Shown one piece after another: positions 1 to 50,612 of a DNA stretch of 50,612 nucleotides. A model generated the notes under the pieces. The model saw only the letters and a list, made by a program, of their open reading frames with translations, was not told the DNA's origin and did not search any database. Each line of letters starts with the position of its first letter. Position 1 is the first letter of the stretch. The stretch comes from Rhizobium sp. Q54 (GTDB lineage Bacteria > Pseudomonadota > Alphaproteobacteria > Rhizobiales > Xanthobacteraceae). Position numbers and translations under genes: made by a program. The stretch lies in the NCBI GenBank assembly GCA_945861265.1, contig CAMAUC010000018.1, positions 1-50,612 on the forward strand. The letters are read 5' to 3'.

Positions 1-76
1 TGGTGCCCGGGGGCGGGATCGAACCACCGACACTGCGATTTTCAATCGCATGCTCTACCAACTGAGCTACCCGGGC
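1..76 (-). tRNA. tRNA-Phe (GAA)
   Basis: The reverse complement folds as a complete tRNA with a 7-bp acceptor stem (GCCCGGG/CCCGGGC), a D arm with AGTTGGTA, an anticodon loop TTGAAAA giving anticodon GAA, a T arm with GGTTCGATC, and an encoded 3' ACCA. The CCA lies at the very first bases of the window, so the gene is just complete. In related alphaproteobacteria a tRNA-Phe usually lies downstream of yacG, which fits here. Confidence 0.97.
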
Positions 77-188
77 GTCTAAGTCTTCAGACTTGGCCCT
101 CCCGAGGTCCGGGGCGAGCCGAGCGCCGCGTTATAGAGGCCCCGCCCCACCCTGTCCAGAAGCCAGAGCAGCCTATCAAAACAAAGGT

Positions 189-782
189 TTAGACCCCGAT
201 CGCGGCCCGGAACCGGGCTTTGAGAACAGCCCCGTCGCGCTCCGGCAGCACCCGCGGCGGATCGGCGATGGCAATCGTCAGGCGGGCAAACAGCGGGCCG
301 GCGAGCGTCTTGAGCCGGGCGGCGAGATCGGCCAACGCCGCCTCGTCCGCGACATCGAGACAGGTGGCGATGCCGCAGGCGCGGGCGACGCCGAGCAGAT
401 CGACGCCGCCTTTGTGCGTGTGGCTCGGCTGCATGCCGGTCTCGCCGTAATGGCCATTGTCGAAGACGACGACGGCGAGATTTTTCGGCTGCTTGATGCC
501 GATAGTGGCCAGCGCGCCCATCCCCATCAGCATTTCACCATCGCCGGTGACGACCAGGACGCGCTTGTCCGGCTGCGCCAGCCCCAGACCAAGGCCGATC
601 ATCGCCGCGCCGCCCATCGCGCCCCACAAATAGAAATTGCGGTCATTGTCGCCGGCGGCGGCGAGATCCCAGCAGGTCGAGCCGAGACCGGGAACGACGA
701 GCAGATCGTCCTTGCGCTCAGTCAGCAAGGCCGCCATGGCGGCGCGGCGTTCCAGACCTTCAGGGCGCGGCACTTCGCTCAT
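189..782 (-). CDS. TPP-dependent decarboxylase, beta (pyrophosphate-binding) subunit, sulfopyruvate/phosphonopyruvate decarboxylase-like
   Basis: This 197-residue protein is the C-terminal, diphosphate-binding half of a thiamine-pyrophosphate enzyme. It carries the TPP/Mg signature starting with GDGEML (residues 80-85) and closing with FDNGHYG (107-113), preceded by the glycine-rich WGAMGGAAMIGLGLGLA stretch (53-69). A separate pyrimidine-binding half is encoded just upstream, overlapping by 4 bases (ATGA), as in split sulfopyruvate decarboxylase (ComD/ComE) and related 2-oxoacid decarboxylases. The pair presumably forms a heteromer that decarboxylates a small 2-oxo acid in the cytoplasm. The true substrate (sulfopyruvate, phosphonopyruvate or another) cannot be read from sequence, and no neighbouring gene points to phosphonate or coenzyme M chemistry. 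Confidence 0.8.
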   Translation of the reverse strand: MSEVPRPEGLERRAAMAALLTERKDDLLVVPGLGSTCWDLAAAGDNDRNFYLWGAMGGAAMIGLGLGLAQPDKRVLVVTGDGEMLMGMGALATIGIKQPKNLAVVVFDNGHYGETGMQPSHTHKGGVDLLGVARACGIATCLDVADEAALADLAARLKTLAGPLFARLTIAIADPPRVLPERDGAVLKARFRAAIGV

Positions 783-1309
783 TTGGTCCAGACCTTTTTG
801 CCGATCAGCTGCTGCGACAACAACAAGGCGGCGATGCGCTCGTCGCCGAACACATGTTGAACGGCGCGCTCGGCCAGACCTTCGACCTCGTCAGGCCTCG
901 TGGCGCGATAAATCTCGGCCTCGCTGAGCCGCAAAACCGGATCGACGATCGAGCCCATCGGCTGCTGCCACGGGTTGAACTCCTCCCACTCGCCGCGCAT
1001 GGTGATCATCATCAACAGCGGGAAGCGGCACGAGCGCGCCAGCGACAGCATGTTGATGCAATTGCCGACGCCGCTCGATTGCATCAAGAGCACGGCGCGC
1101 TGGCCGCCGAGCCAGGCGCCGGCGGCAAGCGCCACGCCCTCCTCCTCGGTGGTGAGCACCACGTCGTGAATGTCGGGGTCGGCGCGGCAGCGGTCGATCA
1201 GCCGTGCATGGCCGGCGTCCGGCACATAACCGACCTGGCGAATGCCGGCGCGCTTGAGCGTGCCGTAAAGCTTCTCGGGCCAGTCGATGGCGGGAGCCGG
1301 CGCATTCAT
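779..1309 (-). CDS. TPP-dependent decarboxylase, alpha (pyrimidine-binding) subunit
   Basis: This 176-residue protein matches the N-terminal pyrimidine-binding domain of TPP enzymes. It has a conserved acidic run TTEEEGVALAAGAWLGG (residues 53-69) that should include the cofactor-activating glutamate (E55-E57), followed by VLLMQSSGVGNCINML-type strands. It is the partner of the downstream beta subunit and overlaps it by 4 bases. Its own start codon overlaps the stop region of yacG by 4 bases, so yacG, alpha and beta are probably translationally coupled. Being split into two short chains sets it apart from the ~550-residue pyruvate decarboxylase or acetolactate synthase type. Substrate unknown; ComD-like is the closest recognisable description. 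Confidence 0.8.
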   Translation of the reverse strand: MNAPAPAIDWPEKLYGTLKRAGIRQVGYVPDAGHARLIDRCRADPDIHDVVLTTEEEGVALAAGAWLGGQRAVLLMQSSGVGNCINMLSLARSCRFPLLMMITMRGEWEEFNPWQQPMGSIVDPVLRLSEAEIYRATRPDEVEGLAERAVQHVFGDERIAALLLSQQLIGKKVWTK

Positions 1310-1515
1310 GATTTGTCGCCTTCGTCACCGTCGGCCGGCCGCGTGCCGTCCTCGTCTTCATCGTCCTTGACCGGCACGGCATAGACGCCGGTCAGCCAGC
1401 GGCTGAGATCGATGTCCGCGCAGCGCTTGGAGCAGAACGGCTTGAACGCCACGTCCATCGCCTTGCCGCAGATGGGACAGGGTTTGAGCGACGTTTTGCG
1501 GACGATCTCGTTCAT
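1306..1515 (-). CDS. yacG: DNA gyrase inhibitor YacG (zinc-binding)
   Basis: A 69-residue protein with the YacG zinc-finger arrangement, CPICGK at residues 13-18 and FCSKRCADIDLSRWL at 27-41. The cysteines C13, C16, C28 and C32 bind one zinc. The tail is highly acidic (DDEDEDG), as usual. In E. coli YacG binds GyrB and inhibits gyrase. In relatives yacG normally follows maf directly; here the two are about 3.2 kb apart, separated by an acyl-CoA ligase gene and an inverted secreted-protein gene. Confidence 0.92.
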   Translation of the reverse strand: MNEIVRKTSLKPCPICGKAMDVAFKPFCSKRCADIDLSRWLTGVYAVPVKDDEDEDGTRPADGDEGDKS

Positions 1516-1635
1516 GGCGTGCCATCAATTCCCTGTTGCCAACCGGACTTAATCCCAAGTGCACGGCTCGCGTCGCGTCCGGTTATAGCCAGCGGCGCGC
1601 CCGCCACAAACCGTGCCGCGGCGGCGACGACCGCA

Positions 1636-1664
1636 TTGATAAAAGATTGCATACTTAATATCTT
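1636..1664 (+). promoter_or_regulatory. Candidate promoter in AT-rich patch upstream of the secreted haem-motif protein
   Basis: TTGATA (1636-1641), a 17-base spacer and TATCTT (1659-1664) form a plausible sigma-70 pair. The patch 1636-1690 is strikingly AT-rich for this genome and contains a direct repeat ATACTTAA at 1651-1658 and 1665-1672, 14 bases apart. The gene start lies at 1712 behind AGGGGG. An alternative -10 is TATACT (1664-1669). No transcription data, so this is a guess from motif and spacing. Confidence 0.3.
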
Positions 1665-1711
1665 ATACTTAAAGTTGTATCTCTCAAGAATCGGGGCAAC
1701 AGGGGGATGAG

Positions 1712-3091
1712 ATGGTGAGCAAACACGTCATCGCGGCCGCATCGGCCGCCGCGTTCGTTCTGATCGGCAACGCCAGCCAAGCGCAGACTAATCCACCCAC
1801 TATTCGTCAATTCGATCCGCCTTTTTACGTCTTCAGTCCCGATCCACCGCATGACCTGACGGCAAACACGGGCGCGCAAGGCAACCAGCCCTACGTCGAC
1901 AGCATGGCCTGGGATGCCTTTATCGCGCTGAATTGGCCGGCGCCCAATCCGCTGACGCAACGCGGCGTGCCCGACCGGCAGAATATTATCGGCGGGTTCT
2001 ATCAACCGGGCGAAGGCGGCGGTAAATCGTCGCCGGCCGGACCGACCGTCTGGGAAACTTTCAAGGACACCAACGATATCTATCTCGATCCGCCGGTAAA
2101 GCCGACAGCATTCGACGTCGGCGAAAGCGTTCCGCCGGCCTGCCGGAGCCTCGCCGCCGCCAATCCGGTGGCCGCGCACCGTACACTGGTCATGAAATCG
2201 AAATTCGACGATGTGCTGCGCGGCACCAAGCAAGCCGACGGCAACCGGCTGGTCGACCAAAACGGCCAGGATGTCTGGTACGAAGTGAAGCTCAATCGCG
2301 TCTATTACGACTACGTCGTACAAAATCAATTTTATGACAGCAGAAAACAGGCCGGGAAAACCATCGCATTCCCCGCCTCGTCAAACGTCACCGCGGCGCC
2401 CGGCACGATCAAGGTCAAGGCGGCCTGGAAAGTGATGGGCCCGTCCGGCACCAAACAGCCCGACGATCCGACGAAGTTCTACACCACCCAAGCCCTGGTG
2501 CTCGATCCGGACACCGGCAAATGCTCGCAGCAGATGCTCGGCCTTGTCGGGCTGCACATTGTCATGAAGACAAAGACGTTCCCGCAATGGCTGTGGGCGA
2601 CTTTCGAGCACGCTGCCAATGCGCCCGATCAGATGGCGGGGCCACAACCGAATATGACCTATAATTTCTACAGTGCCGCCTGCGCGAACTGCGCGGTCAA
2701 CACGCCGCCGACCAAGGCGCAACCGCAAGTGCCTACACAGGTCATGCGGGTCGTGCCGATCGACGGCCTAGCGGCGACCAAGAATGCCCTCTACCAGGCG
2801 GCGTTCAAGACCCTGCGGCCCGACAATGTTTGGCAGAACTACATGCTGGTGGATGCGCAATGGGGCGCCAAGACAGAGTCGCCCAGCATCCCCAATCAGC
2901 CGCAGTTCCTCGCCAACACCACGCTTGAAACCTATCTCCAGGCGCCGAGCGGAACGAACGGCTGCATCAATTGTCACGGCGCATTCGCAGCCAAGACCGA
3001 TTTCGACTTCCAGCTGACCAACGCCTACCCGCAAAAAAAAGGCTTGCTGTTCGATCTGTTCAGAGTCCCCGGCCTGGCATCGCCGCATTAG
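1712..3091 (+). CDS. Secreted protein with a single C-terminal cytochrome-c haem motif, function unknown
   Basis: This 459-residue protein starts at an ATG behind AGGGGG. It has a clear Sec signal peptide: residues 1-24, lysine near the start, an alanine-rich core, likely cleavage after ASQA. One CINCH haem-attachment motif sits at residues 418-422, very near the C-terminus, and an additional CANC pair lies about 95 residues earlier. The long middle part (SMAWDAFIALNWPAP, WETFKDTNDIYLDPP and similar) resembles no enzyme I can name. No methionine is obvious as distal haem ligand after the motif. It is probably periplasmic. It lies alone, in the opposite direction to maf-yacG, with an AT-rich promoter and its own terminator, which suggests an inserted cassette. 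Confidence 0.75.
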   Translation: MVSKHVIAAASAAAFVLIGNASQAQTNPPTIRQFDPPFYVFSPDPPHDLTANTGAQGNQPYVDSMAWDAFIALNWPAPNPLTQRGVPDRQNIIGGFYQPGEGGGKSSPAGPTVWETFKDTNDIYLDPPVKPTAFDVGESVPPACRSLAAANPVAAHRTLVMKSKFDDVLRGTKQADGNRLVDQNGQDVWYEVKLNRVYYDYVVQNQFYDSRKQAGKTIAFPASSNVTAAPGTIKVKAAWKVMGPSGTKQPDDPTKFYTTQALVLDPDTGKCSQQMLGLVGLHIVMKTKTFPQWLWATFEHAANAPDQMAGPQPNMTYNFYSAACANCAVNTPPTKAQPQVPTQVMRVVPIDGLAATKNALYQAAFKTLRPDNVWQNYMLVDAQWGAKTESPSIPNQPQFLANTTLETYLQAPSGTNGCINCHGAFAAKTDFDFQLTNAYPQKKGLLFDLFRVPGLASPH

Positions 3092-3125
3092 CGACGCCGC
3101 TTAATCTTCCGTTGAATTGAAACGG

Positions 3126-3157
3126 CATCCCGGCCCGGCGAGCCGGGATGTTCTTTA
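3126..3157. terminator. Rho-independent terminator between convergent genes
   Basis: CATCCCGGC (3126-3134), a 7-base loop and GCCGGGATG (3142-3150) form a perfect 9-bp stem, followed on the plus strand by TTCTTTA. It lies 34 bases after the stop of the secreted haem-motif gene. It also abuts the stop of the convergent acyl-CoA ligase gene, so it may serve both strands, though only the plus strand has a T-rich tail. Confidence 0.75.
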
Positions 3158-4693
3158 TGGCTGGCGCTTTGCGCGCGCAGAGTCTTTTACGCGTGCGGCG
3201 TCCTGGGCGCGCAGATCCGTTTTCAATATCTTGCCGTAGTTGTTTTTCGGCAGCGCGTCGACGAAGACATAATCCTTTGGACGTTTGAACCGCGCAATCT
3301 GCGACAGGCAGAGCGCGTTCAGTTCCGCGGGCGCGGCGTCGCCGACGACATAGGCCACCACGGCCTCGCCCCAGTCGGCGTCGGGCCGGCCAATGACCGA
3401 GACTTCGCGCACGGCCTTGTGCGTCAGCAGCACTTCCTCGACTTCGCGCGGATAGATATTCGATCCGCCGGAGATGATCAGGTCCTTGGAACGGTCTTTC
3501 AGCGTCAGATAACCCTCGGCGTCGAAGGCGCCGACGTCGCCGGTGTGCAGAAAGCCGCCCCGCAGCGAGGCTTTGGTCGCTTCCTCGTTCCGCCAGTAGC
3601 CGGCCATGACGACGTCGCCACGCACCAGAATTTCGCCGGTCTCGCCCGGCGCGACCGGATTGTCGTCGTCATCCGCGACAACGACCTCGACGCATGAATA
3701 TGGCTTGCCGCAGGAGGCGAGGCGTTCGCGCCAGCGCGGATGGTCGCGATCGGCGATGTCCTGCTTCGACAAGGTCGTGATCGTCATCGGCGATTCGCCC
3801 TGGCCGTAGATTTGCGCCAGCCGCGGGCCGAAACGGTCGAGCGCGCGCAGCGCGTCCTCGACATACATCGGCGCGCCGCCCCAGATGAGCGTGCGGATAT
3901 TCTCGACGTTGCACTCGCCCGGCGCATCGACGAGCCGCTTGATCATGGTCGGCGCGGCGAACATCGACAGGCGCGGCCAATGATCGATCAGCGCGAAGAC
4001 TTCCTCCGGCTCGAAGCCGCCGCTTTCGGGAATGACCTGCACGCCGAGGCGGGCGATGTGCTGCATGATGTAGAGCCCGGAGCCGTGGCTCATCGGCGCG
4101 GCATGCAGGATGGTATCGCCGGGCGAAACCGGATCGACCTCAGAGCCATAGGCGGCGCTGGCGATGGCGATGTTGCGATGCGTCAGCATAGCGCCTTTCG
4201 GCTTGCCGGTGGTGCCGGAGGTGTAGAACAACCAGGCGAGATCGTCGCCAGCGCGCGGCACAACATCGATGGCATCGGCGGTGAACAGCAATTCGTAGTC
4301 GGCGCTGCCGATCGCGATCATGCGCTCCAGCGACGCCGGTGCATGCGGCGCGATCTCAGCATCGATGCCGGGCGAGGCAAAGCAGACGCGCGCGCCGGAG
4401 TGTTCAAGGATGTAGCCAAGCTCGGCGCCATGCAGCTTGGCATTGGCGGGGACGGCCGCGCAGCCGGCGTGCCAGATGCCATAGAGCAGCGCCAGATAGT
4501 CCGGCGAATTCTTCGCGGCGATGGCGACGCGGTCGCCGGGCTGAAGTTTGAACTTGTTATGCAGCGCGCCGGCGATGCGAGCGGCGCGGCCCGCCAGTTC
4601 ACCGTAACTCATGACCACATGCGCGCCGGATGCGGCGGCGGGCATTGCTGCGTGACTGAGACCGGAGCGTTGCAGCCAGAGGGCGGAGTTCAT
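3155..4693 (-). CDS. AMP-forming acyl-CoA synthetase (class I adenylate-forming ligase)
   Basis: A 512-residue enzyme of the acyl/aryl-CoA ligase family. It activates a carboxylic acid with ATP to an acyl-AMP and then transfers it to CoA. Signatures in order: the P-loop FYTSGTTGKPKGAML at about 156-170, the adenine site YGQGESPMT, the hinge TGD...DRSKDLIISGGSNIYPREVE near 410-440, and the C-terminal catalytic lysine K488 in NNYGKILK. The length is normal for medium/long-chain or aromatic acid ligases. It starts 22 bases after maf on the same strand, so it is probably cotranscribed with it. Substrate cannot be assigned; no beta-oxidation or aromatic degradation genes are nearby. Confidence 0.88.
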   Translation of the reverse strand: MNSALWLQRSGLSHAAMPAAASGAHVVMSYGELAGRAARIAGALHNKFKLQPGDRVAIAAKNSPDYLALLYGIWHAGCAAVPANAKLHGAELGYILEHSGARVCFASPGIDAEIAPHAPASLERMIAIGSADYELLFTADAIDVVPRAGDDLAWLFYTSGTTGKPKGAMLTHRNIAIASAAYGSEVDPVSPGDTILHAAPMSHGSGLYIMQHIARLGVQVIPESGGFEPEEVFALIDHWPRLSMFAAPTMIKRLVDAPGECNVENIRTLIWGGAPMYVEDALRALDRFGPRLAQIYGQGESPMTITTLSKQDIADRDHPRWRERLASCGKPYSCVEVVVADDDDNPVAPGETGEILVRGDVVMAGYWRNEEATKASLRGGFLHTGDVGAFDAEGYLTLKDRSKDLIISGGSNIYPREVEEVLLTHKAVREVSVIGRPDADWGEAVVAYVVGDAAPAELNALCLSQIARFKRPKDYVFVDALPKNNYGKILKTDLRAQDAARVKDSARAKRQP

Positions 4694-4715
4694 GCGCGCC
4701 CCTTGCGTGGCGAGA

Positions 4716-5339
4716 TCAGACCGCGTTGAGCCAGCCGAAGCGGATCGGATATCCCTCGCCGCCGAGCAAGCTCATGGTCTCGTACAAAGGCAGGCCGACG
4801 ACATTGGTGTAGGAGCCGACCAGCTTGACGATGAAAGTGCCGGCGATGCCCTGCGCGGCGTAGCCGCCGGCCTTGCCGCGCCATTCGCCGGAGGCGAGAT
4901 AGGATTCGATATCGTCGGCCGACAACCGCTTGAAGCGGACGCGGGTTTCGACCAGGCGCTGGCGAAACGATTCCTTCGGCGTCACCAGACAAATCGATGT
5001 GTAGACGCGGTGATTGCGCCCGGACAACAGCCGCAGGCACTGCTGCGCTTCGTCGAGCAGTTCGGCCTTGGGCAGAATGCGGCGGCCGACCGCGACCACC
5101 GTGTCGGCGGCGAGGATAAAGGCACCGCGCAATTCGTCGTCGAGCCGGACATTGTCGAGCGCGACTTCCGCTTTTTCGCGGGCCAGCCGGTTGGCATAGG
5201 CACGCGGGATCTCGCCGCGTTTCGGCGTCTCGTCGACATCGGATGGCTTGAGCGCGTCGGGCTCGATGCCGGCCTGATTGACCAGAGCAAGACGCCGCGG
5301 CGAACCTGAAGCGAGGACGAATTTGGGACGGCCGATCAT
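4716..5339 (-). CDS. maf: Maf-like nucleoside triphosphate pyrophosphatase
   Basis: A 207-residue Maf/HAM1-superfamily protein that hydrolyses non-canonical or modified nucleoside triphosphates to monophosphates. Family marks are LASGSPRR near the N-terminus (residues 9-16), the catalytic AADTVV segment, the SGRNHRVYT strand, and [13 protein letters not shown] towards the end. It follows the phosphatase gene on the same strand. In many relatives a translation initiation factor IF-1 gene (infA) lies just upstream; only 83 bases separate maf from the preceding gene here, so infA is not at this place. yacG, its usual downstream partner, has been displaced. Confidence 0.92.
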
Positions 5340-5422
5340 TGGATGGGGGCGCCGCGTTTAATGTTGGAAAAACAATACGATTGGCCGCGGAAACTAGCGG
5401 AACGGGGGATGAATCGCAAACC

Positions 5423-5890
5423 TCACTCATTGCCCCCGCCTGCCCGGCCGAAACGCTGGCGGATATGCGCCATCAGCGTGTCGCGGACCTCGCGATAGGC
5501 CTCCAGCTTCTGCTCGCGCGAGCCCTCGATGCCGGTCGGATCGACGGTCGGCCAGTATTCGACCTGCATGGCGGCGGTACGGGTGAGGTCCAGCGCCTTG
5601 TGATGCGCCGGCGGCGACAACGTGACGATCAGATCGAAATTGAGCCCTTCCAGGTCTTCGAGTTCCTCGAAGTCGATCGGCTTGTGGCGCGAAATATCGA
5701 TGCCGAGTTCTTCCATCACCGCGACGGCAAAGGAATCGAGTTCGCCCTTCTGCACGCCGGCCGACTTCACGTAGATGGATTTGCCGAACAATTGCCCGAA
5801 CAATCCGGCGGCCATCGGCGAGCGCACCGCGTTCATGCCGCAGGCGAAAAGAACCGCCTGGGGCTTTGACGGGCGGTCGGTGCCTGCCAT
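5423..5890 (-). CDS. Low-molecular-weight protein-tyrosine-phosphatase / ArsC-type protein
   Basis: A 155-residue protein of the LMW-PTP fold. The P-loop CGMNAVRS (C-X5-R-S) lies near the N-terminus after the strand AVLFA. A late DP motif (WPTVDPTG) is positioned like the general-acid aspartate. The family includes tyrosine phosphatases and thioredoxin-type arsenate reductases; no ars genes are near, so a phosphatase-like housekeeping role is more likely. The start chosen is the ATG at 5890 (protein MAGTDRPSKP). A longer frame runs to 5941, but it would read through a palindromic repeat. Its place between UPF0262 and maf is conserved in Hyphomicrobiales. Confidence 0.85.
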   Translation of the reverse strand: MAGTDRPSKPQAVLFACGMNAVRSPMAAGLFGQLFGKSIYVKSAGVQKGELDSFAVAVMEELGIDISRHKPIDFEELEDLEGLNFDLIVTLSPPAHHKALDLTRTAAMQVEYWPTVDPTGIEGSREQKLEAYREVRDTLMAHIRQRFGRAGGGNE

Positions 5891-5910
5891 CGGCGGGTTA
5901 TTCCCAATCA

Positions 5911-5957
5911 CGCATGATCTGATCCGAAAACCGGTGTCCACTTTTCGGGATCATGCG
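5911..5957. repeat. Palindromic intergenic repeat (Hyphomicrobiales type, CCGAAAA/TTTTCGG core)
   Basis: Outer arms CGCATGATC (5911-5919) and GATCATGCG (5949-5957) and inner arms CCGAAAA (5924-5930) and TTTTCGG (5942-5948) flank a central CCGGTGTCCAC. This is the short mobile/REP-like sequence I know from Bradyrhizobium and relatives. A second copy lies at 47523-47571. It directly abuts the UPF0262 stop codon at 5958, so it forms the 3' end of that gene's coding segment in the mRNA. Confidence 0.85.
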
Positions 5958-6455
5958 TTACCCCTTCCAGTGCAAGACGCAGATCAAAGTGAACAGCCGG
6001 CGCGCGGTGTCGTGATCGACAACGACCTTGTCCTTCAGCCGCTCCATCAGAATATTCGAGCCGTCATTGTGAATGCCGCGCCGGCCCATATCGATGGCTT
6101 CGATCTTGTCCGGCGTCGCGGTGCGGATCGCCTGATAATAGCTGTCGCAGATCATGTAGTAGTCTTTGACAATGCGGCGCAAAGGCGACAGCGAAAACAG
6201 ATGCGCCACCACCGGCGTGCCGTCCTCGAGACGGATGTCGAACACCAGCCGGTTGTCGTTGATCGACAGATGCAGCGCGTAAGGCCCGCCGGTGTGGCCG
6301 ACCGGCGCGAAATGATTCTGCTCGAGCAGATCGTAGATGGCGATGGTGCGCTCGTGCTCGACGTCCGGATTGGAGCGGCCGATCGAGACCTCGTCGAGCG
6401 TCACCGAAACCAGACGCTGCTTCATCGCGGCGGGCGTTGGCTTGGTCGTGGTCAT
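5958..6455 (-). CDS. UPF0262 family protein
   Basis: A 165-residue protein (MTTTKPTP...) of the alphaproteobacterial UPF0262 family, function unknown. Recognisable conserved stretches are [32 protein letters not shown] and [20 protein letters not shown]. The start at 6455 overlaps the hisD stop by one base (TGATG), a classic coupled arrangement, and is preferred over the upstream in-frame start at 6572 that would lie inside hisD. The position directly after hisD is conserved in relatives. Confidence 0.88.
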
Positions 6456-7756
6456 CAGTTGGCCGGCAGATTGAGGCGGATCGCCACCGAACGCGCATGC
6501 GCGTCGAGACCCTCGGCCTTGCCGAGCGCGATCGCCGATGGGCCCAGCGCGCGCAACTGCTCCGGCCCGCACTTCAGAAGCGACGTGCGCTTCATGAAGT
6601 CGAGCACGCCGAGTCCGGACGAGAAGCGCGCCGAGCGCGCCGTCGGCAGCACGTGATTGGAGCCGGCGACATAGTCTCCTATCGCCTCCGGTGTATGCGC
6701 GCCGATGAAGATGGCGCCGGCGTTGCGAATGTGGTCGACATATTTATCGGCGTCCGCCGCGGCGATTTCGAGATGCTCGGGCGCCAGGCGATCGACCAGC
6801 GCGATGGCATCGTCGAGTTTGCCGACGGTGATGATGGCGCCGAAGTCGCGCCATGACGCGCTGGCGGTGCTGGCGCGCGGCAGCGTCATGAGCTGCGAGG
6901 TGACGGCGGCTTCGACTTCCACGGCAAGGCCGGGATCGTCGGTGATCAGAATCGACTGCGCGCTGACGTCATGCTCGGCCTGCGCCATCAGATCCGCGGC
7001 GATCCAGCTCGCATTGCCGGTCTTGTCGGCGAGGATGAGAACTTCCGACGGGCCGGCGATCATGTCGATGCCGACGGTGCCGAACACAAGACGCTTGGCG
7101 GCGGCGACATAGGCATTGCCGGGGCCAACGATCTTCGATACCGGCGCAATCGTCTCGGTGCCGTAAGCGAGCGCCGCAACCGCCTGCGCGCCGCCGACGC
7201 GATAGACCTCGTCGACGCCGGCCAGTTTCGCGGCGGCCAGCACCAAAGGCGCGAGCTTGCCGTCAGGAGAGGGCACCACCATGACCAGCCGTTCGCAGCC
7301 GGCAACCTTGGCCGGCACGGCGTTCATCAAGACCGAGGACGGATAGGCGGCGGTGCCACCCGGCACGTACAGGCCAACGGCTTCGATCGCGGTCCAGCGG
7401 GTGCCGAGTTCGACGCCGAGCGCGTCGGTGAACCGGTCGTCCTTCGGCTTTTGACGTTGGTGATAGGCCTCGATGCGGTCGCGCGCGACTTTGAGCGCGG
7501 CGAGCGCCGCAGGATCGCAGGCAGCCGCCGCGGCATCAATTTCGGCGGCGCTGACGCGCAGACCCGCTTTGGCCAGATCGAGCCTGTCGAATTTAAGCGT
7601 CAGGTCGAACAAAGCCTTGTCGCCGCGCGCCTGCACGTCCGCGATGATGTCCCGCACGGCGGCTTCGACGTCCGGCGCGGCCTCGCGCTTGACGGTCAGA
7701 AAGGCGCGGAAGCGGCGCTCGAAATCGGGGTCCTGGCTGTCGAGACGAATGGGCAT
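6455..7756 (-). CDS. hisD: Histidinol dehydrogenase
   Basis: A 433-residue HisD, which catalyses the last two steps of histidine synthesis: NAD-dependent oxidation of L-histidinol to L-histidine through the aldehyde. Family marks are [46 protein letters not shown], the metal/substrate segment [16 protein letters not shown] (Gln and His zinc ligands), and the late [12 protein letters not shown]. Length is normal. It heads a coupled set with UPF0262. No other his genes are here, which is usual for alphaproteobacteria. Two large palindromes fill its upstream region. Confidence 0.97.
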
Positions 7757-7796
7757 GACAGGTCAATGGCGCGCAGCGGCGGGAACGTCAACCGTC

Positions 7797-7874
7797 CTAG
7801 TGGAGCGGATTTGACGTTCGCCCCCCGTTCGCCGCGAATATCCTGAGCGAACGTCAAATCCAAAGCTCCACTAG
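7797..7874. repeat. Long palindromic element A, CTAG-bounded
   Basis: The arm beginning CTAGTGGAGCGGATTTGACG (from 7797) pairs with the arm ending CAAATCCAAAGCTCCACTAG (to 7874). The stem exceeds 20 bp with a small bulge and a loop of about 25 bases. It sits 41 bases upstream of the hisD start and 13 bases before element B. It shares the outer CTAGTGG...CCACTAG ends with B but has a different interior. It could be a miniature mobile element or a structured RNA in the hisD leader. Confidence 0.85.
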
Positions 7875-7887
7875 CAATAATAACTTG

Positions 7888-7963
7888 CTAGTGGTCCTTT
7901 GATTCTAACATTCGCAAAAGTGCCGCCGCAGACGGAATGCGAATGTTAGAATCGGACCACTAG
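7888..7963. repeat. Long palindromic element B, CTAG-bounded
   Basis: The arm CTAGTGGTCCTTTGATTCTA (from 7888) continuing to CATTCGCA pairs with TGCGAATG and the arm GTTAGAATCGGACCACTAG (to 7963). The stem is over 20 bp. It ends one base from the DUF2948 stop codon (7965-7967). It looks like the same family as element A by its shared 7-bp ends, and it may act as the 3' end structure of the DUF2948 transcript. Confidence 0.85.
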
Positions 7964-7964
7964 G

Positions 7965-8429
7965 TCAGGCCTTGTCGGCGCCGGCATGAACCGGGCATTT
8001 GGCCGCGCTCCAGACCGGACCGAGGTCGACCAGCTCGGCCTCCAGGCATTCGACCTCAAGGCGCATCACCCCGCCGCCGGAAAAAATCAGCGACACCACC
8101 CCGGACGGCGCGTCGGTTTCCTCGAATTCGACCGCCAGCAGGTTGAGGACGGCCTCCTTGCCGGCCGGATCGAGGCTGCGGCATTTGAAGGACATGACCC
8201 GCTCGAAGCGCAAGGCCGAGCGCCGGCGGCGATATTCCGGCCTTTTCGCCTGGGCGCTTTCCCAATCGAAGCGATTGAGCGCCACCACCACCCGGTTTTC
8301 GCCAGCCCGCCACAGTACGTCGGCGACTTTGACCACGGCGTCCTGCAGGTGGGTCGAGACCACCTCGAGGTCTTCCTCGTCGAGGACGGCGAATTTCAGC
8401 TGGTCCGGCACCTGGCTCATGGACGTCAT
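7965..8429 (-). CDS. DUF2948 family protein
   Basis: A 154-residue conserved alphaproteobacterial protein with the family opening (LKFAVLDEEDLEVVSTHLQD), followed by VKVADVLW, RVVVALNRFDWE and RRRSALRFERVM. Function unknown; it almost always lies between murA and hisD. The start at 8429 (MTSMSQVP) is chosen because a GGGAG lies just upstream. The in-frame ATG at 8420 is also possible, while the longest frame (8474) adds a non-conserved arginine-rich tail. Confidence 0.85.
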   Translation of the reverse strand: MTSMSQVPDQLKFAVLDEEDLEVVSTHLQDAVVKVADVLWRAGENRVVVALNRFDWESAQAKRPEYRRRRSALRFERVMSFKCRSLDPAGKEAVLNLLAVEFEETDAPSGVVSLIFSGGGVMRLEVECLEAELVDLGPVWSAAKCPVHAGADKA

Positions 8430-8494
8430 TGGCTCCCGTCGCCGAAACTTAAGGACGCGGGCGATGGGCCGCAAGGTGCGGCTTCGTCATTGGC

Positions 8495-9199
8495 CTAGAA
8501 AGCCGGCTCCATACCGGCGTCGATCCAGCGCGCGCGGGTGGATTTGTCGGTGAGGTAGTCCAGAAAGGCCTGCGCCGCTTGCGTTTTCGTGCTGCCGACA
8601 TGAATGGCGGCCGAATACATGTTCTTGAAATTCAGTTCGCCCGGCAGCGGCCCGACGATGGTCACGCCTTTGACCGGCAAAGCCTCGCTGATCAAGGTCG
8701 TGGCGAAGGCCGCGCGGCCTTCGGCGACCGCCGCGGCGACGTCATAGCCGCCCTTGCACAGCACGGCCTTCTTGTTGATGGCGTCGGCGATGCCGAGCTT
8801 TTCCAGCATGGCGGCGAACATAATGCCGCCGGAGCCGCCGGCTTTCGGATCGGTCCAAGCGACCGAGGGCGCAGCCATCATCGCCTTGACGAAGGCGTCC
8901 GGCGTCGAGATGTCAGGTTTCGGCGTGCCGTCGCGGACGATGACGCCGGTCACGGTCGAAGCCAGATCGACGATGCTGCCGGGCTTGAGCAGATTGAGCT
9001 TGTCGAGCGATTGAATTCCGGATTGCGAGACCATGACGAGGTCGGTCGCTTCGCCGGCCTTGATCTTGTCGGCTTGCGCGCCGGCGGTGCCGAAATTCAG
9101 GTCGAGCTTTATGCCGCTGTCGCGCTCGAAGTCGGCGCCGAGCGCAACGACCATCACCTTCACGGCGCCGGCGGACATGATTTTGATAGTGTCGCCCAC
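8495..9199 (-). CDS. Solute-binding-protein-like (ModA-type periplasmic-binding fold) without signal peptide
   Basis: A 234-residue type 2 periplasmic-binding-fold protein resembling the molybdate/sulfate binding component. It has KIMSAGAVKVMVVALGADFE at the N-terminus, DLNFGTAGAQADKIKAGEATDLVM (hinge and ligand loop region), and a late TTLISEALPVKGVTIVGPLP and AQAFLDYLTDKSTRARW. The protein starts directly with the mature first strand (MGDTIKIMSAG), so no export signal is visible and it should stay in the cytoplasm. There are no ABC permease or ATPase genes beside it. It lies 11 bases after murA on the same strand and is probably cotranscribed. Its role could be ligand sensing or buffering; that is inference. 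Confidence 0.75.
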   Translation of the reverse strand: MGDTIKIMSAGAVKVMVVALGADFERDSGIKLDLNFGTAGAQADKIKAGEATDLVMVSQSGIQSLDKLNLLKPGSIVDLASTVTGVIVRDGTPKPDISTPDAFVKAMMAAPSVAWTDPKAGGSGGIMFAAMLEKLGIADAINKKAVLCKGGYDVAAAVAEGRAAFATTLISEALPVKGVTIVGPLPGELNFKNMYSAAIHVGSTKTQAAQAFLDYLTDKSTRARWIDAGMEPAF

Positions 9200-9210
9200 G
9201 GTTGCTTCCT

Positions 9211-10500
9211 TTACGAACTGATCCGCTCGATCACCGCGCCGCAGCGGGAGAGCTTTTCTTCCAACCGCTCGAACCCGCGATCGAGATGATAGACGCGGTT
9301 GACCATCGTCTCGCCTTCGGCGGCGAGCGCGGCGATGACCAGCGACACTGAGGCGCGCAGGTCGGTGGCCATCACCGGCGCGCCGTGCAGGCGCTTGACG
9401 CCTTCGATGGTCGCGGTCTCGCCGTCGAGCGTGATGCGCGCGCCGAGGCGGGCCAACTCCTGAACATGCATGAAGCGGTTTTCAAAGATGGTTTCGGTGA
9501 TGTGCGACGTGCCTTTGGCCAGCGACATCAGCGCCATCAGTTGCGCTTGCAAGTCGGTCGGGAAGCCGGGGAACGGCGCGGTGGTGACATCGACCGGCAA
9601 CAGTCCCGCGCCGTTGCGGGCAATGCGGATGCCTTCGTTGGTCGTCGTCACCGTGGTGCCGGTCTGCGTCAGCACGTCGAGCGCCGACTGCAACAACTCG
9701 GGCCGCGTGTTCTGCAACAGCACGTCGCCGCCGGTCATGGCCACCGCCATGGCGTAGGTGCCGGTCTCGATGCGGTCGGGCAGCACCGCATGGCGCGCGC
9801 CATTCAACTTGGCGACGCCTTCGACGACGAGGCGCGACGTGCCGATGCCGGTGACCTTGGCGCCCATCTTGTTGAGGCAATCGGCGACGTCGCCGATCTC
9901 CGGCTCGCGGGCCGCGTTGTCGATGATTGTCGTGCCGCGGGCGAGCGTCGCCGCCATCAGCGCGACATGGGTGCCGCTGACGGTGACTTTCGGGAACTTG
10001 ATTTCGCCGCCGCGCAGGCCGTTCTTGGCGCGGGCGATGACATAGCCGCCCTCGATCTCGATCTCGGCGCCGAGTTTCTCCAGCGCCATGATCAGCAGAT
10101 CGACCGGCCGCGTGCCGATGGCGCAGCCGCCGGGCATCGACACCTTGGCCTCGCCCATGCGCGCCAGAAGCGGCGCGATGACCCAGAAGCTCGCCCGCAT
10201 GGTGGAGACGAGTTCGTAGGGCGCGGTGGTGTCAACGATATTTTTCGCGGAAATGTGCAAGGTGCGGCCGGAGGCCGGCTCGTCATTGGAGCGCTTGCCG
10301 GCGATCATGATATCGACGCCGTGATTGCCGAGAATGCGCTGGAGCTGGATGACGTCGGCCAGACGCGGCACGTTCTCGAGAATGAGCGTCTCGGCCGTCA
10401 GCAGGCTGGCGATCATCAAGGGCAGCGTGGCGTTCTTGGCGCCGGAAATCGGGATCGTGCCGTTGAGCCTTTGTCCGCCGACGATGCGTATCCGATCCAT
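9211..10500 (-). CDS. murA: UDP-N-acetylglucosamine 1-carboxyvinyltransferase
   Basis: A 429-residue MurA, which transfers enolpyruvate from PEP to UDP-GlcNAc in the first committed step of peptidoglycan synthesis. It keeps the substrate lysine K22 (ISGAKNA) and the catalytic, fosfomycin-reactive cysteine C126 in [14 protein letters not shown]. The C-terminal [17 protein letters not shown] and [11 protein letters not shown] segments are typical. It leads the minus-strand run SBP-like, DUF2948, hisD, UPF0262. Confidence 0.97.
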
Positions 10501-10643
10501 GATGAGCCCCGGCTCTCGCCTGTTCGAGTATTCCGGGCCGATCTATGGACCGCCGGACGCCCCCTGCAAAGCACAACTTGCCGGAGGGTTACCATCTATC
10601 GTCTGGCAAATAAGGCGAAAACGGGTTCCGGCAAGCGGCAGGG

Positions 10644-10823
10644 TCAGGGATTTTCGTCGCCGGAAGGGCCTTCGCCGCCCGGAGCGCGCTCGTCCGCCCC
10701 TCTCGCGCGTTCTTGTGCCTTGCGCCGGCGCAGATTTTCCCGTAGCGCAGCGGCCAGCCGCGCGTCGCGGCTGTTGGGTGCGCTGGATTTCTTCTGCTTT
10801 TTGCCGCTTTCGTCGCCTGCCAT
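10644..10823 (-). CDS. Small conserved basic protein
   Basis: A predicted 59-residue protein (MAGDESGKKQKK...) with a conserved-looking helix RDARLAAALRENLRRRKAQ and a glycine/proline-rich acidic tail. Similar short proteins sit upstream of murA in Hyphomicrobiales in my recollection. Charged and probably helical; no function known. The start at 10823 is chosen over the longer frame (to 10868), whose extra residues look non-coding. It is separated from murA by 143 bases, in which I see no gene. Confidence 0.6.
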   Translation of the reverse strand: MAGDESGKKQKKSSAPNSRDARLAAALRENLRRRKAQERARGADERAPGGEGPSGDENP

Positions 10824-10965
10824 GGCCCTCATTACCGGGCCAGCGGTCCGGTTGACAAGTTCACGCAAAATTCAGGGCTGGACAGGTACTTACCTTGCAT
10901 CCTAAAGGGGCGTTGTGGCAGTTTCCGCCGCGTTCGCTCCGGGCACCTTTAAGGGTGCGCCTTTA

Positions 10966-11040
10966 GCTGCCGTAGCTCAGTGGTAGAGCACCTCATTGGT
11001 AATGAGGAGGTCCACAGTTCGATCCTGTGTGGCAGCACCA
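10966..11040 (+). tRNA. tRNA-Thr (GGT)
   Basis: A complete cloverleaf: acceptor GCTGCCG pairing with the 3' side (TGGCAGC), D arm AGCTCAGTGGTAGAGC, anticodon stem CCTCA/TGAGG around loop TTGGTAA (anticodon GGT), T arm CACAGTTCGATCCTGTG, and encoded ACCA. It stands alone, transcribed away from murA and towards the convergent GGDEF/EAL gene. No integrase or duplicated 3' end is seen beside it. Confidence 0.97.
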
Positions 11041-11069
11041 TTTTCCCACCGAACCGCCAGAACCAGTCC

Positions 11070-13340
11070 TCAGCCGCGCGCGACCAGCGTCACATGCGCC
11101 GGCTTGCGGCCGACCAGTTTGGCGTAATCCTCAATCGGCATCGGCCGGCCGACCAGATAGCCCTGGATCGCGTCGCAGCCCTCGGCGGCGAGGAAGGCGC
11201 GTTGCGCCTCGGTCTCGACGCCTTCCGCCACCACCGGCATATTAAGCCCGCGACTGAGCGCGATGACGGCGCGGATGATGGTCGCCGACTGCTGGCTGTG
11301 GCTGAGATTGGCGACGAAGGCGCGGTCGATCTTGATCTTGTAGAACGGGAAAGACTGAAGATAGGACAGTGACGAATAGCCGGTGCCGAAATCGTCCATG
11401 GCGACGCGTACGCCCATGTTCTTGAGCCGGCGCAGCATGGCGACCGCGCCGGTGAAATCGCCGATCAGGACGCCTTCGGTGATCTCGAGTTCAAGTCGCG
11501 CCGGCGACAGGCCGGTGTCGAGCAACACCTGATGCACCAGGCTCGGCAGATCGCCGTGCTGGAATTGCACCGGCGACAGATTGACGGCGATGTGCAGCTT
11601 GTTCGGCCACGACGCGGCCTCCTGGCAGGCCGTGCGCAGCACCCATTCGCCGAGCGCGCCGATGATGCCGCTCTCCTCGGCCAGCGGGATGAACACGTCC
11701 GGCGGAACGAGGCCGTGACGCGGATGATGCCAGCGCGCCAGCGCCTCGAAGCCGGTGATCCGGCCGTCCATATCGGCCTGCGGCATATAGTGCAGCGCCA
11801 GTTCGTTCTGTTCGACCGCCTTGCGCAGATCCTGTTGCAATGCGCGTTTTTCGCGCAGCTGCTGGTCCATCGCCATTTCAAAGAAACGGATCGAGCCGCG
11901 CGCTTCGGATTTGGCGCGGAACAGCGCCGCGTCGGCATTGGCCACCAGCGCCGTCGCGTCGGCGCCGTCCTGCGGATAGATGGCGACGCCGATGGTCAGG
12001 CCGACGCGCATCTGGTGGCTGTCGATGGTGATGTCTTCCTCGAACGCCGCCGCAAGGCGTTCGGCCAGCGCCTCGGCCGCCTGCGGCTGCTGCGCCGTCG
12101 GCGTGATGACGGTGAATTCGTCGCCGCCGACGCGCGCGACGAAAGCGCCCTGGCAGACCTGCTCGAGCCGGACCGCCACTTCGCGCAACAGCGAATCGCC
12201 GATGGCATGGCCGAACACATCGTTGACGGCCTTGAAGCGATCGAGATCGATGCACAGCACGCCGAAGCTTTCATTGGCGACGGCGGCGAGATCGATGGTG
12301 GCATCGATGCATTCGTTGAAGGCGACGCGGTTCGGCAGATTTGTCAGCGCGTCGTGATGCGCCATATGAGCGATGCGCTGCTCACTGCGCTTGCTCTCGG
12401 TGATATCGTTGATCACGGTGATGAGATATTTCGCTTTACCGGCGCTGTCCTTGACCGGCAGCCGTGTCGCGGTGACGACGCGCGTGCCATTGCCCGGCGT
12501 GACGACGCCGTGCTCGCCCTGGTAACTGATGTCGCCGGATTCGATGGCCTTTATGTCTTCCGCTCGAACGGTGTCAACAAGGCCGGGCGGCAGGATGTCG
12601 GCGGCGATCTTGCCGACGATATTGGCGCGGTCGATGCCGAAGTATTCCTCGGTGGCGCGGTTGACCAAAAGATATGTCAGGGCCGACGCATCCTTGACGA
12701 TGATCGGCGACGGCACGTTCTCGACGATCATGTCGAGAAAGGCGCGGGTGTTTTCGAGTTCGCGTTCCGACCGTTTGCGCTCGGTGATGTCCTCATGCGT
12801 GGCGACCCAGCCGCCCTCGCTGGTCGGCTGATTGATCACCGCGATGACGCGGCCGTCGGACATTTCGACGTCGACCGTGAAGATTTCGCCGCGGCCGAGC
12901 GCAGCGCGCAAATCGGCCTCGTAGATTTTCGGGTCCTGCGGCAGCGAGCCCATAGCGTGGCGGGCGGCCAGCAGTTCGCCGATGCCGCAGCCGCGCCGGA
13001 TCGTCGATTCGAGACCGTACATGACCTCATAATTCTTGTTCCAGACCACCAGCCGGTGCTGGCCGTCGAACATGCACAGGCCTTGCGCCATGTTGTTGAG
13101 CGCGAAATTGCGGCGGACGTTCTGCTCGCTGAGCTTGCGGATGACGCACAGCGCGCACCATAAAAATGTCAAGCCGACGCAAGATAGCGAGCCGATGGCG
13201 GCGGCCGCGAGGATCGCACGGCCACTGAGAGAAACCGAGGCTGCGAGGGCGGCGAACGTCAGGCAAAAGCCGGCGATGCCGGCGATCGCAATCGATCGCC
13301 AGTCGCGGAATTTTGCCAGATAGCGAATCGTCTTCGTCAT
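11070..13340 (-). CDS. Membrane-anchored PAS-GGDEF-EAL cyclic-di-GMP signalling protein
   Basis: A 756-residue protein. Two N-terminal membrane segments (about residues 15-35 and 45-65) are followed by a PAS domain (RLVVWNKNYEVMYGL), a second PAS/PAC unit (PSPIIVKDASALTYLLVNRA, PVKDSAGKAKYLITVINDIT), a diguanylate cyclase domain with intact GGDEF (405-409), and a phosphodiesterase domain with intact EAL (532-534) and the downstream DDFGTGYSSLSYL motif. Both catalytic signatures are complete, so it may make and break c-di-GMP, with the PAS units as the likely switch. I prefer the ATG at 13340; an upstream GTG at 13352 is possible. A 21-base hairpin (13359-13379) lies just before the start. Confidence 0.9.
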   Translation of the reverse strand: MTKTIRYLAKFRDWRSIAIAGIAGFCLTFAALAASVSLSGRAILAAAAIGSLSCVGLTFLWCALCVIRKLSEQNVRRNFALNNMAQGLCMFDGQHRLVVWNKNYEVMYGLESTIRRGCGIGELLAARHAMGSLPQDPKIYEADLRAALGRGEIFTVDVEMSDGRVIAVINQPTSEGGWVATHEDITERKRSERELENTRAFLDMIVENVPSPIIVKDASALTYLLVNRATEEYFGIDRANIVGKIAADILPPGLVDTVRAEDIKAIESGDISYQGEHGVVTPGNGTRVVTATRLPVKDSAGKAKYLITVINDITESKRSEQRIAHMAHHDALTNLPNRVAFNECIDATIDLAAVANESFGVLCIDLDRFKAVNDVFGHAIGDSLLREVAVRLEQVCQGAFVARVGGDEFTVITPTAQQPQAAEALAERLAAAFEEDITIDSHQMRVGLTIGVAIYPQDGADATALVANADAALFRAKSEARGSIRFFEMAMDQQLREKRALQQDLRKAVEQNELALHYMPQADMDGRITGFEALARWHHPRHGLVPPDVFIPLAEESGIIGALGEWVLRTACQEAASWPNKLHIAVNLSPVQFQHGDLPSLVHQVLLDTGLSPARLELEITEGVLIGDFTGAVAMLRRLKNMGVRVAMDDFGTGYSSLSYLQSFPFYKIKIDRAFVANLSHSQQSATIIRAVIALSRGLNMPVVAEGVETEAQRAFLAAEGCDAIQGYLVGRPMPIEDYAKLVGRKPAHVTLVARG

Positions 13341-13358
13341 GACTCCAGACACGGTTGC

Positions 13359-13379
13359 CGAAAGGCGCGCTGCCTTTCG
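13359..13379. other. Hairpin in the leader of the GGDEF/EAL gene
   Basis: CGAAAGGC (13359-13366), loop GCGCT, GCCTTTCG (13372-13379): a perfect 8-bp stem. It has no T tract on either side, so it is a weak terminator candidate for the upstream dehydratase gene (stop at 13516) or a structure in the 5' leader of the c-di-GMP gene. Nothing else was recognised in 13341-13515. Confidence 0.45.
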
Positions 13380-13515
13380 CCCGATGTTGAGCCATCACGC
13401 TAGGAGATGCGCCTTTGACGCGCGTTAACAGCCGCGCTTTGCTAGCGTTAATCGCCGGTTAGCCCTACGAGGCGGTAAATTTAAGATATGCCAGAAAGGT
13501 GTGGATTTCCGCGCC

Positions 13516-15212
<1,697 letters not shown>

Positions 15213-15216
<4 letters not shown>

Positions 15217-17342
15217 GCGGATACTTTCTCAAGCCGGGCCAAGCCGCCGGCAAATCGCCGCGACAAGGGATGAAGAAGAAAACGTTGCGACAGTGCCGGA
15301 TAGCGGCGGCGCAGCCAATCAAACCCCACCTGATAGCAAAAGACCATGACGACCAGCATGGTCAAGAACCAAGTGAGGAAGTGGTAGCGCGCGGTGGCAA
15401 CATAGAAAAGGGCCACCGCATGTTGCGCCAGCGCCGCCGCGCCGATCAGCCGGAGCCACGGATCGAATTGGCGGCCGCGCACGACGACATAAACGAGAAT
15501 GACAACGCCGGCGGCATTGAACGGAACGGTCCAGTACGATTCCGCTGGGCCCGATAGCCAGTTTGGAATTTGCAGCAGCGCGCGCGCCAAATTTCCCCCG
15601 CTGAAATTCAGGGTCGCCAGCTCATGCAGCGCCGCAGCATAGGCGGATGGCGGCATGACAAGAAGATTCGCGTCGCGCGAATTGGCGCTGAACAGGACCA
15701 CGGCATGGCCAAACACCCAGTTATGCAGCGCCATCGAGAATACCGGCATAAAGCCGAGGCAGAGGCCGGCCAGGCGCGGCCACTGGCGCTGGTAAAGTGC
15801 ATAAAGGCCGACGCCGCCAAGAAACACCGCCGCGGCCGGGGCGACGATCGGCTTCATGGCGATACCGAGCGCCAGCAGCAGCGCGCCGGAAAGCGCCCGG
15901 CCGAATCGTCCGTCGGCATTCGGATTCGGTGGCACCAGCGCGACAAGTCCGGCGATAAAGAAAATGTAGGCGGCCGGGTCGGCAAAGCCGCGCGCGGCCC
16001 ATTTGGCGTAATCGATGAAGGTCGTGCCAAATAATTCGCCGAGCGGCACCGCGACAAACATCAGCGCCAATGCCAGCGCCCACGATGCCGGCAGGAAACG
16101 CTTGAACAGCGCCAGCACCAGAAACGGCAAGAGCAGCACCAGCGACAAATAGCCAAGATAGCTCTCGCCGAAGGCGATGTGTTGCAGAGCCAGGAAATAG
16201 CGCAGGCCGGGACCGCCATAATAGAAAATCTTTTCGCCGCCTTCGAGAAATCCCCACACGTCGCCAGCCAGAAGCTTCTGCAGAATTTGCCGGGCAACGC
16301 CGTCATAGTACAAGCCGTCGTCGCCACCGTCGAACGGCCTTACGCCGCCGAGAAAACTGGCATCGTCGACGGCGATCACCAGCGCGGCAAGGCCGATCAG
16401 CAGCAGCGGCAGGATCGCCCGCTTCGGCTGAAACCGCATCAGCAGCAGGATAAGGCCGATGACACCAGCAAAGGCGAGCAGGCCTTGCGCAAGTTGAAGC
16501 AGTCGCACCGGCAATGGCGGATCGAGCCGCATTGCCAATTGCTCCGGCACGATCGCCATGCCGACAACGCGCCGCCCGGCATCGGCCGGCTCAATGACGC
16601 GGCAGCCATCGCCGCGCCAGAGCGCAAAGCGTTGCTCGGCACCCTCCCACAGAACATCGCCGCGCCAGCACACTTCGCCGCCGGCATAGCCCGCCGGCAA
16701 CCGGATCATTTCGAACCACGGCATCGTCAGATGCCACCGATGCGCTCCCATCCAGAGCCGGCGGTCGCGGCTGGCGCGCTGAATGTCGCTGACCGGATAC
16801 CAGTTGTAGCGCATGTCGTTGATGAAGCCGAGGCGCAGCCAGATGGGGTCGGAAAAATCCAACGCGGTCACAGAGCGCGACAGCTCCGATTTGTGAAATA
16901 TGCCGTCGGCGGAAAAGGCGAAGGTCCGGTCAGGCAAGCCGCTGCCGCGCCAGCATCCGGCCTGTTCGGCCGAACAGCGCTTCGCCGGAGGATATTGGCG
17001 GTCGAACTCGGCCATCAGATGGCGATAGACGTCGGCGGGTAGACCGCGTTCAAATACATCGTTCGGACCGCCCGGGAGAAACACGTTGTGTCCCTCGTCG
17101 ATACGCGGCGGCGCCAACAGCCATTGCCCGGCGATGGCCAGAGTTGCGACAGCGGCGGCGGCAAGCCAGGCGCGCTTTTGAACGCGCACCGCGCCGCTGA
17201 ATATGAAAATCGCCACCGCCGCCAGCAGCGCATAATCGATGGCGTTATTGATCGGCAGTCCGACCACCGCGACGGCCAATGCCAGCGCGGCCAACTTGAG
17301 AAGCCAGTGGGGAAATTTCGGCATCGATTGACCGTCGAGCAT
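15213..17342 (-). CDS. Large multispanning membrane protein, possible GT-C type glycosyltransferase
   Basis: A 709-residue protein with two or three N-terminal membrane helices, then a soluble region of about 200 residues (residues ~80-285) with cysteines at CSAEQAGCWRG and VCWRGD. Some nine to ten further membrane helices follow. FDGGDDGLYYDGVARQILQ after the first loop resembles the acidic loop of GT-C lipid-linked sugar transferases, but no full family signature is recognised. It stands divergent from a sugar-modifying operon, which supports a role in envelope polysaccharide or lipid glycosylation; this is inference. An ATG at 17342 is used; GTG 17351 and ATG 17324 are alternatives with no clear ribosome site deciding. 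Confidence 0.65.
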
Positions 17343-17504
17343 GCGGTCCACATATCATCAAGCCGAGACCGTCGGCAATCGGAGCACGCCACAATGCTTG
17401 GGTCCCTGGCGCTGCCCGCCGTTGCCGCCACGACGCCATGACGTCTTAACACCTTGGCCGGAACGTTGTCCGCGGCGGAATCCATGTGCTAGAAGACCGG
17501 CCAA

Positions 17505-18254
17505 ATGACCGCCCCCCTTTCCCAGAAGAAAGACAGCGAAATCGCGTTTTTCGACAGCCACGGGGCGTCGAATGCCTACGACGTGTTTGCGCCCGAGACC
17601 AACGAGCGCCTGATCGACATATTCGTACGTTTGACTTGCCTGAAGCCCGGCTCGCGCATCGCCGATCTCGGTTGCGGCTCCGGCGTCTTCAGCAATGCGC
17701 TGCGGCAGCGCGGATACGATTGCACCGGCGTCGATCTCAGCCCGGCGCTGATCCGGATTGCGAACCGGAAATATTCCGGCATCGAATTCATCGAAGGTGA
17801 CATCGAGAACCTGCGCTTTGCCGACGCCAGCTTCGATGGCGTGCTGCTGGCCGGCGTATTGCACCATTTCACCGCGCACGCGCGCTGCGCCGCGGAAGTC
17901 ATGCGAATCCTGCGGCCCGGCGGAAAATTCGTCGCGTTCGATCCAAACCGCGCCAACCCCTTCATGTATTTCTATCGCGACCGCAGTTCGCCATTTTACA
18001 GCAGCGTGGGCGTTACCGAAAACGAGCGGCCGATACAGGCCGACGAGATCGCCGCAACTTTCCGGGCCGCGGGATTTCGCGTCGAAACCGAATTTCATTC
18101 GGGCCTGACATACCGTTACACCGCCTCCCCCACGGCACGCCAACTGTTGCCTATGTACAACCTGATCGACCGGCTGTTGTTTTCGCCGAGCTTCATGCGG
18201 CGCTTTCGCGCCTTCGTATTCACGTTCGGCGAAAAGCCGCGAGGGCCGGCATGA
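17505..18254 (+). CDS. Class I SAM-dependent methyltransferase
   Basis: A 249-residue protein with SAM motif I IADLGCGSG (52-60), acidic residue GVDLS, then DIENLRFADASFDGVLLAGV and HHF, and the post-motif LRPGGKFVAFDPN. These fit the Methyltransf_11 type used on small molecules, lipids or sugars. It begins the plus-strand sugar cassette and overlaps the following oxidoreductase by 4 bases (ATGA). A weak promoter (TTGTCC 17466-17471, 18 bases, TAGAAG 17490-17495) would leave almost no leader. Substrate unknown, presumably the product or intermediate of this cassette. Confidence 0.85.
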   Translation: MTAPLSQKKDSEIAFFDSHGASNAYDVFAPETNERLIDIFVRLTCLKPGSRIADLGCGSGVFSNALRQRGYDCTGVDLSPALIRIANRKYSGIEFIEGDIENLRFADASFDGVLLAGVLHHFTAHARCAAEVMRILRPGGKFVAFDPNRANPFMYFYRDRSSPFYSSVGVTENERPIQADEIAATFRAAGFRVETEFHSGLTYRYTASPTARQLLPMYNLIDRLLFSPSFMRRFRAFVFTFGEKPRGPA

Positions 18255-19309
18255 TCCGCGTCGGCATCATCGGCAGCAATTACGGGCGCACGGTTCTGTT
18301 GCCGGCGTTCCGCACCGATCCGCGCTGCGACGTGGTGGCGCTTTGCGGCAGCAATGCCGCACGCACCGCCGAACTGGCGAAAGCGGCCGGCGTGCTGAAA
18401 GCCTATGGCGACTGGCGCGCTCTGGTTGACGACAAGGATGTGCAGGCGGTCGTGATTGCGACACTGCCGAGCCTGCAGGCCGAGATCGCCATCGCCGCGC
18501 TGAAAGCCGGCAAGCCGGTGTTCGCCGAGAAACCGCTGGCCGGCGATCTTGCCGCCGCTCGCGCCATGTTGACCGCGGCGGAACAAAGCGGACTGCCGAC
18601 CGGCATCGATTTCAACTTCACGCAGATCGCGGCGTGGCTGCGCGCCAAGGAGTTGCTCGATACCGGCGCCGTCGGCACCCTGCGTCACGTGACCGTGCAC
18701 TGGCATGTCGAGAGCCGCGCCATCCAGATGCGGATGCGCAACTGGAAGACCGCCGGCGGCAACGATGGCGGCGGCGTACTCGGCAATTTTGTCTCGCATT
18801 GTTTCCATTATCTCGAATGGTTCGTCGGCCCGATCGGCGGCGTGCAGGCGCGCGTCGGCGGTTTGCCCGACGACGCCGAACTGCAAGCCACCGTGGCGAT
18901 GGCGGCGCAATATGAATCCGGACCACAGATCAGCCTGTCGATGAGCTGCGCTTCGTACGCGGGTATCGGCCACCGCATCGAATTCTTTGGCGAGGACGGC
19001 ACTTTGGTCCTGCACAATCCGACCGCCGACTACATGCGCGGCTTCGACCTGACTTATGCAAAGCGCCCCGGCGCGCTGGAGCGGATTGCTGTCGACGATC
19101 CGTTCGATGCGCAATTTCCGGACGGCCGCATCGCGCCGGTATCGCGGCTGGCCAATAAATTCTTAGACGCCATCGAGACCGGCACCCAGACCGCGCCGGA
19201 TTTCAAGGCTGGTTATCGCGTGCAGCGGTTGATCGACGCCGCACAGCGTTCGAACCGGCTGGGACACTGGATCGATTTTGCCGCGGAAGCCGGCAAGCAG
19301 GAGAGATAG
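18251..19309 (+). CDS. Gfo/Idh/MocA family NAD(P)-dependent sugar oxidoreductase
   Basis: A 352-residue protein with an N-terminal Rossmann motif VGIIGSNYG (4-12) and the family's catalytic EKPL (residues 93-96). A C-terminal alpha/beta domain contains GGGVLGNFVSHCFHYLEW, the region that normally bears the substrate-binding histidine. The family oxidises or reduces a hydroxyl on sugars such as NDP-hexoses or inositols. It is translationally coupled to the methyltransferase upstream and ends 3 bases before the epimerase, so it likely supplies a keto-sugar step in the same pathway. Confidence 0.9.
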   Translation: MIRVGIIGSNYGRTVLLPAFRTDPRCDVVALCGSNAARTAELAKAAGVLKAYGDWRALVDDKDVQAVVIATLPSLQAEIAIAALKAGKPVFAEKPLAGDLAAARAMLTAAEQSGLPTGIDFNFTQIAAWLRAKELLDTGAVGTLRHVTVHWHVESRAIQMRMRNWKTAGGNDGGGVLGNFVSHCFHYLEWFVGPIGGVQARVGGLPDDAELQATVAMAAQYESGPQISLSMSCASYAGIGHRIEFFGEDGTLVLHNPTADYMRGFDLTYAKRPGALERIAVDDPFDAQFPDGRIAPVSRLANKFLDAIETGTQTAPDFKAGYRVQRLIDAAQRSNRLGHWIDFAAEAGKQER

Positions 19310-19312
19310 ATT

Positions 19313-20302
19313 ATGAACGGCGCGAAAGTTCTGGTCACCGGCGGCTCTGGCTTCATCGGTTCGGCGTTGGTGAAGGCTCTGGTCAAATCCGGCGCGCAGG
19401 TGCGCGTCCTTGACGACAACTCGCGCGGCCGGCCGCGCCGGCTGGAAGCGATCGAGAAGGACATCGAATTCATCGGCGGCGACATTCGCGACGCCGCCGC
19501 GGTCGATGCCGCGACCAAAGGCATGGACGAGGTGCACCATCTCGCCTTCGTCAACGGCACGGAATTTTTCTACTCGCAACCCGATCTGGTGCTCGATGTC
19601 GGCGTGCGTGGCATGATCAATGTCATCGACGCCTGCCGCAAGCACAATGTCGGCAAACTCGTTCTCGCTTCGTCGTCGGAAGTCTATCAGACGCCGCCGA
19701 CGGTACCGACCGACGAGAGCGCGCCGCTGTCGGTGCCGGACGTTCTCAACCCGCGCTATTCCTATGGCGGCGGCAAGCTGATCAGCGAACTGATGGCGAT
19801 CAATTTCGGCCGCAAGTTTTTCGAGCGCGTGCTGATCTTCCGGCCACATAATGTCTATGGCCCGGACATGGGCTGGGAGCATGTGGTGCCGCAATTCGCG
19901 CTGCGCCTGCAAAAGCTGTCGGCCGCGCAGAAGGACGGCACATTGCGCTTCGACATTCAGGGTACCGGCGAGGAAACCCGCTCATTCTGCTATGTCGACG
20001 ATCTGGTCGCCGGCGTCATGGTGATGCGCGACAGGGGCGAGCATCTGAACATTTATCATGTCGGCACCACCGAGGAGTTGTCGATCGCCGATGTGGCGCG
20101 CAAGGTGGCGGCCCAGGCCGGCCGGGCCATCGAGATCGTGCCCGGCAAGTTGCAGGCCGGCGGCACGCCGCGCCGCTGCCCCGACATTTCAAAACTGGCC
20201 GCACTCGGCTATAGACCCGGCGTGTCGCTCGATCAGGGCCTCAAGCCCACCCTCGACTGGTACTGGAAAAACGCCGATTTGGCGCCGGCACCGAAGAATT
20301 AA
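19313..20302 (+). CDS. NAD-dependent sugar-nucleotide epimerase/dehydratase (extended SDR)
   Basis: A 329-residue extended short-chain dehydrogenase. It has a nucleotide-binding TGGSGFIGSALV (9-20), catalytic SSSEVYQTP (119-127), and the active-site YGGGK with Y151 and K155. The C-terminal FCYVDDLVAGVMVM segment and NIYHVG are typical of NDP-sugar 4-epimerases/4,6-dehydratases. Its stop and the next gene's start share one base (TAATG), so expression is coupled. It probably acts on the same nucleotide sugar as its neighbours. Confidence 0.9.
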   Translation: MNGAKVLVTGGSGFIGSALVKALVKSGAQVRVLDDNSRGRPRRLEAIEKDIEFIGGDIRDAAAVDAATKGMDEVHHLAFVNGTEFFYSQPDLVLDVGVRGMINVIDACRKHNVGKLVLASSSEVYQTPPTVPTDESAPLSVPDVLNPRYSYGGGKLISELMAINFGRKFFERVLIFRPHNVYGPDMGWEHVVPQFALRLQKLSAAQKDGTLRFDIQGTGEETRSFCYVDDLVAGVMVMRDRGEHLNIYHVGTTEELSIADVARKVAAQAGRAIEIVPGKLQAGGTPRRCPDISKLAALGYRPGVSLDQGLKPTLDWYWKNADLAPAPKN

Positions 20303-21582
20303 TGGAGACTCCCTTGGGACCCACTAAAATCGCACGCGGCGCCGGCACCGGCGGCAGCGTCCCCGTCGAGCAGTGCCAGATCTGCGGTTCGGAAAAGCTC
20401 GATGCCGTGCTGTCGCTCGGCTATATGCCGCCGGTCAACCAGATGGTGCCGATCGGCCAGGTGCCGCGCCAGCAGCCGTGGTTTCCGACCGACCTGCTGC
20501 ATTGCCGCGAATGCGACCTGGTGCAGCTCGGCCTCGCGGTCGATCCGGTCATTATCTTCCCGCCGGAATATCCCTACACCTCAGGCACCACCAAACTGCT
20601 GCGCGACAATTTTGCCGATCTGCAGCGCGAAAGCGCCGCGATGCTCGGCCTGACCGAAAAGGACCTGGTGGTCGATATCGGTTCCAACGACGGCACATTG
20701 ATTTCGAACTTCCAGAAGGCCGGCAACCGCATTCTCGGCATCGAGCCGACCGATGTCGGCGATATCGCCAACTCGCGCGGCATTCCGACCATCAAGCGCT
20801 ATTTCGGCAAGGCCGCGGCCAAGGAAGTCCTGGCCTCGCATGGCCCGGCCAAGCTGATCACCGCGGCCAACTGCTTTGCCCATATCGAGGACGTGCACGC
20901 GATCGTCGAAGGCATCGTCGAGATGCTCGCACCGGACGGCGTTTTCATTTCCGAGTCGCATTATCTGATCGGCCTGCTCGATACGCTGCAATACGACACC
21001 GTCTATCACGAGCATCTACGCTATTATTCGGTGGCGAGCCTCAAGCATCTTCTGGAGATGCATGACCTTGAAGTGTTCCACGCGCGGCCGATCCCGAGCC
21101 ATGGCGGCTCGATCCGCGTCTATGCCGGCCGCAAGGGCCAGCACAAAATCGAAGCCAGCGTGCAGAAGATGCTCGACGCCGAGCCGCGTGGCGAGGCGAT
21201 GGCCAAGCGGCTGAAGCAGTTCAAGCACGACGTGCTGCTGTCGAAGCTACGCCTGTTGTCGATGTTGCGCGATCTGAAGGAAAAGAATGCCCGCGTCGTC
21301 GGCATCAGCGCACCGTCGCGCGCCTCGACCTTGTTCAACTACGTCGGGCTCGACGACGGCATTATCGACTATGTCTGCGAAATCCCCGGCTCGCTGAAGA
21401 TCGGCAAATGCATGCCGGGAACGGCGATCCCGGTGGTGGATGAGAGCAAACTGTTCGAAGACCAGCCGGAATGCGCCATCATCTTCTCGTGGCATATCGC
21501 CGACGAACTGGCGCCCAAGCTGCGCGCCAAGGGCTACAAGGGCCAGTTGATCACGCCGCTGCCTGTGCCGCGGTTTCTGTGA
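20302..21582 (+). CDS. NDP-sugar C-methyltransferase (zinc-finger / SAM / C-terminal NDP-keto-sugar domain)
   Basis: A 426-residue protein in three parts. The N-terminal zinc module uses C25, C28, C68 and C71 (CQICGS ... LHCRECD). Next comes a SAM domain with VVDIGSNDGTLISNF and HYLIGLLDTLQYDTVYHEHL. The C-terminal part carries VVGISAPSRASTLFNYVGL and PGTAIPVVDE. This is the arrangement of sugar C-methyltransferases such as TylC3 and NovU that add a branch methyl at C3 or C5 of a 4-keto sugar. Together with the SDR and Gfo/Idh genes it implies synthesis of a C-methylated deoxy sugar for an envelope glycan. Confidence 0.88.
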   Translation: METPLGPTKIARGAGTGGSVPVEQCQICGSEKLDAVLSLGYMPPVNQMVPIGQVPRQQPWFPTDLLHCRECDLVQLGLAVDPVIIFPPEYPYTSGTTKLLRDNFADLQRESAAMLGLTEKDLVVDIGSNDGTLISNFQKAGNRILGIEPTDVGDIANSRGIPTIKRYFGKAAAKEVLASHGPAKLITAANCFAHIEDVHAIVEGIVEMLAPDGVFISESHYLIGLLDTLQYDTVYHEHLRYYSVASLKHLLEMHDLEVFHARPIPSHGGSIRVYAGRKGQHKIEASVQKMLDAEPRGEAMAKRLKQFKHDVLLSKLRLLSMLRDLKEKNARVVGISAPSRASTLFNYVGLDDGIIDYVCEIPGSLKIGKCMPGTAIPVVDESKLFEDQPECAIIFSWHIADELAPKLRAKGYKGQLITPLPVPRFL

Positions 21583-21633
21583 TACGACACTAGCCGAACG
21601 CAGGATGCCGGCGCGGCGCACGGAGATCGACCC

Positions 21634-22191
21634 ATGGGCGAATTCCCGAAGATCAAATCCCGTCGCATCACCGAGATCTCGCCCTGGATGAAGGTGATCG
21701 AGCGCGAGGTGGCCTACAAGAACGGCACCACCGAGCTTTATCACGCGGTTGGCCAGCAGGATTACATCGCCATCGTCGCGCTGACGCCGGACGGACGCAT
21801 CCCGATCGTGCGCCAATACCGTCCGGCGCTGGAGCGCCACACTTGGGAACTGCCGGCCGGCCTGGTCGATGAGGGCGAGGACCCGGCGCAGACCTGTGAA
21901 CGCGAACTGATGGAAGAAACCGGCTATCCATCCAAAGCGGTGCATGCGCTCGGGATCCACGCCCCCTGCACGGCGCGCCTGTCGAACCGTATCCATTCGT
22001 TTTTCGTCGAGGCGGGGCCGCGCCCGGCCGGCCAGACCATCGAGGCCGGCATCGAGCTCAATCTGGTCACCCCGGACGAGCTGGCAGCCATGATTTTTTC
22101 CGGCGAATTTCCCCTGCAATTGCATGTCGGCGCGCTGATGCTGGCCGGAATGCGCGGATTTATCGATCTGACGGCCTTCACGCCCCGCTAA
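21634..22191 (+). CDS. Nudix hydrolase (ADP-sugar pyrophosphatase-like)
   Basis: A 185-residue protein with a complete 23-residue Nudix box (residues 76-98: G76, E82, R90, E91, E94, E95, G97), preceded by WELPAGLVDEG as in the ADP-ribose/ADP-sugar pyrophosphatases. It hydrolyses a nucleoside diphosphate linked to another moiety. It lies 51 bases after the C-methyltransferase on the same strand, so it may turn over a nucleotide sugar of that pathway. An FNR-type box for hemA begins 4 bases after its stop. Confidence 0.88.
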   Translation: MGEFPKIKSRRITEISPWMKVIEREVAYKNGTTELYHAVGQQDYIAIVALTPDGRIPIVRQYRPALERHTWELPAGLVDEGEDPAQTCERELMEETGYPSKAVHALGIHAPCTARLSNRIHSFFVEAGPRPAGQTIEAGIELNLVTPDELAAMIFSGEFPLQLHVGALMLAGMRGFIDLTAFTPR

Positions 22192-22194
22192 AGC

Positions 22195-22208
22195 TTGATT
22201 TCCATCAA
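22195..22208. promoter_or_regulatory. Perfect FNR/FixK-type box upstream of hemA
   Basis: TTGAT (22195-22199), TTCC, ATCAA (22204-22208) matches the Crp/FNR-family consensus TTGAT-N4-ATCAA in all ten defined positions. It lies about 100 bases upstream of the hemA start and just after the Nudix stop. In rhizobia and Rhodobacter hemA and other haem genes respond to low oxygen through FNR/FixK proteins, so oxygen-dependent control of hemA is likely. Confidence 0.75.
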
Positions 22209-22217
22209 TGCCCGCAC

Positions 22218-22246
22218 TTTGGAATAGAGCCAATTTTGCCTATACA
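22218..22246 (+). promoter_or_regulatory. Candidate hemA core promoter
   Basis: TTTGGA (22218-22223), 17 bases and TATACA (22241-22246) form a plausible promoter just downstream of the FNR-type box. The -35 is weak, as expected for an activator-dependent promoter. The predicted start near 22253 puts the box centre at about -51, which is not an ideal FNR position, so another -10 may be used. Confidence 0.35.
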
Positions 22247-22306
22247 AAGGGCCTGTAACCGCTCTAAAAAGCAGTTCCAGCGCTGGGGCGGGAAAGCGGA
22301 ACAGCA

Positions 22307-23536
22307 ATGAATTACAATGACTTCTTCGTATCGGCGCTGGATAAATTGCGCGACGAGCGCAGATATCGCGTTTTCGCCGATCTCGAGCGCATCGCCGGCC
22401 GGTTCCCGCACGCGCACTGGCACTCGCCCGAGGGCAAGCGCGACGTCGTCATCTGGTGTTCCAACGATTATCTCGGCATGGCCTAGCACCCGCAGGTGAT
22501 CGGCGCCATGGTCGACGTCGCCGCCCGCATGGGCACCGGCGCCGGCGGCACCCGCAACATCGCCGGCACCAACCATCCCCTGGTCGAGCTGGAGCGCGAG
22601 CTCGCCGACCTGCATGGCAAGGAAGCCGCGCTGCTGTTCACCTCGGGTTACGTGTCCAACCAGACCGGCATCCCGACCATCGCCAAGCTGCTGCCGAACT
22701 GCCTGATCCTTTCGGATGCGCTCAACCACAATTCGATGATCGAAGGCGTTCGGCAGGCGGGCTGCGACAAGCAGCTCTGGCGGCACAACGACGTCGCGCA
22801 TCTTGAGGAACTGCTCAAAGCCGCCGATCCCGCGCGGCCGAAGCTGATCATCTTCGAGAGCCTCTATTCGATGGATGGCGACATCGCGCCGATCCACGCC
22901 ATTTGCGATCTCGCCGATAAATATAACGCGATGACCTATGTCGACGAAGTGCACGCGGTCGGCATGTACGGCCCGCGCGGCGGCGGCGTCACCGAGCGCG
23001 ACAATGCGGCGCATCGCATCGACGTCATCGAGGGCACCTTGGCCAAGGCGTTCGGCTGCCTCGGCGGCTATATCACCGGCAGCAACGAATTGATCGACGC
23101 GGTGCGCTCCTACGCGCCGGGCTTCATCTTCACCACGGCGCTGCCGCCGGCGATCTGCGCCGCCGCGACCGCCGCGATCCGCCATCTCAAGACGTCGCAA
23201 TGGGAGCGCGAACGCCATCAGGATCGCGCCGCGCGCGTCAAAGCCGTGCTCAATGCCGCGGGCCTGCCGGTGATGCCGTCATCGACACATATCGTGCCGT
23301 TGCTGATCGGCGATGCCGAGAAGTGCAAGCAGGCGAGCGACATGCTGCTCGCCGACCACGGCATCTATATCCAGCCGATCAACTATCCGACCGTGCCGCG
23401 CGGCGAAGAGCGGCTGCGCATCACGCCGTCGCCCTATCACGACGACGTGCTGATCGACCAACTCGCCGAAGCGCTGGTCGATGTCTGGGAACGGCTGCAA
23501 CTGCCGAAGCGGCGCCAGCAACTGGCGGCGGAGTAA
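22307..23536 (+). pseudogene. hemA: 5-aminolevulinate synthase hemA, interrupted by an in-frame TAG at codon 60
   Basis: HemA condenses glycine and succinyl-CoA (PLP enzyme, C4 pathway) in the first step of haem synthesis. Reading from the ATG at 22307 gives 59 residues ending [10 protein letters not shown], then TAG (22484-22486). The same frame continues unbroken for 349 more residues with all later signatures: [38 protein letters not shown], and the PLP lysine K247 in [12 protein letters not shown]. Homologues have Gln here (GMGQHP), so the change looks like CAG to TAG. The distal part alone would lack Arg21 and the SNDYLG asparagine needed for substrate binding. A GTG at 22496 could restart but has no ribosome site. 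Everything else (length, box, codon use) looks like a functional gene, so it is a very recent mutation, a sequence error or a suppressed codon. Confidence 0.9.
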
Positions 23537-23539
23537 ATC

Positions 23540-24652
23540 TCAATCCTGAAATGGCGGCCGCGGTTGTTTCGGTTTAGCCACTTCGTCCGGCTGGCGGACG
23601 ACCCGCGCCTGGCGGCGCACCACGATCGGCATGGTCAGCAAGACGAAGAAGATGCGCGTCAGATGGTGTGCGCCGACATAGACCGGGTCGAGATTGAGCG
23701 CGAGCGCCAGGAGCAACATCGCGTCGACCGCGCCCGGCGCGTAAGCGATCATCACTTCGGCGAGCGGCACGGTCAGCACCTGCACCAAAATGGCGGCGAA
23801 GACCGCGGTGATAGCCAGCGCGGTGGCGAACGAGCCGAACGCGGCGCCGACGTAATGCAACAGCATGCGCAGCGGCGTATTGGCGAAACGCGAGCCGGAC
23901 ACCGCGCCAAAAGCGATCATCACTGTATAGGTCACCCACCACGGCAGCACGACGTGCAGCGTGTCGGTGCCGTGCAGCGCCGCCGATGTCAGCATAGCGC
24001 CGAACAAAAGGCCGCCGGGAAAATGTACGCGATGGGCGACATAGGCCATCGCCGTCGAGGCGGCGACCAGGACGGCGAGTTCATCGAGCTGGGCGAATTC
24101 AAAGCTGCCGCCGAGGCTGCGTTGTGACTGGCCGGCCAGACCCAGCACCGCCAGCAAGGCCGGGAAGCCGACGGCGATGATGACGACGCGGATGGTCTGC
24201 ACGATGGCGACGGCCCGCACATCGGCCTTCAGTTCGATGGCCAGCGCCATGACTTGCGACAGACCGCCGGGCGCCGCCGCCAGATAGGCCGTGACCGTAT
24301 CCCAGCCGTGCACAGCGCGCAGGTAGGACGTGCCGACGACGCTGATGACGGCGCTGGCGACGATCAGCACGCCGATACTGACCGGATAGGTCGCCATGCC
24401 GCGCAGGGTTTCCGGCGTCACCACGGCGCCCAGCGAAATGCCGATCAGCACCAGCAAAACCCGCAGCATCGGCACGGGAATGCGCATCGGCCGGCCGCCG
24501 AGCGCGGCGCAGGCCACCACCAGAAGCGCGCCCGACAGGTAGCCGGCCGGCATACCGAGAAGGCCGAAGGTCAACCCGCCGGCGGCGGCAAAGGCCAATG
24601 TTTCCGCGACGTCGCGGAAACCCAAGATTCGATTGAGGAACGGCGCTGACAA
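23540..24652 (-). CDS. AbrB-family (PF05145-type) membrane protein, putative ammonia monooxygenase family
   Basis: A 370-residue very hydrophobic protein with about ten membrane segments arranged as two similar halves. Each half has a glycine-proline motif (MPAGYLSGALLV near residue 35; FPGGLLFGAMLT near 215) and an AAPGGLSQVMALA/YAPGAVDAMLLLAL pair. This duplicated layout is the AbrB duplication family, annotated variously as putative ammonia monooxygenase or transporter. There is no catalytic evidence, and a carrier role is as likely. The gene ends only 3 bases from the convergent hemA stop, leaving no room for a terminator. Confidence 0.8.
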   Translation of the reverse strand: MSAPFLNRILGFRDVAETLAFAAAGGLTFGLLGMPAGYLSGALLVVACAALGGRPMRIPVPMLRVLLVLIGISLGAVVTPETLRGMATYPVSIGVLIVASAVISVVGTSYLRAVHGWDTVTAYLAAAPGGLSQVMALAIELKADVRAVAIVQTIRVVIIAVGFPALLAVLGLAGQSQRSLGGSFEFAQLDELAVLVAASTAMAYVAHRVHFPGGLLFGAMLTSAALHGTDTLHVVLPWWVTYTVMIAFGAVSGSRFANTPLRMLLHYVGAAFGSFATALAITAVFAAILVQVLTVPLAEVMIAYAPGAVDAMLLLALALNLDPVYVGAHHLTRIFFVLLTMPIVVRRQARVVRQPDEVAKPKQPRPPFQD

Positions 24653-24798
24653 AGGCTGGTGACTTTCGGCAGGCGACTTTCACCGAGCCTTTAGAGGCAG
24701 CGCATCAGCGCCAAGGCCCCTAACGATATAAGACTCGTCGCGCGATCAATGACAAGCGCGGGGCCTTGCGTCAAATGCCGGATCGCGAGGCCGCCCCG

Positions 24799-26925
24799 CT
24801 AAAACAGCAGGTCGCGGGTCAGCGTTTCGAGTGCACGGACGGCACCCAGCGAGGAATGCAGACGGGCGCGCCGGTCGCGCGACAGGCGCTTGACCTCGAC
24901 CTTGTTGCTCGGCGGCAGGCCGTTGGCGATGTCGGCTAATTGCTGCGACAAAATGAGATCGAGGAAGTCGGCATGCGCGCGCAGCAGCGCGGTGAGGTCG
25001 TCTTCGCTGCGGCCGAGCGCCAAAGCCGCCATGAGCCGGGCGGGCGTCGACCGTTCCAGCCAATGATGGCGGATCGCCAGAACGCGGGCGAGCGTCACAA
25101 TGCCGAACAGGCCGGCGCGCTTGAGATCGATGCGGCCGTTCTCGGTGCGAATGCCGCCCAGCATCGTGATGCCGGGCGCCACCGGGCCTGAGGCTTCCGC
25201 CAGCAATTTGGCGAATCCGGCATTGCCCTGCGCCATCTCGAAACCGGCGCGCCACAATTCGCTGGCCAGCGCGGCATCGCCATGCACGCCGACCAGATCG
25301 AAGAAAATATCGACCGACAACAGATCGGCTGGATTGGAACGCGCGATCCAGTCCGCAACGCGCCCGCGCCAGGTCGCCATCGACCCGCGCCAGGCCTCGT
25401 TCCTGGCCATGACACCGCCTGAGCAATAAGGCACACCGACTTCGTGCAGAATGTCGGCGACGATCGACGCATATTGCGCGAACCATTGATCGGCCGCCGA
25501 GCCGGGCGCGCCATCGGCAAAGACAAGGGCGTTGTCCTGATCCATCGCCAGCAGACTCTCGCCGCGGCCGGCCGAGCCGAGCACGCACAAGGCATAGGCG
25601 CAGGGCGGCGCGCCCTGCCGATCGGCGAGCATCTTGCGTTCGGCCAGCACGCCGGCGCGGCGCGTCAAGGCGCCGAGTTCGCGCGAGATGACCGCGGCGA
25701 TGTCGCGGGCGTCGACGCCTTCGGCGGCCAGCCCGGCGGCCGCGCGCGGCAACAATGCCCAGGCTTTGCCGAGGGCCGGAATGTCGTCGGCCTCATCAAG
25801 CGCGTCGCCAAGAATGGCGGCTTCCTGCGCCCGCAAGCGCAGCAAGTCGCGCGACGACACCATGCCGCAGACATTGCCGTTGTCGTCTTCAACAGCAAGA
25901 TGGCGCAGCCTGAGCCGGCTCATGCGGCCGAGCGCGCGATAGACGAAGGCGGCCGACGGCAAGGACACAAGTGGCCGGCTGGCGAATTCCGATACGGACC
26001 GGCTCAGCGCCGCCGCGCCGTGTTCGCTGATGGCACGCAGCATGTCGCGCTCGGTGACGATGCCGGTATCGCGCACGCGCAAACGCGCGTCAGGTGCGTA
26101 GCCCGCGGGGGCGACCAGCAGCGAGGATATTTTCTCGCGCGCCATGCGGTTCAACGCATCGCCGAGCGTGCCGTCACCGGCGATGACTTTTACCGGCGCG
26201 GTCATGACGTCGGCGATGCGGTGCCGGTACGGATAAGCATCGATGCGGGCGAGCGAGGCCTCGGCGCGGGTATGCGGCGGCGCCACCGCCTCCTCCCAGC
26301 CGGCGCGGTGCTGCTCGTCGAGCACGCCGGTCAGCGCCAGGCAGGCCTTCTCGGCCTCGCCCAGTGTGCGGATATTGCCGGCGCGCAATTTCGGCAGCAG
26401 CGCGAGATATATCTTCGCGGTCAGGATCGCGTCGCCCAGCGCGGAATGGCGCGCTTCGACTGAGACGCCGAGCCAACTGGCCAGATGCTCCAGCGTATAG
26501 CCGCCGAGATGCGGCTCGGCGACCTGCGCCAGGAGCCGCGTGTCGAGGGTGCGCGGCGCCGTCCATGTCAGGCCGGCGCGCTCACATTCGCGCTTGAGCA
26601 CCGCGAGATCGAATCCCAAAGTGTGGCCGATCAGGATCGCGCCCGACATCGCTGAGGCCAGGTCCGGCCAGGCGGCGACGAACGCCGGTGCGCCCGCCAC
26701 CATGGCGTCGTCGATCTTGTGGATGCGGGTCGTCGCCTCCGGTATCGGCAGGCCGGGATTGACCAGACAGCGATAGCCCGCGCTCTCGACAAGCTTGCCG
26801 CCTGTCAGCGGCACCATGCCGATTTCGACGATCCGCGCCTTGGCCGGTTCCAGCCCTGTCGTTTCGGTATCGACAACCAAGGCATCAAGTGAGATCAGCG
26901 GCATTGCGTTGCCGATCGTCGCCAT
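24799..26925 (-). CDS. DnaQ-type 3'-5' exonuclease / CBS pair / DUF294 nucleotidyltransferase-like fusion protein
   Basis: A 708-residue fusion. Residues 1-175 form a DEDDh exonuclease: D19 and E21 (VVDTETTG), D106 (HTLGFDLAVL), H160 and D165 (HSALGDAIL). Residues ~232-365 hold two CBS motifs (MTAPVKVIAG...TERDMLRAIS; FASRPLV...GMVSSRDLLRL), usually adenosine-nucleotide sensors. Residues ~400-575 form a DUF294 GlnD-like nucleotidyltransferase core with GSAGRGE at 450-456 and D462/D464. The rest is the DUF294 C-terminal helical domain. The catalytic residues of both enzymes look intact. An ATG at 26925 with GGAGG 11 bases upstream is used. It is divergent from the SSF-kinase gene. From memory, DUF294-CBS and DnaQ-like genes are separate neighbours of acetate symporter and CrbS genes in other proteobacteria, which makes this fusion meaningful. 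Confidence 0.85.
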   Translation of the reverse strand: MATIGNAMPLISLDALVVDTETTGLEPAKARIVEIGMVPLTGGKLVESAGYRCLVNPGLPIPEATTRIHKIDDAMVAGAPAFVAAWPDLASAMSGAILIGHTLGFDLAVLKRECERAGLTWTAPRTLDTRLLAQVAEPHLGGYTLEHLASWLGVSVEARHSALGDAILTAKIYLALLPKLRAGNIRTLGEAEKACLALTGVLDEQHRAGWEEAVAPPHTRAEASLARIDAYPYRHRIADVMTAPVKVIAGDGTLGDALNRMAREKISSLLVAPAGYAPDARLRVRDTGIVTERDMLRAISEHGAAALSRSVSEFASRPLVSLPSAAFVYRALGRMSRLRLRHLAVEDDNGNVCGMVSSRDLLRLRAQEAAILGDALDEADDIPALGKAWALLPRAAAGLAAEGVDARDIAAVISRELGALTRRAGVLAERKMLADRQGAPPCAYALCVLGSAGRGESLLAMDQDNALVFADGAPGSAADQWFAQYASIVADILHEVGVPYCSGGVMARNEAWRGSMATWRGRVADWIARSNPADLLSVDIFFDLVGVHGDAALASELWRAGFEMAQGNAGFAKLLAEASGPVAPGITMLGGIRTENGRIDLKRAGLFGIVTLARVLAIRHHWLERSTPARLMAALALGRSEDDLTALLRAHADFLDLILSQQLADIANGLPPSNKVEVKRLSRDRRARLHSSLGAVRALETLTRDLLF

Positions 26926-26982
26926 GACTGAAACGTCCTCCCCCTAGGTCCGTCAGTTTGCACTGAAGCTTAGGCCGGGTAT

Positions 26983-26996
26983 TTGACAAAGATCAG
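26983..26996. promoter_or_regulatory. Imperfect FNR/FixK-like site in the divergent promoter region
   Basis: TTGAC, AAAG, ATCAG matches 8 of 10 defined positions of TTGAT-N4-ATCAA. It lies in the 182-base space between the exonuclease fusion and the SSF kinase, 112 bases before the kinase start. It could also simply be a -35-like TTGACA. Weak evidence only. Confidence 0.2.
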
Positions 26997-27107
26997 GGCG
27001 CATTGCCGCACCGCGCGGCCGACCTCTGCTCGAGGCGCTATCTTAAGCGCGGCGATACAGCTAAAATAACAATCAACGCTTTAGTTTAGCCCGTTTCCGG
27101 AGCGCGC

Positions 27108-30100
27108 ATGCTGCAAGGCTGGGTCGTCATCGCGGTGGCGCTTGGGTATATCGGCCTGCTGTTTCTGGTCGCCAGCTATGGCGACCGCACCCGCGCGCTA
27201 GTAGGCGTCGCCGGCGGCCCACCCACGCGGCAAGGCCTGCTCGGCCGTGAGGGCCGCGCGCGGCTGATGATCTATCCGCTGTCGCTGGCGATTTACTGCA
27301 CGTCGTGGACGTTCTTCGGCTCGGTCGGCTCGGCCTCGCGCACCGGCTACGAGTTCCTCACCATCTATATCGGTCCGGTGCTGATGATCGGCCTGTTCTC
27401 GCCGCTGCTGCTGCGCATCGTGCGGCTGGCCAAGGCGCAGAACATCACCTCGATCGCCGATTTCATCGCCGCGCGTTACGGCAAGGGCCAGGCGGTGGCC
27501 GCCGTGGTCGCGCTGATCGCCATCGTCGGCACCATTCCCTACATCGCGCTGCAACTCAAAGCCGTGTCGTCGTCGCTCGAGACGATTCTCGCGCACATCA
27601 CGCCGATCAGCGATCTGACGCGGCCGCTGCTCGGCGACATCGCGCTGTTCGTCGCGCTGTCGATGGCGACCTTCGCCGTGCTGTTCGGCACCCGCCATAT
27701 CGACGCGACCGAACATCAGGACGGCCTGATGCTGGCGATCGCGACCGAGTCGATCGTCAAGCTGTTCGCCTTTCTCGCGGTCGGCATCTTCGTGACCTTC
27801 TGGATGTTCGGCGGACCGGGCGCGCTGTTCGAGGCGGCGCGCGCCAGTTCGACAACCGCCGCATTGTTCTCTCGTGAGCCGGCTTTCGATGCGCTGATCG
27901 TCACGACTTTGCTGTCTTTCATGGCGATCATCCTGCTGCCGCGCCAGTTTCACGTCGCGGTGGTCGAGAACAACAATGAAAGCGAAATCAAGCGCGCGGT
28001 CTGGCTGTTTCCGATCTATCTGGTGCTGATCAATCTGTTCGTGGTGCCGATTGCGCTGGCCGGCCTGTTGACCTTCCCGGCCGGCTCGGTCGACAGCGAC
28101 ATGTTCGTTCTAGCGCTGCCGCTGCAGACCGGCTCCTACGTGCTGACCATCGCCGCTTTTGTCGGCGGCCTGTCGGCGGCGACCGCCATGGTGATCGTCG
28201 AATCGGTCGCCCTGTCGATCATGGTATCGAACGACCTGATCATGCCCTTGGTGCTGCAACGGCGCGAGGGCCTGCTGTCGGGCCGCGAGAATATCGGCAA
28301 GCTGCTGTTGACCGTGCGGCGGCTGGCGATCTTCGCCATCCTGCTCATGTCCTATTTCTATTATCGCGCCGCCGGCGAGGCGCAGCTTGCCTCCATTGGC
28401 TTGCTCGCCTTTGCCGCGGTGGCGCAACTGGCGCCGGCTTTCTTCGGCGGGCTGTTTTGGCGGCGCGCCACCGCCGCCGGCGCTATCGCCGGCATGGTCG
28501 CAGGCATCGCCATCTGGGCATATACGCTGCTACTGCCGACCTTCGCCGACATCGGCTTCATCGGCCAGCGCATCCTGACCGAGGGGCCGTGGGGAATCGC
28601 CATGCTGCGGCCGCAGCACATGTTCGGCCTGGGCGTGTCGCCCTTGGTGCATGGCGTGGTGTGGAGTCTGGGCGTCAATATTCTTTGCTATATCGGCTTC
28701 TCACTGCGCCGCGAGCCATCGCCGATCGAGCGCATGCAGGCCAATACCTTCGTGCCGTCCGACCTGACGCCGATGACGCCGAGCTTCCGACTGTGGCGCT
28801 CTTCGGTGACGGTCGAAGAACTCGTCACCACGGTGGCGCGCTATCTCGGCGAGGAACGCACGCGCGGCGCGCTGGAAGCCTTCGCCGAGACCCATCGCAT
28901 CAGCATGGATGCCAAGGACGAGGCCGACTTCCGCCTGGTGCGCCACGCCGAACATATTCTCGCCTCGGCCATCGGCGGCGCCTCATCGCGGTTGGTGCTG
29001 TCGCTTCTGTTGCGCAAGCGTTCGGTTTCGACCAAGGCGGCGCTGAAACTGCTCGACGACGCCAATGCGGCGATCCAGTACAACCGCGAAATCCTGCAAA
29101 CCGCGCTCGACCATGTGCGTCAAGGCATCGCCGTGTTCGACCGCGATCTGCAATTGATCTGCTGGAACCGGCAGTTCGGCGAAATCCTCGATCTGCCGCC
29201 GAACCTGATCCGCGTCGGCGTGGCCCTGGCCGACATATTACGCTTTAACAGCCAACGCGGCGACGTCGCGCCGGATCGCATCGAAGACTTCGTGCGCGCG
29301 CAGATCGAACGCTATGTCTCCGGCAAGGAACTGTTCATGGAGCGCTTCGCCGAGGCCGGCATGGTGATCGAGGTACGCGCCAACCACATGCCGGACGGCG
29401 GCATCGTCACCACCTTTACCGATATCACATCGAGCGTCGAGGCCGCCGAGGCGCTTGAGCGCTCGAACGAGACGCTGGAACGGCGCGTGCGCGAACGCAC
29501 CGAGGAACTGACATTGCTCAACGTGGCGCTCGCCCGCGCCAAGGGCGAGGCCGACGCCGCCAATATTTCCAAGACCAAATTTCTCGCCGCCGCCAGCCAC
29601 GACATTTTGCAACCGCTCAACGCGGCGCGGCTTTACGTCACCAGCCTGATCGAGCGCGGCGCGCGCGATGACCGCCGGCTGGTCGATAATATCGACGCGT
29701 CGCTCGAAGCCGTTGAAGAAATATTCGGCGCGCTGCTGGACATGTCGCGGCTCGACACCGGCGCGATGCGGCCGGAATTCTCATCGTTCCGCATCGACGA
29801 TCTGATGCGGCAGATCGAACTGGAATTCGCGCCGCTGGCGAGCGCAAAGGGCATCGAACTCAAATACGTGCCGTGCTCGCTGGTGGTGCGCTCGGACCGC
29901 AGGCTGCTGCGCCGGCTGGTACAGAATCTGGTGTCGAACGCGATCAAGTATACGCCGACCGGGCGCGTGCTCATCGGCTGCCGCCGCAAGGGGCCGTCGC
30001 TGCGCATCGACGTTTATGACACCGGCGTCGGCATTCCGGAATCGAAGCGGCGCGACATCTTCATCGAATTCCATCGCCTTGAGCAGGGCGCGCGTATCGC

Positions 30101-30665
30101 CCGTGGCCTGGGCCTCGGCCTGTCGATCGTCGAGCGCGTCGCGCGCGTGCTTGGCAGCACCGTCGAGGTTGACCAGACGGTCGGCGGCGGTTCGCATTTC
30201 GCAGTGACCGTCGCGCGCTCGAACGCGACGCCGGTCGAACTGCCGGCGCGCGATACCGCGCGCATCGATCCGAGCCAGCTCGCCGGCACCACCGCGATCT
30301 GCATCGATAACGAACCGTCTGTGCTCGACGGCATGGAAATGCTGCTGCGCGGCTGGGGCTGCGACGTGATCAAGGCGCCCGATCTCGACATCGCCATGGC
30401 GGCGGTCGCTGAAAGCCCAACCCCGCCGAACGGCCTCTTGGTCGATTACCATCTCGATCAAGGCAATGGCATCGAGGCGATCATCGCGCTGCGCAAGCGT
30501 TGCGGACCGCTGCCGGCGATCCTGATCACCGCCGACCGCTCGCCGGCAGTGCGCGAACGGGCGCGTGCCGAGGATATTCAGTTGCTGAACAAGCCGCTCA
30601 AGCCAGCGGCGTTGCGCGCGCTGCTGGCGCAGTGGCGCGTGATGCGGGTGGCGGCGGCGGAGTAA
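27108..30665 (+). CDS. CrbS-like hybrid sensor histidine kinase with N-terminal SSF transporter domain
   Basis: A 1185-residue protein. The first ~510 residues are a sodium:solute symporter domain with some 13 membrane helices (LAIYCTSWTFFGSVGSASRTG early). Then follow a helical linker resembling the STAC domain (~575-640), a PAS domain (~650-765, GIAVFDRDLQLICWNRQFGE), a coiled coil, and a histidine kinase with H831 in ASHDILQPLNAARL and ATPase boxes (NLVSNAIKYTPTG, DTGVGIPESKRRDIFIEF, GLGLGLSIVERVARVLG). A C-terminal receiver has phospho-acceptor D1113 in LLVDYHLDQG. This matches CrbS, which governs acetate use (acs, actP) in Vibrio and Pseudomonas. The likely partner regulator is the convergent gene, whose stop codon directly abuts this one. 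The ligand is probably acetate or a related acid; that is inference. Confidence 0.88.
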   Translation: MLQGWVVIAVALGYIGLLFLVASYGDRTRALVGVAGGPPTRQGLLGREGRARLMIYPLSLAIYCTSWTFFGSVGSASRTGYEFLTIYIGPVLMIGLFSPLLLRIVRLAKAQNITSIADFIAARYGKGQAVAAVVALIAIVGTIPYIALQLKAVSSSLETILAHITPISDLTRPLLGDIALFVALSMATFAVLFGTRHIDATEHQDGLMLAIATESIVKLFAFLAVGIFVTFWMFGGPGALFEAARASSTTAALFSREPAFDALIVTTLLSFMAIILLPRQFHVAVVENNNESEIKRAVWLFPIYLVLINLFVVPIALAGLLTFPAGSVDSDMFVLALPLQTGSYVLTIAAFVGGLSAATAMVIVESVALSIMVSNDLIMPLVLQRREGLLSGRENIGKLLLTVRRLAIFAILLMSYFYYRAAGEAQLASIGLLAFAAVAQLAPAFFGGLFWRRATAAGAIAGMVAGIAIWAYTLLLPTFADIGFIGQRILTEGPWGIAMLRPQHMFGLGVSPLVHGVVWSLGVNILCYIGFSLRREPSPIERMQANTFVPSDLTPMTPSFRLWRSSVTVEELVTTVARYLGEERTRGALEAFAETHRISMDAKDEADFRLVRHAEHILASAIGGASSRLVLSLLLRKRSVSTKAALKLLDDANAAIQYNREILQTALDHVRQGIAVFDRDLQLICWNRQFGEILDLPPNLIRVGVALADILRFNSQRGDVAPDRIEDFVRAQIERYVSGKELFMERFAEAGMVIEVRANHMPDGGIVTTFTDITSSVEAAEALERSNETLERRVRERTEELTLLNVALARAKGEADAANISKTKFLAAASHDILQPLNAARLYVTSLIERGARDDRRLVDNIDASLEAVEEIFGALLDMSRLDTGAMRPEFSSFRIDDLMRQIELEFAPLASAKGIELKYVPCSLVVRSDRRLLRRLVQNLVSNAIKYTPTGRVLIGCRRKGPSLRIDVYDTGVGIPESKRRDIFIEFHRLEQGARIARGLGLGLSIVERVARVLGSTVEVDQTVGGGSHFAVTVARSNATPVELPARDTARIDPSQLAGTTAICIDNEPSVLDGMEMLLRGWGCDVIKAPDLDIAMAAVAESPTPPNGLLVDYHLDQGNGIEAIIALRKRCGPLPAILITADRSPAVRERARAEDIQLLNKPLKPAALRALLAQWRVMRVAAAE

Positions 30666-31340
30666 TTACCCTTCCGCCGTGACGCCCGACCAGTGGCCGG
30701 TTTCGATCTTGGCGGCGGCAATCACGGCCTGCGTCCGGCTTTCGACGCCGAGCTTTTGTAGAATCGCCGAGACATGCGCCTTCACAGTGGCTTCGGAAAC
30801 GCCAAGTTGATAGGCGATCTGCTTGTTGAGCAGGCCTTCCGACAGCATCATCAGCACGCGCACCTGCTGCGGCGTCAGCGTCGCCATCCGCACCATCAGC
30901 GCCGCCGATTCGGCGTCAGAACCGGCGGACAGATCGACGTCGGCCGGCGTCCATACGCCGCCATTGAGAATGCGTGAGATCGCCGCACGCATCTCTTCGA
31001 CGCTCAGCGTCTTCGGGATGAAACCGGAAGCGCCGAACTCCATGCAGCGGCGGATCGCGGCCGGATCGTCATTGGCCGACACCACAATCACCGGCACGCT
31101 CGGATACTGCGCGCGAATATACATCAGGCCGGAAAAGCCGCGCACGCCGGGCATGGCCAGATCGAGGAGGACCAGGTCGATATCGCCGCCTTTATCGAGC
31201 AGCGCCACGACATCGTCGAAAGTCCCGGCTTCGGCGATCTCCACCCGTTCCAGAAGGCCGGACACTGATTCGCGCAAGGCGCCGCGGAACAACGGATGGT
31301 CGTCGGCGATCACCAGCTGGTAGATATCGAGCTTCTCCAC
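30666..31340 (-). CDS. CrbR-like response regulator (receiver + LuxR-type HTH)
   Basis: A 224-residue NarL/FixJ-type regulator. The receiver domain (residues 6-125) has acidic pocket DDH (13-15), phospho-acceptor D60 in LVLLDLAMPG, and lysine in GFIPKTLS. The LuxR-type helix-turn-helix (about 150-212) reads LTPQQVRVLMMLSEGLLNKQ then VSEATVKAHVSAILQKLGV. It should be phosphorylated by the neighbouring SSF kinase and activate the DUF4212-symporter operon and acs; this rests on the CrbSR precedent. It is transcribed towards the kinase, the two stops touching (TAA|TTA). Confidence 0.87.
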   Translation of the reverse strand: MEKLDIYQLVIADDHPLFRGALRESVSGLLERVEIAEAGTFDDVVALLDKGGDIDLVLLDLAMPGVRGFSGLMYIRAQYPSVPVIVVSANDDPAAIRRCMEFGASGFIPKTLSVEEMRAAISRILNGGVWTPADVDLSAGSDAESAALMVRMATLTPQQVRVLMMLSEGLLNKQIAYQLGVSEATVKAHVSAILQKLGVESRTQAVIAAAKIETGHWSGVTAEG

Positions 31341-31533
31341 CGATCAAACTTTCTTCTTGCCGGATGGCGGCCATTTAGCGCGCAAAACCGAACGCCGGGT
31401 ACGCCTTTATATCAATGTTCCACCCCGACAAGGGCGAGCGCAAGGCCTTCGCCGCAGGCTATTTGAATTAATGTCTAATATCAATGTGATAGAAGGAAAA
31501 CCGTGATTGCGGGCCAGCCATGAAGCGTGTTCG

Positions 31534-32136
31534 TCAATTGACGGCCGCCAAGTGCTCCAGAGGCTGGCCTTCGATGCGCTTGGTCAGTTCGTCATGGATA
31601 TTGCACAACGCAACCATGAGATAATTCTTGGTCGTGTCGAAATCGCGGCCGCGCAGCTTTTCGTGGATCGGCATCAGGTCGAAATAAAGCGCGGCATATT
31701 GCTCCGGGACATCCATGGCGCGCTTGACCGGATGCAGACTGATTTGCCGCAAGCGACGCTCGAGATCGGCGCGCAATTCCCGCCATGCCTCGCTGCCGAC
31801 TGCTTCCGGCACCGGATAGCGGTCGAACACCGACAAAACGATCTTGACCAGCCCATCGATGTCTTGAGGCGAGCGGGAACGCGAACGCAGGACGCCTTCG
31901 ACGATCTCCCCCACCATCGCAAGCCCGAGCGGAAAAGCGCGCCAGCGCGATTCCTCGACTGCCTTGTGGAAGGCCGGCTCCTTGAACAACACTTTTGAAT
32001 AGTGCCCGGCGCGCGCCCGCGAATATTCGTAGATCGCCTTCTGGATCAGAAAGGCGGCGTTGCCGTCGATGAAGTCGGCGAGTTCGCGTTCATCGCCGAT
32101 CGAGGAACGCCGGCGGAAATAGTCGAAAAAACCCAT
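31534..32136 (-). CDS. Conserved hypothetical protein, 200 residues
   Basis: I do not recognise a family. The protein starts at ATG 32136 (MGFFDYFRRRSS) rather than at the longer frame start 32208. It is soluble, mostly helical and rich in Arg/Glu: ELADFIDGNAAFLIQKAIYE, FKEPAFHKAVEESRWRAF, GLAMVGEIVEGVLRSRSRSP, NIHDELTKRIEGQPLEHL. No membrane segment or catalytic motif is visible. It lies upstream of the response regulator on the same strand (193 bases apart) and divergent from the acetate-type symporter operon, so it may belong to the same response. Confidence 0.7.
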   Translation of the reverse strand: MGFFDYFRRRSSIGDERELADFIDGNAAFLIQKAIYEYSRARAGHYSKVLFKEPAFHKAVEESRWRAFPLGLAMVGEIVEGVLRSRSRSPQDIDGLVKIVLSVFDRYPVPEAVGSEAWRELRADLERRLRQISLHPVKRAMDVPEQYAALYFDLMPIHEKLRGRDFDTTKNYLMVALCNIHDELTKRIEGQPLEHLAAVN

Positions 32137-32436
32137 AACGATTCTCGTCCGCTGGTTGCCTGGTTGTCTGGCTGCCGCCGTTTCGCGTCTGCGAAGAGAA
32201 TATCTCAAAAAACGTCAATAAAATCAAACACAACAGATCACGTGATACGTCTAAAGTATAATAATGGGTCTCTAACTCCCGGTGCTAGCTTAACTTTACT
32301 TCAAATCCGCCGGCAAGAAGCGGATGCGCGCGGCGGCAATCGGGGGGTGTCGCTCACGTACATTGTTGCTCCCCTCAAATTTCCACATCCGATCCGCGCC
32401 AAGCGGGCGGAATTTTCAAGGGAGGGGCTGCGACCC
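32137..32436 (+). promoter_or_regulatory. Regulatory region of the DUF4212-symporter operon
   Basis: A 300-base AT-richer gap without a gene. It contains an exact TATAAT (32257-32262) without a good -35, and 10 bases upstream of it the perfect 10-bp palindrome ATCACGTGAT (32237-32246), where an activator could replace the -35. The leader then runs about 170 bases to AAGGGAGGGG (32418-32427), a strong ribosome site 9 bases before the DUF4212 start. An activator-dependent promoter fits control by the nearby LuxR-type regulator; this assignment is inference. Confidence 0.4.
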
Positions 32437-32718
32437 ATGACTCCATCCAACGAAGCTGCACAGGCCAATACGGATGCGCATTGGCAAAAAACGTCGAGGT
32501 TGATGTTTATGCATCTCGGCGTGTGGTTTTTCTTCGGTTTCATCATCCACTTCTTCGTGGTGCCGTTGAACACCATCACCATTCCAATTCTCGGTTTCCC
32601 GCTCGGCTTCTACATGGCCGCGCAGGGTTCGCTGATCGTGTTCGTCGTCATGCTGTTCATGTTCGCCAAGCAGCAGGACAAGATCGACCGCGAATTCGGC
32701 ATGGCCGAAGACGATTGA
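32437..32718 (+). CDS. DUF4212 small subunit of sodium/solute symporter
   Basis: A 93-residue protein with two membrane helices (LGVWFFFGFIIHFFVVPL; GFYMAAQGSLIVFVVMLFMF), ending with a charged KQQDKIDREFGM tail. This is the DUF4212 family, a small membrane partner encoded ahead of SSF symporters for acetate and related acids, analogous to E. coli YjcH before ActP. The start at 32437 is fixed by the strong AAGGGAGGGG ribosome site. The symporter gene follows after 13 bases. Confidence 0.9.
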   Translation: MTPSNEAAQANTDAHWQKTSRLMFMHLGVWFFFGFIIHFFVVPLNTITIPILGFPLGFYMAAQGSLIVFVVMLFMFAKQQDKIDREFGMAEDD

Positions 32719-32731
32719 GGGGGCAAAAAAC

Positions 32732-34705
32732 ATGACAACGCAAACGGATACCAGTTCCGATTTCATCAAAAATCTCGGAAAGATGTATGGCACCTATACC
32801 GGTGGCTTCATCGCATTCATTATCCTGCTCGCGATTCTCGAACAGGTCGGCGTGCCGAACAAGATCCTCGGCTACCTGTTCGTGTTCTTCACGCTGGCGG
32901 TCTACGCCGTCATCGGCGTGATGACCCGGACGGCGCAAGTCTCCGAATATTACGTGGCAGGCCGGCGCGTTCCGGCCTTCTATAACGGCATGGCGACCGG
33001 CGCCGATTGGATGTCGGCGGCGTCCTTCGTCGGCATGGCCGGCACTTTGTTCCTGCTCGGCTATGACGGGTTGGCCTGGGTGCTCGGCTGGACCGGCGGC
33101 TTCGTGCTGGTGTCGATCCTGATCGGACCGTATCTCCGCAAGTTCGGCGCCTATACCGTGCCGGATTTCATGGCGTTCCGGTTCGGCGGCAACTTCGCCC
33201 GCGGCATCGCGGTGGTGGTGCTGGTGTGCTGCTCCTTCACTTACGTGACGGCGCAGATTTATGGCACCGGTCTGATCGCATCGCGCTTCTTAGGGATGCA
33301 GTTCGAGATCGCGGTGTTCGCGGGCCTCGTCGGCATTCTGCTGTGCGCGATGCTGGGCGGCATGCGGGCGGTGACATGGACGCAGATCGCACAATACGTC
33401 GTGCTGATCATCGCGTACCTGACGCCGATCGTGATCCTGTCGACCAAGAAGTACGGCATTCCGATCCCGGAACTGACCTACGGCACGGCGATTGCTGAAA
33501 TCACCGCGCGCGAAGGCCAGATGCTGGCGACCGGACTGGCGACGGCGGCGAGCCTCAAGCCGCATATCGCGCCGTTCATCAACTACAGTCCGTTGAACTT
33601 CTTCGGCATCATCTTCTGCATGATGGTCGGCACCGCTTCACTGCCGCACATCCTGATGCGATACTTCACCACCCCGTCGGTGCGTGAAGCGCGGCAGTCG
33701 GTCGCATGGTCGTTGCTGTTCATCTTCCTGCTGTACTTCTCGGCGCCGGCCTATGCGGCGTTCTCGAAGCTGGAGGTCTACACCAACATCATCGGGGCGA
33801 ACGTCACTTCGCTGAAGCCCTGGCTGTTCACCTGGGGCGAACTCGGGCTGATCCAGATCTGCGGCAAGAACGCAGGAAGCATCGACGCCATCGTTGCTGC
33901 CTGTAAGGCGATCGCCGGTCATCCCGGCGTAGTGCGTCTGCAAGACTTCGTGATCAATACGGACGTGATCGTGCTCTCCACGCCGGAGATCGCGGGCCTT
34001 CCGTACGTGATCTCGGGTCTGGTGGCCGCGGGCGGTCTGGCGGCGGCGCTTTCGACCGCTGACGGCCTGCTGCTCGCGATCGCCAACGCGCTGTCTCACG
34101 ACGTCTACTACAAGATGCTCGACCCGAATGCGCCGACGATCCGCCGGCTCACCGTGGCGCGCGTCCTGTTGTTCTTCGTCGCCGTGGCCTCGGCTGCGCT
34201 GGCGGCTACCAAACCGGGCGACATCCTGGCCATGGTCGGCTGGGCGTTCTCGCTCGCTATGGCCGGCAACTTCCCGGCGCTCATCATGGGCGTCTGGTGG
34301 AAACGCACGACGGCTGCGGGCGCGATTGCCGGCATGCTGGCGGGCTTCGGCCTCTGCCTGTTCTACCTCGTCTGCTCGCGGTACTTCCCCGGCTACGGTG
34401 TGAAGTACTTCTTCATGACGTCGTTGACGAACCCGCTGACGGGCGCTCCGATTGTCGACATCGCCAAAGCCATGGCGCTGCCGAACGCCATGGAGACGTG
34501 GCCGACGCTGGCACATCCGATGGCAAATAAGGTCGGCTGGTTCGGCCTCAACAACATCAACTGCGGGTTGTTGGGTATGCCGCTCGGCTTCCTGGTCATC
34601 TATGTGGTCAGCCTCATGGGCAAGGAACCGTCGAAGGAAATGCAGGCTTACGTCGACGAAATTCGTAAGCCTCGCGGCCGCACGGTCATCGAAGAAAAGA
34701 CCTGA
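32732..34705 (+). CDS. ActP-like sodium:solute symporter (acetate/short-chain acid permease)
   Basis: A 657-residue SSF-family transporter with about 13-14 membrane helices. Typical are VSEYYVAGRRVPAFYNGMAT and GADWMSAASFVGMAG near the N-terminus, the GLAAALSTADGLLLAIANAL sodium-site helix, and KPGDILAMVGWAFSLAMAGN. A long insert around residues 360-415 contains two cysteines (ICGKNAGS...VAACKA), as in the DUF4212-associated subgroup (VC_2705-like). It likely imports acetate, propionate or pyruvate-like acids with Na+. A strong terminator follows 22 bases after the stop, ending the two-gene operon. Confidence 0.9.
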   Translation: MTTQTDTSSDFIKNLGKMYGTYTGGFIAFIILLAILEQVGVPNKILGYLFVFFTLAVYAVIGVMTRTAQVSEYYVAGRRVPAFYNGMATGADWMSAASFVGMAGTLFLLGYDGLAWVLGWTGGFVLVSILIGPYLRKFGAYTVPDFMAFRFGGNFARGIAVVVLVCCSFTYVTAQIYGTGLIASRFLGMQFEIAVFAGLVGILLCAMLGGMRAVTWTQIAQYVVLIIAYLTPIVILSTKKYGIPIPELTYGTAIAEITAREGQMLATGLATAASLKPHIAPFINYSPLNFFGIIFCMMVGTASLPHILMRYFTTPSVREARQSVAWSLLFIFLLYFSAPAYAAFSKLEVYTNIIGANVTSLKPWLFTWGELGLIQICGKNAGSIDAIVAACKAIAGHPGVVRLQDFVINTDVIVLSTPEIAGLPYVISGLVAAGGLAAALSTADGLLLAIANALSHDVYYKMLDPNAPTIRRLTVARVLLFFVAVASAALAATKPGDILAMVGWAFSLAMAGNFPALIMGVWWKRTTAAGAIAGMLAGFGLCLFYLVCSRYFPGYGVKYFFMTSLTNPLTGAPIVDIAKAMALPNAMETWPTLAHPMANKVGWFGLNNINCGLLGMPLGFLVIYVVSLMGKEPSKEMQAYVDEIRKPRGRTVIEEKT

Positions 34706-34727
34706 CCGTTCACACGGTTTGATCTGG

Positions 34728-34757
34728 AGCGGGGCCCCACGGGGCCCCGCTTTTTTT
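34728..34757 (+). terminator. Strong rho-independent terminator after the symporter operon
   Basis: AGCGGGGCCCC (34728-34738) and GGGGCCCCGCT (34741-34751) make an 11-bp all but perfect GC-rich stem with a minimal loop, followed by seven T. A textbook intrinsic terminator. Confidence 0.92.
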
Positions 34758-34810
34758 CGGTTGCCCGATGACACGGCAACCGCCATGGTGTTGCGGGGGG
34801 GATCAGGCCG

Positions 34811-35116
34811 GTGAACGAGACCACGCTTTTTTCTTACTGGGTCTATCAACTGCCGAACTTCGTTCTGGCAGTGGTGATGTACACCATGCTTGGGCGCGTG
34901 CTGCTCGGCCTGTTCGTCGACCCCGATTCACCGAATTACATCTGGCGCTTCTTCTGCCGCCTCACCGACCCCTTTGTCGCAGCGATCGCGCTGGTGACGC
35001 CGAAGGCGGCGCCGCCGGTCGTGGTCTGGCTGTTCGGTTTCGTCTGGCTGTTCTGGCTGCGCGTCGCCCTGCTCTACGGCTTTCTGCTGATGGGCGCCGT
35101 CCCGAAGGTGACCTGA
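34811..35116 (+). CDS. Small YggT-like membrane protein
   Basis: A 101-residue protein starting at GTG (34811) behind GGGGGGGATC. It has two or three membrane helices (LPNFVLAVVMYTMLGRVLLGLF; PPVVVWLFGFVWLFWLRVALLYGF) around RFFCRLTDPFVAAIALVTPK, which resembles the YggT core (a conserved pro-phe after a charged stretch). It is followed 2 bases later by another small membrane gene, so the two form an operon. Function unknown. Confidence 0.7.
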   Translation: MNETTLFSYWVYQLPNFVLAVVMYTMLGRVLLGLFVDPDSPNYIWRFFCRLTDPFVAAIALVTPKAAPPVVVWLFGFVWLFWLRVALLYGFLLMGAVPKVT

Positions 35117-35118
35117 CT

Positions 35119-35445
35119 ATGGAACGAAATTTCTATTTCGTCGGCATCGCCTTCTTCGGCATGATCAACGGCATCTTCAATCAGACGGCGCTGTTGTTCG
35201 CGCTCATTCACGTCCAAGTGCTGGCGCCGGCGTTGCTGTTCGGCTCGACGGGGCTGACCTTGATGTTCTCGTCGCTGATGGTATCGACCGCGACCATCAT
35301 CCTCGCCGGCATTCCCGCCGCTCTCTACGAGCGCTTCGCTGGCGCCAAGGACGATTCGACGCCAGTGTCGCTGTGGATATGGCTTGCCGGTACCGCGCTG
35401 CTGACGCTGCCGGCGATCGGTAATTTTTTCCAGTTCGGCCTATAA
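35119..35445 (+). CDS. Small three-helix membrane protein, unknown function
   Basis: A 108-residue hydrophobic protein beginning MERNFYFVGIAFFGMINGIF. It has three membrane segments and a short cytoplasmic loop ALYERFAGAKDDSTPVS. It starts 2 bases after the YggT-like gene and is the real gene inside a longer open frame that begins out of register upstream. No motif for catalysis or binding is seen. Confidence 0.75.
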   Translation: MERNFYFVGIAFFGMINGIFNQTALLFALIHVQVLAPALLFGSTGLTLMFSSLMVSTATIILAGIPAALYERFAGAKDDSTPVSLWIWLAGTALLTLPAIGNFFQFGL

Positions 35446-35584
35446 AAATAATCGGCAGCAAGGAACACGAGGCCGGGCGTGGTGTTGGAACATCCGACGC
35501 GCCGGCGCTTCTGGCGCGCTTATGACGTGGCATATAAATTGCCTTTTTCATCTGGGGGGATGGGTGATCCGAAAGGAGACGACC

Positions 35585-35965
35585 ATGATCCCGTGCGAGC
35601 GCTACGCGTTTTTTACCCTGGTCCGCGACGCCGGCTTTTTCACGCTGGCGGCCATTGTCCTGATGATCGGCTTTAGTTTCGAACCGCCTTTGGCCTTCGA
35701 GATAGGCGCTTCGGTCGCGCTGCTTTTCTCCGTCCTGTTGCTCGTCCGCAGTTACCTGCTCACACCGGATCGTTTCCGGCGCAGCGAGGTCTGGCGCGGC
35801 CTCAATCCCGACGAGCGGCCGGCCGGCGAGCACGGCATCCGTATCGCCCGTGATTACATGGAAGAGCTGCTGCTGCGCTTCGCCAAATCCAGTTCGGCCA
35901 TCGCCGGACTGCTCTACGGCTCGGCGCTGATCCTGTCGTTGACGGTGGGCTATGACGGGCTTTGA
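35585..35965 (+). CDS. Small membrane protein, paralogue 1
   Basis: A 126-residue protein whose start is fixed by AAGGAG (35572-35577), 7 bases before ATG. Three membrane helices are seen: FFTLAAIVLMIGFSF, LAFEIGASVALLFSVLLLVR and IAGLLYGSALILSLTV. The core VLMIGFSFEPPLAFEIGASVAL aligns with VMVGMSFEPRLAFQAGGTLTAL of the next gene, and both are followed by an R/Y-rich segment (RRSEVWRGLNPDERP vs RRTELWLYLPEELRP). The two are tandem duplicates. Family and function not recognised. Confidence 0.72.
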   Translation: MIPCERYAFFTLVRDAGFFTLAAIVLMIGFSFEPPLAFEIGASVALLFSVLLLVRSYLLTPDRFRRSEVWRGLNPDERPAGEHGIRIARDYMEELLLRFAKSSSAIAGLLYGSALILSLTVGYDGL

Positions 35966-36039
35966 CACTCAATCGTGACTGCCCGAAAAAACGGAATTAC
36001 GCTAGTTTAAGACGCTTGTTGGAATCGGGCGGGGGCGGC

Positions 36040-36408
36040 ATGCAGGAGATGCGGCGGATTGCCTACGAAACCGTACAGCGCGCCTGCCTGTTCGGTTCTC
36101 TGGCGATTTTTTGCGTGATGGTCGGGATGTCGTTCGAGCCGCGACTGGCGTTTCAGGCCGGCGGCACGCTCACCGCGCTGATGGCCGGTATTCTGATCTA
36201 CAAGGCGCGCGAGGCGCTGACCAAGCCTTACCGCAGAACCGAGTTGTGGCTTTACCTGCCGGAGGAATTGCGGCCGCCGGCCGACCATGCGCAATGGGCA
36301 AGTTCGACGGTGCTGCGCGAGACCTATCTCACTTTCGCGCTGTGGACCTCGGCGATCTCTATCGCCATGTGGGTGATTGCGCTGGTGTTCCGGCTTTTCG
36401 GCATCTGA
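36040..36408 (+). CDS. Small membrane protein, paralogue 2
   Basis: A 122-residue protein (MQEMRRIAYE...) with the same three-helix plan and core as the preceding gene: CLFGSLAIFCVMVGMSF, FQAGGTLTALMAGILIYKAR and LWTSAISIAMWVIALVF. The start at 36040 is preferred over the longer frame (35962) because its first residues align with those of paralogue 1. It ends 10 bases before the convergent yjbQ gene. Function unknown. Confidence 0.7.
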   Translation: MQEMRRIAYETVQRACLFGSLAIFCVMVGMSFEPRLAFQAGGTLTALMAGILIYKAREALTKPYRRTELWLYLPEELRPPADHAQWASSTVLRETYLTFALWTSAISIAMWVIALVFRLFGI

Positions 36409-36418
36409 CGGCGCGGCC

Positions 36419-36892
36419 TTAAGCGACGCTGCCGATGAACTGGAAGATCACCTCGCGCGCATGCGGCTGTCGCCGATGCTCGACGAGATAAAGCCCCTGC
36501 CAGGTGCCTAACGCCAAGGCGCCATCCATGACCGGCACATGCAACGAGATGCCGTTGAGCATGGCCTTGACGTGCGCCGGCATGTCGTCCGGGCCCTCGG
36601 CGTCATGTACCCAGATTTTCCGGCCTGGGGCGCTTTCCGGCGCCAGACGGTCAAGCGCGGTGACCAGATCGGTTTGAACGTCCGGATCGGCATTCTCCTG
36701 AATGGTCAGCGACGCCGATGTATGGCGCAGGAAGACCAGCAGCACGCCGTCGCGCCCGCCGCTGTCGGCGAGGAAGGCCCGGGCGTCGGCCGTGATGTCG
36801 GTAAAACCGATACCGGGCGAAACGACCCGTAAGGTCGCGGTCGCGATTGTCTGCGCGGGCGCTTCAGTGACGGCTGAGAGCTTGCGGGGCAT
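36419..36892 (-). CDS. yjbQ: YjbQ family protein (UPF0047)
   Basis: A 157-residue protein with the family signatures VFLRHTSASLTIQENADPDVQ (VFLRHTSASLTI at 53-64) and GTWQGLYLVEHR (129-140). E. coli YjbQ has secondary thiamine-phosphate synthase activity; the physiological role is uncertain. The start at 36892 is used; a longer frame upstream overlaps the neighbouring gene and reads as low-complexity Arg/Pro. It starts 8 bases after the secreted coiled-coil gene on the same strand. Confidence 0.9.
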   Translation of the reverse strand: MPRKLSAVTEAPAQTIATATLRVVSPGIGFTDITADARAFLADSGGRDGVLLVFLRHTSASLTIQENADPDVQTDLVTALDRLAPESAPGRKIWVHDAEGPDDMPAHVKAMLNGISLHVPVMDGALALGTWQGLYLVEHRRQPHAREVIFQFIGSVA

Positions 36893-36900
36893 GGACGACC

Positions 36901-37419
36901 TTACCCCTTCCGCCCGGCGCCTTTCTGAAATTCCGCGATCATGTCGACAAACTGCCGCCAGACCTTTTCGATCGCGGCGCGGGCCCATTTGATGTCTTCG
37001 TCGCTCGGCAGCTTGAGGTGCAAGCTCGTGACGTCGTCCTTGCGCGGCGTCAGGTCGCCCGGCGGGCGCGGCAGCTCGGCCGGCGCGCGCAAAGCCGCGA
37101 TCTCGGTCTTCAGACGATCGACCTCGGTCTGCAGGCGCGCGATTTCGCTGTCCAGCGCGGCGCGGTCCTCCGGCACCGCCTGACAGGCCCAGCCGACATT
37201 GCGCTGGCTGCACAGGGTCACCTGCCCGCTGCTATTGTCGAGCCGCAGGAAGCCGTCATCGACGCGGTTGAACGTGTAGCGGGGCGGCGCCTCGGGCGGA
37301 GCCGGCTCTTTGACCGCTTCCGCCGCCGGCGCTGGCGAGGTCCCGGGAGTCTGCGCCGCCAGCGGACCGCCCATCAGCAAGGCCATGCCGGCAAGGGCGG
37401 CAATAGTCAGGCGTCGCAT
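36901..37419 (-). CDS. Secreted protein with coiled coil, unknown function
   Basis: A 172-residue protein with a signal peptide (MRRLTIAALAGMALLMGGPLAAQ), a proline/alanine-rich spacer, and a small domain with RYTFNRVDDGFLRLDNSSGQ and two cysteines (VTLCSQRNVGWACQ) likely forming a disulfide. A coiled coil follows (SEIARLQTEVDRLKTEIAAL, ~100-120), then a helical tail. It is periplasmic or anchored by the helix. GGAGG lies 9 bases before ATG 37419 and 3 bases before ATG 37425; the former spacing is better. Similar proteins occur next to YjbQ in relatives; function unknown. Confidence 0.75.
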   Translation of the reverse strand: MRRLTIAALAGMALLMGGPLAAQTPGTSPAPAAEAVKEPAPPEAPPRYTFNRVDDGFLRLDNSSGQVTLCSQRNVGWACQAVPEDRAALDSEIARLQTEVDRLKTEIAALRAPAELPRPPGDLTPRKDDVTSLHLKLPSDEDIKWARAAIEKVWRQFVDMIAEFQKGAGRKG

Positions 37420-37602
37420 TGTCATCGTCCTCCGCTTGGCCCCAAAAATACAGTTTAGCACCGGCGCGGGCCGGGCTGAACCCGGACGGCATAGGCGCCG
37501 GTTCGCGATCATGCCGCAGTGCACGCAACCGGCTTTTGGCGACCCGCCAAAATTCTCTGTTTAGTCCTTGATTTCAAATACTTAGGCGAACCGCCCCCTT
37601 CC

Positions 37603-37631
37603 TTGACTCCGCGAGTCCCGATCAGTATGGT
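37603..37631 (+). promoter_or_regulatory. Promoter of the Fo ATP synthase operon
   Basis: TTGACT (37603-37608), exactly 17 bases, TATGGT (37626-37631): a good sigma-70 promoter about 60 bases before the atpI start. The spacer overlaps a small palindrome GACTC-CGC-GAGTC (37605-37617) that could be an operator or a start-region structure. Confidence 0.55.
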
Positions 37632-37691
37632 CCGCGCGGCGTTTAGGGCGGCGGGACTAGAACGGGGCCTCAAACTACGCGAGTCGAAAGC

Positions 37692-38057
37692 ATGGCTGAC
37701 GACAAGCGCGGGCAAGGCAATCGCACAGAACCACCGGCCGACGAGGCTGCTCTCTCCGCGAGGCTCCAACGTCTCGGCGACCGGCTCGCAGATGCGAACC
37801 GAATTCCCGAAAACGAGGCCGCTTCTCGCGCAGGCGCCGATGCGTCGGCGTACGCACGCGGTTTCCGCATGTCGACCGAACTGGTCGCCGGCGTGCTGGT
37901 GGGGGCGATTATCGGCTGGCTTCTCGATCGCTGGCTCGGTATTTCGCCGTGGGGGCTCATTGTTTTTCTGTTGCTCGGCTTCGCGGCCGGTGTTCTCAAC
38001 GTGATGCGGGCGGCGGGTGTCGTTCGCGACCAGTCCGACCGCCTAGAGCCGAAATAG
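37692..38057 (+). CDS. atpI: ATP synthase accessory protein AtpI (AtpZ/AtpI family)
   Basis: A 121-residue protein with a long polar N-terminus (about 60 residues) and two membrane helices ([20 protein letters not shown] and [18 protein letters not shown]) connected by the conserved GISPW turn. AtpI assists c-ring assembly or Mg2+ supply in the Fo operon. It is the first gene of the operon, 16 bases before atpB. Confidence 0.9.
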
Positions 38058-38073
38058 AGTTCGAAGAAAACAA

Positions 38074-38832
38074 ATGGCCGCCAACGACCCCATCCACCAA
38101 TTCCAGATCATCGATCTCTTCCCGGTCGCCAAAATCGGCGCCTCCGAGATCGTTTTCACCAATTCGGCCGCGTTCATGTTCGCCGCCGTCATCGTCATCA
38201 CCGCCTTCCTGGTGATCGGCACCGCCAAGCGCGCCCTGGTGCCCTCGCGCCTGCAATCGGCCGCGGAAATCTCCTACGAATTCGTCGCGACGACCGTGCG
38301 CTCGACCGCCGGTTCGGAAGGCATGCGGTTTTTCCCGTTCGTCTTCACGATCTTCATGTTCATTCTGACGCTGAACTTCATCGGGCTGATCCCGTACACC
38401 TTCACCGTCACCAGCCACATCATCATCACCGCCGCCCTGGCGATCACGGTGTTCCTCACCGTCCTTTTGTACGGCCTGTACCGGCACGGCCTGCACTTCT
38501 TCAACCTGTTCGTCCCGAAGGGCGTGCCGCTGCTGATCATGCCGCTGATCGTCTTCATCGAGGTGCTGTCGTTCATCTCGCGGCCGATCTCGCACTCGGT
38601 GCGTCTGTTCGCCAACATGCTGGCCGGACACATCACGCTGAAGGTTTTCGCCGGCTTCATCATCCTGATGGGCAGCGCCATGGGCGCGGTCGGCTGGGCC
38701 GGCGGCATTCTGCCGTTCGGCATGATCGTCATTCTCACCGCGCTCGAGACGCTGGTGGCGTTCTTGCAGGCCTATGTGTTTGCAATTCTCACCTGCATCT
38801 ACCTCAACGACGCAATTCACCCGGGCCATTAA
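38074..38832 (+). CDS. atpB: ATP synthase Fo subunit a
   Basis: A 252-residue membrane protein that forms the proton half-channels. It has about five to six helices, the essential arginine R177 in [13 protein letters not shown] (equivalent to E. coli R210), and a C-terminal helix [24 protein letters not shown]. It lies between atpI and atpE, as usual in alphaproteobacteria, where the Fo genes are separate from the F1 operon. Confidence 0.97.
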
Positions 38833-38866
38833 GGTTCGGCAAATCTAAAACGAAAAGGAGCTTGTT

Positions 38867-39094
38867 ATGGATCCAGTGGCAGCGAAATACATCGGCGCGG
38901 GCATTGCCTGCATCGGCATGGGCGGCGCGGGCGTCGGCGTCGGCATCATTTTCGGCAACTACCTCTCGGCGGCGATCCGCAATCCGTCGGCGGCGCAGGG
39001 CCAGTTCGGCAACCTGATTTTCGGCTTCGCCATCACCGAAGCGCTCGGCATCTTCTCGCTGCTGATCGCGCTCCTGCTGCTGTTCGCGCTGTAA
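38867..39094 (+). CDS. atpE: ATP synthase Fo subunit c
   Basis: A 75-residue two-helix proteolipid. Helix 1 is glycine-rich ([20 protein letters not shown]), the polar loop contains AIRNPSA that contacts F1, and helix 2 carries the proton-binding carboxylate E58 ([10 protein letters not shown]). A strong AAGGAG lies upstream of the ATG. Glutamate without the sodium-ligand set suggests proton coupling. Confidence 0.97.
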
Positions 39095-39118
39095 GCTGTA
39101 AAACAAGACGAGCTGACG

Positions 39119-39661
39119 ATGGCAGAACCACACAAATCGGGCACGACGCAGCCGGCCGGCGAGCATAAGGGCGGCTTCCCGCCCTTTCAGTCGCAGACCT
39201 ACGCGTCGCAACTCGTCTGGCTGGTGATTGCCTTCGTCCTGCTCTACGTCCTGATGTCCAAGTGGGCGCTGCCGCGCGTCGGCAGCATCCTCGAAAGCCG
39301 TCAGAAGCGGATCGATGGCGACATCGCCGAGGCCGGCGCGCTCAAGGCGCAGTCGGACGAGGCGGTGGCGGCCTACGAAAAGGCGCTGGCCGATGCCCGC
39401 GCCAATGCGCAGGCCATCGCCAACGAAACCCGCGACAAGCAGGCGGCGGCGGCGGAAAGCCGCCGCAAGACGCTGGAAGACGAGCTTAACGCCAAACTGG
39501 CGGAAGCCGAGAAGACCATCGCCGCCACCAAGGCCGCGGCGATGAGCAATGTCCGCGGCATCGCCGAGGACGCCACCCGCGCCATCGTCGAACGCCTGAT
39601 CGGCACGGCGCCGAGCGACAAGGCGGTCGCCGACGCGGTCGCCGACGCGCTCAAGCGGTAA
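39119..39661 (+). CDS. atpG: ATP synthase Fo subunit b' (second b-type stator chain)
   Basis: A 180-residue protein with a polar 25-residue N-terminus, one membrane helix ([15 protein letters not shown]) and a long alanine/glutamate-rich helix that makes the peripheral stalk. Alphaproteobacteria use a b'/b heterodimer, and this longer one precedes b. The closing segment [19 protein letters not shown] is the delta-subunit contact region. Confidence 0.93.
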
Positions 39662-39674
39662 CGGAGTCCGGCGC

Positions 39675-40160
39675 ATGTTTATGGAAGCTGAAACCTGGGT
39701 CGCATTGGCCTTCGTCGTGTTCGTCGCCGGCCTCGGCTATATCGGCGTCCACAAGATCATCGGCAAATCGCTCGACGACCGCGCCGCCCGCATCAAGGCG
39801 GACATCGACGAAGCCCGCAAGCTGCGCGACGAAGCCGCCCAGCTGCTTGCCGACTACCAGCGCAAGCGCCGGGAAGCCGAAGGCGAAGCCCAGCAGATCG
39901 TCGCCGGCGCCAAGGCCGAAGCCGAGCGCATGGCCGCCGAAGCCAAGGCCAAGATCGAAGAATTCGTCGCGCGCCGCACCAAGATGGCCGAGACCAAGAT
40001 CGCCCAGGCGGAAGCCCAGGCCACCGCCGACGTCCGCGCCGCTGCCGCCGAAGCTGCCGTTGCCGCCGCCGAGAAGATCCTCAGCGCCGAGACCAAGGGC
40101 AAGCTGGCCGGCGAGCTGATCGCCAAGGGCATCGACGACGTTCGCAAAAAGCTGAACTAG
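39675..40160 (+). CDS. atpF: ATP synthase Fo subunit b
   Basis: A 161-residue stator subunit with one N-terminal membrane helix ([17 protein letters not shown]), then a continuous right-handed-type coiled coil rich in Ala, Glu and Lys ([20 protein letters not shown]). It pairs with b' encoded just upstream and is the last gene of the Fo operon. A GC-rich hairpin follows 14 bases after the stop. Confidence 0.95.
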
Positions 40161-40174
40161 ACTCAGCGACTTAA

Positions 40175-40201
40175 GGCCAAACGGGCAAGTTCCGTTTGGC
40201 C
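40175..40201. terminator. Hairpin after the Fo operon (probable transcript end)
   Basis: GGCCAAACGG (40175-40184), loop GCAAGTT, CCGTTTGGCC (40192-40201): a perfect 10-bp stem 14 bases after atpF. There is no T tract, so it may be an incomplete terminator or a 3' stabilising structure. The rest of 40202-40414 shows no gene. Confidence 0.55.
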
Positions 40202-40414
40202 GGCCCGCCGCCCCGAAAGCCCGCGGGACCGCCCAAGCGCGGATCGGCCTTCCGGGCGTCTTTCCCCGCTAATCCCAGCGCCTTGGCAAATATATTACCC
40301 TCCCGGTTTACCTCCGGTATTTCCCAATCGGGGGGCGGCGATTATCCTCGCCTGCACTGATTCGTCGTATTGGTCAGCGTATCCGTCGGCGTATCTGACA
40401 TTTCCAGATTGTTT

Positions 40415-41110
40415 ATGCGTGCCGGACAGACCGGCCAAGGTATCGGGGGACCCGTGGTCATCTTCGATTGCAACGGCGTGCTCATCGACAGCGAGCCATT
40501 GGCGACCGCGATCGTATCGCAGGAATTCATCCGGGCCGGCTTTGCGCTGACGCCGGACATTGTCGCGCGCTATTTTACCGGCCGCCGGCAGTCCGACATG
40601 TTCGCCGAAGTCGAGATCGCCGCCGGCCGCAAGCTACCAAAGGATTTCGCCACTACCGTCGCCAACGCCACGATGCGCCGGTTTCGCACCGAGCTGCGGG
40701 CGACCGCGCACGCGGCGCACGCTTTATCCTGGCTGCGCGGGCCGAAATGCGTGGCTTCCTCGGCGACACTCGACCGCATGCGGGTCAGCCTCGAGGCGAC
40801 CGATCTGATTCGCTATTTCGAGCCGCATCTGTTTTCAGCGACCGATGTGCCGAACGGCAAGCCATCGCCCGATTTGTTCCTGCACGCCGCCGCCAAGATG
40901 CGGGTCAACCCGGCCGATTGCCTGGTGGTCGAGGATTCGGCCGTCGGCGTTGCGGCCGGTGTCGCGGCCGGCATGACGGTGATCGGCTTTGCCGGCGGCA
41001 GCCATTCCGGCGGCAAGCTCGGTCTGCATCTCAGCGCCGCCGGCGCCCGCACGGTGATATCCGACATGCGCGCGCTCAAGGGCACGATCGTCGATATCCG
41101 GGGCTGGTAG
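40415..41110 (+). CDS. HAD-superfamily hydrolase (beta-phosphoglucomutase/YieH-like) with Asn at the second catalytic position
   Basis: A 231-residue HAD protein. Motif I reads VIFDCNGVLIDSEP: nucleophile D18, but N20 where most HAD phosphatases have the acid/base Asp (DxD). Motif II is SSATLDRMR and motif IV VEDSAVGVAAGVAAG; the cap lies between motif I and II. It probably dephosphorylates a small sugar phosphate, but the D-to-N change could slow or alter the activity. The start is uncertain: ATG 40415 is used; GTG 40454, behind GGGGGA and only two codons before motif I, is a good alternative. The stop abuts that of the convergent lipoprotein gene. Confidence 0.8.
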   Translation: MRAGQTGQGIGGPVVIFDCNGVLIDSEPLATAIVSQEFIRAGFALTPDIVARYFTGRRQSDMFAEVEIAAGRKLPKDFATTVANATMRRFRTELRATAHAAHALSWLRGPKCVASSATLDRMRVSLEATDLIRYFEPHLFSATDVPNGKPSPDLFLHAAAKMRVNPADCLVVEDSAVGVAAGVAAGMTVIGFAGGSHSGGKLGLHLSAAGARTVISDMRALKGTIVDIRGW

Positions 41111-41806
41111 CTAGCTCTGCCTCGGCTTCGCCGCCGGTTTGGCCGCCGGCTTGCGCTTGGCGGGCGGTGGCTTCTTTTCCGGCTGCGTCAGCGTATCGAA
41201 ACCGACATAGACGACATAGCTATCGATATCGCCGGCCGGGATCGGCATCGGGAATGAGATGTCGGATTCGACATGCGTGAAGGTGACGCGATCATTATCG
41301 CTGGCAACGGTCACTGGAACACGCGCGAATTTGGACGCGATCGGCTTGGGAGTGACGCTCTCTTGCACGACCGCGACGCGCAGCGGCACATTGACCTCGC
41401 CCGGTCCGCCGGCCGGCCCGGTGATGATGCGGCCTTCGATGCCGACCTTCATGGTCATGACGCCGCCGCTCACATTGCACTCGCGCGCGGTGCGGATGAT
41501 GGTGCCCTGATAGCGCAGGCTGAGCGCGTCGGATTCGGGGCCCTTTGCGCTGTCGCCGATCATCAGCGTCGAGGCGCCAGTGCGCACGGTGACGGAGGGG
41601 CATTCGATATCGGCCGGCTCGGGAGCCGAGCCATCGGCGGCCGCGCTTTGGGTCGCCTTGTTCGAGTCGAAAATGTTCAGTGACGATAATGACGAACTCA
41701 GGCTGCTTGAGCCGCAGCCTGCCAGCAGCAATGCCAAAGCCGGCCCGAGAACAAGCGCGCGCCCTTGGCTGCCGCCCGGCGCCCGTCCATTGCATCCCCC
41801 ACGCAT
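41111..41806 (-). CDS. Predicted lipoprotein, conserved hypothetical
   Basis: A 231-residue protein with a lipoprotein signal: hydrophobic GPALALLLAG then cysteine C31 (LLAGC), followed by a serine-rich linker. The globular part has two further cysteines (IECPSV, ARECNV) and beta-rich segments (LSLRYQGTIIRTAR, MKVGIEGRIITGPAGGPGEV). It ends with a Lys/Pro/Ala repeat tail (PPPAKRKPAAKPAAKPRQS) that could bind the cell wall or nucleic acid. It is likely periplasmic-facing and outer-membrane anchored. Family not recognised beyond a Hyphomicrobiales conserved protein. Confidence 0.75.
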   Translation of the reverse strand: MRGGCNGRAPGGSQGRALVLGPALALLLAGCGSSSLSSSLSSLNIFDSNKATQSAAADGSAPEPADIECPSVTVRTGASTLMIGDSAKGPESDALSLRYQGTIIRTARECNVSGGVMTMKVGIEGRIITGPAGGPGEVNVPLRVAVVQESVTPKPIASKFARVPVTVASDNDRVTFTHVESDISFPMPIPAGDIDSYVVYVGFDTLTQPEKKPPPAKRKPAAKPAAKPRQS

Positions 41807-41926
41807 TTTTTTACTCGCGTTTCTTGAAAAATTTCTTTTCGGAGTGAGGACGTCCCCGCTCCCGGCGACCCCTTATAGCAAAGCAAGCGTGGCGGGCCCA
41901 AGGCAAGTCCAGGGCGGCGAAACGGC

Positions 41927-41970
41927 CTAGAGCCTTTCCGGCTTTGATGAAATCAAAGCCGGGGCTCTAG
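41927..41970. repeat. CTAG-bounded palindrome C
   Basis: CTAGAGCC...CCGGCTTTGAT (from 41927) pairs with ATCAAAGCCGG...GGCTCTAG (to 41970) around a GAA loop, with one small internal mismatch block. It shares CTAG ends with elements A and B near hisD. It lies 14 bases from a second palindrome of another type. Confidence 0.8.
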
Positions 41971-41984
41971 TCCCTTGTTTTGTC

Positions 41985-42028
41985 GCGTTTTCTTCACGCG
42001 AACCGGTGCCCACTTCGCTCGAAAACGC
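41985..42028. repeat. Palindromic intergenic repeat (GCGTTTTC/GAAAACGC type)
   Basis: GCGTTTTC (41985-41992) and GAAAACGC (42021-42028) flank a central ACGCGAACCGGTGCCCACTT, the other common short repeat I know from Bradyrhizobium-like genomes. Its arm ends one base from the stop codon of the GNAT gene at 42030. Both repeats fill the gap 41807-42029, which otherwise shows no gene. Confidence 0.82.
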
Positions 42029-42029
42029 T

Positions 42030-42614
42030 TTAGACCGGACCGTCGGCCAACCGGGCATAGAGCAGATGGTCGTGCCAGACCCCGGCGATGCACAAATAGC
42101 CGCGCGCATAGCCTTCATGCTTGAAGCCGGTCTTTTCAAGCAACCCGACCGACGCGGCATTGCCGGGAATGCAGGCCGCCTCCAGACGGTGCAGCCGCAA
42201 TGTGCCGAAACAGTAGGGCACCACGGCCCGCACCGCCGCGCTCATATAGCCGCGACGGGCAAAGGGCGCACCGACCCAGTAGCCGATGCTGCCGGTCTGG
42301 GCGACGCCGCGCCTGACATTGGCCAGCGTCAGCCCTCCGACCAGCGCGTTGTCCTGGCTGCGGAAGATCAGGAATGCATAGGACAGATCGTTGCGCTGAT
42401 CCTCGGCATAGCGCTTTAGCCGGCGACGAAAAGCGCCGCGCGTCAGATCGTCGGCCGGCCAGATCGGCTCCCAGGGCGTCAGGAAGTCGCGGCTGGCTTC
42501 GCGCAAGGCGGCCCATTCGGCGTGGTCGCCCGGCTGCGGCGGCCGCATGACGATGCCGTCGCCGAGGATCGCCGGTGCGGACTCGCTCAAACTGACGGTG
42601 CGGAAGAACGCCAT
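42030..42614 (-). CDS. GNAT family N-acetyltransferase (RimJ/RimL-like)
   Basis: A 194-residue acetyltransferase of the RimJ/RimL branch, which acetylates N-termini of ribosomal proteins or amino groups of small molecules. It has VMRPPQPGDHAEWAALREAS at the N-terminus, the acetyl-CoA loop in FARRGYMSAAVRAVVPYCF (Q/RRGYM), and NAASVGLLEKTGFKHEGYAR. It follows the M16 peptidase gene on the same strand, the usual third member after thrC in Hyphomicrobiales. A palindromic repeat abuts its stop. Confidence 0.9.
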   Translation of the reverse strand: MAFFRTVSLSESAPAILGDGIVMRPPQPGDHAEWAALREASRDFLTPWEPIWPADDLTRGAFRRRLKRYAEDQRNDLSYAFLIFRSQDNALVGGLTLANVRRGVAQTGSIGYWVGAPFARRGYMSAAVRAVVPYCFGTLRLHRLEAACIPGNAASVGLLEKTGFKHEGYARGYLCIAGVWHDHLLYARLADGPV

Positions 42615-42642
42615 GGCCCCTGATCCGCCAGCGAACCTTCAA

Positions 42643-43914
42643 TCAGGCCGCCGGACGAACCAGACTTTCGGCAATCGCGGCGGTGCTTTCAAGCCCATTG
42701 CCGGGCCCGAGCGCGGCGATCGCCGGACGTCCCCGGGCGATCAAGGCCCGGCCGGCGGCGCGTGCGCTTTCGACCGTGACGGCTTCGACCTTGGCGACGA
42801 TCTCGTCGAGCGGGATCGGCCGGCCGAAAGCGAGCATTTGCCTGGCAATTTGCCCGAGGCGGGCTTCGGAACTCTCCAGCGCCATCAGCAGGCCGGCCTT
42901 CATCTGCGCCTTGGCGCGGGAAATTTCGGCCTCATTCAGCGTCTCGGTCGCGCTTTCGATCTGGTCGATGACGACGCGCATCAGTTCCGGCGCATCGGAT
43001 TCGTCGGTGCCCGCATAAAGGCCGAACATGCCCGTGTCGGAATACGGCATGTGGAAAGCCTGGATCGTGTAGCAGAGGCCGCGGATCTCGCGCACTTCCT
43101 GAAACAGGCGCGATGACATGCCGCCGCCGAGCACGCTAGTGAAAACCTGAAGGCTGTACAGCGACGGATCGCGCACCGGCACGCCCTGCAGCGCCAGCGC
43201 GATATGCACCTGCTCGAGATCGCGGGTCTCGACGCGCGTGCCGCCACCGAATTTGGCGGGCTCAGGCTGCGGCGCATCCGGGCCGATAAAGCTGGCGAAC
43301 CTGTGTTCGGCCTCGGCAACGATTTGGGCGTGATCGACCGCGCCCGCCGCCGCCACCAGCATGTTGGGCGCGCGATAGTTACGCGCGAGATAGGTGCGCA
43401 GGCTCTTGGCGCTGAACGACCGAACCGTGTCGGGCGTGCCGAGAATGGAACGGCCGATCGGCTGATCGGGGAACGCGGTCTCCTGCAAGCGGTCGAACAC
43501 CAGATCGTCCGGCGCATCCTCGGTCGCGCCGATTTCCTGGGTGATAACGTTCTGCTCGCGGCGCAATTCCTCAGGATCGAATGTCGGCTCGGAAAGAATG
43601 TCGGCCAGAACGTCGAGGGCCAGATTGACGTCCGCCTTCAGCACACGGGCAAAATAGCCGGTGCTTTCGACGCTGGTCGCGGCATTGAGATCGCCGCCAA
43701 CCGCTTCGATAGTCTCGGCGATCTGGCGCGCGGTGCGCTTCTTGGTGCCCTTGAAGGCCATGTGTTCGAGCAGATGCGAAATGCCATGTTCGTCGGCCTT
43801 TTCGTCGCGGCTGCCGGCGCCGACCCAGACCCCGAGCGAGGCCGATTCAAGATGCGGCATGCGATCGGTGACCACCGACAGGCCGGAGGGAAGGCGCGTT
43901 ACTTCAACGGTCAT
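42643..43914 (-). CDS. M16 family zinc peptidase (mitochondrial-processing-peptidase-like)
   Basis: A 423-residue M16 metallopeptidase with the inverted zinc motif H47-L-L-E50-H51 (HGISHLLEHMAFKGTKKRTA) and the downstream glutamate region ELRREQNVITQEI about 75 residues later. The C-terminal half has the inactive-domain motif GGGMSSRLFQEVREIRGLCY. The alphaproteobacterial homologue is the relative of mitochondrial processing peptidase beta and is likely cytoplasmic/periplasmic. It overlaps thrC by 4 bases. Confidence 0.93.
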   Translation of the reverse strand: MTVEVTRLPSGLSVVTDRMPHLESASLGVWVGAGSRDEKADEHGISHLLEHMAFKGTKKRTARQIAETIEAVGGDLNAATSVESTGYFARVLKADVNLALDVLADILSEPTFDPEELRREQNVITQEIGATEDAPDDLVFDRLQETAFPDQPIGRSILGTPDTVRSFSAKSLRTYLARNYRAPNMLVAAAGAVDHAQIVAEAEHRFASFIGPDAPQPEPAKFGGGTRVETRDLEQVHIALALQGVPVRDPSLYSLQVFTSVLGGGMSSRLFQEVREIRGLCYTIQAFHMPYSDTGMFGLYAGTDESDAPELMRVVIDQIESATETLNEAEISRAKAQMKAGLLMALESSEARLGQIARQMLAFGRPIPLDEIVAKVEAVTVESARAAGRALIARGRPAIAALGPGNGLESTAAIAESLVRPAA

Positions 43915-45326
43915 ACCGCAGCTCCTTGACGCGCCGCGCGCGACGCATTCGACACGAATTTCTCGACCTGCGCCTGGTCGGCCGGCAGCACGGTAATGCG
44001 CTCGGCTTTCTTCGGCAGGTCAGACAACCAATCTGGGAGTCCGGGGTTCACACCGCAAGCCGCTTGCACCGCGTCCGGGAATTTGGCCGGATGCGCGGTC
44101 GACAGCACCACCATCGGAACGGACGGATCGCGCGTTTCCTTTTCGGCGACGGCGAGCGCCACCGCGGTATGCGGGTCCGCGCAATAGCCGGCTTCCTTCA
44201 TCCAGGCGCGGATGGTGGCGGCGGTTTCCTGTTCATCGGCGCGGTCAGCGGTCAACAGCGCGCGCATCTCCTTGAGCGCCGCGCCCGGCACGGTGAAACG
44301 GCCGGATTGCGTCAGCGACCCCATCAAGGCCGCGACCTGAGCGGAATCGCGCCCGCAGGTTTCGAAAAGAAGCCGCTCAAAATTCGACGACACCTGAATG
44401 TCCATCGACGGCGACGAGGTCGCGGTGACGCCGCGCGTTTCATAGTCGCCGGTGGCGAAAGTACGCGCCAGAATGTCGTTGACATTGGTCGCCACCACCA
44501 GCCGGTCGATCGGCAGCCCCATGCGGGACGCGACATAGCCGGCATAGACATCGCCGAAATTTCCGGTCGGCACGGTGAAAGCGATCTTGCGGTGCGGCGT
44601 GCCCAGCGCGACGGCGGCGGTGAAGTAATAGACGGTCTGCGCGACGATGCGCGCCCAGTTGATCGAATTGACGCCGGACAGACGCACGCGGTCGCGGAAG
44701 GCGTGATGATTGAACATCGTCTTCACCAGAGCCTGGCAGTCGTCGAAAGTGCCTTCGATGGCGAGCGCGTGGACATTGTCGTCCGGCGCGGTGGTCATCA
44801 TGCGTCGCTGCACGTCGGATATGCGGCCGTGCGGATAGAGCGCGATGACGTCGACCTGCGCGCGGCCGCGGAAGGCTTCGACGGCGGCGCCGCCGGTATC
44901 GCCCGACGTGGCGACCACGATGGTGGTGCGTTCGTTGCGCTTGATGAGGACATAGTCCATCAGCCGCGCGACCAGCTGCATGGCGAGGTCCTTGAAGGCG
45001 AGGGTCGGGCCGTGAAACAGTTCGAGTACGAACAGGTTGGCATCGAGCTGAACCAAAGGCGCGGTCGCCGGATGGCGGAACGTGCCATAGGCCTCGCGCG
45101 CCATGCGGGCGAGATCGGCCTCCGGGATACTGTCACCGACAAAAGGCTTGAGGACCTCGACCGCGACCTCGGCGTAAGGCTTGCCGGCAAAACCGGCGAT
45201 GGCCTCCCGCGACAGCGCCGGCCACGACTGGGGAACATAGAGTCCCCCATCGCGGGCCAGGCCAGCGAGCATTACCTCGACAAAATCGAGCGGGGCGCTG
45301 TCGCCCCGCGTTGAGATATAACGCAT
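43911..45326 (-). CDS. thrC: Threonine synthase
   Basis: A 471-residue PLP enzyme converting O-phosphohomoserine to threonine. It has MRYISTRG at the start, the PLP lysine K112 in LAFKDLAMQL, ATSGDTGGAAVEAFRGR (phosphate-binding loop) and PTGNFGDVYAGY. Length is normal for the proteobacterial type. Its stop overlaps the start of the M16 peptidase gene (ATGA). No leader attenuator with runs of Thr codons was recognised in the 81-base upstream gap. Confidence 0.96.
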   Translation of the reverse strand: MRYISTRGDSAPLDFVEVMLAGLARDGGLYVPQSWPALSREAIAGFAGKPYAEVAVEVLKPFVGDSIPEADLARMAREAYGTFRHPATAPLVQLDANLFVLELFHGPTLAFKDLAMQLVARLMDYVLIKRNERTTIVVATSGDTGGAAVEAFRGRAQVDVIALYPHGRISDVQRRMMTTAPDDNVHALAIEGTFDDCQALVKTMFNHHAFRDRVRLSGVNSINWARIVAQTVYYFTAAVALGTPHRKIAFTVPTGNFGDVYAGYVASRMGLPIDRLVVATNVNDILARTFATGDYETRGVTATSSPSMDIQVSSNFERLLFETCGRDSAQVAALMGSLTQSGRFTVPGAALKEMRALLTADRADEQETAATIRAWMKEAGYCADPHTAVALAVAEKETRDPSVPMVVLSTAHPAKFPDAVQAACGVNPGLPDWLSDLPKKAERITVLPADQAQVEKFVSNASRAARQGAAV

Positions 45327-45407
45327 TGATATAACGTGACTTTTTGTTCAGAGCGCGGCTGGATTTGACCGCACCCTAACCCCGCGCCGGGGCCGGCACA
45401 AGAAAGC

Positions 45408-46154
45408 TCAGCCGCGCCGCCGCAGCCGGGATGCCAGCCAAGCGACATAGACGCCGCCCAGCGCCAGCGCCAGACCGAACCAGGTCAGCGCATATTGTAG
45501 ATGGTTGTTCGGCATTTTGACGTCGATCTTGCCCGGCTTGGGCAGGCCGCCAGGCGGCACCGGAGCTTCCTGATCGATGTAGAAGGGTGCTGCCACCGTC
45601 CACTTTTTGGCGGTCGCCATCGCCTTGGGGTCACGCACATACCAGACGTTGTTCTTGACGTCGTCGTTCGGCGTGAACAGACCGCGCGGCTCGGGCCAGC
45701 GCATGTAGCCGACGATATCGACGCTGCCGCGCGGCGTGCCCTCAAGCCGCGTCGCCTTGTCCTTGCGGTCGGTCGGCACGAAGCCGCGATTGATCAGGAC
45801 AATGCTGCCACCGGCCAGCCGCGCCGGCGCAAACACCCAGAAGCCCTGACCTTCGACATCGGCGCGCAGCGACGAACCGGCGGTGTAGGCATAGGCCTCT
45901 TGCCCGTCGAGAAATTCGGCGGGGAATGTGACGCGGGTATATTCGTTGGTTTCGGGCACCAGCCGCTCCCAGCTGGCGCGCGGCGGCAGGGATTCCGGCG
46001 CGCGCGTGGTGCGCGTCGTCACGGTCAGGATCAGATTTTCCTTCCAGACCTTGCGATCGAGCTGCCAGATGCCGAGGCCGATCAATATCGCCATGCCGAC
46101 GATGGCGAAGATCGTCGCGTCGAGCACGCCGCCGCGCCGTTGCGCGCGCGGCAT
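45408..46154 (-). CDS. SURF1 family cytochrome c oxidase assembly protein
   Basis: A 248-residue protein with two membrane helices at its ends (ATIFAIVGMAILIGLGIWQL and YALTWFGLALALGGVYVAWL) and a periplasmic domain between them with the family marks GIWQLDRKVWKE near the N-terminus and INRGFVP in the middle. SURF1 inserts haem a into the oxidase. The start at 46154 shares one base with the DUF983 stop (TGATG) and is chosen over a longer frame to 46277 overlapping DUF983. Confidence 0.93.
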   Translation of the reverse strand: MPRAQRRGGVLDATIFAIVGMAILIGLGIWQLDRKVWKENLILTVTTRTTRAPESLPPRASWERLVPETNEYTRVTFPAEFLDGQEAYAYTAGSSLRADVEGQGFWVFAPARLAGGSIVLINRGFVPTDRKDKATRLEGTPRGSVDIVGYMRWPEPRGLFTPNDDVKNNVWYVRDPKAMATAKKWTVAAPFYIDQEAPVPPGGLPKPGKIDVKMPNNHLQYALTWFGLALALGGVYVAWLASRLRRRG

Positions 46155-46540
46155 CAGGCGTCGCCCTTTGACACAAGACGGCCCGGCGCCGCCTTGTGAT
46201 GGTACTGCAGAGCGATCAGCAGGCCCTTGACCATGCGCAGCGGCAACAAGGTGACGATGAGAATGAGTGGCAGCCACAGTGCGGCATGCAGCCAGTAAGG
46301 CGGCTGATAGACCACTTCGGTCATCAGCGCGGCGAACACGACAATCGCGCCGCCGATCAGAATGACGAACACCGCCGGGCCGTCACCGGCATCGGCGAAG
46401 CTGTAATCGAGGCCGCATTTTTCACAAGCCGGCCGCACCGTCAGGAACCCCTGGAACAGGTGACCGTCCCCACAGCGAGGACACCGGCCGCGCAGGCCGC
46501 GCGCGATCGGCAGTGGCTGAACTGAAGCCTGGTCGGTCAT
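46154..46540 (-). CDS. DUF983 family membrane protein with zinc ribbon
   Basis: A 128-residue protein with a zinc ribbon of C20, C23, C39 and C42 (GRCPRCG ... ACEKCG), then two membrane helices (VILIGGAIVVFAALMTEVV; WLPLILIVTLLPLRMV). It belongs to the conserved DUF983 found between coxIII and SURF1 in alphaproteobacteria; role in oxidase assembly is assumed. GAGG lies 7 bases before its ATG, directly after a terminator hairpin. Confidence 0.92.
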   Translation of the reverse strand: MTDQASVQPLPIARGLRGRCPRCGDGHLFQGFLTVRPACEKCGLDYSFADAGDGPAVFVILIGGAIVVFAALMTEVVYQPPYWLHAALWLPLILIVTLLPLRMVKGLLIALQYHHKAAPGRLVSKGDA

Positions 46541-46547
46541 AGGTGGT

Positions 46548-46585
46548 CCTCAAAAAGAAAAAGGGCGGCGTTGCCGCCGCCCTTT
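46548..46585 (-). terminator. Rho-independent terminator between ctaE and DUF983
   Basis: On the minus strand AAAGGGCGGCG, loop GCAA, CGCCGCCCTTT (46585 to 46560), followed by a run TTCTTTTTG. An 11-bp stem with a T tract right after the ctaE stop (46607). It would separate ctaE from DUF983-SURF1-thrC, at least partly. Confidence 0.85.
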
Positions 46586-46606
46586 CGCAGGAAAGAAACC
46601 GGGCGG

Positions 46607-47461
46607 TCAGTGCGCCGCGGCGGCGTGGCCGGCGCCGGCGCCCCACACATATATGCAGGCGAACAGGAACAGCCAGACCACGTCGACGAAATGCCAGTAC
46701 CAGGCGGCGAACTCGAAGCCGAGATGCTGGGTCGGCGAAAAGTGGCCCTTGAGCGTGCGCGCCAGGCAGACGATCAGGAAGATGGTGCCGATCAGCACAT
46801 GCGCGCCATGAAAGCCGGTCGCCATGAAGAAGGCGGCGCCATACATGTTGCCGCTGAAGGCGAAGGCCGCGTGGCTGTATTCGTAAGCCTGCACGCAGGT
46901 AAAGGTCGCGCCGAGCAGCACGGTGAGGATCAGGCCCCACTTCACGCCCTGGCGGTCGTTCTCCAGCAGCGCGTGATGCGCCCAGGTCACCGTCGTGCCC
47001 GAGGTCAGCAGGATCAGCGTGTTCAGGAGCGGCAGATGCCAGGGGTCGAAGGTCTCGACGCCGGCCGGCGGCCAGACGCCGTGGGTGTAGGCCATCTTGC
47101 CGATGTCGGCCGCCTCACCGGGAAACAGCGCGATGCTGAAATAGGCCCAGAACCAGGCGACGAAGAACATCACTTCCGAAGCGATGAACAGGATCATGCC
47201 GTAGCGGTGCGAGATCTGCACGACGCGGGTATGGAAGCCCGCGAACTGTGCCTCGTTGATCACGTCGCGCCACCAGGCGATGAAGGTATAGAGCACGCCG
47301 AGCACGCCGGCGCCGAACACCAAAGGTGCCGCCGCGTACATGTGGTGCATCCACGAGACGGCGCCGAACGCCATCACGAATGCGGCCGCGGCGCCAACCG
47401 CCGGCCACGGGCTCGGGTCGACCAGGTGGTAGTCGTGCTGTTTGGTGTGGGCGTCGGCCAT
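46607..47461 (-). CDS. ctaE: Cytochrome c oxidase subunit III
   Basis: A 284-residue subunit III of aa3-type cytochrome oxidase with seven membrane helices. Typical marks are [14 protein letters not shown] at the N-terminus, [15 protein letters not shown] with the conserved glutamate, [17 protein letters not shown], and [14 protein letters not shown] (HGxHV). The start at 47461 (MADAHTK) is chosen by alignment to the family; a longer frame reaches 47530. Confidence 0.96.
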
Positions 47462-47522
47462 CGTCGGTCTCCGTTCAGGTCTCGTTCTTAACGGGCGCGA
47501 GCGGCGCCCCCCAATTTCAGTT

Positions 47523-47571
47523 CCGCACAATCGTATCCGAAAACCGGTTCCCGCTTTTCGGGATCGTGCGG
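47523..47571. repeat. Palindromic intergenic repeat, second copy of the CCGAAAA/TTTTCGG type
   Basis: Outer arms CCGCAC (47523-47528) and GTGCGG (47566-47571), inner CCGAAAA (47537-47543) and TTTTCGG (47555-47561), centre CCGGTTCCCGC. Same core as the repeat at 5911-5957 with diverged outer arms that keep complementarity. It ends 2 bases from the ctaG stop (47574). Confidence 0.85.
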
Positions 47572-47573
47572 TC

Positions 47574-48176
47574 TTAAAGCTTACTCGAATTCTTGTCGGC
47601 CGCCGCGGCGACCGGCCGGTCCGATTCCCGCACCGGAAAGAAGGTATAGGACAGTGTGATGGTGTTGAGCGTGTTCATGTCGCGGTCTTCGACGATCTTG
47701 GGGTCGACGTAGAACACCACCGCCATCTCGCGGGTCTCGCCGGCCTTCAAAGTCTGCTCGGTGAAACAGAAACAGTTGATCTTGTTGAAGTAGCCGCCGA
47801 CCTGCGGCGGCGACACGTTGTACGACGCCTGCGCGGTGATGGCGCGCGCGGCCTGGTTGATGACCTTGTAGTTGACCGTCACGACCTCGCCGAGGCGCAC
47901 GTCAATCGTGTTCTGCTCCGGCACGAATTTCCACGGTAGGCCGGGCGTCACATTCGAATCGAAGCGGACGGTGATGGTGCGGCCGAGGACCCGATCCGGC
48001 GCCTTCGACGAGACCAGCGGCGTGCCGGCAAAGCCGGTGGTGCGGCAGAACCAGTCATAGAGCGGCACCGAGGCGTAAGCGGCGCCGACCATCAAGGCGA
48101 CAAACGCGCCGCAGCTGCCGGCGATCACGATGTCGCGACGGAGCTTTCTCTGCGTTTGCGGTTCGGTTGCGGTCAT
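47574..48176 (-). CDS. ctaG: Cytochrome c oxidase copper-assembly protein CtaG (Cox11)
   Basis: A 200-residue protein that delivers Cu to the CuB site of subunit I. One membrane helix ([20 protein letters not shown]), then [14 protein letters not shown] (conserved Cys) and the copper-binding CFCF motif in [13 protein letters not shown]. It lies between the small membrane protein downstream of ctaB and ctaE, the usual order. Confidence 0.95.
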
Positions 48177-48194
48177 CGTTTCAAACGGTTCGGG

Positions 48195-48359
48195 TTACAG
48201 CGGACGTACCAGCATCATCGGACCCTTCACCAGGGTCATCACGTAAAACAACACGACCAGCGCCACCAGCGACACGGCAATGGCGATCGAGCGCGAACGC
48301 CGGGCGCGCTTCTGCGCCTCGGTCAGCACGATCCCCGTGTCTTCGCCCTGCTCGTTCAT
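48195..48359 (-). CDS. Small single-helix membrane protein of the cytochrome oxidase operon (CoxF-like)
   Basis: A 54-residue protein (MNEQGEDTGIVLTEAQKRAR...) with one membrane helix IAIAVSLVALVVLFYVMTLV ending VKGPMMLVRPL. Such short proteins sit between ctaB and ctaG in most Hyphomicrobiales. ATG 48359 has AGGA 6 bases upstream; an alternative GTG at 48377 overlaps the ctaB stop. Role unproven, probably oxidase assembly. Confidence 0.8.
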   Translation of the reverse strand: MNEQGEDTGIVLTEAQKRARRSRSIAIAVSLVALVVLFYVMTLVKGPMMLVRPL

Positions 48360-48373
48360 TGCTAATCCTAAGC

Positions 48374-49315
48374 TCACGCGGCCAACCGGGCGATCAGCCC
48401 GCCCCAGCCGCGATCGACCATCAGCACGGCGAACAGAAGAAACAGGTAGAGAATCGAAAAGGCAAACAGGTGGCGGCAGGCCTGATCGGACGGCAGACGC
48501 TCGCGATAGACCTGAACCGCCAGGATCAGCATGCCGAGCCCGGTCACGACCGATACCACGGCGTACAGCAGGCCGGCATAGCCAAGCAGGTAAGGCGCAA
48601 TGCCGAGCGGCACCAGCAGCAGCGTGTAAAGCAGGATTTGCAGGCGGGTCGTCGCCTCGCCTTTGACCACCGGCAGCATCGGCACGCCGGCGCGCTTGAA
48701 GTCTTCCATGCGATAGATCGCCAGCGCCCAGAAGTGCGGCGGCGTCCAGAAGAAGATGATGAGAAACAGAAGGATCGGCTCAAACGCCATCGAGCCGGTG
48801 ACCGCCGCCCAGCCGATCATCGGCGGGAAGGCGCCGGCGGCGCCGCCGATGACGATGTTCTGCGGCGTCGAGCGCTTCAGCCACATCGTATAAACGACGA
48901 CGTAGAAGAAAATGGTGAAAGCGAGCAGCGCCGCCGACAGGATGTTGACCAGCAGGCCGAGCACGACGACCGAGAACGCCGACAAAGTCAGGCCGAAGGC
49001 CAGCGCCTCGCCGGGCTGCACGCGGCCGCCGGGAATCGGACGGCGCGCGGTGCGCGTCATCAGCCGGTCGATGTCGGCGTCGAACCACATGTTGAGCGCA
49101 CCGGAAGCGCCGGCGCCGACGGTGATGCACAACAGCGCCGTGAACGCGGTCACCGGATGGATCGACCCCGGCGCAACGGCGAGACCCACCAGCGCGGTGA
49201 ACACGACAAGCGACATCACCCGCGGCTTCAGCAGCGCGAGATAATCGCCGACGGTCGCCAAACTGGGTTCGGCGATCGTCCCGTTGAACTCCGCGCCTTC
49301 GCTGATCAGCGACAT
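48374..49315 (-). CDS. ctaB: Protohaem IX farnesyltransferase (haem O synthase)
   Basis: A 313-residue UbiA-type membrane enzyme that farnesylates haem b to haem O for the oxidase. About nine helices are seen, with the prenyl-diphosphate Mg site [19 protein letters not shown] (NxxxDxxxD) after helix 2 and a second acidic region [18 protein letters not shown]. It lies 30 bases after ctaD on the same strand. Confidence 0.96.
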
Positions 49316-49345
49316 CGTCTGCGTTTCGCCCTTTTACTGTTGCCG

Positions 49346-50612
<1,267 letters not shown>

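Follow-up and report, generated by a model that had tools for sequence, protein, structure and literature searches.

An in-frame amber codon in an otherwise intact alphaproteobacterial hemA gene of a draft genome

The 5-aminolevulinate (ALA) synthase HemA of alphaproteobacteria is represented by the family model TIGR01821 and by the solved enzymes 7x98 and 2bwn. Arginine 21 (Arg21) and the asparagine (Asn) of the SNDYLG motif are taken here to be substrate-binding residues. PMC4999443 describes FnrN/FixK sites, with their consensus, in the region upstream of alphaproteobacterial hemA genes. The hemA gene considered here lies in a stretch of 50,612 nucleotides (the window), contig 18 of a draft genome that comprises 133 contigs and 3,754,185 bases (estimated completeness 95.7%, estimated contamination 0.27%). 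The relatives of this genome and its being a draft suggest that it is probably metagenome-assembled. The frame runs on the forward strand from an ATG at 22307 to a TAA at 23534-23536 (22307..23536; 409 codons), is 98% identical over its full length to the intact gene of the nearest relative, and is complete but for a TAG that occupies codon 60 (22484..22486, forward strand); an earlier first-pass annotation, which had reported this amber codon in an otherwise intact hemA, is thereby confirmed. The stop is best read as a recent, private, single-codon difference in an otherwise working gene, most likely a wrong consensus base or the base of a minority strain (probability roughly 0.8).

The part of the frame that follows the TAG scores 582.3 bits against the TIGR01821 profile, above the curated cut-off of 338.55. 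The alignment with 7x98 is free of gaps over residues 1-401; in that with 2bwn, a single residue is inserted near residue 42, but the alignment is unbroken at codon 60. Because both alignments continue unbroken around this codon, the change is a substitution with no frameshift, as had been claimed, and larger damage is ruled out as well. The residue expected from homologues is indeed Gln; however, the motif originally given for the site, GMGQHP, does not hold for the closest relatives, which have GMAQHP. The Ala preceding the stop is thus normal for this group, and a single codon is unusual. Both Arg21 and the SNDYLG asparagine (Asn53 in the present frame, aligned with Asn54 of 2bwn) lie 5' of the TAG, so that the locus does not offer one uninterrupted 5-aminolevulinate synthase frame and the fragment beyond the stop lacks both residues, as predicted. 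This fragment corresponds to an open frame of 346 amino acids that starts at GTG 22496 (22496..23536, forward strand). As the GTG is in frame and is only the fourth codon past the stop, translation might restart there, with both fragments, or the C-terminal one alone, remaining active; however, the product would be deprived of residues 1-63, including Arg21 and the SNDYLG Asn, and no obvious Shine-Dalgarno sequence precedes the GTG by eye, which makes such a restart extremely unlikely.

Codon 60 was compared across 110 hemA loci (L040-L149, the present one included): CAG is found in 97, CAA in 11, CGG in one (L144), and TAG in the present gene. Six pairs of these loci represent one gene seen twice, and merging them leaves 103 distinct other sequences, which encode Gln at the site in 102 cases and Arg in one. 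The stop is absent from all 103 and is private within the compared set. A search for ALA synthase in 60 genomes, again including the source genome, gave a match in every one. In G015 (90% complete), the match is at the level of a paralogue only, and G031 (99% complete) shows only pieces of hemA; because these pieces sit at contig ends, it is the assembly that cuts the G031 gene. A TGA was flagged in the G043 match, yet its translation has no mid-gene stop, and the apparent gaps in the G034 gene are unresolved bases. In an order-wide search, 281 of 297 genomes matched at 1e-90, and the only stop-bearing hemA genes among the matches listed are the present one and a 65%-identical copy in G147, a genome that also has a stop-free copy. 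The nearest named hemA records are those of Pseudolabrys, other Hyphomicrobiales metagenome-assembled genomes, and Bradyrhizobium. When hemA was searched against plasmids, 76 records matched, none of them spanning 80% of the query.

Outside codon 60, purifying selection on the gene is strong. With that codon omitted, dN/dS relative to the two closest relatives (L041 and L042) is 0.056 and 0.057, respectively; the synonymous differences number 72 and 73.5, and the nonsynonymous ones 15 and 15.5. Moreover, at the columns that are invariant in seven distinct relatives, the present gene departs at codon 60 only; eight rows entered this comparison, two of which (L045 and L070) are the identical gene, and L048, L050, and L071, for which no gene was obtained, stand outside it. 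The low dN/dS and the single change of its own at invariant columns rule out an old pseudogene. Upstream of the gene, an FNR/FixK-like palindrome, TTGATTTCCATCAA (22195..22208, forward strand), has the form TTGA-N6-TCAA, which is kept in seven of eight aligned relatives (L045 lacks it), and this putative box is intact. From the low dN/dS, the single departure at invariant columns, and the kept upstream box, we infer that hemA either is still functional or was so until very recently. A real TAG would mean a very young null allele.

Three ways out had been offered by the first-pass annotation, namely a read or assembly error, a second hemA or C5 route, and suppression of TAG; the first is supported here and the other two are not. 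Protein and DNA searches of the whole draft genome did not find a second ALA synthase. The other ALA synthase-like protein match has 37-38% identity, resembles the paralogue-level matches of the relatives, and is presumably of the BioF/KBL type; DNA matches to hemA elsewhere in the genome consist of one 50-nt and one 26-nt piece. In the genome search for the C5 enzymes, the best match to the glutamyl-tRNA reductase model reaches 27.5 bits (cut-off 209.55) and the best match to the GSA aminomutase model 156.7 bits (cut-off 527.3); with both enzymes far under their cut-offs, the C5 pathway is not assigned to this genome. Since only one ALA synthase copy and no C5 enzyme above cut-off were found, loss of HemA would be expected from known pathways to be lethal without external ALA or heme. 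Such a supply forms the core of an alternative in which the TAG is a genuine, fixed mutation of the strain, and neighbours or a host feed a cell that is auxotrophic for ALA or heme. The hemB gene is present and free of stops, so imported ALA would be usable, no other route to ALA was found, and G015, from the same genus, likewise shows no ALA synthase, at 90% completeness. However, the stop is the only sign of decay in the gene, which would require a very recent loss, and a stop-free hemA is kept in most of the related genomes searched; we therefore regard auxotrophy as quite unlikely.

Alternatively, a second, intact ALA synthase might have escaped assembly, the stop-bearing copy being a fresh pseudogene. 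A second full-length copy exists in three of the 36 same-genus genomes, the source genome included among the 36 (G014, G023, and G026), a few carry extra partial copies, and a piece of the hemA tail is found elsewhere in the source genome (see below). Against this stand the estimated completeness of the genome, in which one full ALA synthase was found, as in most genomes of the genus, and the lack of decay in the present copy, which render a hidden second gene very unlikely.

Pieces of the 3' end of hemA recur in several places. On another contig of the source genome, a relic of about 57 nt, stop codon included (L184:1501-1557; G000:C1:142105-142161), is 94% identical to the hemA tail over 50 nt and 91% identical over 57 nt. 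It lies inside the initial portion of a mechanically defined frame on the reverse strand, which we take to encode an L-lactate-dehydrogenase-like FMN enzyme. In G032, a direct repeat of the end of a full-length hemA, 95% identical over 74 nt, lies 999 nt downstream of the 3' end itself (L054:2658-2731 and L054:3657-3730), and in G031 two copies of the tail are located at contig ends. Together, the relic, the G032 repeat, and the G031 tail copies hint that duplication or integration may have occurred repeatedly at the 3' end of hemA.

Suppression of TAG has to be weighed against the termination and tRNA apparatus of the genome. Release factor RF1 is present (prfA, 480.3 bits against a cut-off of 423.25; G000:C6), and TAG terminates 90 of 394 long non-overlapping, mechanically defined open reading frames in the window and a 400-kb sample of the genome. 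ARAGORN made 37 calls, two of which are repeats on overlapping loci; among the resulting 35 tRNA genes, an incomplete set that misses Tyr, Ile, Gln-TTG, and Glu-TTC species, none has a CTA anticodon, and the sole Gln tRNA found has the anticodon CTG. A loose CTA-tRNA pattern gave 15 matches (11 forward, four reverse), fewer than the 14 and 16 of its backwards control, and ARAGORN recognises no CTA tRNA at these matches.

Other broken genes were sought with a six-model hexamer method in the window and 400 kb of the genome, in which stops with coding-like flanks are flagged; it replaced a scan based on codon usage, which was dropped as it was swamped by antisense shadow open reading frames. Among 3782 isolated stops examined, 34 were flagged, 11 of them TAG (two in the window and nine outside). 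The flagged stops were judged by eye, with seven of the nine outside TAGs read out, and those other than hemA seem to be either non-coding or the ends of genes that have a further gene behind them. On held-out genes, the scan flagged 1000 of 1988 CAG positions. Thus, at a sensitivity of about 50%, no mid-gene TAG other than that of hemA is recognised in the window and 400 kb, with one ambiguous case (L171:2645), and the further in-frame TAGs in core genes that the annotation had proposed to look for are not recognised in this sample. Similarly, frame coordinates for the part of the window that is matched by contigs of the two nearest relatives reveal no stop in a matched gene besides hemA; the query frames that do contain stops are, by their coordinates, shadow or antisense frames. 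An apparent frame change relative to G024 at 37519-38054 of the window breaks no gene, being 5' of ATG 37692 of an intact 121-amino-acid frame.

Of the marks of a reassigned sense codon, loss of RF1 is not seen in the genome, nor is an abundance of in-frame TAGs recognised in the window and the 400-kb sample. Partial reading of the TAG by a suppressor tRNA or by near-cognate decoding, yielding some full-length HemA, would agree with the otherwise intact gene, and the missing Tyr, Ile, Gln-TTG, and Glu-TTC species leave room for an unassembled suppressor. However, RF1 scores above its cut-off, the Gln tRNA found reads CTG, a CTA tRNA is seen neither among the 35 genes nor at the 15 pattern matches, TAG is a common end of the long mechanical frames, and no second mid-gene TAG is recognised in the sample. 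Read-through is therefore very unlikely, to much the same degree as an unassembled second copy. Taken more broadly, a real stop that reflects either recent ALA auxotrophy or low-level read-through by an unassembled suppressor tRNA is unlikely.

An erroneous or minority base in the consensus remains the best supported of the three options, because the gene shows no decay, the stop is private to it, a single copy was found, and the genome is a draft. A wrong consensus base, or one contributed by a minority strain, would have placed the TAG in the assembled hemA, and if so, the living population would make full-length HemA. The comparisons show that the stop is private in the compared set and that the rest of the gene is under purifying selection, and the searches found no other route to ALA; an error or minority base, as opposed to a fixed mutation, is inferred from these. 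Two observations count against it: no comparable break within a gene is recognised in 400 kb by a scan that recovers about half of them, so that the assembly is not visibly error-ridden, and an intact hemA is not found in every genome of the genus (G015 and G031). None of the results requires a new mechanism. The locus serves mainly as a caution that an essential gene may look broken through one base of a draft assembly; a genuine stop, by contrast, would suggest that an alphaproteobacterium relies on ALA cross-feeding or amber suppression.

Compared with natural amber suppression and TAG reassignment, the present case is alike in that a conserved gene has TAG where the relatives have a sense codon. 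It differs in that RF1 is present, no CTA tRNA was found in the incomplete tRNA set, TAG is a common terminator, and a single occurrence is recognised. The closer likeness is to alphaproteobacterial HemA as represented by TIGR01821, 7x98, and 2bwn, with which the gene shares family, length, and order of motifs. Its neighbouring genes are likewise matched in the contigs of the nearest relatives, and the sole difference from these proteins is the one in-frame TAG at codon 60.
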